DNA of 64,000 nt, from the NCBI GenBank assembly GCA_014084085.1, contig NPFB01000061.1:1-64000 (forward strand), read 5' to 3'. The stretch is from Hondaea fermentalgiana. Taxonomy: Eukaryota > Sar > Bigyra > Thraustochytrida > Thraustochytriidae. The notes beneath the pieces were generated by a model. That model worked only from the letters and a program-made list of their open reading frames with translations, did not search any database and was not told the DNA's origin. Numbering within the stretch: the stretch's first letter is position 1; each line of letters begins with the position of its first letter. Of the stretch, positions 1-64,000 are shown one piece after another. The translations under genes and the position numbers were made by a program.

Positions 1-2
1 AT

Positions 3-72
3 TCTCCTACGCGGAATCGAACCACGGTTGTCAGAGTCAGAGTCTGACATGCTGCCATTACATCACAGGAGA
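3..72 (-). tRNA. tRNA-Gln (anticodon CUG), copy 1
   Basis: Read on the minus strand this 70-nt unit folds as a cloverleaf. It has a 7-bp acceptor stem (closing pair G-U), a short D arm around AATGGCAGC, a 5-bp anticodon stem TCAGA/TCTGA with loop CTCTGAC (anticodon CTG), a 4-nt variable loop, and a T arm CGTGG/CCGCG with loop TTCGATT. The internal B box GGTTCGATTCC is a perfect match to the Pol III consensus. The D arm resembles other eukaryotic tRNA-Gln genes. It differs from copies 2 and 3 at one D-loop base (C for T). No CCA is encoded and there is no intron. Confidence 0.9.
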
Positions 73-110
73 GAGAGAAAGAAAGAAAGGTCGACGGCGA
101 ACCGCCCAGT

Positions 111-180
111 TCTCCTACGCGGAATCGAACCACGGTTGTCAGAGTCAGAGTCTGACATGCTACCATTACATCACAGGAGA
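111..180 (-). tRNA. tRNA-Gln (anticodon CUG), copy 2
   Basis: Same 70-nt cloverleaf as the downstream copy at 3-72, with anticodon CTG in a 7-nt loop, a perfect B box and a 4-nt variable loop. It is identical in sequence to the plus-strand copy at 22600-22669. The 38-bp spacer to copy 1 contains TTTC blocks on the transcribed strand but no run of four or more T, so a standard Pol III stop is not visible between the two genes. Confidence 0.9.
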
Positions 181-644
181 ACGGAGGCGCCGTGGCTATT
201 GCCATCGGTGCTTGCCTGTTGGGAGCGAGGCCCTCGGGCCAATATCAGGAGTTCACGGGTCCCGGGATCAGCTTGGGACTCGCGCTGCCGTCTATGGTGG
301 CGCCGTCACGGAAGTGCAAGGAAGGAGCCCAGAGACAATCGTATTGAAAAGGTATTGGCTGTGTTGCGATCGCGTTACGGGAAAGAGTCACGGGACACTG
401 GTTGCTGCCATGTCAAGTGGCCGTGGTCGTGATTGCGCAGAGAATGGTTGGTGGTCTGACGAGATCGTGTGTATGTACGAAAGAGATGAGGAGGCACGGC
501 GCAGTACAGTGAGTGCTATTCGAGTATCGTTCGTTATCTTGCGATTGCATCTGACGCTAATACACGTCCCATTCCCCATACTTTTACAGATAATGTAATT
601 GCAGTGAAACTATTTTAACAAGGCTACGGATAAAAGTAATGTTG
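181..644. other. Intergenic region, nothing recognised
   Basis: Lies between the tRNA pair and the 3' end of the next minus-strand gene. Open frames on the plus strand (for example about 212-598) have no recognisable domain and no supporting context. The upstream sequence of tRNA copy 2 should lie here. I see no repeat or RNA gene. Confidence 0.5.
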
Positions 645-2036
645 TCAGAGACCTACAATGGTCTGAAATGTGTTGGCCCAGACGCCTTTTGCTTTCGCGC
701 GACCTGGTGAACTCTGACTCGCAGCTTTGCTGCGCGTAGAAGACGGAATAGCAGCGTCCTCACGATGACGACGAAAGGGTTCTAGATATCCAGGCATTGC
801 AGCATCGCGTGACGGCACATCCGGAAGCTGCTCGAGGCGATGGCAGATTCGTCGATACTCCTTGGAAAGCGCCGAAACCTCTTGGGTATACTCATCGAGC
901 TGATCCTGCACAGCCTCAATCTGGGAATCCTTCTTTTCATTTTCTTGCTTGAGGACTTGAATTCTCCGGCTCAAGTCAGGAAAATCATTGGCACCGACCG
1001 CGATCGTAGGCGGCACAGTCAACTGCGGAACCTCGTCCATGATGCGATTGCAACACTCATTCAGGTATCGTAAAAGGCGCTCCTTTGACTTGGTGTCCAT
1101 ATTTTCCACCCTTGGCATACTGAGTAGGACAGGGCAGACGCCGCGCAAAGTTGATTCGACAAAATCCTCTACAAGCGGAGAGATAGCCTTCCAGCCCGAT
1201 TTGGGCACGATGAGCTGCGCCTGCCCCGTGCCTGAGCTCCGTGCGGCCACATCGTTAGTGTCATCGCCTGTACCTCTTTGAAGTGCCGCTTTAGCAGCTC
1301 GCTTCTTCTTTTTTGAAGGTCTCAAACTCCGTTGCACGGCGTTCATCGTCGCACTAGAGGGTGCTGCGCGAACGCGTTTCCGGCTCGTTGACGCCAGAGC
1401 ATTGGCTGCAGGGTTACGTGGCATCTTTCGCGCTCCAGCACCCGCAGCACCGATCTCGTCATCGCCGAGGTCATCTTCATCAGGAAGATTTTTCATGTCT
1501 TCGCGTAGTTTCTTCAGTCTGCGAAGTTTGGCTTGGCGAGCGCGTTTGGCTTTGCGTTTGGCCGCTCGTCGCTGGATCTTGGCTTTTTCCTTTTCTGCGA
1601 GAATCCGCTCTCGAGCCGCCAAGAGGTCTTCGTCTAAATCGGAGCCTTCCAAGTCGTCTGCGTCTCCATCTGATTCGCTGCTACTACCACTATCGTCGTC
1701 GTCGTCATCATCGTCTGCGTCTTCTTCTTCATAGCTCTCGAGATCGCTTGGATTTTCATCCTCGTCTTCTTCATCGTCATCATCATCATCATCTTCATCG
1801 TCATCATCATCATCATCATCATCTCCTTCTTCTTCGTCGTCGTCGTCGTCATCATCTCCGTCCTCGTCCTCATCATCACCGTCGTCGGCGACCTCCTCGT
1901 CTTCGTCTGCGCTCGCACCGCGCGTCAGCTCCTCGTCCAGGAGCTCCCCGTCGTCCTCGCCCATGCCCGCCTCCTCCTTTTCCTCAATCTCTTTCTCCTG
2001 CTTCTCGCGAGCCCTTCTCCCCGCGCTCGCGCTCAT
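645..2036 (-). CDS. Acidic nuclear-type protein with C-terminal coiled coil, function unknown
   Basis: A 463-residue protein if started at the ATG giving MSASAGRRAREKQEKE; the frame stays open to 2351, but that extension is basic and low in complexity. After a charged helix comes a very long Asp/Glu run (about 1670-1920), then a Lys/Arg-rich helical block with NLS-like clusters such as KKKKRAAK. A compact part follows (GWKAISPLVEDFVEST onward), then about 60 residues of heptad-like coiled coil (RRIQVLKQENEKKDSQ). The mix of acidic run, basic NLS and coiled coil suggests a chromatin or nucleolar protein. A kinetochore (Mis12-complex) subunit was considered, but no diagnostic motif supports it. 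Confidence 0.6.
   Translation of the reverse strand: MSASAGRRAREKQEKEIEEKEEAGMGEDDGELLDEELTRGASADEDEEVADDGDDEDEDGDDDDDDDEEEGDDDDDDDDDEDDDDDDDEEDEDENPSDLESYEEEDADDDDDDDDSGSSSESDGDADDLEGSDLDEDLLAARERILAEKEKAKIQRRAAKRKAKRARQAKLRRLKKLREDMKNLPDEDDLGDDEIGAAGAGARKMPRNPAANALASTSRKRVRAAPSSATMNAVQRSLRPSKKKKRAAKAALQRGTGDDTNDVAARSSGTGQAQLIVPKSGWKAISPLVEDFVESTLRGVCPVLLSMPRVENMDTKSKERLLRYLNECCNRIMDEVPQLTVPPTIAVGANDFPDLSRRIQVLKQENEKKDSQIEAVQDQLDEYTQEVSALSKEYRRICHRLEQLPDVPSRDAAMPGYLEPFRRHREDAAIPSSTRSKAASQSSPGRAKAKGVWANTFQTIVGL
1670..1920. repeat. Asp/Glu-coding low-complexity tract
   Basis: Imperfect TCN/TCATC/TCGTC repeats on the plus strand encode consecutive Asp and Glu residues of the minus-strand gene. 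The opposite frame would read as poly-His/Arg, which is an artefact. Confidence 0.8.
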
Positions 2037-3161
2037 CTTCGCCGCGCGCCGTCCTCTTCTTCCCGCCGCGTCGCGGTCGCCTTCCCCGCCCTCGCTGCGC
2101 GCGCTGCCCGCGCCGAGCGCAACCGTGGGCTCGCGAGGGCTTTGCTTCTTTCTTGTTGGCAAGCCACTGCCAAGCCGAGCCGAGCACTTTCCATTATTTT
2201 CCTTTTTCGGGGGCTTAACCGTCGTGGCGGACTGCGCAACGCAAGAGCCGTTGAACCGGAGCCGGGCCCAATTAGGCCAGGTTCTTCTAGCGTGTTTTCT
2301 CTTGGTTTTCTTCGTCGCAGGGTCTGCCCAGCTCGCGAATGCCAGCAACATCGTCAGTTTAAAGTTTTTATGACCGTGACGAGGCCTGTGTCAATCGAGC
2401 AGCCGGGCGACGGCCTGACTGATGACAGCCAGTGAGTGTCGATCTTTGAAAACGTTTGGTCGGGAGCGTCGAGTGCATTTGATTTTCTTTCTTTCTTTCC
2501 AATTATTTAGGAGGATCAAGGGGGTGCAATAGAGCGGACGACAAATTAGCTTACTGTTAGTCGCCCAGCCAGCTCGTATGCTGTCTCAACCCATCTTTTT
2601 ATTTCAGCTTCCCTCACGCGTTCTTGCTGTCTTGGCTGCTCGCTCTTTTTGTTAGGTCACGCCACGCCACGCCACGCCACGAGCGCATGAACACGACTTA
2701 TAGCTCCGTGAATCAAGGACCCATTGTTGAAACTTGCGGGGTCGACCTACTCATCCGCCAGAGGTAACGCGCGGTGGCTGGTCCTTTTTCCCAGCATAAT
2801 CACCCATTGGCTCAACCAAGAACACCACCCAGCTCGCCTCAGGTACACACGCCGGCCGAGATAGAGAACGACGAGACACCGCCTTACCATTTTACCGGCC
2901 ATTTTGCATCAGCTGGCGCGTTTTATCAATCAAGCTCTGACGAACGAGCAAACGAATAGCCCGAGCTCGAGCTCGGCGCGGCAAGCGCCTTGCCAGCCGG
3001 GGGAGGGGGACCTCGTCTCTCTCTGCTGCGCCTGGCCCGCGTTGGCATCGCTCACCCAGGCGGGGTAGCCGACGGCCGGGGCGCTGACACAGGTGCGCGT
3101 GCGGACGCGCAAGCGAACGACACTCGCACTTTGGTTTTGTACAAACATATATCCACAAAAC
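2037..3161. promoter_or_regulatory. Divergent intergenic region between acidic protein and NIPA transporter
   Basis: About 1.1 kb of head-to-head upstream sequence, assuming the 2036 start. It holds a short (GCCAC)n tandem at about 2658-2681. No conserved coding segment is visible, although an alternative N-terminus of the minus gene could extend to 2351. It presumably carries both promoters; no core element could be identified with confidence. Confidence 0.35.
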
Positions 3162-4616
3162 ATGTCAAATTTCACAGCCGAGCTCACAGCGGAGCTATGC
3201 CTCGAAATGGCCGTAGTGACGGCAGAGGGTGAGATTCTCTCTGGCCTCTGGTACGTTGGCGTGATTCTGAGCATCCTCAGCTCAATTGCCAGCAACCTCG
3301 GCGTCAACATCCAAAAGTATAGCATGCTCAAAGAGTTTCAAAAGATGGAAGAGGACCACTCGTATCGCGAAAAGCCATACATTTTCCAGAAAATTTGGCT
3401 CCTTGGTCTCTTCATGGTCATCTTTGGCTCCATCGGAGACTTTGCAGCACTTGGATTTGCGGCACAAACCCTGGCGACGCCCGTGGGGGGCTTCACAATG
3501 GTTGCCAACGTCTTCTTTGCCCATTTTTTTCTCAAAGAGCGGCTCAGTCGACGCGACATTCTTGCAACAATGTTTGTTGTTGTCGGCGTGGTCATTGTCG
3601 CCGCGAGCGCCGACAAGACCGAAAAGACATACACGCTCGAGTGTCTGCTCAAACTCTACGAACGAACAACCTTCATCGTCTACGTCATTGGAATTCTCTT
3701 CATCGTAGGCATCCTCTTTGCTGCGACGCGGTACTTGGGAAGGCTGCGCCGCGAAGATCCTCACGGCGAAGCGTACACGAGACTGCGTCGCTTTCACCCG
3801 ATTTGCCCAGCAGCCCTCTCGGGTCTAATCGGCGCGCAATCTGTGCTCTTTGCCAAGTGCTCGGCGGAGCTCATCAAAAAAACGATCGAGGGCGAAAATC
3901 AATTCGCAAATTGGCAGACCTACATCATCATCCTCTGCATGTTCTTCACCATTTTCAACCAGCTGCATTGGCTCGCAAACGGCCTGCGTCTGTTTGATGC
4001 GGTCCTTATTATTCCTGTATTCCAGTGTTTCTTTATCACGGGAGGCGTCATTGGCGGTGGCGTCTTCTTTGACGAGTTCCGTGGGCTTAGTTTGCTTCTT
4101 AAACTCCTTTTCTTCCTGGGCGTCGTCACAACGGTCTTTGGAGTGTTTTTGCTTTCGCAACGTGACCAGTCCGGTATCGGCGAAGCCAAGGTGGCACCTG
4201 AGACGGCTGTAGCCGAGGCCCCAGGCCAGGATCTGCAATCACCAAGAGAAGCCTCTATTGGCAGCGAGCACGGGAGCAGTAGTGTCTTTTTGAATCCAAG
4301 TCAAGAGCACGACCCGATCGCCTTGGCGGCAGCGCATGCGCACGCTGTAAACCACGCTGCAGATGACCGACCCATGACACCGCTGCCCATGTCTCTTCAT
4401 CATCATGGACTTGTGGTTTCCGATCTATACACTGCACTTCGTAGCGCTTCCTTGTCGCACGAGACGCGAAGAATACCTACGCCAGAACACCCCATGGGTG
4501 GGCGGCGAGATACGGAGCCGAATGTTGGAACAGGTCGCACTGGCGATCCACTCGCCACATCCGACCCAACGCACAAAGCAGTTCGCATGAACTCCTGTCC
4601 GCACCCACGAAAATAG
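3162..4616 (+). CDS. NIPA-family magnesium transporter
   Basis: A 484-residue multi-pass membrane protein of the NIPA (DUF803) family, which moves Mg2+ and related divalent ions across plasma or endosomal membranes in animals and plants. The sequence shows about nine hydrophobic segments. The first contains the family-like SNLGVNIQKYS stretch. The second to fourth form the conserved block GDFAALGFAAQTLATPVGG...KERLSRRD, typical of NIPA proteins and related EamA-fold transporters. A cytosolic hydrophilic tail of about 130 residues follows the last helix and lacks known domains. The chosen ATG follows CAAAAC, a good initiation context; the longer frame starts with GTG. It is convergent with the FYVE protein gene. 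Confidence 0.88.
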   Translation: MSNFTAELTAELCLEMAVVTAEGEILSGLWYVGVILSILSSIASNLGVNIQKYSMLKEFQKMEEDHSYREKPYIFQKIWLLGLFMVIFGSIGDFAALGFAAQTLATPVGGFTMVANVFFAHFFLKERLSRRDILATMFVVVGVVIVAASADKTEKTYTLECLLKLYERTTFIVYVIGILFIVGILFAATRYLGRLRREDPHGEAYTRLRRFHPICPAALSGLIGAQSVLFAKCSAELIKKTIEGENQFANWQTYIIILCMFFTIFNQLHWLANGLRLFDAVLIIPVFQCFFITGGVIGGGVFFDEFRGLSLLLKLLFFLGVVTTVFGVFLLSQRDQSGIGEAKVAPETAVAEAPGQDLQSPREASIGSEHGSSSVFLNPSQEHDPIALAAAHAHAVNHAADDRPMTPLPMSLHHHGLVVSDLYTALRSASLSHETRRIPTPEHPMGGRRDTEPNVGTGRTGDPLATSDPTHKAVRMNSCPHPRK

Positions 4617-4995
4617 CCTAATTGCTTGATGACGCGATGACTCTTGTGTTTCTTGTTTTTAATCTATAGCTTATACTTTTTTGTTGTAGTCTTCCTTGCG
4701 TTGACAATAATTTGTGTATTTTAATCCTCTTTCCTTTCCTCCGGCAATTCTTTTCTCTCTTTCAGGCTCAGCACGCGGCCTCATTCGGGAAATCCCTTTT
4801 CGTTTCTCTTGCTTTCCATTTGTCAATGCTTGCTTGCTTGCTTGCTTGCTCCCCATAACGAATGACAGAATCATGCATAATATATACACGCCACAACAAT
4901 ACAGATTGATCCAACACACATTCGCTCCCACGCACGTTCGTTCACCTAGCTTGCGTTTGGGAGCGCACATGTCGCGTCGCAAGAGGGAAGAAAAG
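4617..4995. other. Convergent 3' intergenic region with TGCT repeat
   Basis: Separates the 3' ends of two convergent genes. It contains AT-rich sequence suited to polyadenylation and a (TGCT)n microsatellite at about 4827-4850. No gene is seen. Confidence 0.6.
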
Positions 4996-7677
4996 CTAAA
5001 AGAGCCCGCCAAACCACCCTGCATTCTTCTCTTCGCGCTCACGAAGCTTGCGTGCCATTGACGAAAAGTCTCCAGCATTGTTGGAGAGCGCCGCTGATGC
5101 CTCGCCAAGACGACCAAGACGTTCTCCACGCTCAATCAACGCGTCTCGAGTTTGGCCAAGCGTTTCTTGCACAGCATTCGTTTTGGCACTCGCGCCAGGG
5201 GCGCGTCGCTGCGCCATTGGCTTTTGCTCGCTCATCGGTTGGGCACCGGCCGACAAAGGCTGCGGCTGCGGTTTCTGTTGGTCGTTCTGTTGTCCCGAGG
5301 CAGACGCTGCACTCTCTTTCGCCAGCGCTCGCGCATCGTGCACGAGCATCGTGTACGTTTTGCAGAGCATATTGAAGCACGCGTTGCACACGCGCGTCTG
5401 GGAGATGCTCTGGTCGTCAAGAGAGCGCATCGAAACCGACTTGGTCGTGCACTTGGCACAGAATGTCTGCGCGCACTTGCGGCAATGCTGACGCTTGTCC
5501 AGCATCTTGAAATTCACACTGCACGAGGTGCAAGAGGAACTGTCGACAAAATCGCTTGACTTGATGGCAAAAGGAATTCGGTACGTTTGCCGTGCGGCCA
5601 CCATGCCAATGTCGGCCGGTTCAGTTCGCGAGGACCAATGCTGGACTGCGTCAGAAACATCGGCGCCAACACGCTCCAAGGCCTGCCCGATGTCGTCCAT
5701 GTCCACACGCGCGCCAAATGACACCAAAAGCTGTATGCAATCGAGGCAGTCTTCGGTCGCAACGCAATTGCCGTTTTCGCCCATTGCCACCTTTGTGCCC
5801 TCTTCGACATCCTTTACGTTTTCTTCTGCACGAGCTGACTCGAGAGACTCCACCAAGAGCCGCAACCCAGATTGCGAGCTCCCATCGGCATCTGTGCAGT
5901 GCACGTTGGGATTAGCGCCACCCAGCAAAAGCTTATTCAAAATCCCCATCATAGGCCGCGGGCTCTTGCAAACGACAAGGAGGGGCGTCAGCCCTGTATG
6001 TACCGACGTGGTCTCGGTTTTGGCCCCGATCTTCAAAAGGGAAGCAACAAGACCTCCCTGACCGCGCCGCACAGCGACGAGCAAAGCTGTATCCCCATTT
6101 ACGTCAGCAATTTCGGTTTCAGGACCAAAGCCGCCAATTGACTCTACGAAGGCGGCAGCCTGACTGGGATCCTCCGCAGACTCGCGACACGCCACAATGA
6201 GGGGAGTACGCGACTGCAAGTCCTGGGCGTCAACGTCTGCTCCGTTTTCCCAGTCGTCGCTCAAGATCATGGGCACGATGTTTGCCTGGTGCTTGAGTGC
6301 TGCGTAGTGGAGCGGCGTCATGAGATCATTATCTACGTCACTTGCCGAGGCCCCCGCGCGCAAAAGCTGGGCAGCCGTCAACGTACGACCCCCAATGCAC
6401 GCCATGTGCAGAGGAGACACCCCATTGTCGTCGCTCATGGACACTTGCTCTGGGTGCTTGGAGAGAATGCGACCTACTTCGTGGCTCAATCCCTCATGCG
6501 CTGCAGACCAAATTGTGCCACGACGGATGCCATGTTCCCAGCCGCGACTTGACGCGCGAACAGGGCGCTCACGCCGCACCGCGTCCTTGACCGCAGCGAC
6601 GACTTGCTCGATCCACATTTGCTTGTGGGGCTCGCCGCCGGCGTCGAGAACAAGTCGCGTCCCAGAGCTACCGCACAAAATCTCCAACATGGGCTGTCGC
6701 GTACTGGTCGACGAGGGCATGGCATTCTCGCCGCTCGCCAAGCCGCCTCTGCTCGAGGCCCTCTCGACACCACTTCCGTAGCTACGCAGACTGTGCCGTC
6801 CGACGCTTGCACTCCCATCATCGTCTCTGCGCCCGCCTCTGCTACTGGAGTCAGCTGTCTCGCTGTTGCGATATGTGTCGGAAAGATTGCTGTCGTCGCC
6901 TTGGTCGTCGCTGGCATCCTCATCTTCGTCCGCATCGCTGTCTTCACCAAGAACGTCGTCTTCATATACAAAGTGACTTGAAGCCATATCCCGGACACTG
7001 ACGTCGAGCAGCTCAAAGGAGGCGATGGCGGCGAGCCGGCCCGTCGTGTTCCGCATGCGAGCAAGGACGAGATAGTCATCAAAGATAAATGCCTGCAGCA
7101 TATGGTCGGCCTCGTCTTTGATCTTGCCAGCAGTAACCATGTTCACAAAGTCCCGCACTGAGCGCGCATGCACAAGCATATCGTCTGTCGCGACGCCACT
7201 GTCCCCTGAGGCTCCAAGGGCTTTGCCGACGGTCGCTCCCTTGCGCTTAATGTAGTCCCTCGTTGACGACAGGAAGCTCTTGCGGCGGTTGGCGCTGGAT
7301 CCCACGGGTTGAGCATGCGAAGAGCTCTTGGCCGTGCCCGCGGAAGCATCCGTTCCTGCACTGTCAGCGTGTCGCTGCAGGCTTCCTTTGCGGACCACTG
7401 CACCGCGCAAAAACCCGCCCTGGAAGCGGAGCTGTCGATCCGGGTTCTCGGGTAGGGCAAGATTCTTGTTTTCGAGGTCCATCATCTCCAGCACCGCGCT
7501 GGCCATTTCGCGCTGCTGCAGGCGTTCCTTTTCCTCCTCGCGAAGCTCCGATTCGGCCGCCCGCCCCTCCTCCTCCAGAAACCGCGCAAAGTCCGGGACG
7601 CCGCCGTCCTCCTCCTCCTCCAGCTGCTGCAGCTTCTGCTGCTGTTTCTCCACGCCGTCACCATCGTCGCGCTCCAT
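4996..7677 (-). CDS. PH / ankyrin / FYVE protein with C-terminal R-SNARE-like helix
   Basis: An 893-residue protein. Visible parts in order: acidic Gln-rich N-terminus; a split PH-like domain (about 165-345, ending KQMWIEQVVAAVKD) interrupted by an acidic serine-rich insert; ankyrin repeats (about 360-560, with GVSPLHMACIGGR and MTPLHYAALKHQ); and a FYVE zinc finger (about 706-769) with CTSC, the core KRQHCRKC, FCAKC and VCNAC. FYVE fingers of this type bind PI3P on endosomes. The last 60 residues contain DALIERGERLGRLGEAS and FSSMARKLR. These follow the R-SNARE heptad pattern with an Arg where the ionic zero layer lies, and no transmembrane anchor follows. This suggests a soluble SNARE regulator (tomosyn/amisyn-like) recruited to endosomes. 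The start was moved to the ATG at 7677 because the frame further upstream runs antisense to the next gene. Confidence 0.85.
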   Translation of the reverse strand: MERDDGDGVEKQQQKLQQLEEEEDGGVPDFARFLEEEGRAAESELREEEKERLQQREMASAVLEMMDLENKNLALPENPDRQLRFQGGFLRGAVVRKGSLQRHADSAGTDASAGTAKSSSHAQPVGSSANRRKSFLSSTRDYIKRKGATVGKALGASGDSGVATDDMLVHARSVRDFVNMVTAGKIKDEADHMLQAFIFDDYLVLARMRNTTGRLAAIASFELLDVSVRDMASSHFVYEDDVLGEDSDADEDEDASDDQGDDSNLSDTYRNSETADSSSRGGRRDDDGSASVGRHSLRSYGSGVERASSRGGLASGENAMPSSTSTRQPMLEILCGSSGTRLVLDAGGEPHKQMWIEQVVAAVKDAVRRERPVRASSRGWEHGIRRGTIWSAAHEGLSHEVGRILSKHPEQVSMSDDNGVSPLHMACIGGRTLTAAQLLRAGASASDVDNDLMTPLHYAALKHQANIVPMILSDDWENGADVDAQDLQSRTPLIVACRESAEDPSQAAAFVESIGGFGPETEIADVNGDTALLVAVRRGQGGLVASLLKIGAKTETTSVHTGLTPLLVVCKSPRPMMGILNKLLLGGANPNVHCTDADGSSQSGLRLLVESLESARAEENVKDVEEGTKVAMGENGNCVATEDCLDCIQLLVSFGARVDMDDIGQALERVGADVSDAVQHWSSRTEPADIGMVAARQTYRIPFAIKSSDFVDSSSCTSCSVNFKMLDKRQHCRKCAQTFCAKCTTKSVSMRSLDDQSISQTRVCNACFNMLCKTYTMLVHDARALAKESAASASGQQNDQQKPQPQPLSAGAQPMSEQKPMAQRRAPGASAKTNAVQETLGQTRDALIERGERLGRLGEASAALSNNAGDFSSMARKLREREEKNAGWFGGLF

Positions 7678-7994
7678 CTTGCTTGGTCTTCTCCGTCGCT
7701 CCACGCTGCGCGGCGCAGGCGAGCGCGCGCGTCGACCGCACACGCGAGCGCGCGATCGGCGCTTCCCCGCGCGAGCGAGCGAGGCGGCCGCGTCGGCGCG
7801 ACGGCGCGTTGGCGCGTTGGTGCCTCGAACGAAGCGGGTTTGTATGTATGAAAAGCAAAAGCAAGAGCACAAGCCGGATACTACACCTCGGAGAGCAGAG
7901 CGCCAACGTAGCGAGCGCCGCGACCTCGCCTCGGGCGCCGCGGCGAAGTCCGCTGCGTAGACAGAGCGTCGCCAAAGCGCGCGCGCGAGCGGTG

Positions 7995-8028
<34 letters not shown>

Positions 8029-8079
8029 TCTTGCGCGCGCGAGCGAGTGAAGTGAACGACAAGAGCGGCGGCCGACATC
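7678..8079. promoter_or_regulatory. Divergent promoter region with (TC)n tract
   Basis: About 400 bp between two head-to-head ATG codons. It contains a (TC)n microsatellite at about 7997-8023. A GGTGAGT just before the tract (7991) could be a 5'UTR splice donor, but no convincing acceptor was fixed. Confidence 0.4.
7997..8023. repeat. (TC)n microsatellite
   Basis: About 13 TC units shortly upstream of the plus-strand ATG at 8080. Confidence 0.9.
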
Positions 8080-9051
8080 ATGGACTTTGGCGACGACGAC
8101 GACGACTTCGTCCTCGGGAACGGCGGCGATGATGACGAGGGCGGCCTCTTGCCGATGGAGGACGAGGACGCCGAAGGGTACAACTACGACCAAGGCGACG
8201 GCGCGGGCGACTTTGGGGTCGACGGTGACCAAGGCATGTACGACCAGGGCCACCAGGGCTACGACCAGGCCTACGATGGCAGCGGCGACGTAGCCTACGA
8301 TGATGGAACGGGCCACGGGAGCCAAGGGGAACACCCTGGCGCCGCCTCAAGTAGCAGCAGCATGTACGCCGCCAACAACAATAATAACCCTGATGTGCAA
8401 GGCGTGGATCCAAACCATGCGCCAGCCCCAAACCAGGCGATTCCACCGCAACATCAGCAACAGCAACGGATGGGCGGCAAGACCCCGCAAGCTCTTGAAC
8501 AAACTCAGGCCCAAGTGCAGGCAGAAGCGCAGGCTGGTTTCATCGATTTGGCAGGACATCATGAAACCTCCCAGCAGCAGCAACACCAAGAGCAGCAGCA
8601 GGAACAAGCCAAGCAGGATCAAGAAAAGCGCCAAGCGCGGATTCAGCGCTATACATCGACGCAAACCGCACAACCCAAGGCTCCTCCCCAAGAAGATCCG
8701 AATGAGCAGAAGATTGCCGATATGAGCAAGGATGTGATTCGTCTCTACAACGAATTGGAGACCACCGCCGGAAGCCTTCTCAAGGCGTCGCTCTCTTCTG
8801 CATCGCAGTCCGGCAACGCATTGGAATCTGGCGAGGGAGCCTGCTACACCAAGCTGCTCGAGCTCAATGCAGCGTGCGACAAGCTTCGGCGACTCGCTCA
8901 GCGAAAGCTGGATATCCTGGCCGTCGAAGACGTCCTCTTGCGGCGCAACGAGCAAGAGCATCAGGAAAACCCCCAAGATGTTGTCAAAACAAAGGCAGAA
9001 AGTCTTTGCGTTTCGCGATCTGGTTTTCAAAAAGTCGTCTATCCCTGTTGA
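8080..9051 (+). CDS. Acidic, Gln-rich hypothetical protein
   Basis: 323 residues, starting at an ATG (MDFGDDDDDF). The first 90 residues are rich in Asp, Gly and Tyr, with repeated YDQG-type units (YNYDQGDGAG, MYDQGHQGYDQ). A long Gln-rich stretch (QQQQHQEQQQEQ) follows. The last 110 residues are predicted helical and charged (DMSKDVIRLYNELETTAG, LAQRKLDILAVEDVLL) and are the only part likely to fold. I recognise no family. The acidic/Tyr/Gln composition resembles intrinsically disordered nuclear or condensate-forming proteins, but that is inference. It is transcribed divergently from the FYVE/R-SNARE gene. Confidence 0.6.
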   Translation: MDFGDDDDDFVLGNGGDDDEGGLLPMEDEDAEGYNYDQGDGAGDFGVDGDQGMYDQGHQGYDQAYDGSGDVAYDDGTGHGSQGEHPGAASSSSSMYAANNNNNPDVQGVDPNHAPAPNQAIPPQHQQQQRMGGKTPQALEQTQAQVQAEAQAGFIDLAGHHETSQQQQHQEQQQEQAKQDQEKRQARIQRYTSTQTAQPKAPPQEDPNEQKIADMSKDVIRLYNELETTAGSLLKASLSSASQSGNALESGEGACYTKLLELNAACDKLRRLAQRKLDILAVEDVLLRRNEQEHQENPQDVVKTKAESLCVSRSGFQKVVYPC

Positions 9052-9349
9052 GTGAGCGAAGCGAGAGCAGCCTCTCCCATCGCCTCGCCAAAGCCTTGTT
9101 CACGCCTTCTAAGAGGAGAATAGAAAATGGTGTGAAGAGAGAAGGAGCTGAAAAGGAGAAAAGGCATACGCAGTCGATTCTTCTTTACAAACAAGCTTTG
9201 TGTGCCCTTTTTGGTGTGGATCGATCGATCCACCGACCGACTGACCATCAAATCGGTCAATAGACAGACAGACAAACAGACTCTAGATCCCCCTCCGTCT
9301 TTGTTCTCATCTCTGATGGGGGTGAGGGGATGGAGATTAAAAAAAGGGC
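9052..9349. other. Convergent 3' intergenic region
   Basis: About 300 bp between convergent stop codons, AT-richer than the genes, with short GATC/GACA-type repeats. No gene is seen. Confidence 0.5.
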
Positions 9350-10546
9350 TCATTCTGCTGCGTCGAGATTGAGGGATTCGAGTTTGATAGTAGCAACTCC
9401 ACTGGGTGACTCAACCCCGTCCTTTTCGTCTGTCACTGTCCCCTTGTGGGCAAACGTGCGCAAGATCTCCTCAAAGGCCTGGCAAGAGAGCTTGCCAAAG
9501 GCTTCAAAAACGAGGTGAAAGGTACGCACAGGCTGTAAATCATCAGTCTTGCCGCGGATCTCGTAAGCAATCTGGTGGTACTCAAGCTCACGATCCATGA
9601 GGAGACTTCCCAAGAGGGCACCCTCATCGATATCGCCCTTTCTCTCCTGTTTCAATAAGAACCCAGCGTTTCGATCAAGAATAAGCCGAATCTGATCCAC
9701 CTTGTTTGAGTGTCCACTTGAGCTCCCGTTGGCAAGGTCGGCATCGCCCGCTTCCAAACCAAATCCAGAATCTTGAATTTGAATTTCCAGGGTGAGCCCC
9801 GTATCGTTGGGCTCGCGCTGGAGCCAAACCGCGCCAAGTCCGAGACAAACGAGATCCTTTTGCCGACTCGACTTGCGCGACACGGATGCCACGCGCCACT
9901 CGTAAACTTCGCCCGAGGCAATTCGTGCTCGCTGGGTTTGTTCCGTCTCAAAGCGGCGGCAGAAATCTTGCGCGACCTGCGAAGCCTCGAAAGATGACGC
10001 AATGGGCTGCGAGGGACGCCACTGGCCGTGCACCAGGTGCACACTGGTAAGGGCCAGGTTGAGTAGGTTTACGCAAGTTTTCAGGTCCTCAACGATCTCA
10101 GCGAGATCGCTTTCGAAAAGCATTTCAGCTTGTGAGCCATCTTCATCTTGTTGTTGCTGCTGCTGTCGACTCGTGCTACCGTTGCCGTTCTTGTCGCCGC
10201 CCTTTTCACCACCATTGTTGTAGTCTTCATCCTCGAGATCATCTTCCTCGAGAGATGCCTCGAGCTTGGTGGACAAGGCCTCGAAGCGTTGCAAGACGCG
10301 TCGCGTAAACCAAACGGGCGAGCTGACGTACCCGCTCGTCTCCTGTCGATTCTGCAGCTCCATGCACAGAAACAAGGGTCGCTGCAGGCCGGATGTAAGT
10401 GCCATAGCCTCTGCCATGGTCCCCGACGCCTGGGCGCGCTCCTCATTGTCCTCCGACTGTCGCAGCAAGTCTTGCACCACCTCGTACGTTTTCTTCACAT
10501 TGTGTAGCAGGCCCAGCACGGTGCTGGCCGCCTCCAGGGTTTGCAT
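9350..10546 (-). CDS. Hypothetical protein, mixed alpha/beta, unknown function
   Basis: 398 residues from the ATG giving MQTLEAASTVLGLLHNVKK; the longer frame upstream is Arg-rich and unlikely to be translated. The N-terminus is helical (KKTYEVVQDLLRQSEDNEER). An acidic/Asn/Gln low-complexity insert (DDLEDEDYNNGGEK, QQQQQQDED) separates it from a helical segment and a C-terminal half that looks beta-rich (EVYEWRVASVSRKS, GLTLEIQIQDSGFGLE, RTFHLVFEAFGKLS). No known domain was recognised. There is no signal peptide or membrane segment, so it is probably cytosolic. Confidence 0.6.
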   Translation of the reverse strand: MQTLEAASTVLGLLHNVKKTYEVVQDLLRQSEDNEERAQASGTMAEAMALTSGLQRPLFLCMELQNRQETSGYVSSPVWFTRRVLQRFEALSTKLEASLEEDDLEDEDYNNGGEKGGDKNGNGSTSRQQQQQQDEDGSQAEMLFESDLAEIVEDLKTCVNLLNLALTSVHLVHGQWRPSQPIASSFEASQVAQDFCRRFETEQTQRARIASGEVYEWRVASVSRKSSRQKDLVCLGLGAVWLQREPNDTGLTLEIQIQDSGFGLEAGDADLANGSSSGHSNKVDQIRLILDRNAGFLLKQERKGDIDEGALLGSLLMDRELEYHQIAYEIRGKTDDLQPVRTFHLVFEAFGKLSCQAFEEILRTFAHKGTVTDEKDGVESPSGVATIKLESLNLDAAE

Positions 10547-11036
10547 GCCGCTCGTTGCCCGCCGCGCTTCCTTTTCTATCGATACCGCAGGCGGCGGTTT
10601 CTGCCGCTCTCCTTCGGGCTCGCCTCGCCCCGCGTTGCCCCGCTCCGCTTCCCTCCGCGCGCCGCGCACCTCTCGTGCCTGGCGCGCGCGCGAATTCGGT
10701 CTCTGCGGTCGCTCTGCGGTATTTTTTTTTTTGGAAAGATGAGGGGGATGGAGAAGATGGATCAATCTCGTTGGTGACCCGGACATAGAGCACATACGCT
10801 CGATGCACCAGCCTTGTGCCTTTTTGCAGACGAGGTCTCCCGCTGATCCATGTAAGGAAGTAGTAGGTAAGCAAGATTATCTGTCGGTCAATCAAAATCT
10901 CGATCATCGCTGAGAGCGGAACGCTTTCTCTTACAACGCTTCGATGTAGGCGGGTACGTAAAAAGTTCACAAGATTGTCATAATGGAAAGGGTCGTCTAT
11001 TACTGCGAGCTCGGTCTGAGTCTACGTGCGTCTATT
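10547..11036. other. Intergenic region between two minus-strand genes
   Basis: Contains the promoter side of the upstream unknown gene (GC-rich part, about 10547-10730) and the 3' flank of the FGDF-repeat gene. A short A/T run lies near 10720-10735. No other gene is seen. Confidence 0.5.
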
Positions 11037-14000
11037 TCAGAGGCCCGCAAAGGGGTCGTCTTCGTCGGCAGCGGCATCGGCAGCACTATTCGCTTGGGCA
11101 AAGTGCGACAGTTCACCATTGGCCGAGGTGCCATTCAAGGTGCCGAGCGAATCCTGGTTGTTTGATGCTGCACGCCGCCGCGCGGCAAGTGTCGCTGCAT
11201 TCGAGCCAAACGGCAAGGCGAGGCCCTCGTGACGCATGAAGGAGAGGTCGGGGAGTCCAGCATCCTCACGATCAGGATTTTGTTCCTGCCACAATTTTCG
11301 TAATAAATCCTCACCTTCTTGTGTAAGAGCGCCACTCGCAGCGTCTCTTGCGCTGCTTTGAAACGTCGCAGTGTCGTTGGGCGTTGACTGAAAGGATGCA
11401 AGAAGACCAAGTGGATCGTTGGCATCACCCGTTTCATTGCTTGAGCTTTCCACGTTGCCAGCATCACCGCTTGCTCCAACAAAGGCTTCGAGGCCGAGAA
11501 AGTCGTCGTTGCTCGCATTTGGTGGAGGCGGGGCAGGCGGGGAGCTCGGGGGCGGTCCTGGCTGAGCTGGAGCAGGAGAATCTGCGAGCCCCATCGTGTC
11601 CAACTGTGGGGCGCCTTCGAAGAAGCCAAAGTCGTCGTCGAGATCTGTGCTCGCGGGCATACTTTCCGTCTGCTGTTCCACGAGTGCAGCGGCGGAACCA
11701 GTCGCTGGAAGCATGACGGCGGCGTTGGTGTTTACATTCATCTTTGGCTCCTTTTCGCTCTTCGCTACGCTCGTCTCGTCGTTGTCGTCGTCGTCATCAT
11801 CATCATCTTCCTCTTCCTCATCAAGATCGGTAAGGGTGTTTTGCGTCAATTCTGCCTCATCATCATCTTGGCCATGGTCGGCGTTGTCGTCCGTGGCATG
11901 GCCGGTCGAAGATGTGGGGCGCAGCGAAAGACCTGCGTCGTCAAAATTGAGAGAATCCGATCTGTCGACGCCGCGTTCAAACGAAGCGTCTGCATTGGCT
12001 TTCAGCGCGGCGTCATCCTCGGCGGCCAAGAGGGCGCTGCTATCGACCGAGGCGCGAGGGCTGCGGGGCTCATGCAGACTTGCAAAGGCCTGGCCCAATA
12101 GAATGGATGCCCCTTCGTCGAGACTTGTTCGCAATTTCTTGCGCAAGTCGTTGCTGTGAATGACTTTACTTTCGACGTGAATATATGCAGAGAGACACGC
12201 AATTGCGCTTGCGACGCAGTCGTCAGCAGGGGCTACACTGGCGACAATGGCGTGTCCGCACACAAGGCAGTGTCTGGACAAGTAACGCAGCAACGCACCG
12301 CATGCAGAACACTTGGACGGGCCAAAGTAGGCGTCTGGTTTGGCATCGCTTAGGAGCGTTCGCAGAAGTTTGTCCTGAGAAGAATCTTGGTTTTCCTGAG
12401 GCACCTCGTGTCCGTTTCCGGGTACGCTGTCCTCTGGGATCCTTTGCTCTGGGCGCAGGGGTGCGAAGACCTTTTCCGCGGCCTCTCGGAACACGTTCTC
12501 CGGGAGTTCGAGGAAATTAAGCGCACGATCCTCGCCCGCTGAGGAGGTTGTGGCGGAGGAGGAGACAAGTGGAGGCGTTTCAGCTTGTTCAAAGTCGGCA
12601 TCCTCGAAATCGCCAAAGTCATCGTCAAAGTCAGCATCAAAGTCAGGAACTTGGCCTGTTCCCGCTTCGGCAGCTGACGTTTCTTCGAGCTGCAATGTTG
12701 TAGAGGGGGCTGTTTGTTTAAAATCGGCGTCTTCAAAGTCAGCATCTGCAAAGTCTCCAAAGTCCGCGTCCTCGAAGTCATTACCGCTTGCTGCGAGATC
12801 AATAGCGTTGTCCCTGCTCTCAGCGCCATTCGCTTCTGTAGCATTCTTGTCTTGCAGTGGAGCCGCAGGACTTGCAAAGTCTGCATCGTCAAAGTCTCCG
12901 AAGTCCGCGTCGTCAAAATCACCAAAGGTGTCATTGTCATCCTTGATGTCATCGGTTCTGTCTTCGATCCCATCTACGTCGTCCTTGGCGGTTGCATCGA
13001 TGTCATGCTCAGCAGCCGCGTCGATGTCGTTTTTGTCGAGGTCAGCGGCTACGTCGACGTCATTGTCGTTGAGGTCAGCACCTGCGTCGATGCTGTTTGT
13101 ATCAAGGCTAGCACCTGCGTCAACGACGTTGGTGTCGAGGCCAGCGGCTGCGCCAACCTCGGCGTCATCGATTTCGGCGTCATCGTCGATATCGGCGACC
13201 GCGTCGATGTCAGCGACGTCGTCCCTGGAAACCACGTCGACATCGTTTGCGTCTTCATCAACTTGAGCGAGGTCATCCTTGGCAATCTCATCGATAACGT
13301 CAGCGTCGTCGAAGACGTCGTCGTCGATTTCGGCGAGATCATCCTTTACAGTCGCGTCGATTTCATTGTCGTTGTCTTCTTGAGCCATGTTGTTATCGGC
13401 AAACGAATCGATGTCACTGGTGTCGCCCTCTTGAGCAGCCGTTTTGTCGTTGTCGTTTTCAGTTTCGTTCTCGTCATCGACCTCCGAAGAGTCTGGATTG
13501 GCAGCGTCGCTCGAGTGGTTTTCATTTATAATGTCGTCATACGTAGCAGCATTGGCGATGTCCCCAGATCCACCGTCTTCTCCCTCAAACGTTGCGTCGA
13601 TGACATCGAATTCGCCAGCTTTCTCCTCTTTCGCGGCAGTGTCGAGAACGTCTTTGTCAACACCACTTTCGGTCGATGGAACGGTCTCAGAAGCAGGTTT
13701 TGAGAAGGCATCCTCAAATGTGTCATTTTCTACGGCCTCTTGCACGATATCGCCCTTACCCACATCGCTTGTGGGCGCTTTTGAAATAGATGGAGGTGTG
13801 GAAGACCCCTCTTCTCCGCTACCGTCGTCGGTGACGATATCATTTCTACCCGAGACAGAACCGGTTGGCTCGCTGTTCTGAACTTCATGAAAGACAGCGT
13901 CCTCCGCGACATCCTCGCCCATATCGAGGCCGTTGCTGACAGTTTCTGCGCTTTGCTTGTTTTCATCATCAAGAACATCTGTTCCACCCACATCTGTGGT

Positions 14001-14822
14001 AACGCTCCCAGGTTCAAGCTCGAGCGGGTCTGCCTTTGCATTGTCAGCATGAGCGTCATGACCTTCGAACGTAGTCCCAAGGTTACTTTCGGTTGCCTCT
14101 TCAAGCGATGCATTTTCAATAGTCGTGAGGTCCTCCGTGGAATGAGGCGCCATGGTGTCGTCCACAGCAAAAGTCTCCGCTTGAGCATCATTACCCATCT
14201 CGGAGCTAGCGGTCTCTCCCTCGAGAGCAGCGTCAGACACTGGGTCAATACCAGCAAAGTCTTTGACCGCCGCATCCAAATTGCCCTCAGTAGCATCTGT
14301 TGCAACAGCCGCATCTTCAAGATTTGCCGCGTCAGGTGTGTCGACGGTCGCGTTGACATGAAGTTCGCCCGCGCTGTCAGGAGAACTGTCCTCGCCAACT
14401 TCTGCAGCTTCGCTCGCAGGCTGAGTATCCTCGTTCCTGTTGTAATCCTCCGTTGGCATGGCTTGAAAGATATCAGTTTCAACTTGGTTTCTGTGGCCGG
14501 TCTCAAGGCTCGCAAATGGGTCTGTATCCTGCGTCTCAGAAACCTGCGTATTCATTGCATCGGTCTCAGTCTCTTTGAGCGGGTCAAGATCCTTTTTAGG
14601 TTGTTCTTCAGAAACTTCTGCCGCGTCACCATTCAAGGGCGGCGCGTCTTTCCCCCCACGAGATCCGGGCGGCGTCGCGCCCGCCCCGGCCTCGCGCTGC
14701 TGCGTCGCGGCCGTCGTTGCAGGCTGCTGGCCCGCGAGCACGAGGTCGACGTCGTCTCCGCCGCCAAGGTCTCCTCCACTCTCCGCCGTTGCGGCGCGGT
14801 ACGACGGCGCTTCCTCGCTCAT
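11037..14822 (-). CDS. Aftiphilin/synergin-like clathrin-adaptor accessory protein with FGDF repeats
   Basis: 1261 residues, mostly disordered and extremely acidic. About residues 520-600 hold degenerate 11-residue units ending in DA or DV (DTNVVDAG, DTNSIDAG, KNDIDAAA). From about 625 to 745 there are four FGDF motifs embedded in Asp/Glu (DTFGDFDDADFGDF, DADFGDFADADF, DDDFGDFEDADF), and a related DDDFGFF lies near 1064. FGxF motifs after acidic residues are the established ligands of the gamma-adaptin and GGA ear domains, as in gamma-synergin and aftiphilin. The C-terminus EDDPFAGL adds a DPF motif of the kind bound by the AP-2 alpha ear. A small C-x2-C-x10-C-x2-C zinc ribbon (CSACG...CLVCG, about 834-853) sits inside a short ordered region. 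A role in AP-1-type vesicle formation is inferred. Confidence 0.7.
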   Translation of the reverse strand: MSEEAPSYRAATAESGGDLGGGDDVDLVLAGQQPATTAATQQREAGAGATPPGSRGGKDAPPLNGDAAEVSEEQPKKDLDPLKETETDAMNTQVSETQDTDPFASLETGHRNQVETDIFQAMPTEDYNRNEDTQPASEAAEVGEDSSPDSAGELHVNATVDTPDAANLEDAAVATDATEGNLDAAVKDFAGIDPVSDAALEGETASSEMGNDAQAETFAVDDTMAPHSTEDLTTIENASLEEATESNLGTTFEGHDAHADNAKADPLELEPGSVTTDVGGTDVLDDENKQSAETVSNGLDMGEDVAEDAVFHEVQNSEPTGSVSGRNDIVTDDGSGEEGSSTPPSISKAPTSDVGKGDIVQEAVENDTFEDAFSKPASETVPSTESGVDKDVLDTAAKEEKAGEFDVIDATFEGEDGGSGDIANAATYDDIINENHSSDAANPDSSEVDDENETENDNDKTAAQEGDTSDIDSFADNNMAQEDNDNEIDATVKDDLAEIDDDVFDDADVIDEIAKDDLAQVDEDANDVDVVSRDDVADIDAVADIDDDAEIDDAEVGAAAGLDTNVVDAGASLDTNSIDAGADLNDNDVDVAADLDKNDIDAAAEHDIDATAKDDVDGIEDRTDDIKDDNDTFGDFDDADFGDFDDADFASPAAPLQDKNATEANGAESRDNAIDLAASGNDFEDADFGDFADADFEDADFKQTAPSTTLQLEETSAAEAGTGQVPDFDADFDDDFGDFEDADFEQAETPPLVSSSATTSSAGEDRALNFLELPENVFREAAEKVFAPLRPEQRIPEDSVPGNGHEVPQENQDSSQDKLLRTLLSDAKPDAYFGPSKCSACGALLRYLSRHCLVCGHAIVASVAPADDCVASAIACLSAYIHVESKVIHSNDLRKKLRTSLDEGASILLGQAFASLHEPRSPRASVDSSALLAAEDDAALKANADASFERGVDRSDSLNFDDAGLSLRPTSSTGHATDDNADHGQDDDEAELTQNTLTDLDEEEEDDDDDDDDNDETSVAKSEKEPKMNVNTNAAVMLPATGSAAALVEQQTESMPASTDLDDDFGFFEGAPQLDTMGLADSPAPAQPGPPPSSPPAPPPPNASNDDFLGLEAFVGASGDAGNVESSSNETGDANDPLGLLASFQSTPNDTATFQSSARDAASGALTQEGEDLLRKLWQEQNPDREDAGLPDLSFMRHEGLALPFGSNAATLAARRRAASNNQDSLGTLNGTSANGELSHFAQANSAADAAADEDDPFAGL
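13020..13160. repeat. Degenerate 33-bp tandem repeat coding 11-residue acidic units
   Basis: Successive GTCGATGTC/GTCGAC-type blocks within the FGDF-repeat gene encode about four to five units of 11 residues ending DA or DV. The repeat is imperfect, with divergence between units. Confidence 0.6.
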
Positions 14823-15127
14823 CGCGGCGACCCGGCCCGGCGCGCTCGGTCCTCGCGCGCGGCGTCGACTTCGTTCGGCCTCTGCCGCGAGGTCGCGGTC
14901 GAATGTGCAAGAGGCCTATCTATCTGCGCAACTCATTTTGGACGCAAGATAGGCCACTAGTCGATCGTCCATTTCCAATTTTTGGGGGCGAGGTCAAAAG
15001 GCTTTCGCGGCGTGGCGCGTGCGCGGCTCCGAGCGAGGGACGGGCTTACCGCGAGCGCTGCGGCGAGGCTGGGGCAGAGACAGCGGGGGCGCGGGATAGC
15101 TGCCGCGCGGAGGCAGGGCAAGGCAAG
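14823..15127. promoter_or_regulatory. Divergent promoter, FGDF-protein and PHO88 genes
   Basis: About 305 bp of head-to-head GC-rich sequence between two ATG codons. No known element is seen. Confidence 0.35.
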
Positions 15128-15832
15128 ATGGCGCGCAGCAAGTCGATCTGGGAACGGGTGCAGTCGTCGCCCATGACGCGCAACATGGCCACGTTGGCGG
15201 GCATCACCTTTATCAAGTCTATCTTTGACTTTGAAGAGCCGATGCAGCTGCTCGGGCTGCGTTTGATCTCGTTGGTGGCACACCTGTGCTTGTACGGTAC
15301 CCTGGCGTACTTTTACTACAAGTCCAAGAACGCGGAGACGAGTGACAAGGTGATTTACGTGCGGCCTTCGCAGCTCGAGTCGCAAATGTCGTCGCCCTTG
15401 CGCGACCAGAGCGATCCGGACGAGAAGAAGCCCATGACGCAGTTTGAGTACGACTGCGTCAAGCTTCAGGATGTGGCCCAGCAAATGTCAATGACCACGC
15501 TGATTGTCGTTGGTATGCACTTTTACTTTGGCTATGCGATTCCGCTTCTCATGACTATTCTTGTGCAGGCGCGCATGGTGTACGCGACCCCTTTCTTTAA
15601 GATCTTCATTCAGGGCAAGGACGAAAAGGTGTACCGTGAGCTGCGGCGACCGTGGGCGCCACCCAAGGTGGGGGGAATCCAGAAGATGATGCAAGACTCG
15701 CTGTCGCGGCGCTACACCGATTTGCAAAAGGAGCTCGAGGCTGACGGCCAGGATCCGTCGGCCCCGACCTCTGGCGCTCCTGCGGCCAAGGGATCGCGTG
15801 CCAAGAGGAGGTCGGCTGCTGCACGCTCGTAA
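15128..15832 (+). CDS. PHO88/SND3-family ER membrane protein
   Basis: 234 residues. Yeast Pho88 (Snd3) is an ER membrane protein of the SRP-independent (SND) targeting route, first named for phosphate-transport phenotypes. The sequence shows the family pattern. A short N-terminus is followed by a hydrophobic helix (LLGLRLISLVAHLCLYGTLA) and YFYYKSK. A cytosolic linker contains the conserved-looking MTQFEYDCVKLQD. A second hydrophobic pair (MTTLIVVGMHFYFGYAIPLL) leads into PFFKIFIQGK. The tail after about 195 is charged and ends in a basic cluster, somewhat longer than the yeast protein. The start is the ATG in CAAGATGG; the longer frame begins outside a plausible initiation context. Confidence 0.85.
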   Translation: MARSKSIWERVQSSPMTRNMATLAGITFIKSIFDFEEPMQLLGLRLISLVAHLCLYGTLAYFYYKSKNAETSDKVIYVRPSQLESQMSSPLRDQSDPDEKKPMTQFEYDCVKLQDVAQQMSMTTLIVVGMHFYFGYAIPLLMTILVQARMVYATPFFKIFIQGKDEKVYRELRRPWAPPKVGGIQKMMQDSLSRRYTDLQKELEADGQDPSAPTSGAPAAKGSRAKRRSAAARS

Positions 15833-16124
15833 ATTCCCCCCCCTTTAGAAAAAGGGAGACAGGCACGAGGTGGTGCGCTATTTTTTAAAATTGAAACGAC
15901 AACGAGTCCTAGACTTATTTTACCTTTTCTTTTTCTCTCATTCGTTGCTGACTTTTGTGGTAGCCTATGCGTAGTAGATAGAGTAGCAAGCTTACGTATT
16001 TACCTAATGTGAGATCAGATCTTGATTGACGTAACAGGTCGCATTCCATGGATTGGGGAGATGCCAGAGCCTTTGCGAGCCTAAAGGCTGAATGTCTGCG
16101 GAACCGACTAGCTGTCTGGCTGGT

Positions 16125-16169
<45 letters not shown>

Positions 16170-16246
16170 TGCGGACTAGATTCTCATACGCTATTAGGTG
16201 ACTGCGTCTTCTCACGCCAAAAGTGATCATTGACGGCGTGGCGTCT
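15833..16246. other. Convergent 3' intergenic region with (TGGC)n
   Basis: About 410 bp between the stops of the PHO88 and KDEL-receptor genes; no gene is seen. The (TGGC)n tract is listed separately. Confidence 0.6.
16126..16168. repeat. (TGGC)n microsatellite
   Basis: About ten perfect GGCT/TGGC units just beyond the 3' end of the KDEL-receptor gene. Confidence 0.9.
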
Positions 16247-16918
16247 TTACTGCGGAAGCATGGTCTTGTTGTACCACTTTGAGAGCGCGTAGTAGTAAAA
16301 AAAGTCGCAGTAAAGCGCGGTCTGCACAACACCGGAAATCCAGACAATCCAGGTCGCCTTGGACGAGTGGTAGTGGTCCTCGTAGTAGAGTCTATAAATC
16401 CAGTTGAGAATGTACAAGGCGCGGTACGCACCAAGACAGGCGACATAGTTGGCAGTGAGGTTCTCAACGTTACCAAATCGTTGCATGAGGATGAGCTGTG
16501 GCATAATGGCAACGGCTTCGAGATAGATGGAAAAGGTCCAAAAAAGTTCAACAATGGTGAACTCGCTGTGAATGAGGAGTGCGAGCGCCGCGCAGGGAGC
16601 AATCGCGAACTGCAAGTGCATAAAGGAGTCCTCCTGCTTTTTATACGAAGCCTTCCAAGGATTCTTTCGCCGAATGTAGTAGACGATTGTCGCAGAGGCG
16701 GCAATGTAGATGATCTTCATGCACGTATTGTACACGTGCAAAAAGGTGAAGGTAGGAATGTGAAAAAGGTCTAGGTAGCGCGTGACAAAGACGAGAAGAT
16801 ACAGCTCTTGGGTCTTGAGTGAGATACCTTCGACGGACCGCGAGCTCAGCATCTTGAGAAAGAGGACTGCAAAGCTTGCAAGGTGCACCATGTCACCTCC
16901 TAACCTGAAAATATTCAT
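16247..16918 (-). CDS. ERD2: ER lumen protein-retaining receptor (KDEL receptor)
   Basis: 223 residues, the usual length for the family. The receptor binds C-terminal K/HDEL signals in the Golgi and returns ER chaperones in COPI vesicles. Family hallmarks visible in order are MNIFRLGGDMVHLASF, the SGISLKTQELY-like block GISLKTQELYLLVFVTRYLD, a WTFSIYLEAVAIMPQL helix, YRALYILNWIYR, and the last helix followed by YYYALSKWYN. There are seven hydrophobic segments and no signal peptide, as expected. The start is the first ATG and matches the family N-terminus. It lies about 16 kb from a glucosidase II beta gene, a typical class of ER-retained client. Confidence 0.97.
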   Translation of the reverse strand: MNIFRLGGDMVHLASFAVLFLKMLSSRSVEGISLKTQELYLLVFVTRYLDLFHIPTFTFLHVYNTCMKIIYIAASATIVYYIRRKNPWKASYKKQEDSFMHLQFAIAPCAALALLIHSEFTIVELFWTFSIYLEAVAIMPQLILMQRFGNVENLTANYVACLGAYRALYILNWIYRLYYEDHYHSSKATWIVWISGVVQTALYCDFFYYYALSKWYNKTMLPQ

Positions 16919-17476
16919 GATGCCTGATCTTTGGCGGGCAATCTACGCACCCTCTGCTGCCCTTGGACGGCGTCGCACTGCTTGGTGGCTTTGTGCGCAG
17001 ACCCTACGCCACTTTTGCGTCCTGTGCCGACGCGCGTCGGCTGGCCAGGTTGGCTCCGCTCCTCCTGCTCACCCGCCCGTTGTACGCTCAGATTGAGCTC
17101 CAAGTATCGTGTGCGTGATTCTCGCTTGACGTCGCAGCTGCGACGACGCACTACCCGAGACGCCGGGTTTTCCTACCACACTGCGTGCGCTGTCGCGGCC
17201 GGCTCGCTCGCCCGGAATCAGGATCTGCGCGCGCCGGTGGTGCCGACAACACGTTGTTCTGGTGTCTGCCCAAAAAAAGCAATGTTCTGCAAGGAGCGAT
17301 TTTTTATTTTATTTTTATGGTCGTATGGCACTGCCTGCGGAAGCTGTTCCCTGGAGCGCACATGGGCTGCGAGCGAATGCAAAAGAGCGCTTGAAAAAAC
17401 AGACGCGGAACGAAAAGATGAGCGTACGGACTGAGCAGGAGTAGGCCTATATGTTGTTTTTGTAGAAAAAACAAGT
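16919..17476. other. Intergenic region upstream of KDEL receptor
   Basis: About 560 bp: the promoter side of the KDEL-receptor gene and the 3' flank of the SAP/AT-hook gene. It contains T-rich stretches near 17300-17330. No coding or RNA feature is recognised. Confidence 0.5.
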
Positions 17477-20140
17477 TTAGGAGGAGAACGGGTGCATGTC
17501 GATGAGCTTGCTGACCAAAGCTTCATCCTCTGGGGCCAAGACTTCCGGCCGGGGAGGATGAAAACTAAGAAAAGGTTCGATCTCAATCTCGGAGGTGAGC
17601 TCTCGCAGCTCGAGCAGGCGAGCCGTGTCGGGATCAGCTTGTTCGGACTCGTCGTCGCTTTGTTTGGAGCGACGGCTTGCCTCGCTTTTATCGTCTTGCT
17701 GTTGTGAGCGTGCAGACGCTGGCGATGCAGGCTCAATGATGGGATCTGTGCTGGGACCGAGCGCCTCGCGACGTGCATCTATCCAAGAAAAGAGAGATGC
17801 ATTGCGCGAATAGCCGTACTCGGGGTGATCGCGAACTTCAGCATCGAGACCCATTTTCTGCATGCGACGAAGATATTCTTTGGCAAAGACTTGCTTGAGG
17901 GGCAAAAGAGAGCGTTGGACGTCGGCACAGGGCTCGAGACAGAGTCCGAGAAGAACGCCTTGCTCGAGAGCGCGACGAAGCTCGTGAACGCTTGCGTCTT
18001 CGAGAGCGCGCGTTGCGAGGAAATGCGAGAGGCCAAAAAACCGAATGTGGGCCCGCAGCCAAGCCACTGATGGTTCAAAAACACCGAAATGGTTTGCCGA
18101 AGGTAGCGCAAGACTGCGCGAGGCAGATGCATTTGCGCCCGAATTGGCATTATTCGTCTTGGCCCAGCCGAGCTGGCGCTGGTGCAAACGCTGCAAGTCG
18201 GGCGCGGAGGCAATCAAGACACCATCTACTGCAACCCCTTCCATGGCGACAGTGTAACGGCCGGCCGAGACAGGATCAACTCGACAGCGTTCCGTGATGG
18301 TGGCCAGAGGAGGATACCCGGGGACGAGAGGTGCAAAGTCTACCCAGGATGCGGCTCGCCGCTTAAAGCTCTCGAGCGTTGAGTACAGCCCTCGCGCACG
18401 GGACTTGGCAAATTGGGCCACCCGCTCGAGCACTTCTACCTTGTCAATGGTTTTGCGAATGTTCTTTTCAAGGCAGAACGCGTCGAGCTCGGATTTTGTC
18501 CAACTCACGTCTGGTGTGCGCGAGAGAAAAGGATGGCACTTGCGCCGAAAGAATGCGTTGACCATGGCAAGCGCGTCTTCTTCGCTTTCTATCTGGGAGA
18601 TTGGTTTTCTTTCTTCAACGGCCTTGATCAGATTATCGTTGCTAAAAACGATGAGACCGGTGCATTTCCGTCGACGATAGAGTCGCATGTAGGCCTCCAC
18701 CGCGACGTGGTCGAGCAAGGGGTGCTGTTTGCGTTGCTTTCGCGCCTTTGTCGCCGTTGTGTGACTCGCGGTCTCCCCAAGATCCTGGTCCTGCTTGAGG
18801 TTGTTGCTATTGAGGTTGTGATGCTGACGTTCGTTGTGCAGGCTTTGTTGATCGTTCATGTGGTACACGAGTTCTTTGGCAGCGCCCAGAAGACTGGCAG
18901 GCATTGCGCCGACCTTGTCTTCTTGAGTGCTATCTTTCTCGTTTGCACGAGGCCTCCCGCGATGAGAGTCTTTGCTGGAACGGTTCCGTGAGCGCTCAGC
19001 CGTGTTGGCAACGTCGCGGCCGTCAAACTTGCGACGTTTGCGCGTTGCGCCCTCGCCATCCGTACTTGCGTCGTCGCTGTCCAAGGCCGAGTCTGAGTCT
19101 TGATTCTGAGTGTATTCGGACCGACGACGGCCGCCGCTCGATTCGAAAGTCTTGTCGCCGGCGTGTTCGTGTTCGTCATCGTCGTTTTCGTCATCATCAG
19201 TTATTCTTTTCGAGCGCGAGCTACGCGACGCCGAGCTGCGCGATCGATTGGACATGTTGAAATGATTTGTATACGTGTCGTCGTCATCCTCATTGTGATC
19301 GTGTTCATCTTCGTCGTCGTCGTCTTCGTCATCATCATTGACCTCTTCAACGTCGTCGCTTTCGTCACGGTATTCTTCTTCTTCATCTTCGTCGTCATCG
19401 TCGTCATCGCGTTCACGATAATGATTCTGAGTGATGTCATCGTTGTCGACTCGAGTCCGTTTGCGTGCAGGGGATGGATCGACAACATTTTTGGCGCTCG
19501 AGGCCGAAGGGCGGCGCGAATTTGATCCGGACAGAAAGTTCTTGGCTTCTTGGTGTGCGAGGCGTGCGTTGACAGTGTCTGGATTCTTGGGAGGCCTTCC
19601 CCGGCGTTTGACTCTGCCATCACGGAGCCGATCAACAAGAACTGGTTTCGTGCCGTAGGTTGGCAGACCACGTTCTGTGAGCATGCTTCTCAGCTCGCTC
19701 GCGGGAATCGTGAGTAGCGGATCGCGTCCTGTTTCGACCTTGGGGGCTGGTGGTCGACCGGGTTTCTTGACACGAATTCCGTAAAGCTTTTCGATGAGGG
19801 AAGCGACGGTCCCGGAGGAGATGCCGCAAATAAGAAAGAGATGAAGACGCTCTTCGAGCGCGGGCCTCTTGCCGGTGACATCGAGTTTGTTTTTCAGGCA
19901 CATGCTCCGAAGCTCCCAGAGATCTTTCTGGGCCAGATCTTTGGTGATGCGTTTGCCATGGTTTTCGAGGAGGTTTTCGCAGTCGGCGCGCCGTGCGCTT
20001 TGCGGGTCGAGTCCGAGCGTTTCGCAGCGTTTGAACAGATCATTGGTTTTCAGAAAGAGGCTCCACTTGCGTTGCACGGACCCGTCCCCGCGTGCCCTTC
20101 GTTCGGCGTCCGCCCTCACGCCGGCGTCTTCGCTCTGCAT
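17477..20140 (-). CDS. SAP-domain / AT-hook chromatin protein
   Basis: 887 residues from the ATG giving MQSEDAGVRADAERR. SAP domains are two-helix DNA-binding modules of chromatin and scaffold-attachment proteins. Two are clear: LAQKDLWELRSMCLKNKL (about 65-95) and IPASELRSMLTERGLPTYG (about 143-173). A third candidate is WTKSELDAFCLEKNIRK (about 545-577). Three AT-hook-like GRP cores are present: KKPGRPPAPK (about 128), KRRGRPPKNP (about 177) and HRGRPRANE (about 392). An Asp/Glu-rich and Ser-rich middle (about 230-390) looks disordered. The C-terminal third appears folded but was not recognised. Nuclear AT-rich DNA binding is well supported by motif; the biological role is unknown. Confidence 0.8.
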   Translation of the reverse strand: MQSEDAGVRADAERRARGDGSVQRKWSLFLKTNDLFKRCETLGLDPQSARRADCENLLENHGKRITKDLAQKDLWELRSMCLKNKLDVTGKRPALEERLHLFLICGISSGTVASLIEKLYGIRVKKPGRPPAPKVETGRDPLLTIPASELRSMLTERGLPTYGTKPVLVDRLRDGRVKRRGRPPKNPDTVNARLAHQEAKNFLSGSNSRRPSASSAKNVVDPSPARKRTRVDNDDITQNHYRERDDDDDDEDEEEEYRDESDDVEEVNDDDEDDDDEDEHDHNEDDDDTYTNHFNMSNRSRSSASRSSRSKRITDDDENDDDEHEHAGDKTFESSGGRRRSEYTQNQDSDSALDSDDASTDGEGATRKRRKFDGRDVANTAERSRNRSSKDSHRGRPRANEKDSTQEDKVGAMPASLLGAAKELVYHMNDQQSLHNERQHHNLNSNNLKQDQDLGETASHTTATKARKQRKQHPLLDHVAVEAYMRLYRRRKCTGLIVFSNDNLIKAVEERKPISQIESEEDALAMVNAFFRRKCHPFLSRTPDVSWTKSELDAFCLEKNIRKTIDKVEVLERVAQFAKSRARGLYSTLESFKRRAASWVDFAPLVPGYPPLATITERCRVDPVSAGRYTVAMEGVAVDGVLIASAPDLQRLHQRQLGWAKTNNANSGANASASRSLALPSANHFGVFEPSVAWLRAHIRFFGLSHFLATRALEDASVHELRRALEQGVLLGLCLEPCADVQRSLLPLKQVFAKEYLRRMQKMGLDAEVRDHPEYGYSRNASLFSWIDARREALGPSTDPIIEPASPASARSQQQDDKSEASRRSKQSDDESEQADPDTARLLELRELTSEIEIEPFLSFHPPRPEVLAPEDEALVSKLIDMHPFSS

Positions 20141-20564
20141 GGTTGATGTCGTCGTTAGGTTTTTCTCGCACCGCGTGCGACCAGCCAGAACGCAGGTTGT
20201 TTGCTTTGTTCGCGAGCGGGCGAGAGCGAGAGCGTGCGCGCGCGAGCGGGCGTGCTTGTCTGTTCCTCTTCTCTCGTCCCTCTGCTCCGCGCGGCTGGCT
20301 GTGCGCGCAAGGGCGCCTGCCTGCCGCTGCAGCGCTCGGTGCGCCCCGCTGCCGCCAAAAGCTGTTTGATTAGTTTGTAATAACAATACTACTGCCGATG
20401 CGAGAGATCGACGCGCGAGCGTATCGACTCGAGACTCTCTATACTACGCACGCGCGCGCGCGCAGAGCTGCAGGAGACCTTGCGAGCTAGCTCCTCTTTG
20501 CGTGCGTGCAAGCACATCAGCTGTAGCGTGCAAAGGTCGCCCGGCACGTGCCCTTGGGGTCTAA

Positions 20565-20589
20565 GCTAGCTAGCTAGCTAGCTAGCTAG
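20565..20589. repeat. (GCTA)n microsatellite
   Basis: About six GCTA units in the gene-free region upstream of the SAP/AT-hook gene. Confidence 0.9.
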
Positions 20590-21484
20590 TTTCGTTTGCA
20601 CGTGCTCGCCTGCTTGCCTCGTATAGAACTTGAAGTTGTTGGCACGCACAGCACCATCTCCCCCGCCCGGTCGCAGGTCTTCTCGCGCCTGCCTGGCTGC
20701 CTCGGCCGGCCTAAGTACGTATACTAGTTCTCCGCGCTATCGCAGGGCGGCTGGGACTCGTCGTCCAAGACGCCACGATGTCACTCATTCATCCATGCGC
20801 TATACCCTAACCGACTCTCTTCTGCAGCTGCTGCCGCTCCGCGCGGAGGACCTTGCAAGAGAACCTGGCTGGTGTCAGCACGAGCAAGGTACAGACGCCG
20901 AACGACCGGCGAGGGCCACGAAGGCACGAGCGAGCCGCTCCATCGACCCGGCCAACCCGTGGCAGCCTCAGTACCCATGGCAATCAACCGACCGCCTGCG
21001 TGGGTCCTCGAGGATGCGCCAGCTCGCTCTCCTCTCCCCAAATGCATTGGCCATCCATCCACCACTGGCACTTATCGCGCTCACTTTGGCCCAGCCAGAC
21101 CCAAGTTGGGACGCGGGACGATCGCGAGCTCCTCGCGCTCGAGGACGCGGACGTCGCCCGGGCGGTCAGGACGGCGGCGGTCGGCGGGCGCTGGCTATCG
21201 ATAAATCGATCGACTAAGAACCGACCGACTTGGCGCCGGGTTTCGAGTCCGGGTCCGCGTCCTGGCGGGTCGAGTTTGCGGGTTGAGGTCCGAGATGGGC
21301 TCTGTTCTTGCTGCACTGCACGCACGTTGCTGCCGGTTCACGGAGACGCGCTTCGTGACACTGGCCGGCCGGCCGGAGCTCGAACTTTCTTGAGACGGTC
21401 GCGGCTGGAGAACGATATAGAGTTGCTGGAGAGTGGCCAGTGGATGGCTGGCTGGCTGGCTTGCGGGTCTCGAAGTACTTGAAA

Positions 21485-21526
21485 GAAGAAGAAGAAGAAG
21501 AAGAAGAAGAAGAAGAAGAAGAAGAA
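21485..21526. repeat. (GAA)n trinucleotide repeat
   Basis: About 14 uninterrupted GAA units in non-coding DNA. Reading frames through it give poly-Glu, poly-Lys or poly-Phe and are not treated as genes. Confidence 0.95.
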
Positions 21527-22462
21527 TCTCCCGAGCCTCCACTGGCCGGTCCCCAGTGGTGGACGACGATGTCCTGGTCCTCTTGCATGCATGCATGCCA
21601 TTGCACGCACGCAGGCACGCGCTTCAAGCGCGTGATGCTGGCATGGATCGAAGAAAACAAACAAGAGCGCGTCGCCTCGATCGCGTGCTCGCTTTGTCCT
21701 AGCTCGCGGCCGAAAACCGACATCGAAAGTTGGCACGCACGCACGCACGCACGCACGCGCCGGCAACGGCCTCGCCGACGTCGATTTTTCGAAGAATCCC
21801 ATCTCGTATGAGTCATCACTCCAAGCAAAGCAGGCAAGGCCAGACCCCATTATCGCGACGGCTTTTTCCCTCGAAGGCGATTCTAAAAAAACCAACCAAC
21901 GCCCGAGGCGGAGCCAAGTCCAAGCCCGACCTGAACTCGAACTTGAAGGGACGCCCCCGGGGTCCCCGGACCCGTCCGCAGTGGCCTCTGCGATGCACGT
22001 GTCGAAACGGCGCGGTGCTGCCGCTGCTCTCTCTTGCTGCTCGAAGCTCGAGCCGTCTTGCTGGGACGAACTTGGAGAGCCGGCAGGCAGGCAATGGCGA
22101 GCTGCAAGCTGCGTAAGGCGAAGCGCATGTCGTCTTGCTCGCGTCGCGTCGCCTGAGCTTGCCTCGCGTCCTGCGCAGGACCTCGGGTGGATCCATCCGT
22201 CAGTCATTCGTCCAGGCGATCACCCACATGGCCAGTCGTTTGTACGACGTAGTCAGTCACTCAGCAGAGATCAAAAACCGTGCGCTCGTCCATTTATTCA
22301 ATTCAGTCATTCGACCGTTCTCTAGCTCATCTTAGCCGGCTGGCGATCAACGTATACGTATTCTAATCAAACATGCACGAGCTGTTGGGACAAATCTAGA
22401 AACTGACGGCGCGTTTTCGCCCTCGTCTTGGAGCATCAAATTAACAGTAAATGAGAAACTTT

Positions 22463-22492
22463 CGCGAGACGCTGTCGCTATCGCATCTCGCG
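22463..22492. repeat. Inverted repeat / hairpin beside assembly gap
   Basis: CGCGAGA (22463-22469) and TCTCGCG (22486-22492) are perfect inverted repeats, with further partial pairing inside. The hairpin ends seven bases before the N gap. Confidence 0.7.
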
Positions 22493-22499
22493 GGTCCAA

Positions 22500-22599
22500 N
22501 NNNNNNNNNNNNNNNNNNNNNNNNNNNNNNNNNNNNNNNNNNNNNNNNNNNNNNNNNNNNNNNNNNNNNNNNNNNNNNNNNNNNNNNNNNNNNNNNNNN
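22500..22599. other. Assembly gap of 100 N
   Basis: Exactly 100 undetermined bases, the conventional placeholder for a gap of unknown length. A tRNA gene begins at the very next base. Confidence 0.99.
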
Positions 22600-22669
22600 T
22601 CTCCTGTGATGTAATGGTAGCATGTCAGACTCTGACTCTGACAACCGTGGTTCGATTCCGCGTAGGAGA
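22600..22669 (+). tRNA. tRNA-Gln (anticodon CUG), copy 3
   Basis: Identical to the copy at 111-180, here on the plus strand: cloverleaf with anticodon CTG and a perfect B box. Its first base abuts the assembly gap, so the upstream flank is unknown. A T10 run starts six bases after the gene and is a strong Pol III stop. Confidence 0.92.
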
Positions 22670-22675
22670 ACTTGC

Positions 22676-22685
22676 TTTTTTTTTT
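22676..22685 (+). terminator. Pol III oligo-T terminator of tRNA-Gln
   Basis: Ten consecutive T on the coding strand, six bases past the tRNA 3' end. A second T run follows near 22700. Confidence 0.85.
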
Positions 22686-23143
22686 GCCTCCCTCTCTCTT
22701 TTTTTTTCTCCCTTTTTTTTTTTTATAGCTGGTCTTGTTTTCACGGCGGCGACTGACGTGCAGACTTCGATCTAGGACTGTTGTCGGCCGCGGCCTGCTG
22801 TGGCGGTGCCTGACGGCGCCGAGGCTTTGTGCAGAGCTCGGACTGAGGTCGCGCAGGCGCAGCAAGAGCTGTAGTTGCAGCAGCAGCAGCTTGCGAGGAC
22901 CCGCGAAGATCCGCGCGAGGATCGAGAAGCCTAATAAATCGGTCTGCGACAAAGACCCGAGGGGCGACAAGTGGACCGCTTCGTCCTCTTTCTCCTCCTT
23001 CTCCTTCTTCTGCTTTTGCAGATTTTTTGCGGAATCAAGTTCGACTCTTGCATCGTGTTGTGTGATCTTCGTGCATCTTCGTCCATTTGGATTTTGTCAA
23101 GTTCCCAGGAAGCGTGAGCGAGCGAGCGAACGAGCGAACGAGC
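22686..23143. other. Intergenic region, tRNA to oxidase gene
   Basis: About 460 bp beginning with T-rich sequence and ending in a GAGC/GAAC microsatellite (about 23116-23143) just before the chosen ATG. No gene is seen. Confidence 0.5.
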
Positions 23144-24553
23144 ATGAGTCGGGAAGCGGCTGCGATGGCAGACCTGAATCATCCACACATTGACCCAAAA
23201 GAAAAGAAAGCAGCAAACGGAGAAGACAAGCGCGGACAAGAAGATTGCGAGAATCCACAGAAAATGAGCGTCGTGGACTATGTTGCAACGTCGAACTGGG
23301 CGGGCAACATTAAGTGGACTCGCGAAGGTGTCACCGCGGTCAAGGATACGGAGCATCTTGCGACAATCGTGAAAGAAGCTACGGGCCCGATCCGTGCTCT
23401 TGGAACAGGACACTGCTTCTCGCCCATCGCCAACACGGAAGGTGTTCATGTTCGTCTCCTCGGAGAAGCTTTTGGAAAGGTGACGATTGACAAGGACGCA
23501 AGTGTAGTTACTTTGGGCGCTGGAGTCACGTACGCGAAACTTCTTGACGCGTGCGAAGAAGCCGATGTCTGCTTGGCAAACTGCCCGAGCCTGCCTCACA
23601 TTACCGTGGTGGGCAGCATCATGACCGGCACGCATGGGACCGGGTGGAACAAGAAAACAATCGGGAATGAAGTCGTCGGCCTCGAGGTCGTACGCAGCGA
23701 TGGCTCTATTGATAAGGTCGGCGCCAAGGATGAAGATCTGCCTTGGATCGTGCAGAGTTGGGGCGCCGCGGGTGTCGTTACCAGCGTCACCCTCAAGGTG
23801 TACCCCAAGCACGAGATTTACAAGCAGATCATTATGCAACCAGACTGGACGCAAACGCTCGAAAAGCTTGAAGACATTTATTCTGCAGCCGAGTACGTCA
23901 GCATCTTTGCACACTGGGGGCCCGAGGGCGCCAGCGTGAATTCGATTTGGTTTGGCCTCAACAAGGATCAGATGCCTGAGCATGTCAAGAAGATCTTCCC
24001 CGAGGGCACCGAGGAAGTCGAGGTCGGCCAGGGAGTACATCCTGTGCTCACGCTGGATGCCAAGAACTGCATCAAGGTTGGCAGCACATCCGTGAACCGC
24101 TGCCAATACCATTTCATTCCCGGGGGAACCCCATCGTCGGGCGTGGGCCTCGAGCTGCAGAGCGAATTCTTTGTTCCTTTCGACAAGGCCCGGGCTGCTC
24201 TCGCGGCCCTCTCGGAGCGCTCTGGAGAGTTTTGCGACCTCGTCGTCGTTGCGGAACTTCGGCTCGTCGTTGGCGACAATCTCCCGCTCAGCGTGTGTCG
24301 CCAGTCCGAAGCAGAGCGCTTCCTCGGCATTCACTTTACCTGGCATTTCCGTCAGGACGAGGTGGCCATTTGTCTCCGTGATATTGTCCAGCCCATTTTC
24401 AAGCAGTTTGGACCCCTGCGCCCCCATGTTGGAAAGGTCTTTGTGCGGGACGAGTCGATGGACTGCATTTTTGAAAAGTACGAGGACCTCAAGGCCAAAT
24501 TCGACCCAGAGAGTCGCTTTCAAGGCTTTGCGGTCGCCACGTCGCCCCCGTAA
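23144..24553 (+). CDS. Alditol/xylitol-oxidase-like FAD flavoprotein
   Basis: 469 residues of the VAO/FAD-linked oxidase family. It resembles bacterial alditol oxidase (AldO), which oxidises the terminal CH-OH of sugar alcohols and produces H2O2; sugar-lactone oxidases are relatives. Visible signatures are TSNWAGNIKW near the start and the FAD loop RALGTGHCFSPIA, whose His90 corresponds to the AldO histidine carrying covalent FAD. Further matches are SLPHITVVGSIMTGTHGTGW, GAAGVVTSVTL, the substrate-side GLELQSEFF, HFTWHF, and RPHVGKVF near the end. An N-terminal extension of about 60 residues precedes the conserved core and has no clear signal peptide or peroxisomal ending. MSVVDYVATSNWAG (about residue 42) is an alternative start. 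The exact substrate cannot be read from sequence. Confidence 0.85.
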   Translation: MSREAAAMADLNHPHIDPKEKKAANGEDKRGQEDCENPQKMSVVDYVATSNWAGNIKWTREGVTAVKDTEHLATIVKEATGPIRALGTGHCFSPIANTEGVHVRLLGEAFGKVTIDKDASVVTLGAGVTYAKLLDACEEADVCLANCPSLPHITVVGSIMTGTHGTGWNKKTIGNEVVGLEVVRSDGSIDKVGAKDEDLPWIVQSWGAAGVVTSVTLKVYPKHEIYKQIIMQPDWTQTLEKLEDIYSAAEYVSIFAHWGPEGASVNSIWFGLNKDQMPEHVKKIFPEGTEEVEVGQGVHPVLTLDAKNCIKVGSTSVNRCQYHFIPGGTPSSGVGLELQSEFFVPFDKARAALAALSERSGEFCDLVVVAELRLVVGDNLPLSVCRQSEAERFLGIHFTWHFRQDEVAICLRDIVQPIFKQFGPLRPHVGKVFVRDESMDCIFEKYEDLKAKFDPESRFQGFAVATSPP

Positions 24554-24616
24554 GATAAGCGAGCTCGCGAAGCGTAATAACATTATACATTCTTTCTTTT
24601 TATTACTGCATATTGC

Positions 24617-25927
24617 TCATCGAAGCACATACTTGCGCCCCGAGGGAGCCCTGTAGACCTCGCGTTGGTCACAGTGGCAGCAGCAGCAACACACTTGAAA
24701 GGGCCACACGCAGAGCAAGATTCCTAACACGGTGGAGACAGGACCGCAGTGACTCTCGGTGTAATGGATGCCGTTTGGCGGGATGCCGCGGGCGGCGAGT
24801 CGCGGGTCCGGTGGCGGTAGCTTTTGCGCCCCATATTGCATTGATTGCTGTTGTGGCGCCCGCTGAGGGCCTGGAGGAGTGTGTCGTGGAGCTTGGTGTT
24901 GTTGTTGTTGGTGGTGTTGGTGGTGGTGATGTTGGTGATGCGAATGCTGTTGTGCGCCTTGTTGATAATGTTGCTGCCGCGGCGGCGGCGGTGATGCCGG
25001 CGTAGGAGAGTACTGACGCTGCTGATGTCCCGACGCAAATCCTTGGTGTTGCTGCTGCGGTAAACCATGTCCATAGCTCCCCTCGGTCCGTACGGGCATC
25101 GCCAACGGGACGTCGCTATAGTCGCCAGAGCCTCCGTTGAGCGGGATGGCCGTCACGCTCACGTCCGCAGAGGAACCCTGCTCATGGCCGTAGCCGCCGC
25201 GCTGGTCGTGGCCCGCGCCAATCATGCCGGCGTTCTCTCGCAGCGACGCTCCAACAGCCTCTGCGAGCTCGCGTCCTTGTGCTTGAGCTTCTCCGTCCCC
25301 TTCCCCTTGAGGATTCTCGTTTTGCTCACGTCGGAGCGAGAAGGTCTGCGAGTTTGCGCGTCGTCGTCCACCACGAGATCGCGAGGAAGAGTGCCGGCGT
25401 CTGTGGCCCGACTCGGAGCGTCCCCGCCTCGGACCCCGGCGATTGACGCGAGCTCTGTCGAGCGTCCGCGTGCGCGACGACGACGACGACGACGATGACG
25501 ACGACGAAGAAGAAGAAGAAGAAGGCGAGCAGCAGCTCGATATTTCCTGGCTCCACGGAACCTGATGCTGCTGCTGCGCGTGGGCTTGCGAGCTTGCGCA
25601 CGGTCTCCGAGGCGCACTGGTCAGCCCAGGATTCCCGACTCTCAGGCGCTGACAATGGGTGAACCGGCGTTGGCTCTCGCGCACCCCGGTGTGCGCCGCG
25701 CGGGGACGGGTGCTCATTCTGGGAACGTGGACATCGTTGGATCCGTTACGCTCGAGCGAGGATTCGGAGTCCCGGCGCCGGGGGGAAGACTCTCTTCGGG
25801 GGGCTTGCTTGTGCAGGGCTGCGATCAGGCCGGGGAGGAGATGCGAGGCGTGTGGCGGCGGCGGAGAAGGAGGCGGAGGAGGAGGTGGATAGGGAGGTAA
25901 GCGTGCCATGATTGAGGAAGCGATCAT
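24617..25927 (-). CDS. Low-complexity protein with C-terminal Cys-rich hydrophobic segment
   Basis: 436 residues from an ATG in good context (GCCATG); a second ATG lies six codons on. The N-terminus is Pro-rich (PPYPPPPPPPSPPPP), followed by an Arg/Ser-rich part, a run of about 16 Ser, an Arg/Ser block and a Gln/His-rich part. The last 45 residues differ: GPVSTVLGILLCVWPFQVCC then a Cys cluster (CCCCCHCD), with a polar end EVYRAPSGRKYVLR. A short hydrophobic segment with adjacent cysteines is typical of membrane insertion or palmitoylation in CYSTM- and LITAF-like small proteins, but no family match is claimed. The gene is convergent with the oxidase gene, only about 60 bp away. Confidence 0.6.
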   Translation of the reverse strand: MIASSIMARLPPYPPPPPPPSPPPPHASHLLPGLIAALHKQAPRRESSPRRRDSESSLERNGSNDVHVPRMSTRPRAAHTGVRESQRRFTHCQRLRVGNPGLTSAPRRPCASSQAHAQQQHQVPWSQEISSCCSPSSSSSSSSSSSSSSSSRTRTLDRARVNRRGPRRGRSESGHRRRHSSSRSRGGRRRANSQTFSLRREQNENPQGEGDGEAQAQGRELAEAVGASLRENAGMIGAGHDQRGGYGHEQGSSADVSVTAIPLNGGSGDYSDVPLAMPVRTEGSYGHGLPQQQHQGFASGHQQRQYSPTPASPPPPRQQHYQQGAQQHSHHQHHHHQHHQQQQHQAPRHTPPGPQRAPQQQSMQYGAQKLPPPDPRLAARGIPPNGIHYTESHCGPVSTVLGILLCVWPFQVCCCCCHCDQREVYRAPSGRKYVLR

Positions 25928-26570
25928 GGCGTCTGCGACATCCGTTGGGGCTGCAACGAATTGGGTCTGGTGGCAGTTCCTCGCCTGCGCAAGCGAGCGC
26001 AGTTGCGAGCGTCAGGCTGCTTCTTGCTCATTTCATGGTCCGCCTTGTGTCCGAGTGCAAAGGAGGGATCACGCGGGTTGGGCGGGTGCGACGGGTGAAC
26101 TGGATTGGAAAAAGAGTTGACCCAACCCCTTCTGAGCAAGGGAGTGAGTGAGCGAGCGAGTGAGTGAGCCAGCGAGAAAGCAAGCGAGCGAGCGAGCGAG
26201 TGTATCAAGAAAAAGCGAACAACAAGCGGGCGAGGGACCGAGGAAGTGGGCGCGTGTGCGGAATTTAGAAAAGTTTGGATATCTTATTTGGCCCTCTTCG
26301 CTTGGGTTGTGTGCACCATTTTCATCATTCGTCTCGTTAACGCGTGGACGACCTTTTAAGAATCGAGGCAGCGTCAGTGTGACCTGCCTGTGTAAGAAGC
26401 GGGTGTAGAAGACCGAGCGAGCGAGCGAACGTGCAAAGCAGCCTGCCAATCTAGCGCGAGCAGTGGCTGCACCCCAGGCTGCAACTCGCGAGCGCCAGAG
26501 CGGCGCAGCGTCCGCGCGCAGGTCAGGAGGGGTGACGAGCACCTCGTTTCCTCGCACGTGTGCAACAAGA
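25928..26570. promoter_or_regulatory. Divergent intergenic region with GAGC/GAGT repeats
   Basis: About 640 bp between two head-to-head genes. It contains a GAGT/GAGC microsatellite at about 26142-26200 and a shorter GAGC run near 26412-26430. No other feature is seen. Confidence 0.4.
26142..26200. repeat. (GAGT/GAGC)n microsatellite
   Basis: Interrupted tetranucleotide array between divergent genes. Confidence 0.85.
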
Positions 26571-27077
26571 ATGAAGGCCTCGGGAGCTGGACAATATGTC
26601 TTGACCGGGCTGAGCGAGGAGGCACGAGCGGAGGCAAGACGGGCGGCCAATTTGGCGAAAAGAGAGCGACTTCTCGGCAAGCTTGAGCGCGTGCATGGCA
26701 GACTTGAAGAGGCCAGCGAGCGCCGCCGCGTCAGAGTCGCTCAACAAATGCATCAAACGCGGACAGAACTCGAGCGGGTCAAGCTGCGCTTGTCTTCTGA
26801 TCCGTATCGCAATGCCAAACGACATGGGGGAGGAAATGCAAAAAATAAGTCGCGTCTTGGTCAACTTGCCTTTCAGTACCCCCAGGACCCCGATCCTCCG
26901 GCGTCAACGACAAAACGGACATACGAGAGAACTGATTCTGCAGAACTGCGTGAGTTCAACGCCGAGCTTGCCTTTCGTCGCAATCACGGCGATTTTACGA
27001 GCTACATGGAAGCTCAGATCAAGCATGGCATCCGGCCCGACAATCAAATTCCATCATCGATGCCGAGATTGGGGTGA
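26571..27077 (+). CDS. Small basic helical protein, function unknown
   Basis: 168 residues from the first ATG (MKASGAGQYVLTGLSEEARAE); the longer frame begins with GTG. Residues 15-90 are a highly charged helix rich in Ala, Arg and Glu, probably coiled coil. A Lys/Arg/Gly linker follows, then a C-terminal part with YQYPQDP-like and FRRNHGDFTSYMEAQIKHG sequence that looks conserved in style but was not recognised. Basic, short coiled-coil proteins like this are frequent among flagellar and RNA-binding proteins; neither is established here. It is convergent with the long coiled-coil gene. Confidence 0.6.
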   Translation: MKASGAGQYVLTGLSEEARAEARRAANLAKRERLLGKLERVHGRLEEASERRRVRVAQQMHQTRTELERVKLRLSSDPYRNAKRHGGGNAKNKSRLGQLAFQYPQDPDPPASTTKRTYERTDSAELREFNAELAFRRNHGDFTSYMEAQIKHGIRPDNQIPSSMPRLG

Positions 27078-27259
27078 AAACCCGGGCCTTTCGTTGTTGT
27101 TTCTATAGCCTATTGTTTTTGTTTTTGGTTTTGAACAGCTTGTTGTTGCCGACTATGATGATAATGTAAGCGCCACCAAAGGCGAAGAAAAAGGATCCAA
27201 TCACAAGATGCTTTCGTCGGTTCAACAAAACAATAAGTGGTGGTAGAGGTGATGTAAAC

Positions 27260-29827
27260 CTACACGAGCGAAGACTGCGACGTCACCTTGAGTCGCAAGC
27301 TGTACAACATGTGGGGCTTTGTCTGTGCGGAGATGACGAGGTCAGGACGCTTGGCGCGCAGGATGGGCACAATGAGCTGTGTAAATCCCTGGCATACTTC
27401 TGGCTTCAGATTGATGATTTCGAGTTTGTTGCGCACACCCGGCTGGCTCACATCGCTCCCCGCGAGGATTGCCTTGCACCATCTGCGAAAGGTCATCACC
27501 TTGCTGCCATCGGAAGTCCAATTTGTAAATATATTCTCAATCACGGGGTCGTCCAGCCCAAAGGGAGGCGCCGGTACGTCGTCGAGCTCGTGCGGCTCGC
27601 TCCACTGTTCTCGCGACTTGTCTCGCGCACGTGATAGCTCGAGCGAGAGATCACGAATCTTAGCCTCGAGTGATGCCTCGCGGATCTTTTGCGCGTCGAT
27701 CGTTTCGCTCTCGTGAACTTGAACAGCCTCTTCTGCTGAACGTAGTTGCTCACGCGTCTTTTCTACTTCCGCCTGTAGATCTTTGGCTGCTTCTTGGGCC
27801 GTTTGTAAGGCGCTTTGTGCGGAGTCAAGCTTGTTTGTCAGATCCCCGCGATCCTTGTCCCCTTCCTCCACTTTTTGTTGAGTATCTTGGAGCTCCCTTT
27901 GCAATTCGGCAACCAGGTCCCGAATTTCTCTAGCTTGGGCCTGCGATGCCGCGAGTCTCTCGTCTGCCTCGTCGCTTGCAGTTTGCTTTGCGTCGAGCTC
28001 TCCTTGCAGTTTCGCCACTAGCGCGGCGTCATCCGCAGACGATGACTCCAGTGTCGCGACTTGCTCCTTTGCATTGTCGAGCGCTCTTTGCTTGGCCTGC
28101 AGCTCCTCCTCGAGACTCGCGACGAGGGTGTTTGTTTCCCCCAGAGACGCGCGCAAGCCTTCAAGCTCCGCATTTGAGTCCTTGAGTGCATTGGACTTGG
28201 CCTGAAGTTCCTCTTGAAGACTAGCAATCAAGGATTTGGTCTCACCAGATGAGGATTGCAAGGCAGTGAGTTTTACATTCGCTTCTTCCAGAGCAGTTTC
28301 TTTCACCTGAACTTTCTCCTGTAGACTTGCGATTAATGCTTTGCTTTCACCGGACGAAGTTCCAATGGCAGAGAGCTGTTCATGCACGGTATTGTAGGCA
28401 TTTTCTTTGGCCTGAAGTTCCTCCTGAAGACCAGCGATAAGTGATTTGGTCTCACCTGATGAGGATTGCAAGGCGGTGAGCTGCTCGTGCAAGGTGGTAT
28501 TGGCAGACTCTTTGGCCTGAAGTTCCTCTTGAAGACTCGCGACTAGTGCCTTGGTCTCACTAGACGAAGTTTCCATGGCGGTGAACTCGGCTCTTGAGTT
28601 TTCTAGAGAAGCTTCTTTTGCCTGAAGTTCCTCTTGAAGACTAGCGAGGAGAGATTTGGTCTCACCGGACGAAGATTCCATGGCAGTGAGCTGTTCCTGC
28701 ACGGCATTGTAGGCAGTCTCTTTGGCCTGAAGTTCCTCTTGAAGACTAGCGATCAATGACTTGGTCTCACCGGACGAAGATTCCATGGCAGTGAGCTGTT
28801 CCTGCACGGTATTGTAGGCAGCCTTTTTGGCCTGGAGTTCCTCCTGTAGACTCGCGATCAACGATTTGCTTTCACTCGACGATGCTTTTAATGCGGCAAC
28901 TTCCGCCTTCAAGTTATCGAGTGCCGCTTCCTTCGCTTGAAGATCCTCCTGAAGTTGAGCAGTGAGCGTCTGATGCTCGTTTGAAGTCAAGAGCGTCGAG
29001 TCTTGCAAGACGTGAAGCTTTTCCTGCAGCCCATCATTTTCCCTTTTGAAGGCATTTAGCTCTTCTTGTAGTCCTGCAACCAGTGCCTGGGTTTTTCCCA
29101 GGGCACTCGTTTTGGCTTGCAGCTCCTTCTCAAGCTCTTCTATCTTTGAGCTGCGTTCGCTGCCAGCCGACTCCACATTCGCAAGCTGAGACTTGACATC
29201 GTCAAGCGCCGTTTGCTTTTCGTCCAGATCTTGTCGAAGTTGCGCAATGAGATTTTCGTGATCCGAGGTGGCTTGTGCTGCATCTTTGTGAAAGTTGGTT
29301 TGCTGCTCGAGGTCCGCGCATTTGTGCTGTACCGTTGCGAGTTCTTCCCGTGTCTCATCGAGTGCAGACTGTTTTGCTTGTAGCTCTTCTTGCAGCTGCA
29401 CAACGAGCGCCTCGCGTTCTGCGGATGCACGCGCTTTTGTCTCGGAAAGATCCACCCTCTGATGAAGATCTTCCCGTTCACGTTTCACTGCCTGTACCTC
29501 TTCCTGGAGTTGTGCGACGAGAGCGTTTGTCTCGCCCAGCGACGACCGTGACGACTCTCGCTCTCTCTCTGCATGGTCGAGCGCGGCTTGCTTTGCCTGC
29601 AAAGCCTGCTGGAGTTGTGCAACGAGGGCTTCGTGGTCTTGGCCGCTCGCGAGCTCACTGGTCTGGCGCCTCGCAGCGTCGAGGTCCGACTCCAAGCCTT
29701 TGCTGCGGCCCTGCTCTGCCTCGAGCTGCGCCTTGAGATCGTCTCGCGTCGCCTTGCACGACGCGAGCTCCCCCTGCAGGGCCTTGAGCAGCTGCAGCAG
29801 GCGCTCCTTCGTCACGGTGGCCGCCAT
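27260..29827 (-). CDS. Long coiled-coil protein with 35-residue tandem repeats
   Basis: 855 residues. About 740 residues form one coiled coil. Its middle (about residues 270-560) consists of near-identical 35-residue units (five heptads, 105 bp) around SSSGETKSLIASLQEELQAK; flanking parts carry more diverged copies. The C-terminal 100 residues differ (LDDPVIENIFTNWTSDG, MTFRRWCKAILAG, FTQLIVPILRAKRPDLVI) and look like a small globular domain that I could not assign. The architecture of long rod plus compact C-terminal domain is that of golgins, tethers or cytoskeletal linkers. The C-terminus is not a clear GRIP domain. The first Met (MAATVTKERLLQLL) starts the heptads directly and is a convincing start. 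Confidence 0.75.
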   Translation of the reverse strand: MAATVTKERLLQLLKALQGELASCKATRDDLKAQLEAEQGRSKGLESDLDAARRQTSELASGQDHEALVAQLQQALQAKQAALDHAERERESSRSSLGETNALVAQLQEEVQAVKREREDLHQRVDLSETKARASAEREALVVQLQEELQAKQSALDETREELATVQHKCADLEQQTNFHKDAAQATSDHENLIAQLRQDLDEKQTALDDVKSQLANVESAGSERSSKIEELEKELQAKTSALGKTQALVAGLQEELNAFKRENDGLQEKLHVLQDSTLLTSNEHQTLTAQLQEDLQAKEAALDNLKAEVAALKASSSESKSLIASLQEELQAKKAAYNTVQEQLTAMESSSGETKSLIASLQEELQAKETAYNAVQEQLTAMESSSGETKSLLASLQEELQAKEASLENSRAEFTAMETSSSETKALVASLQEELQAKESANTTLHEQLTALQSSSGETKSLIAGLQEELQAKENAYNTVHEQLSAIGTSSGESKALIASLQEKVQVKETALEEANVKLTALQSSSGETKSLIASLQEELQAKSNALKDSNAELEGLRASLGETNTLVASLEEELQAKQRALDNAKEQVATLESSSADDAALVAKLQGELDAKQTASDEADERLAASQAQAREIRDLVAELQRELQDTQQKVEEGDKDRGDLTNKLDSAQSALQTAQEAAKDLQAEVEKTREQLRSAEEAVQVHESETIDAQKIREASLEAKIRDLSLELSRARDKSREQWSEPHELDDVPAPPFGLDDPVIENIFTNWTSDGSKVMTFRRWCKAILAGSDVSQPGVRNKLEIINLKPEVCQGFTQLIVPILRAKRPDLVISAQTKPHMLYSLRLKVTSQSSLV
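28195..28960. repeat. 105-bp tandem repeats inside coiled-coil gene
   Basis: Blocks containing CCTGAAGTTCCTCTTGAAGA recur at 105-bp steps, clearest at about 28512, 28617 and 28722, with neighbours before and after. Several adjacent units differ by only a few bases. Confidence 0.85.
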
Positions 29828-30400
29828 ATCTTGCCAACCAGTCTAATCTATCTATCCCTCGGGCCGGGCCTTGGCCCGAGCCTGCCCGGCGCCGAGGCGC
29901 GGCTCCGCAGCGACCGCAGAGCGCGGCCCCGCCCCGCGACGCTCGCGCCCGCGCCCCGCGACGCCCCCGCGGCCCCGGAAAGCGGGCGCTGTGTGATTGC
30001 CGTTTGTGTTTGCTGCTGCCGGCGATCGACCGATGGCCGGGTCGTTGCTCGCATGCCTGCCTGCGTGAATGCCTGCCTGCAAGCATGCGCGCACGGACGG
30101 GTCGAGCCGAGGCCGAGAGCAGCGCAGAAGATAAGACCGCAGCTCGAGCGGCCCGATGCGCGAGGGCCGCGCGCTCGCCTTTCGGGCTGCACGCGCGAGC
30201 GCGGGTCCGTCGGCCGCCTGCGGAGCCGGATGAACGAGCGGCGGATGATGAGATGTGATGGCGATGATGAAGATGGCGTGGCACGGCATGACGCACGTGC
30301 GCGAAGAGCGTCATGATGCAGACCGCCGTTGGCGGCGAGGCCAGCGCGAAGGAGGCGCGCGCGTACGAGGAGGAGGAGGAGGAGGAGGAGGGCCGCGGAG
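29828..30400. promoter_or_regulatory. Divergent intergenic region, very GC-rich
   Basis: About 570 bp between two head-to-head genes. It has CG-dense stretches, a TGCC/TGCG tetranucleotide-like part near 30050-30090, and a GAG repeat at about 30366-30390 just before the plus-strand ATG. Long open frames here are Arg/Ala-rich shadows. Confidence 0.4.
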
Positions 30401-31165
30401 ATGGAGACGCGGGCGGCGGCAGCGGCGGCAGGTCCGACGTCGACGGCGGCGGCGGCGGCGGCAGGAGGCGAGGTGCGCGTGTACCTGGTGCGGCACGGGC
30501 AGTGCGAGATGAACCTGCACCTGGCGGAGCGCGTGGGCGGGAGGTCGAACGAGTCGCCGCTGACGGAGCTCGGGGAGGAGCAGGCGCGCAAGCTCGGAGA
30601 GTGGCTCCGTGACGAGGATAAGACGTGCTTCGACGCCATGTTCGCGTCCACCGCGGTCCGGGCCAAGGAAACGGCGCGGATCGCGCTGCAAACCGTTGGA
30701 GAGGCGCATCCCGAGGTGCCGATTCGGCTCGACAGTCGCCTTGTGGAAATGTCGCAGGGTGAGTGGACAGGCAAGCTACGACGCGAATGCTATACGGCTC
30801 AAGCCATGGACGCTATTTGGGAAGACCCTCGTAATTTTAAAGCGCCCGGTGGCGAGTCAAAGCAGGAACTCGAGACGAGAATTCTCGAGGCTCTGCACGA
30901 GATGACCGACCCTACGCTCGGATGTCGCACCGTGGCGATTTTTGGTCACGGCATCGCGTTCAAGTGTTTTCTACGATGGCTCAACGATGGGTCCTGGGCT
31001 TCGAGTCATAGTGTCCAGCTGGACAACACGGGCATCATTCGTGTCGACCGCGTTGCCACGCACAACCAGCCCGACGCATGGAAGTTGGGCTCTGTAAACA
31101 TGCAAAATCATCTCGCGTCCGCGAACTCTCGCTCGCGGCGGTCCCCCAAAAAGCTCCGCACCTAA
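30401..31165 (+). CDS. Histidine phosphatase superfamily protein (phosphoglycerate-mutase-like)
   Basis: 254 residues from the ATG giving METRAAAAAAG. The core begins VRVYLVRHGQCEMN, where His32 in the RHG motif is the phosphate-accepting residue. ASTAVRAKETA supplies the second conserved Arg, and VAIFGHGIAFKCFLRW supplies the second active-site His. SQGEWTGKLR and the Glu in RLVEM fit the acid region of the family. Substrates range from phosphosugars to phosphoproteins; the sequence does not decide, and the Ala-rich N-terminus has no clear targeting signal. The longer frame starts with TTG inside a GAG repeat and was rejected. It is convergent with the CDF transporter gene. Confidence 0.88.
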   Translation: METRAAAAAAGPTSTAAAAAAGGEVRVYLVRHGQCEMNLHLAERVGGRSNESPLTELGEEQARKLGEWLRDEDKTCFDAMFASTAVRAKETARIALQTVGEAHPEVPIRLDSRLVEMSQGEWTGKLRRECYTAQAMDAIWEDPRNFKAPGGESKQELETRILEALHEMTDPTLGCRTVAIFGHGIAFKCFLRWLNDGSWASSHSVQLDNTGIIRVDRVATHNQPDAWKLGSVNMQNHLASANSRSRRSPKKLRT

Positions 31166-31339
31166 GAGTCTCTGACTGCGTGCGGCTATTATCTGTGTAT
31201 AAGTCTATGTCATGGTTGGATCACGAGTAATCTTTTTCTAGAGTTTTTGAGCAGGTTTTTGTCAGGGAAAATGTGTAGGCTCACGGGCAGCCTCGCCTTG
31301 CTTTTATAATCAAAAAAAGTCAAAGGTACAATCTTGAGC

Positions 31340-32479
31340 CTAATGTACAGCAAGATCGTCGCCACCTGGCGGACTGCTGATTGGCTCAAAATTGTGTGCT
31401 GTAGAAACCGAGCGTTGACGCCGCTGCTTGTGCGCAAGGGCGATGAAGCGCTTGACAGTTTCGCGAAAGAGGAAAATAGCAGCCAGCAGAATAAGCCCGC
31501 AAACTACGATCGAGCTCACTGCATCCGCATGGACCGCGTCGGCCCCCGACGACTCGACGTAGATCGAGGTAATGAAGACCGTGATGGATCGCGCCGTATC
31601 TGCAAGGAGATGCACAAAGGCGGAAAGAACATTCAGATTCTCGCCGAGTCCATCATCATCATCATCGTCGTCACCATCGTTTCCAAGCCGTCCGCCTCGC
31701 GGACTCTCAGCATTGCGACCGCGCCCACCACGATACGGGTGCAATCCTTGCGTCTCGCTATGCTCGTCGTCGCCAAAGACGTCGCCATCCTCGGAAGAAG
31801 CCTCGTTACCCAAAAAGCTCCCCGCGAAATCAATGTCGGCGTCAATATCAACTGCTCGTAGATCATCTTCGTGCTGGTACGATCTCATGTACTTGCTTTT
31901 GGTGCACGCTGGAGACCGGAGAAACGCGGAGCAAGAGAAGAAGTTCATCACAAGGTTGGCCGTGGTGAATCCAAGCATGATCTGGGCGCTGACAGGGTCT
32001 ACGCCTGCCTCGCTCCGTAATCTTGCCACCGCATCAACGATAATATACAACGTCACACCAACTAGCGTAAAGAGGCTCACCAAGGCCACGAGAGCGTCGA
32101 GGCGCTCGAGCGCCTCCTCGGTATCTTCTCTTGTTGCCAGTCTGCTCGCTTTTAATTTGCGCCGTTCTGCATAAATATTGAGCGCATAGGTCAAAGAGTC
32201 TAGGCCCATGGTCAAGGTGTCACCGTACATGGACAGACTGTTGGCCAGATACGATCCTACGAGCTGCGCCAGCGTAAAGGTCGATGTGATCACAAAGACG
32301 ATCTTTAGTGCCCGCAAGCTGCCTTCTCCATCTGCCACGCAAATGTGGAGCACCTCGTAGAGAATTCCCTGTTTCTCCGTGCCGCCATCCTCGCTTCCTT
32401 CGTTGCGCGAGGCGGCGCGGGCGCTCCTTCGGAGTCCGCCCTCGTCCACCGTGGGAATCTCAACCTCGAGCGGCTCCAT
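31340..32479 (-). CDS. Cation diffusion facilitator (CDF/ZnT-like) transporter with altered metal site
   Basis: 379 residues from the ATG giving MEPLEVEIPTVDEG. Six hydrophobic helices are visible. Helix 2 reads SLSMYGDTLTMGLDS, which aligns to the CDF signature S-L-x-M-x-x-D-x-x-H-M-x-x-D with Thr replacing the metal-binding His. Helix 5 (SAFVHLLADTARS) keeps the usual HxxxD pair. Between helices 4 and 5 is an acidic loop with Asp-rich and a few His residues, where ZnT proteins often have a His-rich loop. CDF proteins export Zn2+, Mn2+ or related ions by proton antiport. The substitution makes the ion uncertain. The longer frame begins with GTG and was not used. Confidence 0.78.
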   Translation of the reverse strand: MEPLEVEIPTVDEGGLRRSARAASRNEGSEDGGTEKQGILYEVLHICVADGEGSLRALKIVFVITSTFTLAQLVGSYLANSLSMYGDTLTMGLDSLTYALNIYAERRKLKASRLATREDTEEALERLDALVALVSLFTLVGVTLYIIVDAVARLRSEAGVDPVSAQIMLGFTTANLVMNFFSCSAFLRSPACTKSKYMRSYQHEDDLRAVDIDADIDFAGSFLGNEASSEDGDVFGDDEHSETQGLHPYRGGRGRNAESPRGGRLGNDGDDDDDDDGLGENLNVLSAFVHLLADTARSITVFITSIYVESSGADAVHADAVSSIVVCGLILLAAIFLFRETVKRFIALAHKQRRQRSVSTAHNFEPISSPPGGDDLAVH

Positions 32480-32910
32480 GACGCCTCTTGCGCGCAGCAA
32501 GGCCGACCTGTTTCTGTGCGCGAAAGCGCTGCGCCTGCGACGGGAGGCGACCCGGCGCCCGCTCGACCAGCGTCGGGCCGAGTCGAGCGTGTCCCTGCGC
32601 ACCGCCGCAAGCCGCGCGAGCTTGGTCCAAGGACTGTTGCCCCGGCAATGATGCTAGCTAGCTAGCTAGACCTATTGCTGGGACTCGAGCACGATCAGAT
32701 CGTCTTGCGGCGCGAGAAAGATGACCTTTGGGTTACAACCTACAACATTCAGTCATCCCTTCGTTATACCAGTGATGCTCAGCTGTATAAGCTATCGGTG
32801 TCAATAGTGCGTGTGTGTGCGACGAGGACAAGGACAAGGACGAGAATCGGGACGAATGGCAGAGGCAAGTATACAAGATTCTGTCAAGATAAAGTAACAA
32901 GATGAGGTCT
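32480..32910. other. Intergenic region with short GCTA repeat
   Basis: About 430 bp between the CDF start and the end of the glucosidase II beta gene, with a (GCTA)n tract at about 32652-32668 and a GGACAA/GGACGA cluster near 32823. No gene is seen. Confidence 0.5.
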
Positions 32911-33403
32911 TTAGCAGGCAGCTGGCGAGGTGAATGTCATGACGTACTCGCACGTCGAAGGCTCGCGCACATCAATGATACGCTCCTCCGGTCCACAGGT
33001 TGCGTGCACCGTAAGTGACCTCTCTGGTCCATTCCAGCAACGCTGCCCTTTGGTGAATTTAAAGGTACGGTCGTTTGAACCTTCAAGAAAGCCGCTCCAT
33101 TCGCCCAGATTGACCTTGTCCTGCTTGGCCTGCTTGTACATGCAAATCTCGTACTTGTACTTGTCTGCTGTGGACGAAAAGCATTTATCGCGAATGGCGT
33201 ACCACTGGTTCTGCGAACCATAGTCCTGCGGCGCCTTTTCCTTGAGCTTGGACTCTTCTTTTTCCAGGCGGCGCACGTTTCGCTCCAATTCACGAACGCG
33301 AGATTTTGCTGTCTCGAGCGAAAATGTCGAGTCCGTTTCTCTGCCAGCATCTTTGGCGTTGGTCAGGTCTTCAACATCAACATCCTCGTCGTTTTCGCCC
33401 TCG

Positions 33404-33441
<38 letters not shown>

Positions 33442-34470
33442 ATCCAAGGTCTCCGCATAAGCATCAGCGTAATGATCTTCCAAGTCTAGATCCACTTCTT
33501 GTGCATCATTTTCGTAAATCCATTCTGCTGTACGCGCAGTAGCAGCGTCCGGGTCGATCGACCCGTCTACGGCTACTTCTGCGGCCCTGGGGGTCAATGG
33601 GTCGTCAAGAGCCTCCTGCACCAACGTGACCAGGGTTTCTGGAGTTCCACCTTCTACGACCACGTCAACAAGGAGCAGTTCGAGTTGTTCGCGAGTAAAG
33701 GTGTCGAGATGCAGCGCCGCAACACGCTTGGCGCGCAATTTGCGTTGAAGCAACTTGCGCGCAGCTGCAGCCTCCTCTTCTAAGCGGGAGACAAGTGCTT
33801 GTGCTTCGTCGAGCTCGGTCTGTGTTCCTTTTAAATCGCGAGCAAGCTCCTTGAGACGTTCGTCCGTTTCAGACATTTCCTCGTCGATGCCCTGTGCTTG
33901 GGCAATGTATTCCGCCTTTTTCGCGAGTCCAGCTTCCCGAACTTTGGAAAGACGCGCCATGTCGGCGCGGTAAGAGGCGCCGTCCTCTTGGCAGGTATCC
34001 GGACACTTTCCGGGGGCCTCGTCGGACCCGTCGCAGCAATCGCAGATGCCGTCGAAGACGCGAGCAGTAGGCAGCACGAGGCCTTTGTAGCCTTCGTTGG
34101 CGCAAAAGAAGCTCGCGAGATTCACCATGCTGCAGGCGCTGGTCCCAGGCTCGTCAGAGCCGTCATTGCAATCGCAAAAGTCATCGTTGACGGCCTCTAC
34201 AGCAAGCTCACGCGAGCCGCCATCGCAGCTAAAGCGCAGTCCCGCGTACTTGTCTGCGTCGCGCTCGGGCACCCCGCGGATCTCGCTGCGTCCGCCAAAG
34301 TCGTCACCTCCGGCGCCGAGCTCCTCTTCGAGCGCCGCCAGCTTGCCAACGTCCTCGGCGCTGAGCTCCACGTCGGCGGCAGCGCTTCCGCCTCCAAAAA
34401 GCCACCCGCCCTGCGCGGCGGGCGCCGCCGCGGCCGCGAAGGCCGCCGCCGCCAGGAGTCTTGCGCGCAT
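32911..34470 (-). CDS. Glucosidase II beta subunit (PRKCSH-like)
   Basis: 519 residues. The beta subunit holds the catalytic alpha subunit of glucosidase II in the ER and presents N-glycans for glucose trimming. It has an N-terminal signal peptide (MRARLLAAAAFAAAAAPA) and two cysteine-rich LDLa-like modules with Ca2+-binding cores FCDCNDGSDE and ICDCCDGSDE. A coiled coil (about 165-260), an acidic stretch (about 345-390) and a C-terminal MRH lectin domain follow. The MRH domain has ICMYKQAKQ, GQRCWNGPERS and EPSTCEYVM, including the Arg, Glu and Tyr used for mannose recognition. The start is the first ATG; an upstream TTG frame was ignored. It ends TFTSPAAC with no K/HDEL-type retention signal, unlike yeast and animal homologues. 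It is head-to-head with a chitobiase gene. Confidence 0.93.
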
Positions 34471-34676
34471 CGCTGTCCGCGCCGAGTCGACCTGCGTTGG
34501 GGCTCTGCCCGTCAAAGTTGCGCTTTGATGAGGTTGGATGAGGAGGTCATCAAATCTGTATCTTTGAGGTTAGGCGTTGACCCGCTCGCCTTCAGGATTT
34601 CGAGGGTCCGTCCTGGGTCCTTTTGCGCGGGCGTTGGCACGCGAGCCTGGAGGCAGGGCAGGGCAGGGCGGGAACC
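34471..34676. promoter_or_regulatory. Shared divergent promoter, glucosidase II beta and chitobiase
   Basis: Only 206 bp separate the two ATG codons of oppositely transcribed glycan-processing genes, so their promoters must overlap. Co-regulation is inferred. Confidence 0.5.
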
Positions 34677-35864
34677 ATGGCTCGCGGCTGGAGCAAGACG
34701 CTCTGTGTCGTTTCTCTGCAGGTGCTCCTGGTGCTGGTGCCGTGGATAGGCACAGAGGCTCGCCGGGACTCGAGGGGTCCCGCGGGTACAGCAGCAACGG
34801 CGACGAGCCTCGCAGCGTGCCCGTGCGAGGACGAACGATGGTGTGCACCTGTAGGAGGCGACAGCCCGCTGCGCGAGAAAGAGATTTTTGGGTTCATGAC
34901 GGAGATGCCCACGTACGCAGAATGGGCGCGCTTGACGACCGTCGCATGGGTGCAAAACTTGCCAGATGTGGTCTGCAAGGCGCACAAGTACGGCGTCAAG
35001 GCCATTGCAAGCCCCGGCGGCGTGTACGCGGACCCAATTCTTACAGGAAATCGTACCTTGCGCGAGGAATGGGCCAAGAACCTTCTCAAGGCCGTCGAGG
35101 CCAGATTCCTCGACGGGATCACCTTTGACTATGAGCAACCAATCGCAGCGCTATCGGACGAGGCACGATGGTACACGGAGCTTGTAGAAATTACGCGAGA
35201 CGTTTTCCATGCCGCAAATTCAGGCTATCAAGTGACAGTGTGCGTGGCGTGGTCTCCAGACGGTATCGATGATCGCGATTATGACTATTATGGCCTCGCA
35301 CAAGCTTCTGACGCACTTTATATCATGGACTATGACACGCAAAGCTGGATTTTTGGTCCATGCATTGCTGGTGCAAATGCCCCTATCGCAGGAACGCGGC
35401 ATGGCGTTCAGCGCTACTTGGATCTAGGCATTTCACCAAGCAAGCTCATTCTTGGCGTGCCATGGTACGGGTACAGATATCCGTGTCTACCAGGTACGGC
35501 TTCAGACGCGCGCTTTTGTCCGATTAAAGAAGTACCATTTCGAGGTGTTAATTGTTCTGACGCGGCCGGTCGAGAGCTCCCCTATGACAGCTTGATGAAG
35601 CGTTTTCAGCATTTTAACACCACGCCAATGATGCGCGACCATTCGACAATGTCCCCGTATTTTAACACGCTAGAGGACGGCATTGTCTATCAGTATCACT
35701 TTGATGACGAAATGAGTTTAAAACTCAAGTATGCATACGCTCATGCAAAGCGTCTTCGCGGCGTCGGGCCGTTCACATTTCAAATGGTCTCAAATCCTAG
35801 CATCTGGGAGGCCTTTCAAGTGTTTCAGGTCCCGAACAGACTGCCTGATCTTGACAAGAGCTAA
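34677..35864 (+). CDS. CTBS: Di-N-acetylchitobiase-like GH18 glycosidase
   Basis: 395 residues with an N-terminal signal peptide (TLCVVSLQVLLVLVPW). Chitobiase is a lysosomal GH18 enzyme that splits the GlcNAc-beta-1,4-GlcNAc core from the reducing end during glycoprotein breakdown. The GH18 active-site segment is FLDGITFDYEQP, with Glu153 as the catalytic acid; human chitobiase has a similar DGINIDIEQ. Other family landmarks are CPCEDERWC near the start, KYGVKAIAS, ALYIMDYDTQSW, KLILGVPWYGYRYPC and GVGPFTFQMVS. There are candidate N-glycosylation sites (NRT, NCS, NTT). The upstream longer frame lacks an ATG. A secreted or lysosomal location is inferred from the signal peptide and the absence of an ER tail. 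Confidence 0.92.
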   Translation: MARGWSKTLCVVSLQVLLVLVPWIGTEARRDSRGPAGTAATATSLAACPCEDERWCAPVGGDSPLREKEIFGFMTEMPTYAEWARLTTVAWVQNLPDVVCKAHKYGVKAIASPGGVYADPILTGNRTLREEWAKNLLKAVEARFLDGITFDYEQPIAALSDEARWYTELVEITRDVFHAANSGYQVTVCVAWSPDGIDDRDYDYYGLAQASDALYIMDYDTQSWIFGPCIAGANAPIAGTRHGVQRYLDLGISPSKLILGVPWYGYRYPCLPGTASDARFCPIKEVPFRGVNCSDAAGRELPYDSLMKRFQHFNTTPMMRDHSTMSPYFNTLEDGIVYQYHFDDEMSLKLKYAYAHAKRLRGVGPFTFQMVSNPSIWEAFQVFQVPNRLPDLDKS

Positions 35865-36263
35865 AGGAACAACAATTTAATTTATCATTTTCAAAGCTTT
35901 ACAATTGTAGAAAGCTTTACAATTGTAGAAACCTACAGGGTGTATTTGTGTGTTTCACGCGGAGACATTATCTTCCCAAACTTGCTCATGCGTCTTCACC
36001 CATTGCAGACGTGTTTAAAAAAAAAAAAATAGAATCCCCTTCACATCCATGCCAAAGATGCGAAATCAATTAATTTCAAGTCTTACAAATCTTGTTGAGC
36101 AGAGATCCTGAAGAGGTCTCAAGCATTTCTCTCTCGTACAAGAATTACCGAATCAAGCATACCCGGCGTGGCGTAGCGTAGTGCGCATAAAAGTCGATCT
36201 AGCTGTTTTAGAATAGTGACGCACATCATTCCCTTTGAAGAGAAGCAAAGCTAGTACATTGCG
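35865..36263. other. Convergent 3' intergenic region, AT-rich
   Basis: About 400 bp with an 18-bp perfect tandem duplication (35893-35910 and 35911-35928) and an A12 run near 36018. No gene is seen. Confidence 0.6.
35893..35928. repeat. Two-copy 18-bp tandem repeat
   Basis: AAAGCTTTACAATTGTAG occurs twice in direct succession just after the chitobiase stop codon. Confidence 0.95.
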
Positions 36264-37577
36264 TTATAGCCAGTCGCCGTTTTTGATTTTCTCTGGAAGG
36301 TACTTTTGCGTAAGGAACTGGAAACCAAAGGTTGACAGAGCCTGGATTTCGGCTTTCTTTTTTGACTTGAGCATCAGCTTGAGCTCCCTGACCCACCCGG
36401 GGTTCTTTTTGATGAAATCCTCTTGCAGGAGCTGTTCGCCCGTTTTCCTATCATTATCCGTAAGTTCAAGACGGCATTCTGCTGGGATCTTGTATCGATC
36501 GAGGTCAGAAGGCCTCACGCCTAACCACTTGATGTCTGGGCAAGTGAGCGAGTTCGAGTCATATGACATGTTCTTGGAGCCGCTCATGTATACGGAAAGA
36601 ATCTTGAGGCCGTACGGATCGCTGTCCACCAGCGCAAGAACAGGGATGCGTAGCTCGGTGCGCAAGCGTTTGAGAAACATGCGACTGGCCACGTCGGGCT
36701 GTCCGCGCGCCGTGATGATGATGCACTTCATGCGTTGGTAGAATCTGTCCTCGGAAAGGCGCATGAAAGCAGCATCTTTTTCCACGAGAAGAATGAACTC
36801 CGCACTGGAACGAATGTCCGTGACACGATCAATCATGGGGGGAATGCCCTTGCCACCGATGCCGAGGCGCGAGCAGTCAATTTCATCACCATCCTCCTTG
36901 AAATTCAAATTCCCAACAACGACACCTTTTTCGGAGGCCACAACATTGAGACTGGTTCGCGTGCAGCCGAGCATGACAGAGATATCGTCGAGAATCCGGT
37001 CTGTCTGCAACTGCTCAACGAAAAGCTTTACATCGGTGTAAAAGAGGTCACGCTTCGTAATATGGATACCACGCTGCAGGATACTGTGGATGAGCTGGAT
37101 CATGCGCGTAATGATTGTGGTTCGACGTACAGTCTGCGCGTTGGCAAACTTGAGTTCCTTGAACTTATCCGCCTTTAGCACAATACGATCTAGCTCCTTG
37201 ATGTACAACTGGCTGCCCTCGCCACGGCTTGGGATCTTAAAGGTGAACCCCTTGCCATCAATGACGCTTTTGAGCAGGTCAACAACCATTCTTTCAATAC
37301 GAGCAGCGACGTTGTCCTCTGTCATGACCTTGACCTCCATCACGTTCTCGGTCAGGTCGAGATCCTCGAGGCCTACCGCCTCCTTCTCCATGTGCGTGTC
37401 AAGGTCCTTGCGCAGGTCCTGCAACTTGGTCAGCGACCCATCGCCCGCCGTGCGCGCGCGTTTGCCGCCCGAAGAGGCCGATAGCGCTGCGGAAGAGGAA
37501 CGAACGTCCAGACCATCTTCGTCCTCGTTGCTGCTGTCCGCCAGCGCCGCGACGCTGCGCTTGCCAGCGCGCGACAT
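36264..37577 (-). CDS. DNA topoisomerase VI subunit A (SPO11-3/RHL2 type)
   Basis: 437 residues. Topoisomerase VI passes one DNA duplex through another. In plants the A subunit (SPO11-3/RHL2/BIN5) with subunit B supports endoreduplication, whereas true SPO11 makes meiotic breaks. The active-site segment is [13 protein letters not shown] with catalytic Tyr180. The Toprim part has [11 protein letters not shown] and [12 protein letters not shown] (DxD metal site). [40 protein letters not shown] and KAEIQALS match the plant topo VI A sequence far better than meiotic SPO11. The first 65 residues are acidic and variable. The start is the first ATG. No subunit B is in this window. It is divergent from the TBC gene. 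Confidence 0.95.
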
Positions 37578-38149
37578 GGTCTCGTTCGCACTGCACTGGC
37601 CTCTTCGAACTGTCTCGTCGTTAGGAATTTGACATGTTGAAAAAGACGGTCACTGTGAGCGTGCAGAGATGCTTGCAATGAGAGCGCGCAAGCACGAGCT
37701 CGAGGCGCCATAAATCAGATTCATGCAACGATAGATCGATCGCACCTGTTGCGTATGCAGAGGCAACTCGCGTCGAAGTTAGGATGAGAGTGAAAGGCTG
37801 TCGCGTTGGCTGGCTGGAAAGCACACCGCTCTCATTTGATCATCAAAACTCCAAGGGATGAATGATCGAGCTTCGAAGCGCTCTCATTTCGCGCAAGAAG
37901 TCCAAGTCGTGATGGTTGCTGGTCGATGGCTTGATCCTTGAGGCGAGCCCGAGCAAAGCATGAGAAAAGAAATGAAGATGCAGACGCTGACAATCGTCGA
38001 TCGGTTCGTGTACTATTCGTCTGGGACGCAGCCAGTATCTGCTGAAGGCTTCCTTGACGAGGCCGACTATTTATCATTCAGGTTTGTGGACCCAGAACGA
38101 GAAGAGGGTGCCTGCGCGGCGAGGGGCTGGCTGGACCAGAGGCGTGATC
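37578..38149. promoter_or_regulatory. Divergent intergenic region, topo VI A and TBC genes
   Basis: About 570 bp between head-to-head ATG codons. Open frames through it are short and have no domain. No core promoter element is named. Confidence 0.4.
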
Positions 38150-40651
38150 ATGGACGAAGAGGAGGAGGACGAGGACTTTCTCCAGCTGCTGGAGGAGGTC
38201 GGCCTACCGAAAGATGCCTTTGGTGGGAAACGCGACGAGAGAGCCGACGACCTCATCGCGGACGACGACCCCGTCCTCGACTTTCTCAAAGAGACAGAGG
38301 ACACTGACGACGTCGAGAATGCAGGACGAGACGGGCGTCACGGGACTGTCAAGGTCGAGGCTGAAGAGGACGAAGAGGAGGGTCTTGTAAGCCCCAAAAC
38401 TTCGGAGATCGAAGCTGCCGCGGAGACGGGATCTCGAAGAAATCACAAGGATCCATCTGGCAGCAAAATATACCAAGGCCAGCATGACAATGCTGCCAAA
38501 GACGACGATAACGACGACGACGATGACTTCCTTGACTGGCTCGTCGACGACAAAGGTCGCAGCCCGCAGGGCAAGCATCACCTTGACGCGCACCGCCTTG
38601 TTCACGAAGCTGAAGCAAGTCATGGGGGAGATCCCGAAGAGGAATCAGATCTTCTTGCACGACTCAAGGACGCACTCGAAAGAGAAGATTCTGGCGAGAA
38701 TGCGCAGCAAATTCTGCATCTGTGCAAACGTCTTGGGCGCATTCCCGCCAAATATCGTGCCGAAATTTGGTGCAAACTTCTCCATACAAGTGAAGACGTC
38801 CATGCGTCTTCGCGTCAGCATGGGCGGGGCCAGCAACCCTCCCGCGAGGACGAGGAAAGTGTCCTTAAGGCAATGGCAGAAAGTGCAGTCCTGAGACATG
38901 CTAATCTTGCAGAAGAACAACGCAAACTCGGCGATTGCGAGAACCCGAGCGAAGTTCTGCGCGAAGCCGACGATCTCTTTGTCGAGGTACAAATGCATAC
39001 GCGCGTCGTGGTGCGTGCCTTTGATGTTGAGATATCTCTTTGCGACCCCGGCATCGCAGACGTCGTTCATGTGCTTGCCTCGCCCGCTCTGAAACTTTCC
39101 CCCTTCGAGGTCGCTCCCCTCATGCAAGAGCTGCGTCGCAAGCGCGTGCTTCTCCTGCAATTTCCAGACGATGACACAGTCGTGCCAAGCATTTTGCAAA
39201 AACGTGCAAAGCTTCTCGAGCTTGTCCTTCGTCTACACGCTCCGGATCTTGCCGAGCGAGTTTTCAGCTTCGGTCCGCCTCAAGTGGTAATCCCCTGGCG
39301 CTGGTGGCGATGCGCTTTTGCTGGCGAAGTCGTTACGACCTCGCTGCTGACGATTTGGGATCTCTTGATTGTTGACGCCTGTCCAGAGACGAACGGGGAT
39401 CATGGTCCGTCGCACGCCTCGCCACTCACGGGGGTCTGGGAAGGTTGCGATCCGCGCGGCCCTCTCGCAGTCTACATGATGATTGCTCTTCTCGTCAAGT
39501 GCAAAGATGCACTCATGTCTAATGAAGACACGAAAATTATCGAATGCCAAGCGACTGACAATCCGAATCGAGCAAAAGCAACCGAGGACTCGCCTCAGCA
39601 CTTTCTTGCAGTTCTACGCGCTGCCGTCGCGCGCATTCCCGCAGGCGAAGCAATGCAGCTTTGTGATGAGGCCAAAATATTGCGTGCCTCCACACCGCTC
39701 GACGTCATCGAGGAGGCTTTTCAGGATCACGCAGTGTCTCAAACAGAGCCGCCCCCCGAGAACGTCTTTAACTCAGAGCCGCGCTCGACGTCTTCTTTGC
39801 AGACGGGCATGCGTAACACACTTCAAGATGGAATGGCGTCCATGTTGGGCGGTTGGCTTCGATCCACTGAAAATTCCAAGTCTGTGCCGAATGTCACGCG
39901 TATGGGTTCGTCTGCTTCTTCTTCTTCTTCTTCTTCTGGGTCCCGATCCTGGTCCAATGCGATGAAGCTCACGCTTGGACTTGGCGGTCTCTCTGCTGAG
40001 ACATTGGAACGTGAAAAGACGCTTCGTGACGAGCACACGAAAACGCAAACGTCACTTGCGGAAAAACACTTCCAAGTGGTCGATGCCGACGCGCCAAAAC
40101 CGTTTGATCAAGAGCTTGTCAAACCGCAACGCGCATCAGAAAACGCAGCCGCTGCTGAAACAACAGCCAAAGATCTCACCAACCTGTTACCCTCAAACGC
40201 TGCGCAGGCTAAACATGAACTTAGCGGGCTCACAAAAGGCGCACTGCTGACACTTAGCATTCTCAGACCCCTCGATACGAGCGAGTGGACGCTCTTGCCA
40301 ATACAAATGGAGACAAACTCTGGCTTTCTCATCCTCGCGCACTACCGTCTTGTTTTTCTAGAGGCGTCGGATGGCAAATCCCTTCCAATGCCCCAAGATC
40401 TAGCGTCTCAGAGTCAGCTCGCTCTGCTTGGGGATTATGAATCTTGTACTCTCACAGTCCTGGATGCCTTTCATGTGTCGGAGCTTTCACATCTCATCAT
40501 CGGAGGGACGACTTCGAAAGACTTGCGAGATATCATGGTGCGCTTTCATCATCCAGAGCTTCGATTCATCAGAACTTTTCAAGTCTTCAACACTCGAGCA
40601 ACTTCTCTTGGGGACCAGCTGCACACCATGATTCAAGAGCTCTTTCTGTGA
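38150..40651 (+). CDS. TBC1D23-like protein with C-terminal PH/GRAM-like domain
   Basis: 833 residues from the ATG giving MDEEEEDEDFLQLL. An acidic disordered N-terminus (1-160) is followed by a divergent TBC domain (about 164-460). Its visible landmarks are LGRIPAKYRAEIWCKLL, LVLRLHAPDLAERVF, PWRWWRCAFAG and GPLAVYMMIALLVKCKDALM. The spacing resembles TBC1D23, a Golgi tether whose TBC domain is catalytically dead, and I likewise see no IxxDxxR arginine finger. A serine-rich linker (poly-Ser at 39921-39938) precedes a C-terminal beta-rich domain (about 697-833) with GFLILAHYRLVFLEAS and LRFIRTFQVFN. That domain looks like a PH/GRAM fold. Rhodanese homology was not found. A role in endosome-to-Golgi traffic is inferred. 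Confidence 0.65.
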   Translation: MDEEEEDEDFLQLLEEVGLPKDAFGGKRDERADDLIADDDPVLDFLKETEDTDDVENAGRDGRHGTVKVEAEEDEEEGLVSPKTSEIEAAAETGSRRNHKDPSGSKIYQGQHDNAAKDDDNDDDDDFLDWLVDDKGRSPQGKHHLDAHRLVHEAEASHGGDPEEESDLLARLKDALEREDSGENAQQILHLCKRLGRIPAKYRAEIWCKLLHTSEDVHASSRQHGRGQQPSREDEESVLKAMAESAVLRHANLAEEQRKLGDCENPSEVLREADDLFVEVQMHTRVVVRAFDVEISLCDPGIADVVHVLASPALKLSPFEVAPLMQELRRKRVLLLQFPDDDTVVPSILQKRAKLLELVLRLHAPDLAERVFSFGPPQVVIPWRWWRCAFAGEVVTTSLLTIWDLLIVDACPETNGDHGPSHASPLTGVWEGCDPRGPLAVYMMIALLVKCKDALMSNEDTKIIECQATDNPNRAKATEDSPQHFLAVLRAAVARIPAGEAMQLCDEAKILRASTPLDVIEEAFQDHAVSQTEPPPENVFNSEPRSTSSLQTGMRNTLQDGMASMLGGWLRSTENSKSVPNVTRMGSSASSSSSSSGSRSWSNAMKLTLGLGGLSAETLEREKTLRDEHTKTQTSLAEKHFQVVDADAPKPFDQELVKPQRASENAAAAETTAKDLTNLLPSNAAQAKHELSGLTKGALLTLSILRPLDTSEWTLLPIQMETNSGFLILAHYRLVFLEASDGKSLPMPQDLASQSQLALLGDYESCTLTVLDAFHVSELSHLIIGGTTSKDLRDIMVRFHHPELRFIRTFQVFNTRATSLGDQLHTMIQELFL

Positions 40652-40806
40652 CACAAGTAAAAGTAAATTTGTTCCAACTTCGAAAGCTTGCGCATTAACG
40701 AGGAGATGCAAAGGCATAGCAACGTCCGCTTTCATGTGTAGTACGTAACATCAAATATACTTCATCACTGCAAATGGGGAACGCCAAGGCCTTGGGTAAG
40801 ATTTAG

Positions 40807-41109
40807 TTACCTCAAAGCTTCAGAAGTGCCCCCCTCGCTTCGGTAAAATTTATAGTCGAACGGACCTTGTCCATCGCTTTTCTGAAAAAGGTCTTCTCTC
40901 ATCCTCTCGAAATGTTCGTCAAATTCAATCGTGCAAATAGTAAGGCCTTTGGACCATACCGCCTGATCAGGCTGCGTTCGGCCTTTGGTACATTTTTCGG
41001 GATCGATAATCTGGATTCTTGTATCTTCATAAAATTCGTCGAGGACACGCTGTTCGAAAGCATCTCTTGACCCATTAAGCGAGAACCTGATACCTTCGAC
41101 CTTTCCATC
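40807..41109 (-). CDS. Possible terminal exon of an unrecognised gene, or gene fragment
   Basis: An open frame of 100 codons plus stop without an initiating ATG. It starts directly after a splice-acceptor-like TTTCAATAG and reads DGKVEGIRFSLNGSRDAF, LDEFYEDTRIQIIDPEK and ICTIEFDEHFERMREDLF. The composition is that of a folded protein, not a shadow frame. A possible 5' exon lies just above: a GATAAAG/GTATAA donor about 50 bp away would give a typical short intron. The exon upstream of that soon meets a stop. I recognise no family. It may be the 3' end of a spliced gene or a degenerate relic. Confidence 0.35.
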   Translation of the reverse strand, partial: DGKVEGIRFSLNGSRDAFEQRVLDEFYEDTRIQIIDPEKCTKGRTQPDQAVWSKGLTICTIEFDEHFERMREDLFQKSDGQGPFDYKFYRSEGGTSEALR

Positions 41110-41269
41110 CTATTGAAACAAGCACGTGTATCTGACAGAAAAGTTTCAAGCGTTATACCTTTATCTTCGAAGACCTGCCCCTCGATGAGTTGTCGATCCC
41201 GATGAAATGGAATGGAAAGACTTGTCAACCTGGCTGCTCGCTAAAGCATTGGAATTTCACTTTCAGTAA

Positions 41270-41817
41270 TACACTGGCGTGGTGGATGGAGTGACTGAAG
41301 AGCATATACAGGCATGTGTTGCCGATACGGACGCGTTTCTGGAGGCAATGGGTGCCGCCATGGGCAACCGCGCGCTCCCGTGAGTGAAAGAGAATTGTCC
41401 GGGGATGAAGGCAATGATCCTCAACGCAAAACCCCGACAACGGGGACAGGCGCGGTCGCAAGGGGGGCTGTCGCTGCCCGTGCGAGCCGTAATTGTAACT
41501 TGTCTGGTTCTGCGAGCAGTATTAGTAACTCTGGAAAACGGCCTTGATCCCGAAATCTATGACTGAATCACTTGGTAATGAAGGCTAAGACAAGATTCGC
41601 GCTTACAGTCTCAATCTCGATCGCTTGAACAAGATTTGATGAGCGATTAGTTAAAATAGGCCAAATCTGAGACCAGCCCGAGGGATATTCAGATAGTATG
41701 GGTCCAAAAAAGAATGATGACGTATATTCGATTTCAGACGATGGAGACCCAGAACTCTCAGTCGAGTCTCTGCCAAACAATCTTAATCCCGATCACTATT
41801 CCGATAACGATAAATAA
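41270..41817 (+). pseudogene. Degenerate coding remnant with frame changes and stops
   Basis: Three protein-like pieces follow each other on the plus strand. The first (41270-41383) reads GVVDGVTEEHIQACVADTDA before a stop. The second, in a neighbouring frame, reads PVSERELSGDEGNDPQRKTP up to a stop at 41547. A stop-broken piece continues to about 41640. A last acidic piece (ATG at 41698, stop 41817) reads DDVYSISDDGDPELSVESLP. The pattern fits a decayed gene, possibly of a mobile element, but no transposase motif or terminal repeat was found. Confidence 0.3.
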
Positions 41818-41937
41818 GAGCCACATGCAATACGCATTTAACATTCTCTCTAATTGTTCAGATTTGTTCTCCCTCTTGCAATATTCTTGAGATGTGCCGG
41901 TGGGTTGATAGCCTTCCGAAAAGTTCAGGCGTTCCGG

Positions 41938-44319
41938 CTACCTTGAGATTTGCAGCGTTGCATCAATGAGTGCGGAGATGTGTTGTTCGGGAATTCCAGG
42001 AGGCGCGTGCAGAAGCGCCAGTGTTGTTTGCAGCAACCCGAGAGAAGAGGCAAAATGCCCTTGCTGTTGTGCGAGGTAGCGAAGAAGATTTTCGAGGTCC
42101 TTATGCTTCTTCTCTGGGCAAAGCACTGCGAGTCGGCAGAGCGCGTGCGCGCATATTTGCTGCACTTTAACTGAAGCATCAAAAAAAGCACTTCGCACAA
42201 GTCTGTGTGCAATATTGCCGATCGGTCCAGAGATGAAATTTGCAAAGGCTGGCCGCGATGTGACGTCAAGATCTTCGAGCCCATTTAAATCGTTCATGTC
42301 GTCATCGTTCTTGTGATGCGAAGGCATGTCCGAGATTTCAAGTTTCGCAAAGAGAGCCATGTGCTCATTAAGAAAGCCAAAGAGCGCGGCATATGATCCT
42401 GCAACTGCTGGACGGTCGAGAAGTGCCAGGAGATCCCGAAGCACTGCATGGGTTACGGGGCCATCTGCTCGTTCGAGACATGAGCGCCAGACTCCAAAGA
42501 GAGAATTGATTCCCATGCCTTCTGGATTGTTAGAATATCGCGAGTATGCGAGGTCCAAAAGAAGCCAGGCCAGGCCAGGATCATAATGTACACGAGCCTC
42601 GAGGGCTTGAAGGACCTCGCCGATGGCGTCCTTGGTAAAGCCGGTCGTAAGGGCCTTGATTTGGCGGCCCGAGCTCCCGCCTGCTTCGCTGCGTCTTACC
42701 TTGTCGTTTGCAAGCCAAATCATGGCCTTGGTCGCTTCAAGCTGCAAGGCCACACTCGATGTGGTTCGGCAAAGCGCAATCAGATGCGGCCAGAGAACTT
42801 GCAGACTGATTGTCTCCAGCATCGAGGGTCCAAACGCGGCGACGTGAATGACACGCGAGCGCGCAAGGGCACAAAGCGCTTTACATGCACAGAATCGCGC
42901 CGCCTGAGAAGGACGGTTGACAAAAGTATCGAGGAGCTCGCGTACGACACAATCGAGAACTGCCTCCTCCGATGCCGTGGCCGGATAGGCAGGCAGTGAA
43001 AGCGTATTGCAGTATCGCCATGGGCACCTCGCAAGCGCCGAGATTGCAGCCAAGCGAACACGCCGCGGGCCTCGATCGCGAGCAAGAAGGGCCAAGGAGA
43101 CGTAAAATGTCTGTGTCATGCCATCAGCGACTTTTCCCGAGGAGGCGATAATACCACAGAGCTCAGCCCAACGGACTCGGCACGATGCCGAATGAAGGCA
43201 TACCAGCTCCGTGGCTGATGGCTGTCTGCAATGGGGAATATGAGCAAACAGTCTTGCTGCGACTGCAACCGGGTCGAGGCGCGCCCTGTGTGCGAGAAAG
43301 GCGCAAGCGATTGCACCATTCTGCTCGTCTCCGGAAGCTAACACACCTACGGCGGCGTCAAGGTCTGCATGGCCTGACGGTAGCGCGCGGAGTACGGCAA
43401 AGGTTGCTGAAGCAAGGGATTGCGAGCCGGACTTCATGGGGAGAGTTGGGTTTCCTTCTCGATCCGACCCACTTGATCCGGTCGACCTCGTCGAGCTTCT
43501 TCGTCTTTTGCTAATCAAAAAAGAGCGTCGTTTTTGCGGCTCGGACCCGTCCGGAAACGCAGCGAGAGTATCCTGTTCCTCGTCTCCAGGCCCAGCGCCA
43601 ATGCTTGCAAAGTCCACGTCGGGGCTACGTCCCGAGTTGCTTGTGCCTCCAAGAGAACTCGAATTGCCCGAGGAGCCATCTGCATTGAGATCGGCGTTCG
43701 AGGAGCTACTTCCGCGTCCGAGAAGCTTGTTAAATCTCCTCGAAGAAGAAGAAGAAGAAGAGGAAGAAGAAGATTGTGATGCGGATAGTTCTTGACTTGG
43801 GTGTGTGAGTGCTTTATTTACAGCGGCTGCGACGATGGGTCCTCGTAAAGCACTTGACGCATTGACTGTCGCGTGAGCCGATCCAGCAACAATGCGCGCT
43901 TTAGCCTTTGCAAGACGCGCAAAGAGCCGTAGGGCCGCAGCACGACGCCACTCGGGGCTGTTAAGGCCGAGCTCTTGATTGACCAGCGCGTGCTCGAGTG
44001 TTTTCACGATCTCCAAGGCGTTGCTTTTCTCTGTGGTTTCCTTGTCGTCAACGACGCTTGGCTGCGGCAATGCCTCAACGCCGATACCAAGAAGTAGAAA
44101 AACAAAGCGTGCCAGATTTCTATCCTGTTGCGTATCGCCAAGAGCCGGGAGAACCTTGGTCGCCAGCGGCTCGAGGAGTGTCGACGGGGGCGCGGTCTGA
44201 TGAAGAGCATGAATCTGGGCCACGATTTCCCTGAGTTTGCGGACCAGAGCACGCGCAGACGCTGCGCGGCCGTCGAAGCGCGAGCATCGCTCCTCCGCCT
44301 CCGCAAATGCGTGCTGCAT
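41938..44319 (-). CDS. ARM/HEAT-repeat (adaptin-like solenoid) protein
   Basis: 793 residues, starting at an ATG (MQHAFAEAEERCSRFDGRA). Most of the chain is amphipathic helical pairs typical of ARM/HEAT solenoids, for example VRLAAISALARCPWRYCNTL, RFCACKALCALARSRVIHV, LQLEATKAMIWLANDKVRR and VKVQQICAHALCRLAVLCPE. A disordered insert rich in Ser, Asn and Gly (about 178-300) interrupts it. The first helices (SPEWRRAAALRLFARLAKAK) are followed by a later TELVCLHSASCRVRWAELCG. A vesicle-coat large subunit (adaptin or TSET/TPLATE-complex type) is a reasonable hypothesis from the solenoid and length, but I cannot confirm a family. It is divergent from the membrin SNARE gene. Confidence 0.7.
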   Translation of the reverse strand: MQHAFAEAEERCSRFDGRAASARALVRKLREIVAQIHALHQTAPPSTLLEPLATKVLPALGDTQQDRNLARFVFLLLGIGVEALPQPSVVDDKETTEKSNALEIVKTLEHALVNQELGLNSPEWRRAAALRLFARLAKAKARIVAGSAHATVNASSALRGPIVAAAVNKALTHPSQELSASQSSSSSSSSSSSRRFNKLLGRGSSSSNADLNADGSSGNSSSLGGTSNSGRSPDVDFASIGAGPGDEEQDTLAAFPDGSEPQKRRSFLISKRRRSSTRSTGSSGSDREGNPTLPMKSGSQSLASATFAVLRALPSGHADLDAAVGVLASGDEQNGAIACAFLAHRARLDPVAVAARLFAHIPHCRQPSATELVCLHSASCRVRWAELCGIIASSGKVADGMTQTFYVSLALLARDRGPRRVRLAAISALARCPWRYCNTLSLPAYPATASEEAVLDCVVRELLDTFVNRPSQAARFCACKALCALARSRVIHVAAFGPSMLETISLQVLWPHLIALCRTTSSVALQLEATKAMIWLANDKVRRSEAGGSSGRQIKALTTGFTKDAIGEVLQALEARVHYDPGLAWLLLDLAYSRYSNNPEGMGINSLFGVWRSCLERADGPVTHAVLRDLLALLDRPAVAGSYAALFGFLNEHMALFAKLEISDMPSHHKNDDDMNDLNGLEDLDVTSRPAFANFISGPIGNIAHRLVRSAFFDASVKVQQICAHALCRLAVLCPEKKHKDLENLLRYLAQQQGHFASSLGLLQTTLALLHAPPGIPEQHISALIDATLQISR

Positions 44320-44879
44320 CGAGATCTCTCCGCGTGAAGGCGTGCGCCGTGCAAGTCAACCGCGCCGTGCTCAGTCCATTCGTATCTTGGCAAACCAAGT
44401 CATCATCGAACTTCGTCGGCCTTGCTAAAAGCGGTTTGGCTGGAATGGAGTAGAGGCATGGAACCCGCGTTGGTCTCCTCGTCGTCGCTGTCTCTGGATT
44501 CGCACGCGCATGCGAACCCATGTTGCATGAAGCAAAGTCCGCATGATACTGCATTCTTTTGCCGAGATGTGAACGCGTGTGATTCGCACGTTGTGGGCTC
44601 TGTTAGGCCGTCGCTTCACCGCGGTGCGGCAGCATGGTGGTGACAGCGTGGGACCACCTCATCGACCGTCGCAACGTCGCGTTGGAGACAGCAGACCTCG
44701 AACGGCGGCGCTTCGCAAAGGCGTCCGGAGGCGCGGACTCGGACGCGGGGCGAGGCTAGAGCAGTGCAGTGCGGCGCAGTGCAGTGCAGCGCAGCGCAGC
44801 GGAGAGCAGAGCGGAGTAGAGCCAGTCGCGCGCTCGGAAGCGGTGGTCACGTCTCGCAAGGAGGCGAGAAAGCCGCAAG
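44320..44879. promoter_or_regulatory. Divergent intergenic region with GCAGT repeats
   Basis: About 560 bp between head-to-head genes. A short GCAGT/GCAGC array lies at about 44761-44800. No gene is seen. Confidence 0.4.
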
Positions 44880-45575
44880 ATGGCGACCGCACAACTGCGC
44901 GCGCGACCGGCCGCGGCGTCGCTGAGCAGCCTGAACATTGATGCGACGCGGATGCAATTCGAGCTGGAGGCGCTTCTTCATCCCGAGGTCCGCAACGAGG
45001 TGGCGGCGCCCAAGCGAGACGAAGAAAGCTTTGGGGAAATCGAACGCAAACTGCAGGATTTTGTACGTGTGCTGGACCAGATGGGCCACCTTCTCGAGGC
45101 CGAGCGGGATCAGCAGCAGCGCGCCATCATGGGTAAACGTGTCCATACGTATAGGCAGCGACTGAGCGAATTCAACGGGGTGTTGGAAAGCAAAAAACAG
45201 CGCTACGACCGCCTCTCTTACCAGCAGCAGCAGCGAGACCAGCTCTTTGGCAACCGATCCAACGATGCCGACGGCGTTCTCAATCTTATTGGAGACTATC
45301 ACCAGGAGCGGGACTCGCTCAATAATTCGCACAACATTGCTGACCAGACTATCAATGTTGCCTATAGTGTCCTCGACAACCTTCAGCAGCAGCGCAGCAA
45401 GCTCATGGGCGCGCACTCCAAGCTGCAGAATATTGCCCAAGTCCTTGGTCTTTCCGATTCCTTGCTCAATGTGATTGACCGAAGGGAAAAGGGCGACGCG
45501 CTTCTCGTTTATGGTGGCATGGCAGCTACTTGCATCTTCCTTTTCATCGTATGGCGCCTCACTGCAGCTTCATAA
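44880..45575 (+). CDS. Membrin-type Qb-SNARE (GOSR2/Bos1)
   Basis: 231 residues, tail-anchored. Membrin is the Qb-SNARE of ER-to-Golgi fusion. The N-terminal half is helical (FGEIERKLQDFVRVLDQMG). The SNARE motif runs from about DYHQERDSLNNSHNIADQ through VLDNLQQQRSKLMGAHSKL, with Gln in the central layer. The linker IAQVLGLSDSLLNVIDRR followed by YGGMAATCIFLFIVWRL is closer to the membrin pattern (LGLS...IE+R...GGM) than to GOS28. The hydrophobic anchor ends six residues before the C-terminus. The start is the first ATG. It is transcribed divergently from the ARM/HEAT gene and in the same direction as Nup107. Confidence 0.9.
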   Translation: MATAQLRARPAAASLSSLNIDATRMQFELEALLHPEVRNEVAAPKRDEESFGEIERKLQDFVRVLDQMGHLLEAERDQQQRAIMGKRVHTYRQRLSEFNGVLESKKQRYDRLSYQQQQRDQLFGNRSNDADGVLNLIGDYHQERDSLNNSHNIADQTINVAYSVLDNLQQQRSKLMGAHSKLQNIAQVLGLSDSLLNVIDRREKGDALLVYGGMAATCIFLFIVWRLTAAS

Positions 45576-46048
45576 GCCCCTACCAAGAGACAACCGACCT
45601 CCACGCTTTAAAAAGAAATTGCCAATTGCTTTCTAGAACGACAAGCAACAGCCATCGATTCTAAAATGCTTTTGGCTGCTCGGCGCATACATAATCTGTA
45701 ACCAAATCTTCTATTTTCTTGAAGGATAATAGTAACGAATCCGCACAAAGAGGCAATGGACTCTCGGATCGATGCGCTTCCTCGTCCCGCGCCGCATCTC
45801 TTTACATTCCTCGTCTCTGCCCGTCCTCGCTGCTGCACATGATGGAGCTTCTGTCCTCCGTCCGGATGAGACCGACCGATTCCCTGGAATGGCCTGCTCT
45901 GGCTCTCACTCCACCATTGGCGTCTGCTGTTATCTCGTCGTCGTTGGATACCACCGCCTGCCTCCCTCCTCACTCACATCAGCCTGTGCGGCGAGCGAGC
46001 TCGAGAGCAAAACAGCTTTTTGGCGAGCGCGCGAGGCGTGCGGGCACA
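45576..46048. other. Intergenic region between membrin and Nup107
   Basis: About 470 bp on the same transcriptional strand. The Nup107 frame is open upstream to 45719 but starts with TTG and is Ser/Arg-rich, so it is taken as 5' UTR and promoter. Confidence 0.5.
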
Positions 46049-49000
46049 ATGGAGGAGCGGGACGCGCTGACGGCGGGCGACGACGCGTACGACCGCGTGC
46101 AGCAGCTGCTGCAGTCCATCTCGGAGAACAGCCATGTGGCCGCGGCGGCAGAGCCCGCGCCACGGTTGGCCTGGCCCGGCCTGGCGGCGGGCGCCGACCG
46201 CGGCGGGCGCTTCGGCGGCGGCGGCGGCGGAGGTAGTGGCAGACGACGCGACGAGGGCATGGATGACGTCGAGGGCGCTCTTGGCACGCACAGTGTTCTC
46301 CAGCAGTTCGAGCCCTCCATGGTGCCCCGCGAGTCGCTCCACCCTGACGCCTACGATGACCAGTTGATGACCCTTGACAACGAAGAAAAGGGCAGCGAAG
46401 CGGTGAGATACCACAATCAAGCTGCTCTCGGGTATTCGCAGGCAGATCCAGCCTCAGATACCTCAGCGGACGAGGGTGTCGATCTCAGCGCAACGCTTCA
46501 GAGCCTGCCCGAGGGCAAGACTGACCCGCCTCTGGGGCTCGAGGCGCGCACGCAAATCGAAGTTGCTCTTCACAGCGGCAAAGACGAGCACGTTGTGCTG
46601 ACAGAATTCTTACGTGCTGCGAGCAAGGCTGAAAACGAGCCGATGGACGCAGATGTGTCCATGATTGGCCAAGATGACCTCCAAGGCAACAGGGCCTTTG
46701 GTTACCGCCAAACCTTGCTCCAAAATCATCTTTATTGGCTCGGACATGCTCGCAAGCTCGGCGTCTCTGCGATGGACAACTCGCATTCTGTACGAAGCAC
46801 TTTTGACGGCCAAAAGCGCCTCGACCGCGAAAAGCTCATGCTTCAGCTGCAAGAGCGAGACACCTGGCTTCTCATGTACATGCTTTCGAGCGGCATGGTG
46901 CCCAGCGTGCCCCCCGATGAAAGTGATGACGCGGATCCCTTCAACACATTCCAACAAGAGGTCGACTTGGTGTACGCCGACGACGTCAAGCTTCAACGCT
47001 GGGACGTTGTTTGCCGGTGGTTACAAATCGTCTCTGGAGCTGACTTTCAATTCACTGACCGTCGGGGCGCCAAGCGCGGAAAGTACCGGCCCAACACCGT
47101 CCACGCACTCAAAACGCCGAGCAATCTTACCAAGCACGGCGATGACCCTGTCGACCGCGCCGATCCAGACGCGGACCTTCGCGGCCCGGTCGCGAGCGCT
47201 CGTGGCGGCGCCTTCAAAAAGCTGCAGGCTGACGACGAGGATGATCAAGTCCTCCTGCTCGAACAGCTGTGGAAACTTGTGCGCAGCGGGGCCTTTTACA
47301 CGAGCAGCAAATCGACCGGCGAGAGACTCGACGCCTTCCAGTTCAATGAGCGCGAGACCGCGCTCGAGGACCTCGTGAAACAAACATGTCTTGAATATGG
47401 CGAGCCCTTTCGGGTGGCCTCGCTCATGGGTGGCGCAATCGTCACACCCACGCAGGGCAAAAGCGACGCCGACCCTTTGCGCCTTGCTGGAAATCCTTTT
47501 CGAACCACGTGGAAGGAAACCTGCGTCAACCTCGCCGCGCAAATGCATCAAGTAGCAGAGTCAACAACGGGCCCACAGAGGCAGGCAGCACTTCTCGAGG
47601 AAGCCATTTATGCAATTCTGGGCGGTGACATGGAAGCTGCCCTAAAGTCTCCGCATTGCAGTTCATGGAGGGACTGGTGCTGGGCCGCTTTCCGCTGCAT
47701 GGTCGAGGCCAAGGTGGATCATGTTTGCATCGACTACCACGAGCGACTCGAAGCGAGCATTGGACACATGCGAGGGCCTGACATGTCTGGCAGCCCGGGC
47801 CAGGTCCTCTCGCGCGGCGCAGCAAGTGTTGAGCTCTCAGAAACTACGCTCTTTGACCAGGTTGCGCAAACCGTCCCGGATGAAGAGTCCTTCTTTTTCA
47901 AGGTTCAACGCGCTCTCATCGAAGGTAACTTCAACAGCCTTCTCATGGATCCGCGAGACGAGGGGGATCTCTGTCTCTGTGAGTATCTCTGCGGCTCTCA
48001 ATGGACGGAGGCCGCATTCTACTTTACGGAAGAGATTGCTGGCACAAGCGCGCTCGTGACACGCGCTGCCCGTCTGGCCCGTCGCGACGCAGCGTTCTAC
48101 TTGGAGACCTTGGATGCTCATGACGACGACGAAGAAGTCGCAACAACCATTGATCTTGTCGCCCGTGTCCAGGAGGCTGCATGTTGGAAGTACGAACATC
48201 GCCCGACTGCGGTCCAAATGCTCCGCTTCACAACGCACGCGGCGCTCTTCATGAGGTACTCGAAATCTAATCTACGTGTTGTCGAGGAGGCTCAAGAGCT
48301 GGCCGCCAAGGTCCCCGAGGCACTTGCACTGGCTTATATTCGTTTTCTCGTGCGAGACGCCAACAACTCGCTCGATAGATTCGCTTCCATTCCGAGTTTT
48401 TATCCTTGCTTCGTCTCCGATCCAGGTCAGCTCAACGTCACTGTACACGCTGCAGTCATGGAGGCTGCTGCAAGCTTTTCCGCTGGGGATCGTGTTTCTC
48501 TTTTTCGGGCATGGACATCCATCGTGTCTCCTTCGTACATGCTTGCGCGTGCCGCACGCCAGGCTCTTCGGAATGTGCGCATGCGCTGGCATGCCGGCGT
48601 CAGCTCGCCCGATTATATTCGCGAGGCCACGGAGCGCACCGAGAGGGGAGCAAGTGACTCGATTGAGAACGATGCGAGCGAGACCAGTGCTACCGACCCG
48701 CGAATTCGCATTTGCCAGACGTGGTATTGGCTTGCCATGGACCCGACCTCGCGAGGAGAAGCCTTCGTGCAAGCCAACGCCATCATTCGCGACCTGATCT
48801 TTGCCTGGGCGTCCAGTGACAAGGGTGACGCAGAGGACATTGAAATTGCTCGGAGCTTCCTCGAAGAGAATGTTGACCCCCTGCTGCCCAGCGAACTTGC
48901 CAATACGGCTGCCTTTCGAGATGACGTCATCGTTGATGAGGAGGCCCTAGCCTTAACCATGTCGCCGATCGCCGCTGATGTCGTTGAAACGGAGCGCATG

Positions 49001-49546
49001 CACCTTCGCGCCTTTCTCGAAGTGGCTGTCAAGATCTGGGAGTGGAAACACGGCATGGCACAAATCGATGGCCCCGTCGATCCAATCGTCTCCAGTGAAA
49101 TCCTGGCGCGCGCAAGTGAGATTGCAGACCTTATCGAGAATCTTCTCAGTTCGCGCCACGGTTGGTTGCATCCGGAAATGAACTCTTCAGAGCGACCGGA
49201 GTGGCCGGCCGACGGGGAGCGCGTTGCCGAAGTTGATGAGGAGCCCGAGACCATGGCCGAGCTCGACCTTCGTGCTTACCTTTACGGAAGCTCGCGGGAC
49301 GATGCAGGCGCGATGCGGGCACGCATCATTCCTTGGCTCATCGAGACCTACATGAGTGTATGCACAGCAGCATCAGACTATGCCGAGGACCACGAGTTTT
49401 TCACCCGCCAAGTTGCAGTTGTGAATATCGTTGCAAACCCCAAACTCCGCATTCAGCAGTGTTTTGAAAAATCAAGTATGCGTCACTTTTTGGAGCGCGT
49501 ACGCAAGGCCGCCAACGAGATTGTGCACTTTCAACGCGCGCGATAG
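46049..49546 (+). CDS. NUP107: Nucleoporin Nup107/Nup84
   Basis: 1165 residues from the ATG giving MEERDALTAGDDAYDRV. Nup107 is a scaffold subunit of the Y-complex of the nuclear pore. The chain is almost wholly helical after a Gly-rich, acidic N-terminus of about 150 residues. Recognisable family segments are ALEDLVKQTCLEYGEPFRVA, NPFRTTWKETC, AIYAILGGDMEAAL followed by SWRDWCWAAFRCMVEAKVD, and the later helices LRAFLEVAVKIWEWKHGM. Length and helix order agree with eukaryotic Nup107/Nup84 proteins. The gene is convergent with DNAAF1. No intron is needed to keep the frame. Confidence 0.88.
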   Translation: MEERDALTAGDDAYDRVQQLLQSISENSHVAAAAEPAPRLAWPGLAAGADRGGRFGGGGGGGSGRRRDEGMDDVEGALGTHSVLQQFEPSMVPRESLHPDAYDDQLMTLDNEEKGSEAVRYHNQAALGYSQADPASDTSADEGVDLSATLQSLPEGKTDPPLGLEARTQIEVALHSGKDEHVVLTEFLRAASKAENEPMDADVSMIGQDDLQGNRAFGYRQTLLQNHLYWLGHARKLGVSAMDNSHSVRSTFDGQKRLDREKLMLQLQERDTWLLMYMLSSGMVPSVPPDESDDADPFNTFQQEVDLVYADDVKLQRWDVVCRWLQIVSGADFQFTDRRGAKRGKYRPNTVHALKTPSNLTKHGDDPVDRADPDADLRGPVASARGGAFKKLQADDEDDQVLLLEQLWKLVRSGAFYTSSKSTGERLDAFQFNERETALEDLVKQTCLEYGEPFRVASLMGGAIVTPTQGKSDADPLRLAGNPFRTTWKETCVNLAAQMHQVAESTTGPQRQAALLEEAIYAILGGDMEAALKSPHCSSWRDWCWAAFRCMVEAKVDHVCIDYHERLEASIGHMRGPDMSGSPGQVLSRGAASVELSETTLFDQVAQTVPDEESFFFKVQRALIEGNFNSLLMDPRDEGDLCLCEYLCGSQWTEAAFYFTEEIAGTSALVTRAARLARRDAAFYLETLDAHDDDEEVATTIDLVARVQEAACWKYEHRPTAVQMLRFTTHAALFMRYSKSNLRVVEEAQELAAKVPEALALAYIRFLVRDANNSLDRFASIPSFYPCFVSDPGQLNVTVHAAVMEAAASFSAGDRVSLFRAWTSIVSPSYMLARAARQALRNVRMRWHAGVSSPDYIREATERTERGASDSIENDASETSATDPRIRICQTWYWLAMDPTSRGEAFVQANAIIRDLIFAWASSDKGDAEDIEIARSFLEENVDPLLPSELANTAAFRDDVIVDEEALALTMSPIAADVVETERMHLRAFLEVAVKIWEWKHGMAQIDGPVDPIVSSEILARASEIADLIENLLSSRHGWLHPEMNSSERPEWPADGERVAEVDEEPETMAELDLRAYLYGSSRDDAGAMRARIIPWLIETYMSVCTAASDYAEDHEFFTRQVAVVNIVANPKLRIQQCFEKSSMRHFLERVRKAANEIVHFQRAR

Positions 49547-49836
49547 AAAAAGAAAAAGGAAATATTAAAAAAAGAAATTGCAAAAGTGGTTTTCATGCTA
49601 ACCCACCAACACCAACACCATAGAAATGTGCATTTCATTCTCCTCGTACCAGATTCACTCATCCCTGGGAAAAGTTCTGGATAAAGAAAAATAGGAAGAA
49701 AAAAAGGGATAAGGCGTTTGCCAAAATTGCAGTGATTTTTAAAAAGTACGTGAAAAGGGAGAAAAAAAAGCAAGAACATTGTCCCATTTTGTTCACCAAC
49801 CTTACCCATGCCCAGGCTTGGCCTCTAAGCCAAGGC
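49547..49836. other. Convergent 3' intergenic region, A-rich
   Basis: About 290 bp of A-rich sequence on the plus strand with several A runs and (ACCAAC)-type short repeats near 49602-49615. No gene is seen. Confidence 0.6.
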
Positions 49837-52032
49837 TTAGTCCATGTCCTCAAAGTACGAGTCTGCTGCAAGGTCTGAGGTAGCTGCATTCAGTGGGTGA
49901 TTCGTGTTGCCGTGCAGCGACTTGAGAATGTCAAAGCGCGTCAAGCGCTTCGCAAACGTGTCCTTTTCTCCCGAAACATTTCCTCTGTCATCTCGGTTTC
50001 CACGCGTGTCCTCGTTCTCTCCCTCCTTGGAATCTTCCGTGATAATGCATTCCGGACCAGCGTCAGACGATGTAGACGTGACAGGGTCGTCCTCATCTTG
50101 ATCAAAATCCGAAAAGGAAGGAAGTTGCGCAGGTGCCTGAATCTGCACCTTTGGCATTGGTCTCCCAACGGCCAGTGCTTCTCCTACAGCATCTGTCTGG
50201 ATGTCCTGTGACGGCGACTCCTTCACAATCGCGGTTTGGGTTGTCTTCGACGGAGGCCCTGGAGGAGCGCTCTTTTTTTGTGACTGAACAAATGCGAGAC
50301 GACACTGCGTTGCATCCATCTCGAGCCCACTTTTAGCCGTATACGCTGCAGCGGCTGCACCAAAGTCAAAAAGACTCTCCCGAACGCACTTTTGTACGAG
50401 CGGGAGATCAAAATCGCACGTCGCGGCTTCATGCAAGGCTGCCTTCGATGTGTCCTCCTTGACAGCCTCTCGGGTCTCCTTTTCGCCAGAGACAAGACTG
50501 TTTTCTGAAGCTGCCAGGACCTGCTGGGCTTCTCCATCTGTTTCCGGCATTTCTTTCCTTGCATAGTGCAATTTAAGGCTTTCTTGAATGAGCTTCTCGC
50601 GCGCCAACTCTTCTTCGGAGCGGTCCTGCTGCAAGGCAACTTCGGAAACACCATCTTCCGTTTCTTCCAGCGACGTTTTGGTTTCTTCACCGGGAAACTC
50701 GTTTTCGGCAACGACAGCTTCCGAAGCAGAATGCTCGTTTTTGACAGCGACAGTTTCGGGAGCAGACTGCTCGTTCCCATCAGCTTTTCCATGCGGCGGA
50801 GGTGTGGTCGAGATGTCGCTTGCATTACCTTCGGAGGCCTCGAATGTCGAAGATTTTGCTTCTGCCAATGAAGTCGCCTCGAGGGTCGAAGATTCTGCAT
50901 CTGCCAATGGAGTTGCCTCGGGGATCGAGGATTCCGCCACAGGCGGAACAGGAGGCTCCTCTGGCGCAAAGGATGATCCGTTTCGCTCCGCAGTTTCGCG
51001 TGCAAAGTCCATTCCCATCATTTGAATCCCGTGCCCGAGCACGGCCTGGCGCTCAGCCTCGGCCTCGGCAAGCGCGAGAGCACGGCGACGGTCCTGACGC
51101 TGGTCTTCCTCCGCTGAGTCCACAGTTCGGTACGAAACAAACGACTTGGGCTGGGGAATGGGAAGTCCTGCAGCCTTCGCGGCTGCAATTTCTGCTTCGC
51201 GGTCAGCTGCAGCACGCTGCTGAAACTCCTTCCACGATGCGACGCGGGCGCGCGCTTTCTCAGCCTCGTTTGCTTTCCATTCTTGCCGTGCAGCAGCCTC
51301 AGACTCCTGACCTCCGCTTGCCCAGGCTCGGGCAAACGTTTTCTCCTTTGCGTCCACAGGACGCTCGTCGAGGTACGTGAGCTTTTCGAAGCGAGCTACA
51401 ATAGCCTTGCGGTAGTGCTTGAGCGATCGCACGCAAGGGTTGCCCTGCAGATACATGGCGGAAAGCTTGGGGACGCGTGCGAGGACATCGAGAAGTGCTT
51501 CGCCGTCCTCAATGGTGTTTCCGCGAAGATCGACGCTGGTCAACATTGGGCACGCCGTGAGCTCTTCTGTAGAAGCAGCAACGCTAAGCCGATTCTTTGC
51601 AGCATTTAAGGTTTCAAGTGCAGGCAGGCAGGCCAGACCTTCAAGTGATTGCAAGAGATTCCCGCTCACGTCCAAGGTCACCAAGCATTCGAGACCTTGG
51701 AAGGCAGGCGGGGCGATGGAGCGGATGAGATTTTGTTGAAGATAAAGGCAGCGGAGCTCCGTAAGGTGGCCGAGCCCAGAGACCTCATCGATGCCGTTGG
51801 ACTCCAGGTAGAGACACTTGACTCCCGTGTACTTTTCGAGACCCCCAATCTTCTTAAACCCCTGAAAGTGCAAGTACAGCTTGTCGTTAATCTCCTCGCA
51901 CTCGTATCCCTGATTTTTGAGGCAGAGCGCGCGCACAGAAGTGGGCGACATGATGGGAACACCGTTCTCGTCCATCTCTACGTGGCCCTGCGTCTTTTGC
52001 GAGAGCCAGGAGGCCATGCGGTCCGACATCAT
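49837..52032 (-). CDS. DNAAF1: Dynein axonemal assembly factor 1 (DNAAF1/LRRC50/ODA7)
   Basis: 731 residues. DNAAF1 is a cytoplasmic LRR protein needed to preassemble outer dynein arms, so its presence implies a motile flagellate stage. The first 200 residues contain five to six leucine-rich repeats (YTGVKCLYLESNGIDEV, LTELRCLYLQQNLIRSI, LECLVTLDVSGNLLQSL, PALETLNAAKNRLSV). These end in the family-type cap MYLQGNPCVRSLKHYRKA and LTYLDERPV. A charged helix with WKEFQQRA and a long disordered Glu/Ala/Ser-rich tail follow. Start: the frame above begins with TTG, so the first of two adjacent ATG codons was taken. Confidence 0.92.
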   Translation of the reverse strand: MMSDRMASWLSQKTQGHVEMDENGVPIMSPTSVRALCLKNQGYECEEINDKLYLHFQGFKKIGGLEKYTGVKCLYLESNGIDEVSGLGHLTELRCLYLQQNLIRSIAPPAFQGLECLVTLDVSGNLLQSLEGLACLPALETLNAAKNRLSVAASTEELTACPMLTSVDLRGNTIEDGEALLDVLARVPKLSAMYLQGNPCVRSLKHYRKAIVARFEKLTYLDERPVDAKEKTFARAWASGGQESEAAARQEWKANEAEKARARVASWKEFQQRAAADREAEIAAAKAAGLPIPQPKSFVSYRTVDSAEEDQRQDRRRALALAEAEAERQAVLGHGIQMMGMDFARETAERNGSSFAPEEPPVPPVAESSIPEATPLADAESSTLEATSLAEAKSSTFEASEGNASDISTTPPPHGKADGNEQSAPETVAVKNEHSASEAVVAENEFPGEETKTSLEETEDGVSEVALQQDRSEEELAREKLIQESLKLHYARKEMPETDGEAQQVLAASENSLVSGEKETREAVKEDTSKAALHEAATCDFDLPLVQKCVRESLFDFGAAAAAYTAKSGLEMDATQCRLAFVQSQKKSAPPGPPSKTTQTAIVKESPSQDIQTDAVGEALAVGRPMPKVQIQAPAQLPSFSDFDQDEDDPVTSTSSDAGPECIITEDSKEGENEDTRGNRDDRGNVSGEKDTFAKRLTRFDILKSLHGNTNHPLNAATSDLAADSYFEDMD

Positions 52033-52962
52033 CTTCCTTTCCACGAAGCAAGGCAGTTTATGCTGCTCAATCGCGTCTCTTTTCCGCAAAAGTCTCTCTC
52101 GCGGTAACGCGATCAGGCGCTCGTACCCAGTCCGTGCCGTTTTGAGGTTTGGCCGTGGCTACTTTGGCCGTGGCCCACTCCAAGCCCACTGCAGAAATAC
52201 CTCGATTTCGTCCGTTACGAATGAGCCGGTTTTCAGAGAGTTTTAGACCTTTATTTTATTTCAAGAAAAAAAAGAGGTCGAGAAAAATACGGTAAATAGA
52301 TCCATTCCTACCACGGATAAGGGTTAAATTATGCCAACGGCTATGTTGAGAGCGTCGTGCACGCGCTGCGCGTATCACAACGATGAGGCGCCGCCATTCA
52401 TTCGTTCGTTCAATCGTTCGTTCGATCGATCGTTCTTTCGATCACGCATAGAAGAGTGAGCGGTATGCTCTGCCTTGGCGCCACTGCCGTTTGCCAGCGA
52501 GACGTACGCAAGGTGAGCAAAAGAAAGGAAGCTGCGGTGGCCGTCTCGAAAAGAGCTGTTGAAAAGAATTTCGGTCTCGGAACCCAGTCGCCACTGTCTC
52601 CCAAGGTCTCTCGCTGCCTCTGCTACGACTCGTGATCCCTTTGAAAAGGTGACAGCCTTTGGCTCGCTTTACCCGGTGTGTACTACTGTCAACCAACACA
52701 AAGGGGGAGGAGAAGCGCTTCGCTACGTGTACAAGGACGAAGGACGATCGACGGTGAGCAATCGTCATCGTCGATCGTTCAATCGTTCGTTCGTTCGTTC
52801 GTTCGTTCTTTTGAGCGAGCGGGCGGGCGGGCGGGCGGGCGGACGACAACAGGTGCACGCCGAGTCGAGCGCGTGCCCGATCACCCTATTTCTTTAACGC
52901 CCTGCGCGGGCAAAGGTCTTCGAGAACCGACGGCGAGTCGCACCTCGAGCGCTGCAGGCACG
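52033..52962. promoter_or_regulatory. Divergent intergenic region, DNAAF1 and kinase genes
   Basis: About 930 bp with two tetranucleotide zones: GTTC/GATC repeats near 52398-52440, and (CGTT)n then (GGGC)n at 52784-52841. The kinase frame is open through part of it but starts with GTG and is Arg/Ser-rich. No gene is seen. Confidence 0.4.
52784..52841. repeat. Adjacent (CGTT)n and (GGGC)n microsatellites
   Basis: Six or so CGTT units are followed within about 15 bases by five GGGC units, upstream of the kinase ATG. Confidence 0.9.
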
Positions 52963-55758
52963 ATGCACTCGCGAAGATCGCCAGCGGCGAATGCCCGGCC
53001 TTCGAGCGCTCATCGCTCCAACCCATACCATGCCTCACTTAAAGTGCGCGCGGGGTCAATACTGGCGGGCAATCGCGCAAAACCCGGAGGCGTCATCACC
53101 GCCCCCAAACAGCTTCACAATACCTTTGCAGGCGGTAGCTTTGCGCCCGGGAAGAAGTCGCGCACAGCAAACTTTCTCGACAAAGATCGAGCCTCGCCCG
53201 TAAGGACGGGCAACAAACATTACGTCGTGCGTCCATCCAGCGCACAGCAAGCAAAGCGAGGACTTCATGCAGGAGATCCTCGTTTTCAAAGTGTGGCAGA
53301 TGCTGCAAGCCATCGGGCACAACTTGGAGGTCGTCCGAGCTCTGCACATTCCCATGCCCATTATCACCAACACCAACATCCGCATCACAAACATATTGCA
53401 GTCTCGCACGCTAGCATGGGAGCCGGCACCAAGTCTGCACCTGGATCACGAGCCTCGTCGCCCAATTGGGAGAAAATGTCCGCGCATAGCGCTGTTCGGG
53501 AACCCTTCCGGCTTGTTGATCAGTATTACGCCTCAAAGCGCAATGAAAGTGATGTGCAGGCGCGGAACCGTCAGCTCATGCAAAAAAACCAACAACTCCG
53601 ACGCGAACTCGAGCGACTCCGCAAGCAACGTGAGAGTCGTCCACAGCAGGGAGTGGCGCCTGCTGCAACGCAAATTGCTGCTGCCGCGGCTAGTGCAACA
53701 ATAAAGACTTCTATCGCGACATCAGCGACACCCTCGCTCGAATCAGCGCTCAAAACGGAGTCCCGTGTCGCGCATTCAGGGCAACATTTGGGAAAGTCTC
53801 ATTCGCGTCACCAGTCACAGCCACACTCACAGCCGCAAGTTTTACCCTCAGAAATTGAAGCTATTCCTACGCAAGACCCAGCGACCTCGTCGCAGTCGAC
53901 AACAGGCGGACTCTCCGTTTCTTTGTCCACGTCCATCTCGCAAGCTAACTTTGTCGGCAGACGGAAATCAAACGGTACGCTCAGCAGCGTGAGCGGTACG
54001 ATCGCTGACACGACTTCGATTGGACACCGAAATGCGAACAACCAGAACCATAGCTGCAGCATCGCTGGTATCGGAGAACTCGACGAGGGGGCAAGTGGTG
54101 CAGACTCCAGTCCCAAAGGAAAGAAAAAGTCGCTTCGATCGAGCGAACCACCTTCCCCAGAAATGATTGCCTCCGCCAGCAAACCTGCCGCGGGATCAGG
54201 TGTACATGCCGTTCGTGCACACGTGACGCAGCAATCCTCAAGAGACAGCACCACCACGGAGAGCAAGAGCGAAGAAAGCTCTTCGGACAGTAGTCAGCGG
54301 CAAAAGTCTCAGGTAAGCGCTGTCAAACGTACCGAGGTAAAGGGTGCCGGTCCTCGCTGGAGCGACCGAATCTCGCGCCCACAGAGCGCATCAACGCAAC
54401 GCGCAGCATCAAATGCACTCTCAGCAGCAGCAGCAGCAAAGAATAATGCACGTCCGCAGTCTGCGCACTATTTAAAGCGCGCCCAGGCAGGCGCGGTGCC
54501 TTCAGAATCACAGGTCGCGCAGCGACTTCAACAGGCCGTGGCGGCAACGAAGACGTCTCCAAAGTCGTCGCGAGTGTCGGAACCACCTTTGTCATCGGAA
54601 ACGAAGCCAAAGGCTGATGAAAACCCTGCAACTTCCAGTGCCGCAGCGCCTGGTGCTGCGTCTTCTGCGCATGATCGATCAGGGCCCTGCACAACAAGTC
54701 GCTCAGAAAAGCAATCTGAGCAAATCCGCGAGCGCGACCGCATTCGGGCAGTCGTGTCCAACCCGGGCTTTTCCAAGGGTGAACCAACCTTGTACGTGTT
54801 TGGAAAGCTACTAGGCCAGGGCAGTTTTGGGGTCGTGCGCGTTGCACACCATAAAATTACTGGTCACAAGGTAGGCGTCAAGGTGTACGAAAAGACCAAG
54901 TTCAAGGATGCAAATCAGCTCAAGCGCTGCCGAGTTGAGCTAAAGTTACTCGAGGTACTCAACCATCCCAATATTGTGCGACTCTACGAAGGCTTCGAGA
55001 CCTCGAAGCGCATCTACCTGGTAATGGAGTCTTGTGGTGGAGGGAATCTGTGTACGTATGTGAAAAGCAAGAAACGACTCCCGGAGAACGAGGCTATGGG
55101 CATTGTAACACAAATTGCAGCTGGCGTTCAGTATTTGCATTCAAGTAGCATTGTACATCGCGACATCAAGCTGGAAAATGTACTTTTCGACGGCAAACTT
55201 GTTAAGCTCTGCGACATGGGATTTTCGACGCGAGCCACTCCCGATAAAAAGCTGCGTGTGTTTTGTGGGACACCCTCATACATGCCTCCGGAAATTGTGC
55301 GGCGCAAGGAATACGTTGGTTTCCCGGTGGACATCTGGTCACTCGGCGTCTTGTACTATGCTTGTCTGGTGGGACGATTTCCTTTTACCGCAAAAACTTA
55401 CCCAGATCTCTACAAGAAGATTGCCAAAGGAGGCATGACACCTCTTCCGGACTCAGTCTCGCCTTTTACCACAGAGCTTATTTCCCGCATGCTTTCCGTG
55501 AATGCGGCCATGCGTCCAAGCGCCAAGCAGGTCCACCGAAGCCTCGCGGCCGAAGTAAAGACCTCTTTCAAAGTTCCAAATGTCAACGACCTTACGCACC
55601 TCATCTCGGACATCCCCAAGCAAGATATCAAGCCTGCGCTTGTCAAGCAACTTGTCGATTTTGGTTTCAATCAGAGTCATCTCGAAGAGGCCATTCTCAG
55701 CAAGCGAAGGAATCATCTATCAGCAACCTATTACTTGCTGGCTTCAAAGACGGCTCGC

Positions 55759-55802
<44 letters not shown>

Positions 55803-55824
55803 GCAACAACAGCAGCAACAATAA
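52963..55824 (+). CDS. CAMK/SNF1-like Ser/Thr kinase with UBA-like region and poly-Gln tail
   Basis: 953 residues from the ATG giving MHSRRSPAANARPSS. The first 600 residues are disordered and contain five RPxSA motifs (RPSSAHR, RPSSAQQ, RPSSAHS, RPQSAST, RPQSAHY) and a short coiled coil (QLRRELERLRKQRES). The kinase domain (about 611-865) has GQGSFGVVRV, the VAIK-type Lys in VGVKVYEK, HRDIKLENVLF, and CGTPSYMPPEIV with DIWSLGVLYY. The DFG motif is replaced by DMG (KLCDMGFS). A UBA-like helical segment (about 890-930, VKQLVDFGFNQSHLEEAIL) follows, as in SNF1/MARK kinases. The protein ends in 20 Gln. It is probably active, as Lys, HRD Asp and DMG Asp are all present. It is divergent from DNAAF1. 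Confidence 0.88.
55762..55821. repeat. CAG/CAA repeat coding 20 Gln at kinase C-terminus
   Basis: Sixty bases of CAG then CAA/CAG codons end at the stop codon. CAA/CAG/TAA-like triplets continue past it to about 55860. Confidence 0.95.
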
Positions 55825-56151
55825 CAGCAACAATAATAGCAATACCGTAACAACAGCAGCATCAATCTTGAGACTATGATTTCTTTGTTGTCAAAATACT
55901 TTCATCAACAATTCGTACTGCTCTCGGAGGTGCAGTCGTCCACCTGCAAGATAGAACTCTCTTACAATGGAGAAAATATAGAATCTGATTCATGACCAAA
56001 AGAGACAAGAAGATCTGATAACAAATATTCATTGAGCTTCTCCTCGAACAAGGTTCATGAGACACACGCAAAACCTGCGATGACTCCCTTGTGAAGAGGC
56101 CTTGCAGGAAACTCTTCTTGTGCAAGTTGCAGAAAGAAGTGCTTTGTATAC
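55825..56151. other. Convergent 3' intergenic region
   Basis: About 330 bp, AT-richer, beginning with the degenerate continuation of the CAG/CAA repeat. No gene is seen. Confidence 0.6.
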
Positions 56152-56823
56152 CTAAATCTCGTCCTGAAAAATAGAGACTTTGTCAATGCGCTTCAAATCC
56201 GAGTGCACATTCGTGAGACCAAAGGTAATCTGTCGCGAGTGGTTCTTTGCCTTGGTTTGAAAAACATCGGAGGAGGATTTCGACTCGAATGCCTCGTCGC
56301 CCTCGGGCGCAGCGTCAGCAAAAGGTTTGAACTCTGGCGCAACGTGATACAGCCAAGACCCAGGAGGGAGGTCTTGGGCTGCATCAACGTCCTTTTTGCT
56401 CGGAGGCTGACTCGGATGTCCTCCCGCCGGACGACGTGCTGCGCTGGCCGCAATTTTCTTATCCGCAAAGCTCGCTTTGTTCCGGGGCCCAAAGTCCATG
56501 TTATGCGTAGTACGATCGTCAAAGCGTGCAAACGTCTTGATGGGCGTGCGACCTTCTCCGAATTGTTGCGGCTTGTAAACGCCCATGCGGTCAAAGTTCC
56601 GCAGTCCGTCACGGATGAGCATACCGACCTGCGGCTTTGGGGTAACCTTGCGCTCTGGCACTCGAAACGAATCGCCGGCTGTAGTCCCGTACATCTTTAC
56701 GCCCTGATCGGCTGACCCTTTTTCGCTTTTCTGTTGCGACACACGAAGACGCCTTTGCAGTGTCAGAGAACTGTCTGCCTCGAGGCACTCCTCGATCGCA
56801 ACCAATAATGCGCTCCTCTTCAA
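56152..56823 (-). CDS. Basic hypothetical protein, 5' end uncertain
   Basis: The open frame encodes 223 residues but begins with TTG. The first in-frame ATG (56694, MYGTTAGDSFRVPERK) would leave 180 residues. The part before that ATG (AIEECLEADSSLTLQRRLRV) looks genuinely coding, so a 5' exon with the start may lie upstream; a stop codon precedes the TTG in frame. The protein is basic with scattered Pro/Gly motifs (PKPQVGMLIRDGLRNFDRMG, PPGSWLYHVAPEFKPF). No family was recognised. Short motif-spaced basic proteins like this are common among microtubule inner proteins of flagella, which is speculation here. Confidence 0.5.
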   Translation of the reverse strand: MKRSALLVAIEECLEADSSLTLQRRLRVSQQKSEKGSADQGVKMYGTTAGDSFRVPERKVTPKPQVGMLIRDGLRNFDRMGVYKPQQFGEGRTPIKTFARFDDRTTHNMDFGPRNKASFADKKIAASAARRPAGGHPSQPPSKKDVDAAQDLPPGSWLYHVAPEFKPFADAAPEGDEAFESKSSSDVFQTKAKNHSRQITFGLTNVHSDLKRIDKVSIFQDEI

Positions 56824-57350
56824 GGCAAAAGTCTATCACTGGTTTGGTGCCAACACAATGAAAAGGAAGCAGAGGCAACCGCCAGGTTCAGGTTTCTCTT
56901 GCTCGCGACTGGTGTGGCAAAAAGAGCTGGAGCAGCCAATACTACCTCTGATAGCACGGAAACACTACACCAGGCAAGAGAATCAGAACAAGAGAGTGAG
57001 AGTAGTAAGACCGCTGGTTCCGAGCGTCTGCAGTGTCGCACTGCTGTGAGAGCAAGCGGGTACGAGTGCAAAGTCAGGCCGTGGCCGCACTCGCGACGGA
57101 CGACGTCCAAGTCGGGCTGATAGCCAACGGACACATGTTCTAAAAGTTCTAGCGAGCGTAAGATCTTTTTCCCTTTCTTCTCTCGTTGTTATGGGAGGCA
57201 GCGTGGGCTCGCTCGCTTGTGGACGGCGCCAAAAGCGATAGCCCTGGCCGGCTCGAGACGACGCGTCGGTGGGGCAGAACAGAGCACGACAGGACAAGAC
57301 AGGCCTCGGGTCCCTTTCCGAGGCGCAGCGCCGGCGTGTAGCCCAGCCTG
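56824..57350. promoter_or_regulatory. Divergent intergenic region upstream of VPS33
   Basis: About 530 bp. It should contain the VPS33 promoter and perhaps a missed first exon of the minus-strand gene. No motif is secure. Confidence 0.35.
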
Positions 57351-59662
57351 ATGTCGGGCACAGCAGCGTCAGTTTTGTCGTCGCTCGCCGATGGAGGTCC
57401 CGACGTGCCTCTGCAGCAGCCGCCAGACCTGAGCCAGGCCGAGGTGGACTTGCAGAGCGTGCTCGAGGTGGCTCGTGAGGGCTTGTTTGCTGTCGTCGAC
57501 GCCTGTCAAGTAAGTTTCCAGCACGGCGAAGGCCCATCCAGTCGAACGAGGTGGGGTTTTCTTTGACACTCACGACCCTATGGGGGGGCGTCTCTTTTCT
57601 TTTTTTCTTTTCGCAGGGCGACAAGTGCCTCGTTTTCGACCCAAGTGTGGCTGGGCCGCTCAAGCTCGTGCTCGTCGAGGGCTCAAATAAGCTGCGAGAG
57701 CACGGCGTCGTGAATGTGGAGGAGCTAAATTGGACCGACCTCGAAGTCGCCTGCGACAATATCATCTACATTGTTCGGCCAGAGGCCAAGATGGCGCATC
57801 AAATTGCATCACAAGTCTCACAGAGCGGACACAAGTACAAGTTTCAGATCCACTTTGTTCCAAAGCGCTCATTTCTGTGTGACCAGATCTTGCGCGATCA
57901 CGGCGTCTTTGATGTACTGAAAAACAACATGTACGAGTATCCCCTGGGCTTCATTCCGTACGACACGGATGTGCTCTCCCTTGGACTTGAATCCTCCTTT
58001 GCGCAAGTGAATCTACAAAAGGATGACTCAACGCTCATGTACGCCGCGCGTGCACTCTTGCAGCTGCAGGACACGCTCGGGCCCGTGCGGAACATTCAGG
58101 TCAAGGGGGACCAGAGCAAAAAGGTGCTCGACATGGTCCTTCGCATGCGTCTCGAGGCCGAAGAAGAGCTTGCTACGCGGACGCTCGATCGAGAAATGGG
58201 CAGTCTCTCTGCCGAGGAGGACGATGACGACGATTCGGAATTTGACGAGGCCGAGACGGACGAAAGCGGCGATGGAGGACCGCGCCGTGGGGCCGCGCGG
58301 GGACTCAATATGGACAGCCTTTTTGCCGAGGTGGAACGCCTCGGACCGAATGCTAGCGCGCAGGATCTCGAAGACGTTCTCAAGAGCGACATCGACTTTG
58401 CAACCAAGCGTGTGGCCGCGCAAGAAGGAAGCAGCATCGGACAGATCGACACGCTCTTGCTCATCGACCGCAACCTTGACCTTGTTACACCCATGTGCAC
58501 GGCGCTCACGTACGAGTCAATCATCGACAAGCTAATGGGCATTCGGAATGGACACGTTATGCTTGACGCCGATTTGATAGACCCAGCGACTGCGGCAAAC
58601 TCTGCGGCAGCTGCACGACCCGGGGCAAGGCAGCAGCAGTTAAGCGGAACTGCAGGTGGAGGCGGCGGCCGACGGCCTGCCAAACTGTCCATGTCACTGA
58701 ACTCCGCGGACCGCATCTACCGCGAGATCCGAGACATGAACGTCGATGTGGTAATGGTGTTTCTGAACAAGCGTGCTCGCGAGATGCATGATCGCTGGCA
58801 AGACACCAAGGCTGGCAAGGTGGAGGAGCTTCACAAGTACGTGCATACCAGCCTACTCGACCACGTCCAAGACAGTCAGCTGCTTCCTCGGCACATCAGC
58901 ATCGTCAATCGTATTCGCGATACCGTGTACGACTTGCCCTTTCGCAAAATGTGGATGGTGGAGCGCGAGATGCTCGAAGGGAGCAATCACACAAAGTACA
59001 TTGAAGAATGTATTGCGCGGCAAGAACCGTGGACAAAGGTGCTTCGTCTTGCATGCTTACAATCGCTCGTGCTCAATGGATTCTCGCAGAGCGCTCTCGA
59101 CGCGCTGCGGCGAAGCATCGTTCAGACCTACGGCTTTGAGTTGCTCTTCACCTTGGAGAATCTCGAAAAGCTTGGCATGCTTAAAAAACGTGGGGCTTCG
59201 AGTGCCTGGTCGTCGCTTGTGTCGACCTTTCGACTCATTCCCCCTTCTGTGAATGCAAACGAGGCCGAGCCCGATGACATCGCCTACGTCACGTCTGGGT
59301 ATGCACCATTGAGCGTCCGTCTTGTGGAGTTGGCGATTCGTCCGGGTTGGGAAAAGTCCAAGGATGTGATGAAACGTTTGCCAGGTCGAACAATTTACAA
59401 GGTCAAGCAGCCCGGTGTTCGTCTTCTACCCGAAAATTCGGGCGCCACGTCAGAATCTGCAGGCGCGCCGAAGCCCCCCAAAAAGGTCATGCTCGTGTTT
59501 TTCACAGGTGGCGTGACCTTTGCTGAGATCGCTGCGCTTCGCTTCGTTTCGCAGCAAGCGGATTGCCCATATCGTCTCGTGATTGCGTCGACGGCATTTG
59601 TGAATGGCAAGACCTTCTTGCAGTCTCTTGTGCACGACGTGGAGAACAATTTGCAGAGGTAG
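57351..59662 (+). CDS. VPS33: VPS33 Sec1/Munc18-family protein (two exons)
   Basis: 734 residues from join(57351..57509, 57617..59662). VPS33 is the SM subunit of HOPS/CORVET, clamping SNAREs for endosome and vacuole fusion. Exon 1 (53 codons) ends VVDACQ. A 107-bp intron with GTAAGT donor and a pyrimidine-rich TTTTCGCAG acceptor follows, and exon 2 resumes GDKCLVFDPSVAGPLKL in phase 0. Family blocks are FVPKRSLLC-like VPKRSFLCDQIL, YPLGFIPYDTDVLSL, DTLLLIDRNLDLVTPM, LPRHISIVNRI, and the diagnostic VFFTGGVTFAEIAALRF with VNGKTFLQSL at the end. An acidic insert (about 220-250) and a Gly/Gln insert (near 355) are not typical. Exon 1 matches the VPS33 N-terminal helix in position. Confidence 0.94.
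57510..57616 (+). other. Spliceosomal intron in VPS33
   Basis: 107 bp, GTAAGT donor and a T-rich tract before CAG acceptor. Splicing joins two frames into a complete SM-protein N-terminus; without it the upstream helix is lost. Confidence 0.9.
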
Positions 59663-60051
59663 GAAGGCTGGTTGGGAGGGAGACGCAGACTGGAGGTCAT
59701 GCAGAGGACAAGCGCAGAGACCTTGCTGCTTTGAGCCACGGACATTGGTTGAGCTGGCTTCGATGGTAAGGCACGCACTTGAAATATTTTGAAGCAACGG
59801 ATGGTCTGGGTCTCTTTCCTTTCTTTTCTTACTTTTGCTTTTTTGTTTGTTTTCTAAACCCTACTCGTTATAAAGCTAGATGGTGGAGTTGTGTGCTGAT
59901 ACATGTTTGGCTTGAAGCTTGAACCAGGACTTGATGTCAGTGTTTCATAGGATTCACGATATTCAGCGAGACGCAACACGTCGATGGACCGCTGCAAAAG
60001 AAGAAGAAGAAGAAGAGAAAAAGGTGCTGCACACTCGTAAAGTAGTACTTT
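59663..60051. other. Convergent 3' intergenic region
   Basis: About 390 bp, T-rich near 59815-59860, with a GAAGAA cluster near 60000. No gene is seen. Confidence 0.6.
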
Positions 60052-61443
60052 TTAAATTGCTGGATTGCGGTGCATGTATGGCAAGTTGTAAGTCTCGTCC
60101 TTCTTGGTAAGCCTTTTTCGGCCGTCTTCATGGATGCGAACGATGCGCGGCGGTGGGACGACGGACATTTCGTCATCATCGTCGTCGGCCTCGGCGATTT
60201 CCTCAATCCTCCTGAGCGACGCAGAATTCGGATCCACACCAAGGCTCTCCGCAACCTTGGCGATGGACTTTGCAGAGTGAATCTGCTTGAGGCTTTTGAC
60301 GGAAGAGGCCGAGAGGATAGAACGTCCGGACGCAACGCTCGCAACCTCGTCAGCACGCTCGTCATCGCTCTGGTCAGCGCGAATGCTATGGTTCCATTCG
60401 GCAGCCTTTTCCTCGGCTGCCTCGCGCCTTGCGCGCCACTGCTCGCGAATATTGGCAGCGGACTTGCGCAGAGCGCCCGTGGCACCCGCTGTAAGAAATT
60501 CGCGAAGCTCCGTTGTGGTCACACTCATGGCATCACCGTTGTCGCTGCCTGCCTCGGGGTGTTTCGATTCGTCATGCAATAGAAACATGCTATCAATCTT
60601 GTCGTCGCCGTTGCCGTCAACATCATCTTCGTATTTTTCCTCGCTGCGTTTGATGCGGTCAACGCGCGATTTAGCCGCCTTGAGAGCAGACCGCACCTCA
60701 AGGTCGTTGATAAAGCTATCAAAGTCGAGTTCCTTGGCAAAGTTGAGAAGGTCTTCGGCTTCGTAGTCCTCGAGCTCCTCCACTGCGTCTTTAGTGAGTG
60801 CCCATTTGGGACGCGCCTGGAGTGTCTTCTTGCTCCGCCGCGAAGGCTCTGGTCCGTCACTTTCGGTGTCGTCCGTCTTCGACTCTTGGTTGGAAGACGA
60901 AGCATACTGGGAGCGAGTTTCATGATGACGGCGGTCGTTTTCGTCAGATGTTTTCCTTTCTGCTTGGTCGCTTGTGCTTTCGAAATCGTAGTTGTCATCA
61001 TCGTCGTTGCGCTTTTGTTCATCGGCGCTGGGAGGACGACTTGCCCCGCGAGGGTTGAAGTCCTCGCCCTTGCGGGCTTTGACAACCATTTCACGGCGCC
61101 TGCGCCACTTTTCACGCGCTGCTGCGCGTCTCTGCTCTTTCTCCTGCGCCTCGCGCGTAATTTCTTCTTGCATGGAGACCTTTTGCTTGTGCAAGTCGGC
61201 AAGAAATCTGAGATGCTTGGAAAAAGCTGTATCCTTCTTGCTACGCTCGACAACGACGTTGGGCGGGTGACGGATTGGGTTGAGACCGATTTTCTCTGAA
61301 ATGCCGCACGATGTCTTGAAAGGCGGCTGTTTGTTGGCGCTTGCCTTGTGCGCCTTTTTCGCTGCGTGTGAGACGCCGCCAAAGGGCCGATTGCACAGCA
61401 TCACGCCTTTGTAGTTCCCGATCGCCGCGCCATGACCCTCCAT
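60052..61443 (-). CDS. Charged coiled-coil protein with conserved-looking N-terminus, function unknown
   Basis: 463 residues from the ATG giving MEGHGAAIGNYKGVMLCNRP. The N-terminal block (YKGVMLCNRPFGG) is followed by KIGLNPIRHPPN, and both look like conserved linear motifs. A basic helix (EEITREAQEKEQRRAAAREK, WRRRREMV) comes next, then a disordered Asp/Ser-rich part. A compact helical segment (KWALTKDAVEELEDYEAEDL, LLNFAKELDFDSFINDLEVR) and a C-terminal tail ending YNLPYMHRNPAI complete it. The design is typical of flagellar coiled-coil proteins and would fit the DNAAF1 gene 8 kb away, but I cannot name a family. The longer frame begins with GTG. Confidence 0.65.
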   Translation of the reverse strand: MEGHGAAIGNYKGVMLCNRPFGGVSHAAKKAHKASANKQPPFKTSCGISEKIGLNPIRHPPNVVVERSKKDTAFSKHLRFLADLHKQKVSMQEEITREAQEKEQRRAAAREKWRRRREMVVKARKGEDFNPRGASRPPSADEQKRNDDDDNYDFESTSDQAERKTSDENDRRHHETRSQYASSSNQESKTDDTESDGPEPSRRSKKTLQARPKWALTKDAVEELEDYEAEDLLNFAKELDFDSFINDLEVRSALKAAKSRVDRIKRSEEKYEDDVDGNGDDKIDSMFLLHDESKHPEAGSDNGDAMSVTTTELREFLTAGATGALRKSAANIREQWRARREAAEEKAAEWNHSIRADQSDDERADEVASVASGRSILSASSVKSLKQIHSAKSIAKVAESLGVDPNSASLRRIEEIAEADDDDDEMSVVPPPRIVRIHEDGRKRLTKKDETYNLPYMHRNPAI

Positions 61444-62187
61444 GATTGTGTCGCCCACGTGCTGTGCACGTTCGCCACCACTGCGGAACCGCCCGAGCCT
61501 TGGCTTTTGGCGTTGTGCCCTCGAGCTTGTCTCGGCGAGCGGCTCCGCGCCGCTTGCCTTGAGGTTCCTTACTTGTTTGACGGATAGCAGCTAGCTAGCT
61601 TGCTTCTTAGTCTTCACGCAGAGCTTGCATGGTTTTGCACATCCTTTTAAAGAGCGAGCGCCCGAAAGGGGTGTGTGTGTGTGTGCGCCGTTCCTCATAC
61701 TACCTTTGAACTTGAAAATAGCAGCATACACGGATGGGTAAGGCTCTTTTTCTTTTCGCTGCGTCTCAACCATGATATGCTTTTTCATTTCATTCTGCAT
61801 TGACTCTTTGCAAGCGCCTGTGTTCAAAGAGAGGAAAACGAACTTTGTACGACGTGCACGCAAGTTCAGTATTCCGGGCCCGCCCAGGTCCGCGGCACCA
61901 GCGACGGTGGCGGCGGCGGGGGCGCGCGTGCCGGTTCACCGGATCTATTTGTTTCGCATTCCCAGAACGGAAATCCGGGCGCCGGCCCGGATTTCCGCGT
62001 ATCTGGTGGGTGGCAAGGCGAGCCCCGCCAAAGCTTTATTTTCGTTGCAGCAGCAGCGGAAGCCAAGCGCGCGCACCGGCTGCTGGCACGCGAGGGACGG
62101 GCGCGGCGGCAAGTAAGTCGCCGCACAGCACGCGCCGCGGCGTGGCAGCTGCCCTCCGACCCCGGGGCTCTCGCCGAGCAAGAGGAG
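61444..62187. promoter_or_regulatory. Divergent intergenic region upstream of JmjC gene
   Basis: About 740 bp between head-to-head genes. The JmjC frame is open back to 61803 but has no ATG before 62188. A GTAAGT near 62111 could be a donor of an untranslated exon. A (GT)n tract lies near 61672-61685. Confidence 0.4.
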
Positions 62188-64000
62188 ATGAAGAAGTCGC
62201 GCCCGGACCACGCCGGGGACGTCTCGCAGGGGACGCGGCAGCCCGGACGGAGCCGCACGGAGGGCACCGACAGCGTGAGCTGGCTGCTGGGCCCGCTCGT
62301 GTCTGCGGAGCACTTCATCGAGAGCGTCTGGCAGAAAGAGGCCCTGCACGTGTCCAGAGTCGACCTCGCCGGCAAGGAGGATGAGGAGGAACAGGCCAAA
62401 GAAGACGCCCAGTCCAAGAGCAAGTCGAGCTCGGCGCGCAAGAGGGGTGGGCGCAAACGCAAGGGCGCAAGGGCCGCGGCCAACTCCGCCAATGACGAAG
62501 AGACGCAATCCGACGCCCAGGGTGCAGACAAGCTCCCGGACGATCTCGCGTCGCGGCTCTTTAGCGTGGAAGACCTCATCAAACTGGTCAAGTCGCACAA
62601 GTTTGTGTACGGGCGCGATCTCAATGTCGTGTCCTGTGCCGACGGCAAAACGAAAGAGGTGATGCACAAAGTGGGTGCTCCAGTCACGGAAAAGTCGATG
62701 CGAGCCCACCTTAAGTCATCTACGGTTCAATTTTTCCAGCCACAGCGCTATGTCAATGCACTGTGGAAACACATGGCAAGTCTTGAGGCGGACTTTGATG
62801 CGCTCTGGGGAGCCAACGTGTACATTACGCCCCCTGGGACCCAGGGTTTAGCCCCGCACTATGACGACGTGGATGTCTTTGTGCTGCAGTGTGCAGGCGA
62901 AAAGCGCTGGTTTGTGCACGACGCCGCAGAGCCGCATCAGGTGTTGGCCATGGAGTACTCTGAGGATTTGCAGCGACTCGGCAAGAAACGCATGGAGGTT
63001 GTGCTTCGGCCTGGCGACCTCTTGTACCTACCGCGCGGTACGACGCATTATGCCCAGGCAGAGGGTTCGGAGCACTCGGTACACATTACACTTTCGACGC
63101 ATCAGAATCAGACTTTTTATAACTTTTTGGAGGCATCCTTTACCAAGCTACTCGACGCAGCAGCCTCGTCGGACGTTCGCTTTCGCCGCGGCCTTCCTGT
63201 GGGCTACCTTGCGAACAATGGCACGCTGGGGAAAACGAGCGCAGCCGGCCCTGGCAGCAAGATGCTTTCCACGATGGTTTCGCTGCTTCGCTCCATGACT
63301 GACGAGCTTTCCTCTTCGGATCCAATGGAGGACGGCTCGGTGACGCAAGCCTATCACGAGGCCGTCGATGACTTTGCATCTGACTTTATGCTCGGCCGTC
63401 TTCCTCCTTTTGCAAGATCCTCGTGCAAGACGCAGGTGGCACCTTTGCAGTCCACGGACAAGGTCCGCGTGCTCGATCCTAGATACCTTCTCTTGCGTCT
63501 CGTGGATCTTGCTGACGAAGAAGATGAAGGAGAAGAGGAAGACGACGACGGCGAAGAAGGAGAAGGGGACGACGACAACGACGAGGACGACGACGAGGAC
63601 GAGGAAGGAAAAGAAGAAGCAGGGGAGGAGGAAGACGAGGAAGTTGACACGTCGGGCGCCGATGCTGGAAAAAAGGAAGCCACCCGTGATGAGAACGCCA
63701 CATCTGGGCCACAGAACGGAAACGGGTCCTCGACAAGGTCGAAAGCGGCAGGGTCCTCGAGAGGCGATGGGCAGAATGGCTCTTCACCTGAGAAAGGCAC
63801 CGGTGATGCGCAGAAGGAAGAAGCTGGAGCGAGAGATAAGATGAGAGATGCGAATGGCGCTGAAAATTATGCAGCAGAGGAGGAAGAAGATCCTGATGAG
63901 GGGGGTGACGAAGTGCTTCGAGTATACTTTTCGCATGCGAACAAACGCGAGAATCACATGGGCCCTCCTGGACCCATTGACAAGAGTCAGTTCATGGACG
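62188..64000 (+). CDS. JmjC ribosomal oxygenase (RIOX/NO66-MINA53 type), 3' end beyond window
   Basis: 604 codons are visible, running off the window. RIOX proteins are 2-oxoglutarate/Fe(II) dioxygenases that hydroxylate a histidine of ribosomal proteins in the nucleolus. After a basic start, SWLLGPLVSAEHFIESVWQK matches the family entry. A Lys/Arg-rich insert (SARKRGGRKRKGARAA) looks like a nucleolar signal. The JmjC core has the iron ligands His224 and Asp226 (APHYDDVDVFVLQ) and His287 (PRGTTHYAQ), with GEKRWFVHD between. After the dimerisation region comes an Asp/Glu-rich insert of more than 80 residues (from about 63520). The winged-helix-like part EVLRVYFSHANKREN then starts. The start is the first ATG in frame. 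Confidence 0.9.
   Translation, partial: MKKSRPDHAGDVSQGTRQPGRSRTEGTDSVSWLLGPLVSAEHFIESVWQKEALHVSRVDLAGKEDEEEQAKEDAQSKSKSSSARKRGGRKRKGARAAANSANDEETQSDAQGADKLPDDLASRLFSVEDLIKLVKSHKFVYGRDLNVVSCADGKTKEVMHKVGAPVTEKSMRAHLKSSTVQFFQPQRYVNALWKHMASLEADFDALWGANVYITPPGTQGLAPHYDDVDVFVLQCAGEKRWFVHDAAEPHQVLAMEYSEDLQRLGKKRMEVVLRPGDLLYLPRGTTHYAQAEGSEHSVHITLSTHQNQTFYNFLEASFTKLLDAAASSDVRFRRGLPVGYLANNGTLGKTSAAGPGSKMLSTMVSLLRSMTDELSSSDPMEDGSVTQAYHEAVDDFASDFMLGRLPPFARSSCKTQVAPLQSTDKVRVLDPRYLLLRLVDLADEEDEGEEEDDDGEEGEGDDDNDEDDDEDEEGKEEAGEEEDEEVDTSGADAGKKEATRDENATSGPQNGNGSSTRSKAAGSSRGDGQNGSSPEKGTGDAQKEEAGARDKMRDANGAENYAAEEEEDPDEGGDEVLRVYFSHANKRENHMGPPGPIDKSQFMD

What the first reader, a model, noticed from the sequence alone, without database searches (positions are those of the whole stretch)
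4996..7677. PH-ankyrin-FYVE protein ending in an R-SNARE-like helix
The sequence shows a FYVE finger (KRQHCRKC core) and ankyrin repeats. The final 60 residues have SNARE-type heptads and an Arg at the zero-layer position (LIERGERL), with no membrane anchor. Soluble R-SNARE ends are known in tomosyn and amisyn, and amisyn also has a PH domain. I know of no described protein that joins PH, ankyrin, FYVE and an R-SNARE. It could place a SNARE-complex inhibitor on PI3P endosomes.
Basis: partly seen in the sequence, partly recalled or inferred. Interest (0 to 1): 0.75.

Follow-up and report, generated by a model that had tools for sequence, protein, structure and literature searches.

The report
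Soluble R-SNARE fused to FYVE protein
A protist protein that carries lipid-binding-type (PH-like and FYVE) and ankyrin-repeat parts ends in a genuine-looking membrane-fusion (R-SNARE) helix but has no membrane anchor, so it may be brought to internal membranes by lipids and there control, rather than carry out, vesicle fusion.

Summary
The reading holds in its main point. Window 4996-7677 (minus) is an uninterrupted 893-residue gene: PH-like domain split by an acidic insert, ankyrin repeats, divergent FYVE finger, C-terminal R-SNARE motif, aromatic tail, stop. The 72-residue tail alone passes Pfam's Synaptobrevin cut-off (29.5 bits, E 6.6e-7). On a profile of this genome's five stronger R-SNAREs it scores 29.5 bits; the best shuffle 9.6. 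The one full-length relative found (P0002, 57% identical) ends alike; the SNARE tail is its best-conserved stretch, layers -3 to +8 identical 12 of 12. No anchor is encoded.

Corrections: the whole-protein score just misses the cut-off; layers -7 to -5 do not fit; FYVE lacks WxxD and reads KRQHCR, so PI3P binding is unproven; PH is weakly supported.

Best reading: an anchor-free regulatory R-SNARE, working like tomosyn or amisyn, in a new architecture. Whether it blocks fusion or helps it (Vam7-like) is not settled here. A 2010 survey lists SNARE with PX, not with FYVE. Organism not identified.

The parts
4996..7677 (-). whole coding region, 893 aa, uninterrupted, ATG 7677 to TAG 4998-4996
   Evidence: first Met of the open frame; relative P0002 begins ME and ends WFGGLF likewise
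7471..7590 (-). N-terminal predicted helix, residues 30-69, partly conserved
   Evidence: (very low-confidence model)
6949..7197 (-). PH-like domain, first part (residues 161-243), 58 of 83 identical to P0002
6694..6948 (-). acidic/Ser-rich insert inside the PH-like domain (residues 244-328), 26 of 85 identical
6562..6693 (-). PH-like domain, second part with C-terminal helix (residues 329-372), 25 of 44 identical
5863..6507 (-). ankyrin repeats (residues 391-605), 147 of 215 identical to P0002
5365..5544 (-). FYVE finger (residues 712-771): 8 Cys, KRQHCR, RVC; no WxxD
5191..5361 (-). linker between FYVE and SNARE (residues 773-829); its 791-825 keeps 11 of 35
5035..5190 (-). R-SNARE motif (residues 830-881), zero-layer Arg850 in ERGERL
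4999..5040 (-). conserved C-terminal tail (residues 880-893) ending WFGGLF, no transmembrane segment; 12 of 14 identical

Best explanation
A peripheral (anchor-free) regulatory R-SNARE. Shown by sequence: ankyrin array, divergent FYVE finger, a poorly conserved linker and a C-terminal R-SNARE motif with zero-layer Arg and no membrane anchor, all kept in one relative from another source; a split PH-like domain is weakly supported. Inferred: PH-like and FYVE modules, perhaps with an ankyrin-bound partner such as a Rab, bring the protein to endosomal or vacuolar membranes; the loose linker lets the R-SNARE helix enter the R position of a Qabc acceptor complex there; having no membrane anchor it cannot pull two bilayers together, so it holds the acceptor complex and sets how much is free for the genuine R-SNAREs (tomosyn/amisyn-like clamp). 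The partly hydrophobic WFGGLF tail may dip into the membrane where a VAMP would have its anchor. That the motif is a real R-SNARE motif I hold at about 0.93; that the protein acts through Q-SNARE binding as a soluble R-SNARE at about 0.75; that the net effect is inhibitory at about 0.5.
For: Profile scores; own-genome R-SNARE profile with shuffle and window controls; ungapped PDB matches to VAMP4 (E 1.9e-4) and tomosyn (E 3.7e-3), with 8 of 12 and 9 of 14 covered layers identical; the tail is the best-conserved 54-residue stretch between P0001 and P0002 (46 of 54) while linker 791-825 keeps 11 of 35; layers -3 to +8 identical 12 of 12; the frame stops directly after WFGGLF and P0002 ends there too; of the genome's five stronger R-SNARE hits four end in a hydrophobic stretch and one (Ykt6-like, my label) in CCTIC, unlike this protein; possible partners exist in the genome: 5 PF05739 hits (frames not read) and a 106-residue frame that looks Vti1-like (my label). 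[quoted passage not shown]
Against: Whole-protein Synaptobrevin scores are under Pfam's cut-off in both proteins (23.9 and 24.6 against 26.4). Layers -7 to -5 do not fit and P0002 has Pro at -6, so the helix may be shorter than a canonical SNARE. The full-length AF2 model is useless (mean pLDDT 34.9). FYVE lacks WxxD and has Q for the first His. Only one relative was found. No test of binding or location.
Confidence: 0.6

Rival explanations
1. Vam7-like, fusion-supporting peripheral SNARE: phosphoinositide-recruited, it supplies the R helix of productive complexes or bridges a PI-rich membrane to a Q-SNARE membrane.
For: Vam7 is a precedent for an anchor-free SNARE held by a PI3P-binding domain (PMC2639358 passages); lipid-binding-type modules plus a conserved WFGGLF tail could replace an anchor (inference).
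Against: Vam7 is not an R-SNARE (recalled: Qc); for anchor-free R-SNAREs the passages seen say non-fusogenic. A 57-residue, poorly conserved linker separates FYVE from the SNARE helix.
Confidence: 0.22
2. Not a SNARE: an ordinary C-terminal coiled coil for dimerising a FYVE protein, resembling an R-SNARE by chance.
For: FYVE proteins often dimerise (recalled); whole-protein score misses Pfam's cut-off; N-terminal layers do not fit.
Against: Best of 8,430 scored shuffles 9.6 bits against 29.5; best of 2,817 other windows 5.9; Arg at the zero layer and A/F/A at layers +5 to +7 as in VAMP2; conserved in the relative.
Confidence: 0.07
3. Alternatively spliced, membrane-anchored form: a splice near the end of the gene joins the SNARE motif to a downstream hydrophobic stretch (window 4919-4851, minus), giving a tail-anchored R-SNARE.
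For: A 23-residue hydrophobic stretch begins 79 bases past the first base of the stop codon in another frame; of 21 in-frame GT-AG joins listed, one has donor GTGAGC, a 97-base intron and keeps all layers to +8.
Against: Such hydrophobicity occurs in 536 of 79,066 six-frame 23-mers of the window and 21 joins are possible, so coincidence is likely; P0002 keeps the WFGGLF end; the product would carry 59 further residues.
Confidence: 0.05
4. Self-inhibited switch: the ankyrin array folds back on its own R-SNARE helix (as the ankyrin-repeat protein VARP clamps VAMP7) and releases it on the right membrane.
For: VARP binds VAMP7 in its closed form and blocks SNARE assembly (PMC4059916 passages). Compatible with the best explanation rather than exclusive.
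Against: No evidence here; [quoted passage not shown]
Confidence: 0.06

Closest known systems
Tomosyn (STXBP5; Sro7/77 branch)
   Same: C-terminal R-SNARE motif of the RG type after a large cytosolic body, no membrane anchor; ungapped match over 48 residues, 17 identical
   Different: The yeast homologue's body is two beta-propellers (PMC2639358 passage); here PH-like, ankyrin and FYVE, no WD40 match
Amisyn (STXBP6)
   Same: PH-type domain before an anchor-free R-SNARE motif (amisyn's PH: finding and recall; anchor-free)
   Different: Amisyn is small and has neither ankyrin repeats nor FYVE (recalled); no direct sequence comparison made
Vam7 (fungal SNARE with PX)
   Same: Anchor-free SNARE coupled to a PI3P-binding module
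   Different: PX not FYVE; Q not R (recalled); no ankyrin repeats
FYVE endosomal effectors: ANKFY1/Rabankyrin-5, Phafins, EEA1
   Same: Ank+FYVE, PH+FYVE, or FYVE plus contact with endosomal SNAREs (Phafin: start of abstract; others recalled)
   Different: None carries its own SNARE motif, to my knowledge
VAMP4 and VAMP7-like / Sec22-like R-SNAREs
   Same: RG-type R-SNARE motif; VAMP4 is the best PDB match (E 1.9e-4); L004 and L001 of the own genome give the best local alignments of five (names are my labels)
   Different: These have another N-terminus and a membrane anchor

Membership tests
R-SNARE motif (Synaptobrevin PF00957) | profile score over curated cut-off | tested here: met
   tail alone 29.5 bits and six-frame search 27.8 bits against 26.4; whole protein 23.9 and P0002 24.6 are just under
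R-SNARE motif (Synaptobrevin PF00957) | Arg at the zero layer | tested here: met
   R850, same in P0002
R-SNARE motif (Synaptobrevin PF00957) | 16 heptad layers -7 to +8 | tested here: inconclusive
   -4 to +8 fit; -7 to -5 are A, A, T (S, P, A in P0002)
Fusogenic R-SNARE (VAMP/longin) | C-terminal transmembrane segment or lipid anchor | tested here: not met
   ends WFGGLF-stop, no C-terminal Cys; most hydrophobic 19-mer of the protein is 638-656, mean 1.17, far from the end
Fusogenic R-SNARE (longin) | N-terminal longin domain | tested here: not met
   no such Pfam match at E<=10
Tomosyn (R.Reg) | anchor-free C-terminal R-SNARE motif | tested here: met
Tomosyn (R.Reg) | WD40/Lgl beta-propeller body | tested here: not met
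   no WD40 or Lgl match in P0001 or P0002 at E<=10
Amisyn | PH domain N-terminal to the R-SNARE motif | tested here: inconclusive
   PH-like by weak profile and weak model matches; amisyn itself not compared
Regulatory R-SNARE | binds Q-SNARE acceptor complexes | not testable with these tools
   no complex prediction offered
FYVE, PI3P-binding | eight Zn-binding Cys | tested here: met
   C716, 719, 732, 735, 740, 743, 764, 767; same spacing in P0002
FYVE, PI3P-binding | WxxD motif | tested here: not met
   absent in both proteins
FYVE, PI3P-binding | R(R/K)HHCR motif | tested here: inconclusive
   reads KRQHCR in both
FYVE, PI3P-binding | RVC motif | tested here: met
   RVC in both
PH domain | profile score and fold | tested here: inconclusive
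Vam7 | PX domain and a Q-SNARE motif | tested here: not met
   no PX match at E<=10; Arg at zero layer

The most novel reading that the evidence does not exclude
A separate, lineage-restricted kind of anchor-free R-SNARE in which FYVE, PH-like and ankyrin modules replace tomosyn's propellers, making SNARE availability directly dependent on the phosphoinositide (and perhaps Rab) state of the membrane; possibly this lineage's stand-in for tomosyn, since among the 10 places that the genome search lists at E<=10 no other anchor-free frame is over the Synaptobrevin cut-off (frames of the other nine printed; one weak, anchor-free coiled coil, L033, E 0.099, was set aside; exon-split genes could be missed).
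Probability: 0.4. Interest if true: 0.75.

Novelty: new variant of a known kind. Interest (0 to 1): 0.6.

Why it matters
Tomosyn and amisyn are the anchor-free R-SNAREs I know of, and Vam7 the known SNARE with a PI3P-binding module. A FYVE-R-SNARE fusion would show that coupling SNARE assembly to phosphoinositides in one polypeptide arose more than once, and gives a single, testable protein for the question whether anchor-free R-SNAREs act as clamps or as helpers at endosomes.

Tried and rejected
Chance coiled coil: rejected by shuffles and windows. Q-SNARE: no PF05739 match to the tail at E<=10. NCBIfam gave 13 matches (7 in P0001, 6 in P0002), 10-48.7 bits against cut-offs of 500-1400, mostly models of bacterial ankyrin effectors and all lying in the ankyrin region; ignored. 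Full-length AF2 uninformative; Foldseek on the PH model gave nothing at E<=0.001. phmmer of the PH segment against PDB: 0 matches at E<=10. Relatives: three protein searches gave one true relative, P0002 (one search scored only the 7,990 candidates sharing most words; its other 34 hits all list ankyrin domains and cover 9-28% of the query; I scanned two of the 34, P0021 and P0034). One viral-contig scan: 101 pattern matches, none confirmed. A second copy of the tail in the genome: none, but the first look passed only one candidate, the gene itself, so this search is insensitive. Lgl_C (tomosyn body) not found in the genome; the search had no positive control. L033, an 806-residue frame with a weak Synaptobrevin match (17.5 bits, E 0.099), looks like a coiled coil and was set aside. 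No R-SNARE tree was attempted: about 50 columns would not resolve it. Organism not identified: an unnamed 36.0 Mb, 238-contig assembly, eukaryotic by gene content (inference). In one search the frames of L002, L005, L031, L032 and L033 were read on the wrong strand; one search corrects this.

Full report
Observation. The open frame 4996-7677 on the minus strand encodes 893 residues without interruption. The frame stays open upstream of ATG 7677 but holds no further Met and runs across the start of the divergent neighbour, whose ATG is at 8080. Pfam finds ankyrin repeats (from 392), FYVE 712-771 and Synaptobrevin 831-880. The Synaptobrevin score is 23.9 bits for the whole protein, 2.5 under the cut-off; the last 72 residues alone score 29.5, over it.

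Is the SNARE real? Five lines agree. (1) Pfam E 6.6e-7 for the tail, with no other family at E<=10. (2) phmmer against PDB lists 16 sequences at E<=10; 15 are R-SNAREs by name (VAMP4 first at E 1.9e-4, tomosyn second at 3.7e-3, none of the others under 0.04) and one, a kinetochore subunit at E 1.4, is not. (3) A profile from five R-SNARE motifs of the genome itself scores the tail at 29.5 bits and that of P0002 at 29.7 (23.6 and 24.3 for the whole proteins); the best of 10,000 shuffles (8,430 with a reported score) is 9.6 and the best of 2,817 other windows 5.9. (4) Layers -3 to +8 read L T L R L L S L A F A L, identical in P0002 (12 of 12; 21 of 27 non-layer positions between). (5) The best-conserved 54-residue window of the P0001/P0002 alignment starts at 839/840, 46 of 54 identical, with part of the PH-like region close behind (45 of 54), against 11 of 35 in linker 791-825. 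Against: layers -7 to -5 are A, A, T (S, P, A in P0002), so the N-terminal part of the helix is not canonical.

No anchor. The frame stops right after WFGGLF, and P0002 ends at the same residues (the DNA behind P0002 was not seen). Of the genome's five stronger R-SNARE hits, L001-L004 end in a long hydrophobic stretch and the Ykt6-like L005 (my label) ends CCTIC. A hydrophobic stretch lies downstream in another frame at 4919-4851; it could be reached by hypothetical splices (21 GT-AG joins), but 536 of 79,066 six-frame 23-mers in the window are as hydrophobic, and the conserved end speaks against it.

FYVE. Eight Cys and RVC are there; WxxD is not, and the basic motif reads KRQHCR in both proteins. 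In an alignment of the genome's 18 FYVE hits, 14 have the Trp (L024 only partly matched) and 4 do not, this one among them. PMC3017826 (passages) names the Asp of WxxD and the second His of HHCR as the residues implicated in excluding other phosphoinositides; the second His is kept here, the Asp is not. PMC8233823 (passages) describes an oomycete FYVE domain that also lacks WxxD. PI3P binding is therefore possible, not shown.

Relatives. One full-length relative in about 5.8 billion proteins at this tool's word-sharing sensitivity: P0002, 975 residues, E 1.2e-284. Searches with the tail alone (384 candidates, E<=1) and with FYVE plus tail (2,235 candidates, E<=0.01) returned the same protein only. 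In the own genome, of 10 places listed at E<=10 for Synaptobrevin, six are over the cut-off, this gene the weakest of them; of the other five, four carry a hydrophobic anchor and one the CCTIC end. So the protein is rare, fast-evolving or poorly sampled outside its lineage.

Mechanism. From the anatomy: membrane recruitment by PH-like and FYVE modules (inferred), partner binding by ankyrin repeats (inferred), a loose linker (shown poorly conserved), and an R-SNARE helix without anchor (shown). From papers: tomosyn (PMC2639358 and PMC6143360, passages) and amisyn (PMC6143360) lack an anchor, cannot be fusogenic and control access to Q-SNARE acceptors; Vam7 shows that a SNARE may be held by a PI3P-binding domain. 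I favour the clamp; the Vam7-like alternative is open.

Novelty. A 2010 survey of FYVE and PX architectures (PMC2837644, section 8 with Table 1 read) lists PH and Ank with FYVE, and SNARE with PX but not with FYVE. Paper searches combining R-SNARE or SNARE motif with FYVE, ankyrin, tomosyn, amisyn, PH domain, protist or thraustochytrid terms gave listings with no such protein (listings show 15 of 28 and 10 of 562 papers); the library holds open-licence papers only. On this evidence it is a new variant of the anchor-free regulatory R-SNARE.

Noticed in passing
window 4851-4919 (minus): Hydrophobic 23-residue stretch in another frame shortly after the stop codon; a spliced tail anchor is conceivable but probably chance.
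   Followed up: partly
L002 and L003 (own genome C19, C236): Two of the five stronger R-SNARE-like proteins have Asn, not Arg, at the zero-layer column when aligned with L001/L004.
   Followed up: no
L034 (own genome C188:104997-105074): Frame resembling VAMP7 (my label) whose SNARE motif looks interrupted or degenerate before a C-terminal hydrophobic anchor; may be an unspliced intron.
   Followed up: no
window 57791-59662 (+): Sec1/Munc18-family gene (PF00995 E 1.4e-76), about 50 kb from the R-SNARE gene.
   Followed up: no
window 38150-40651 (+): Marginal Rab-GAP TBC match (E 9.9e-6, 25.8 bits against 25.2) in an 833-residue frame.
   Followed up: no
window 28197-28882: 105-base (35-residue) tandem repeats, also 315-base period, inside the frame 27260-29827, which matches several coiled-coil models.
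   Followed up: no
window 36264-37577 (-): Spo11/topoisomerase VI A gene (PF21180 E 1.5e-68).
   Followed up: no
window 7678-8079: 402-base divergent intergenic region with a TC run at 7997-8031, shared with the 323-residue frame 8080-9051, which has only a weak TFIIA match (E 0.03).
   Followed up: no
window 2-72, 110-180 (-), 22600-22670 (+): Three tRNA genes; two have the same score and may be copies.
   Followed up: no
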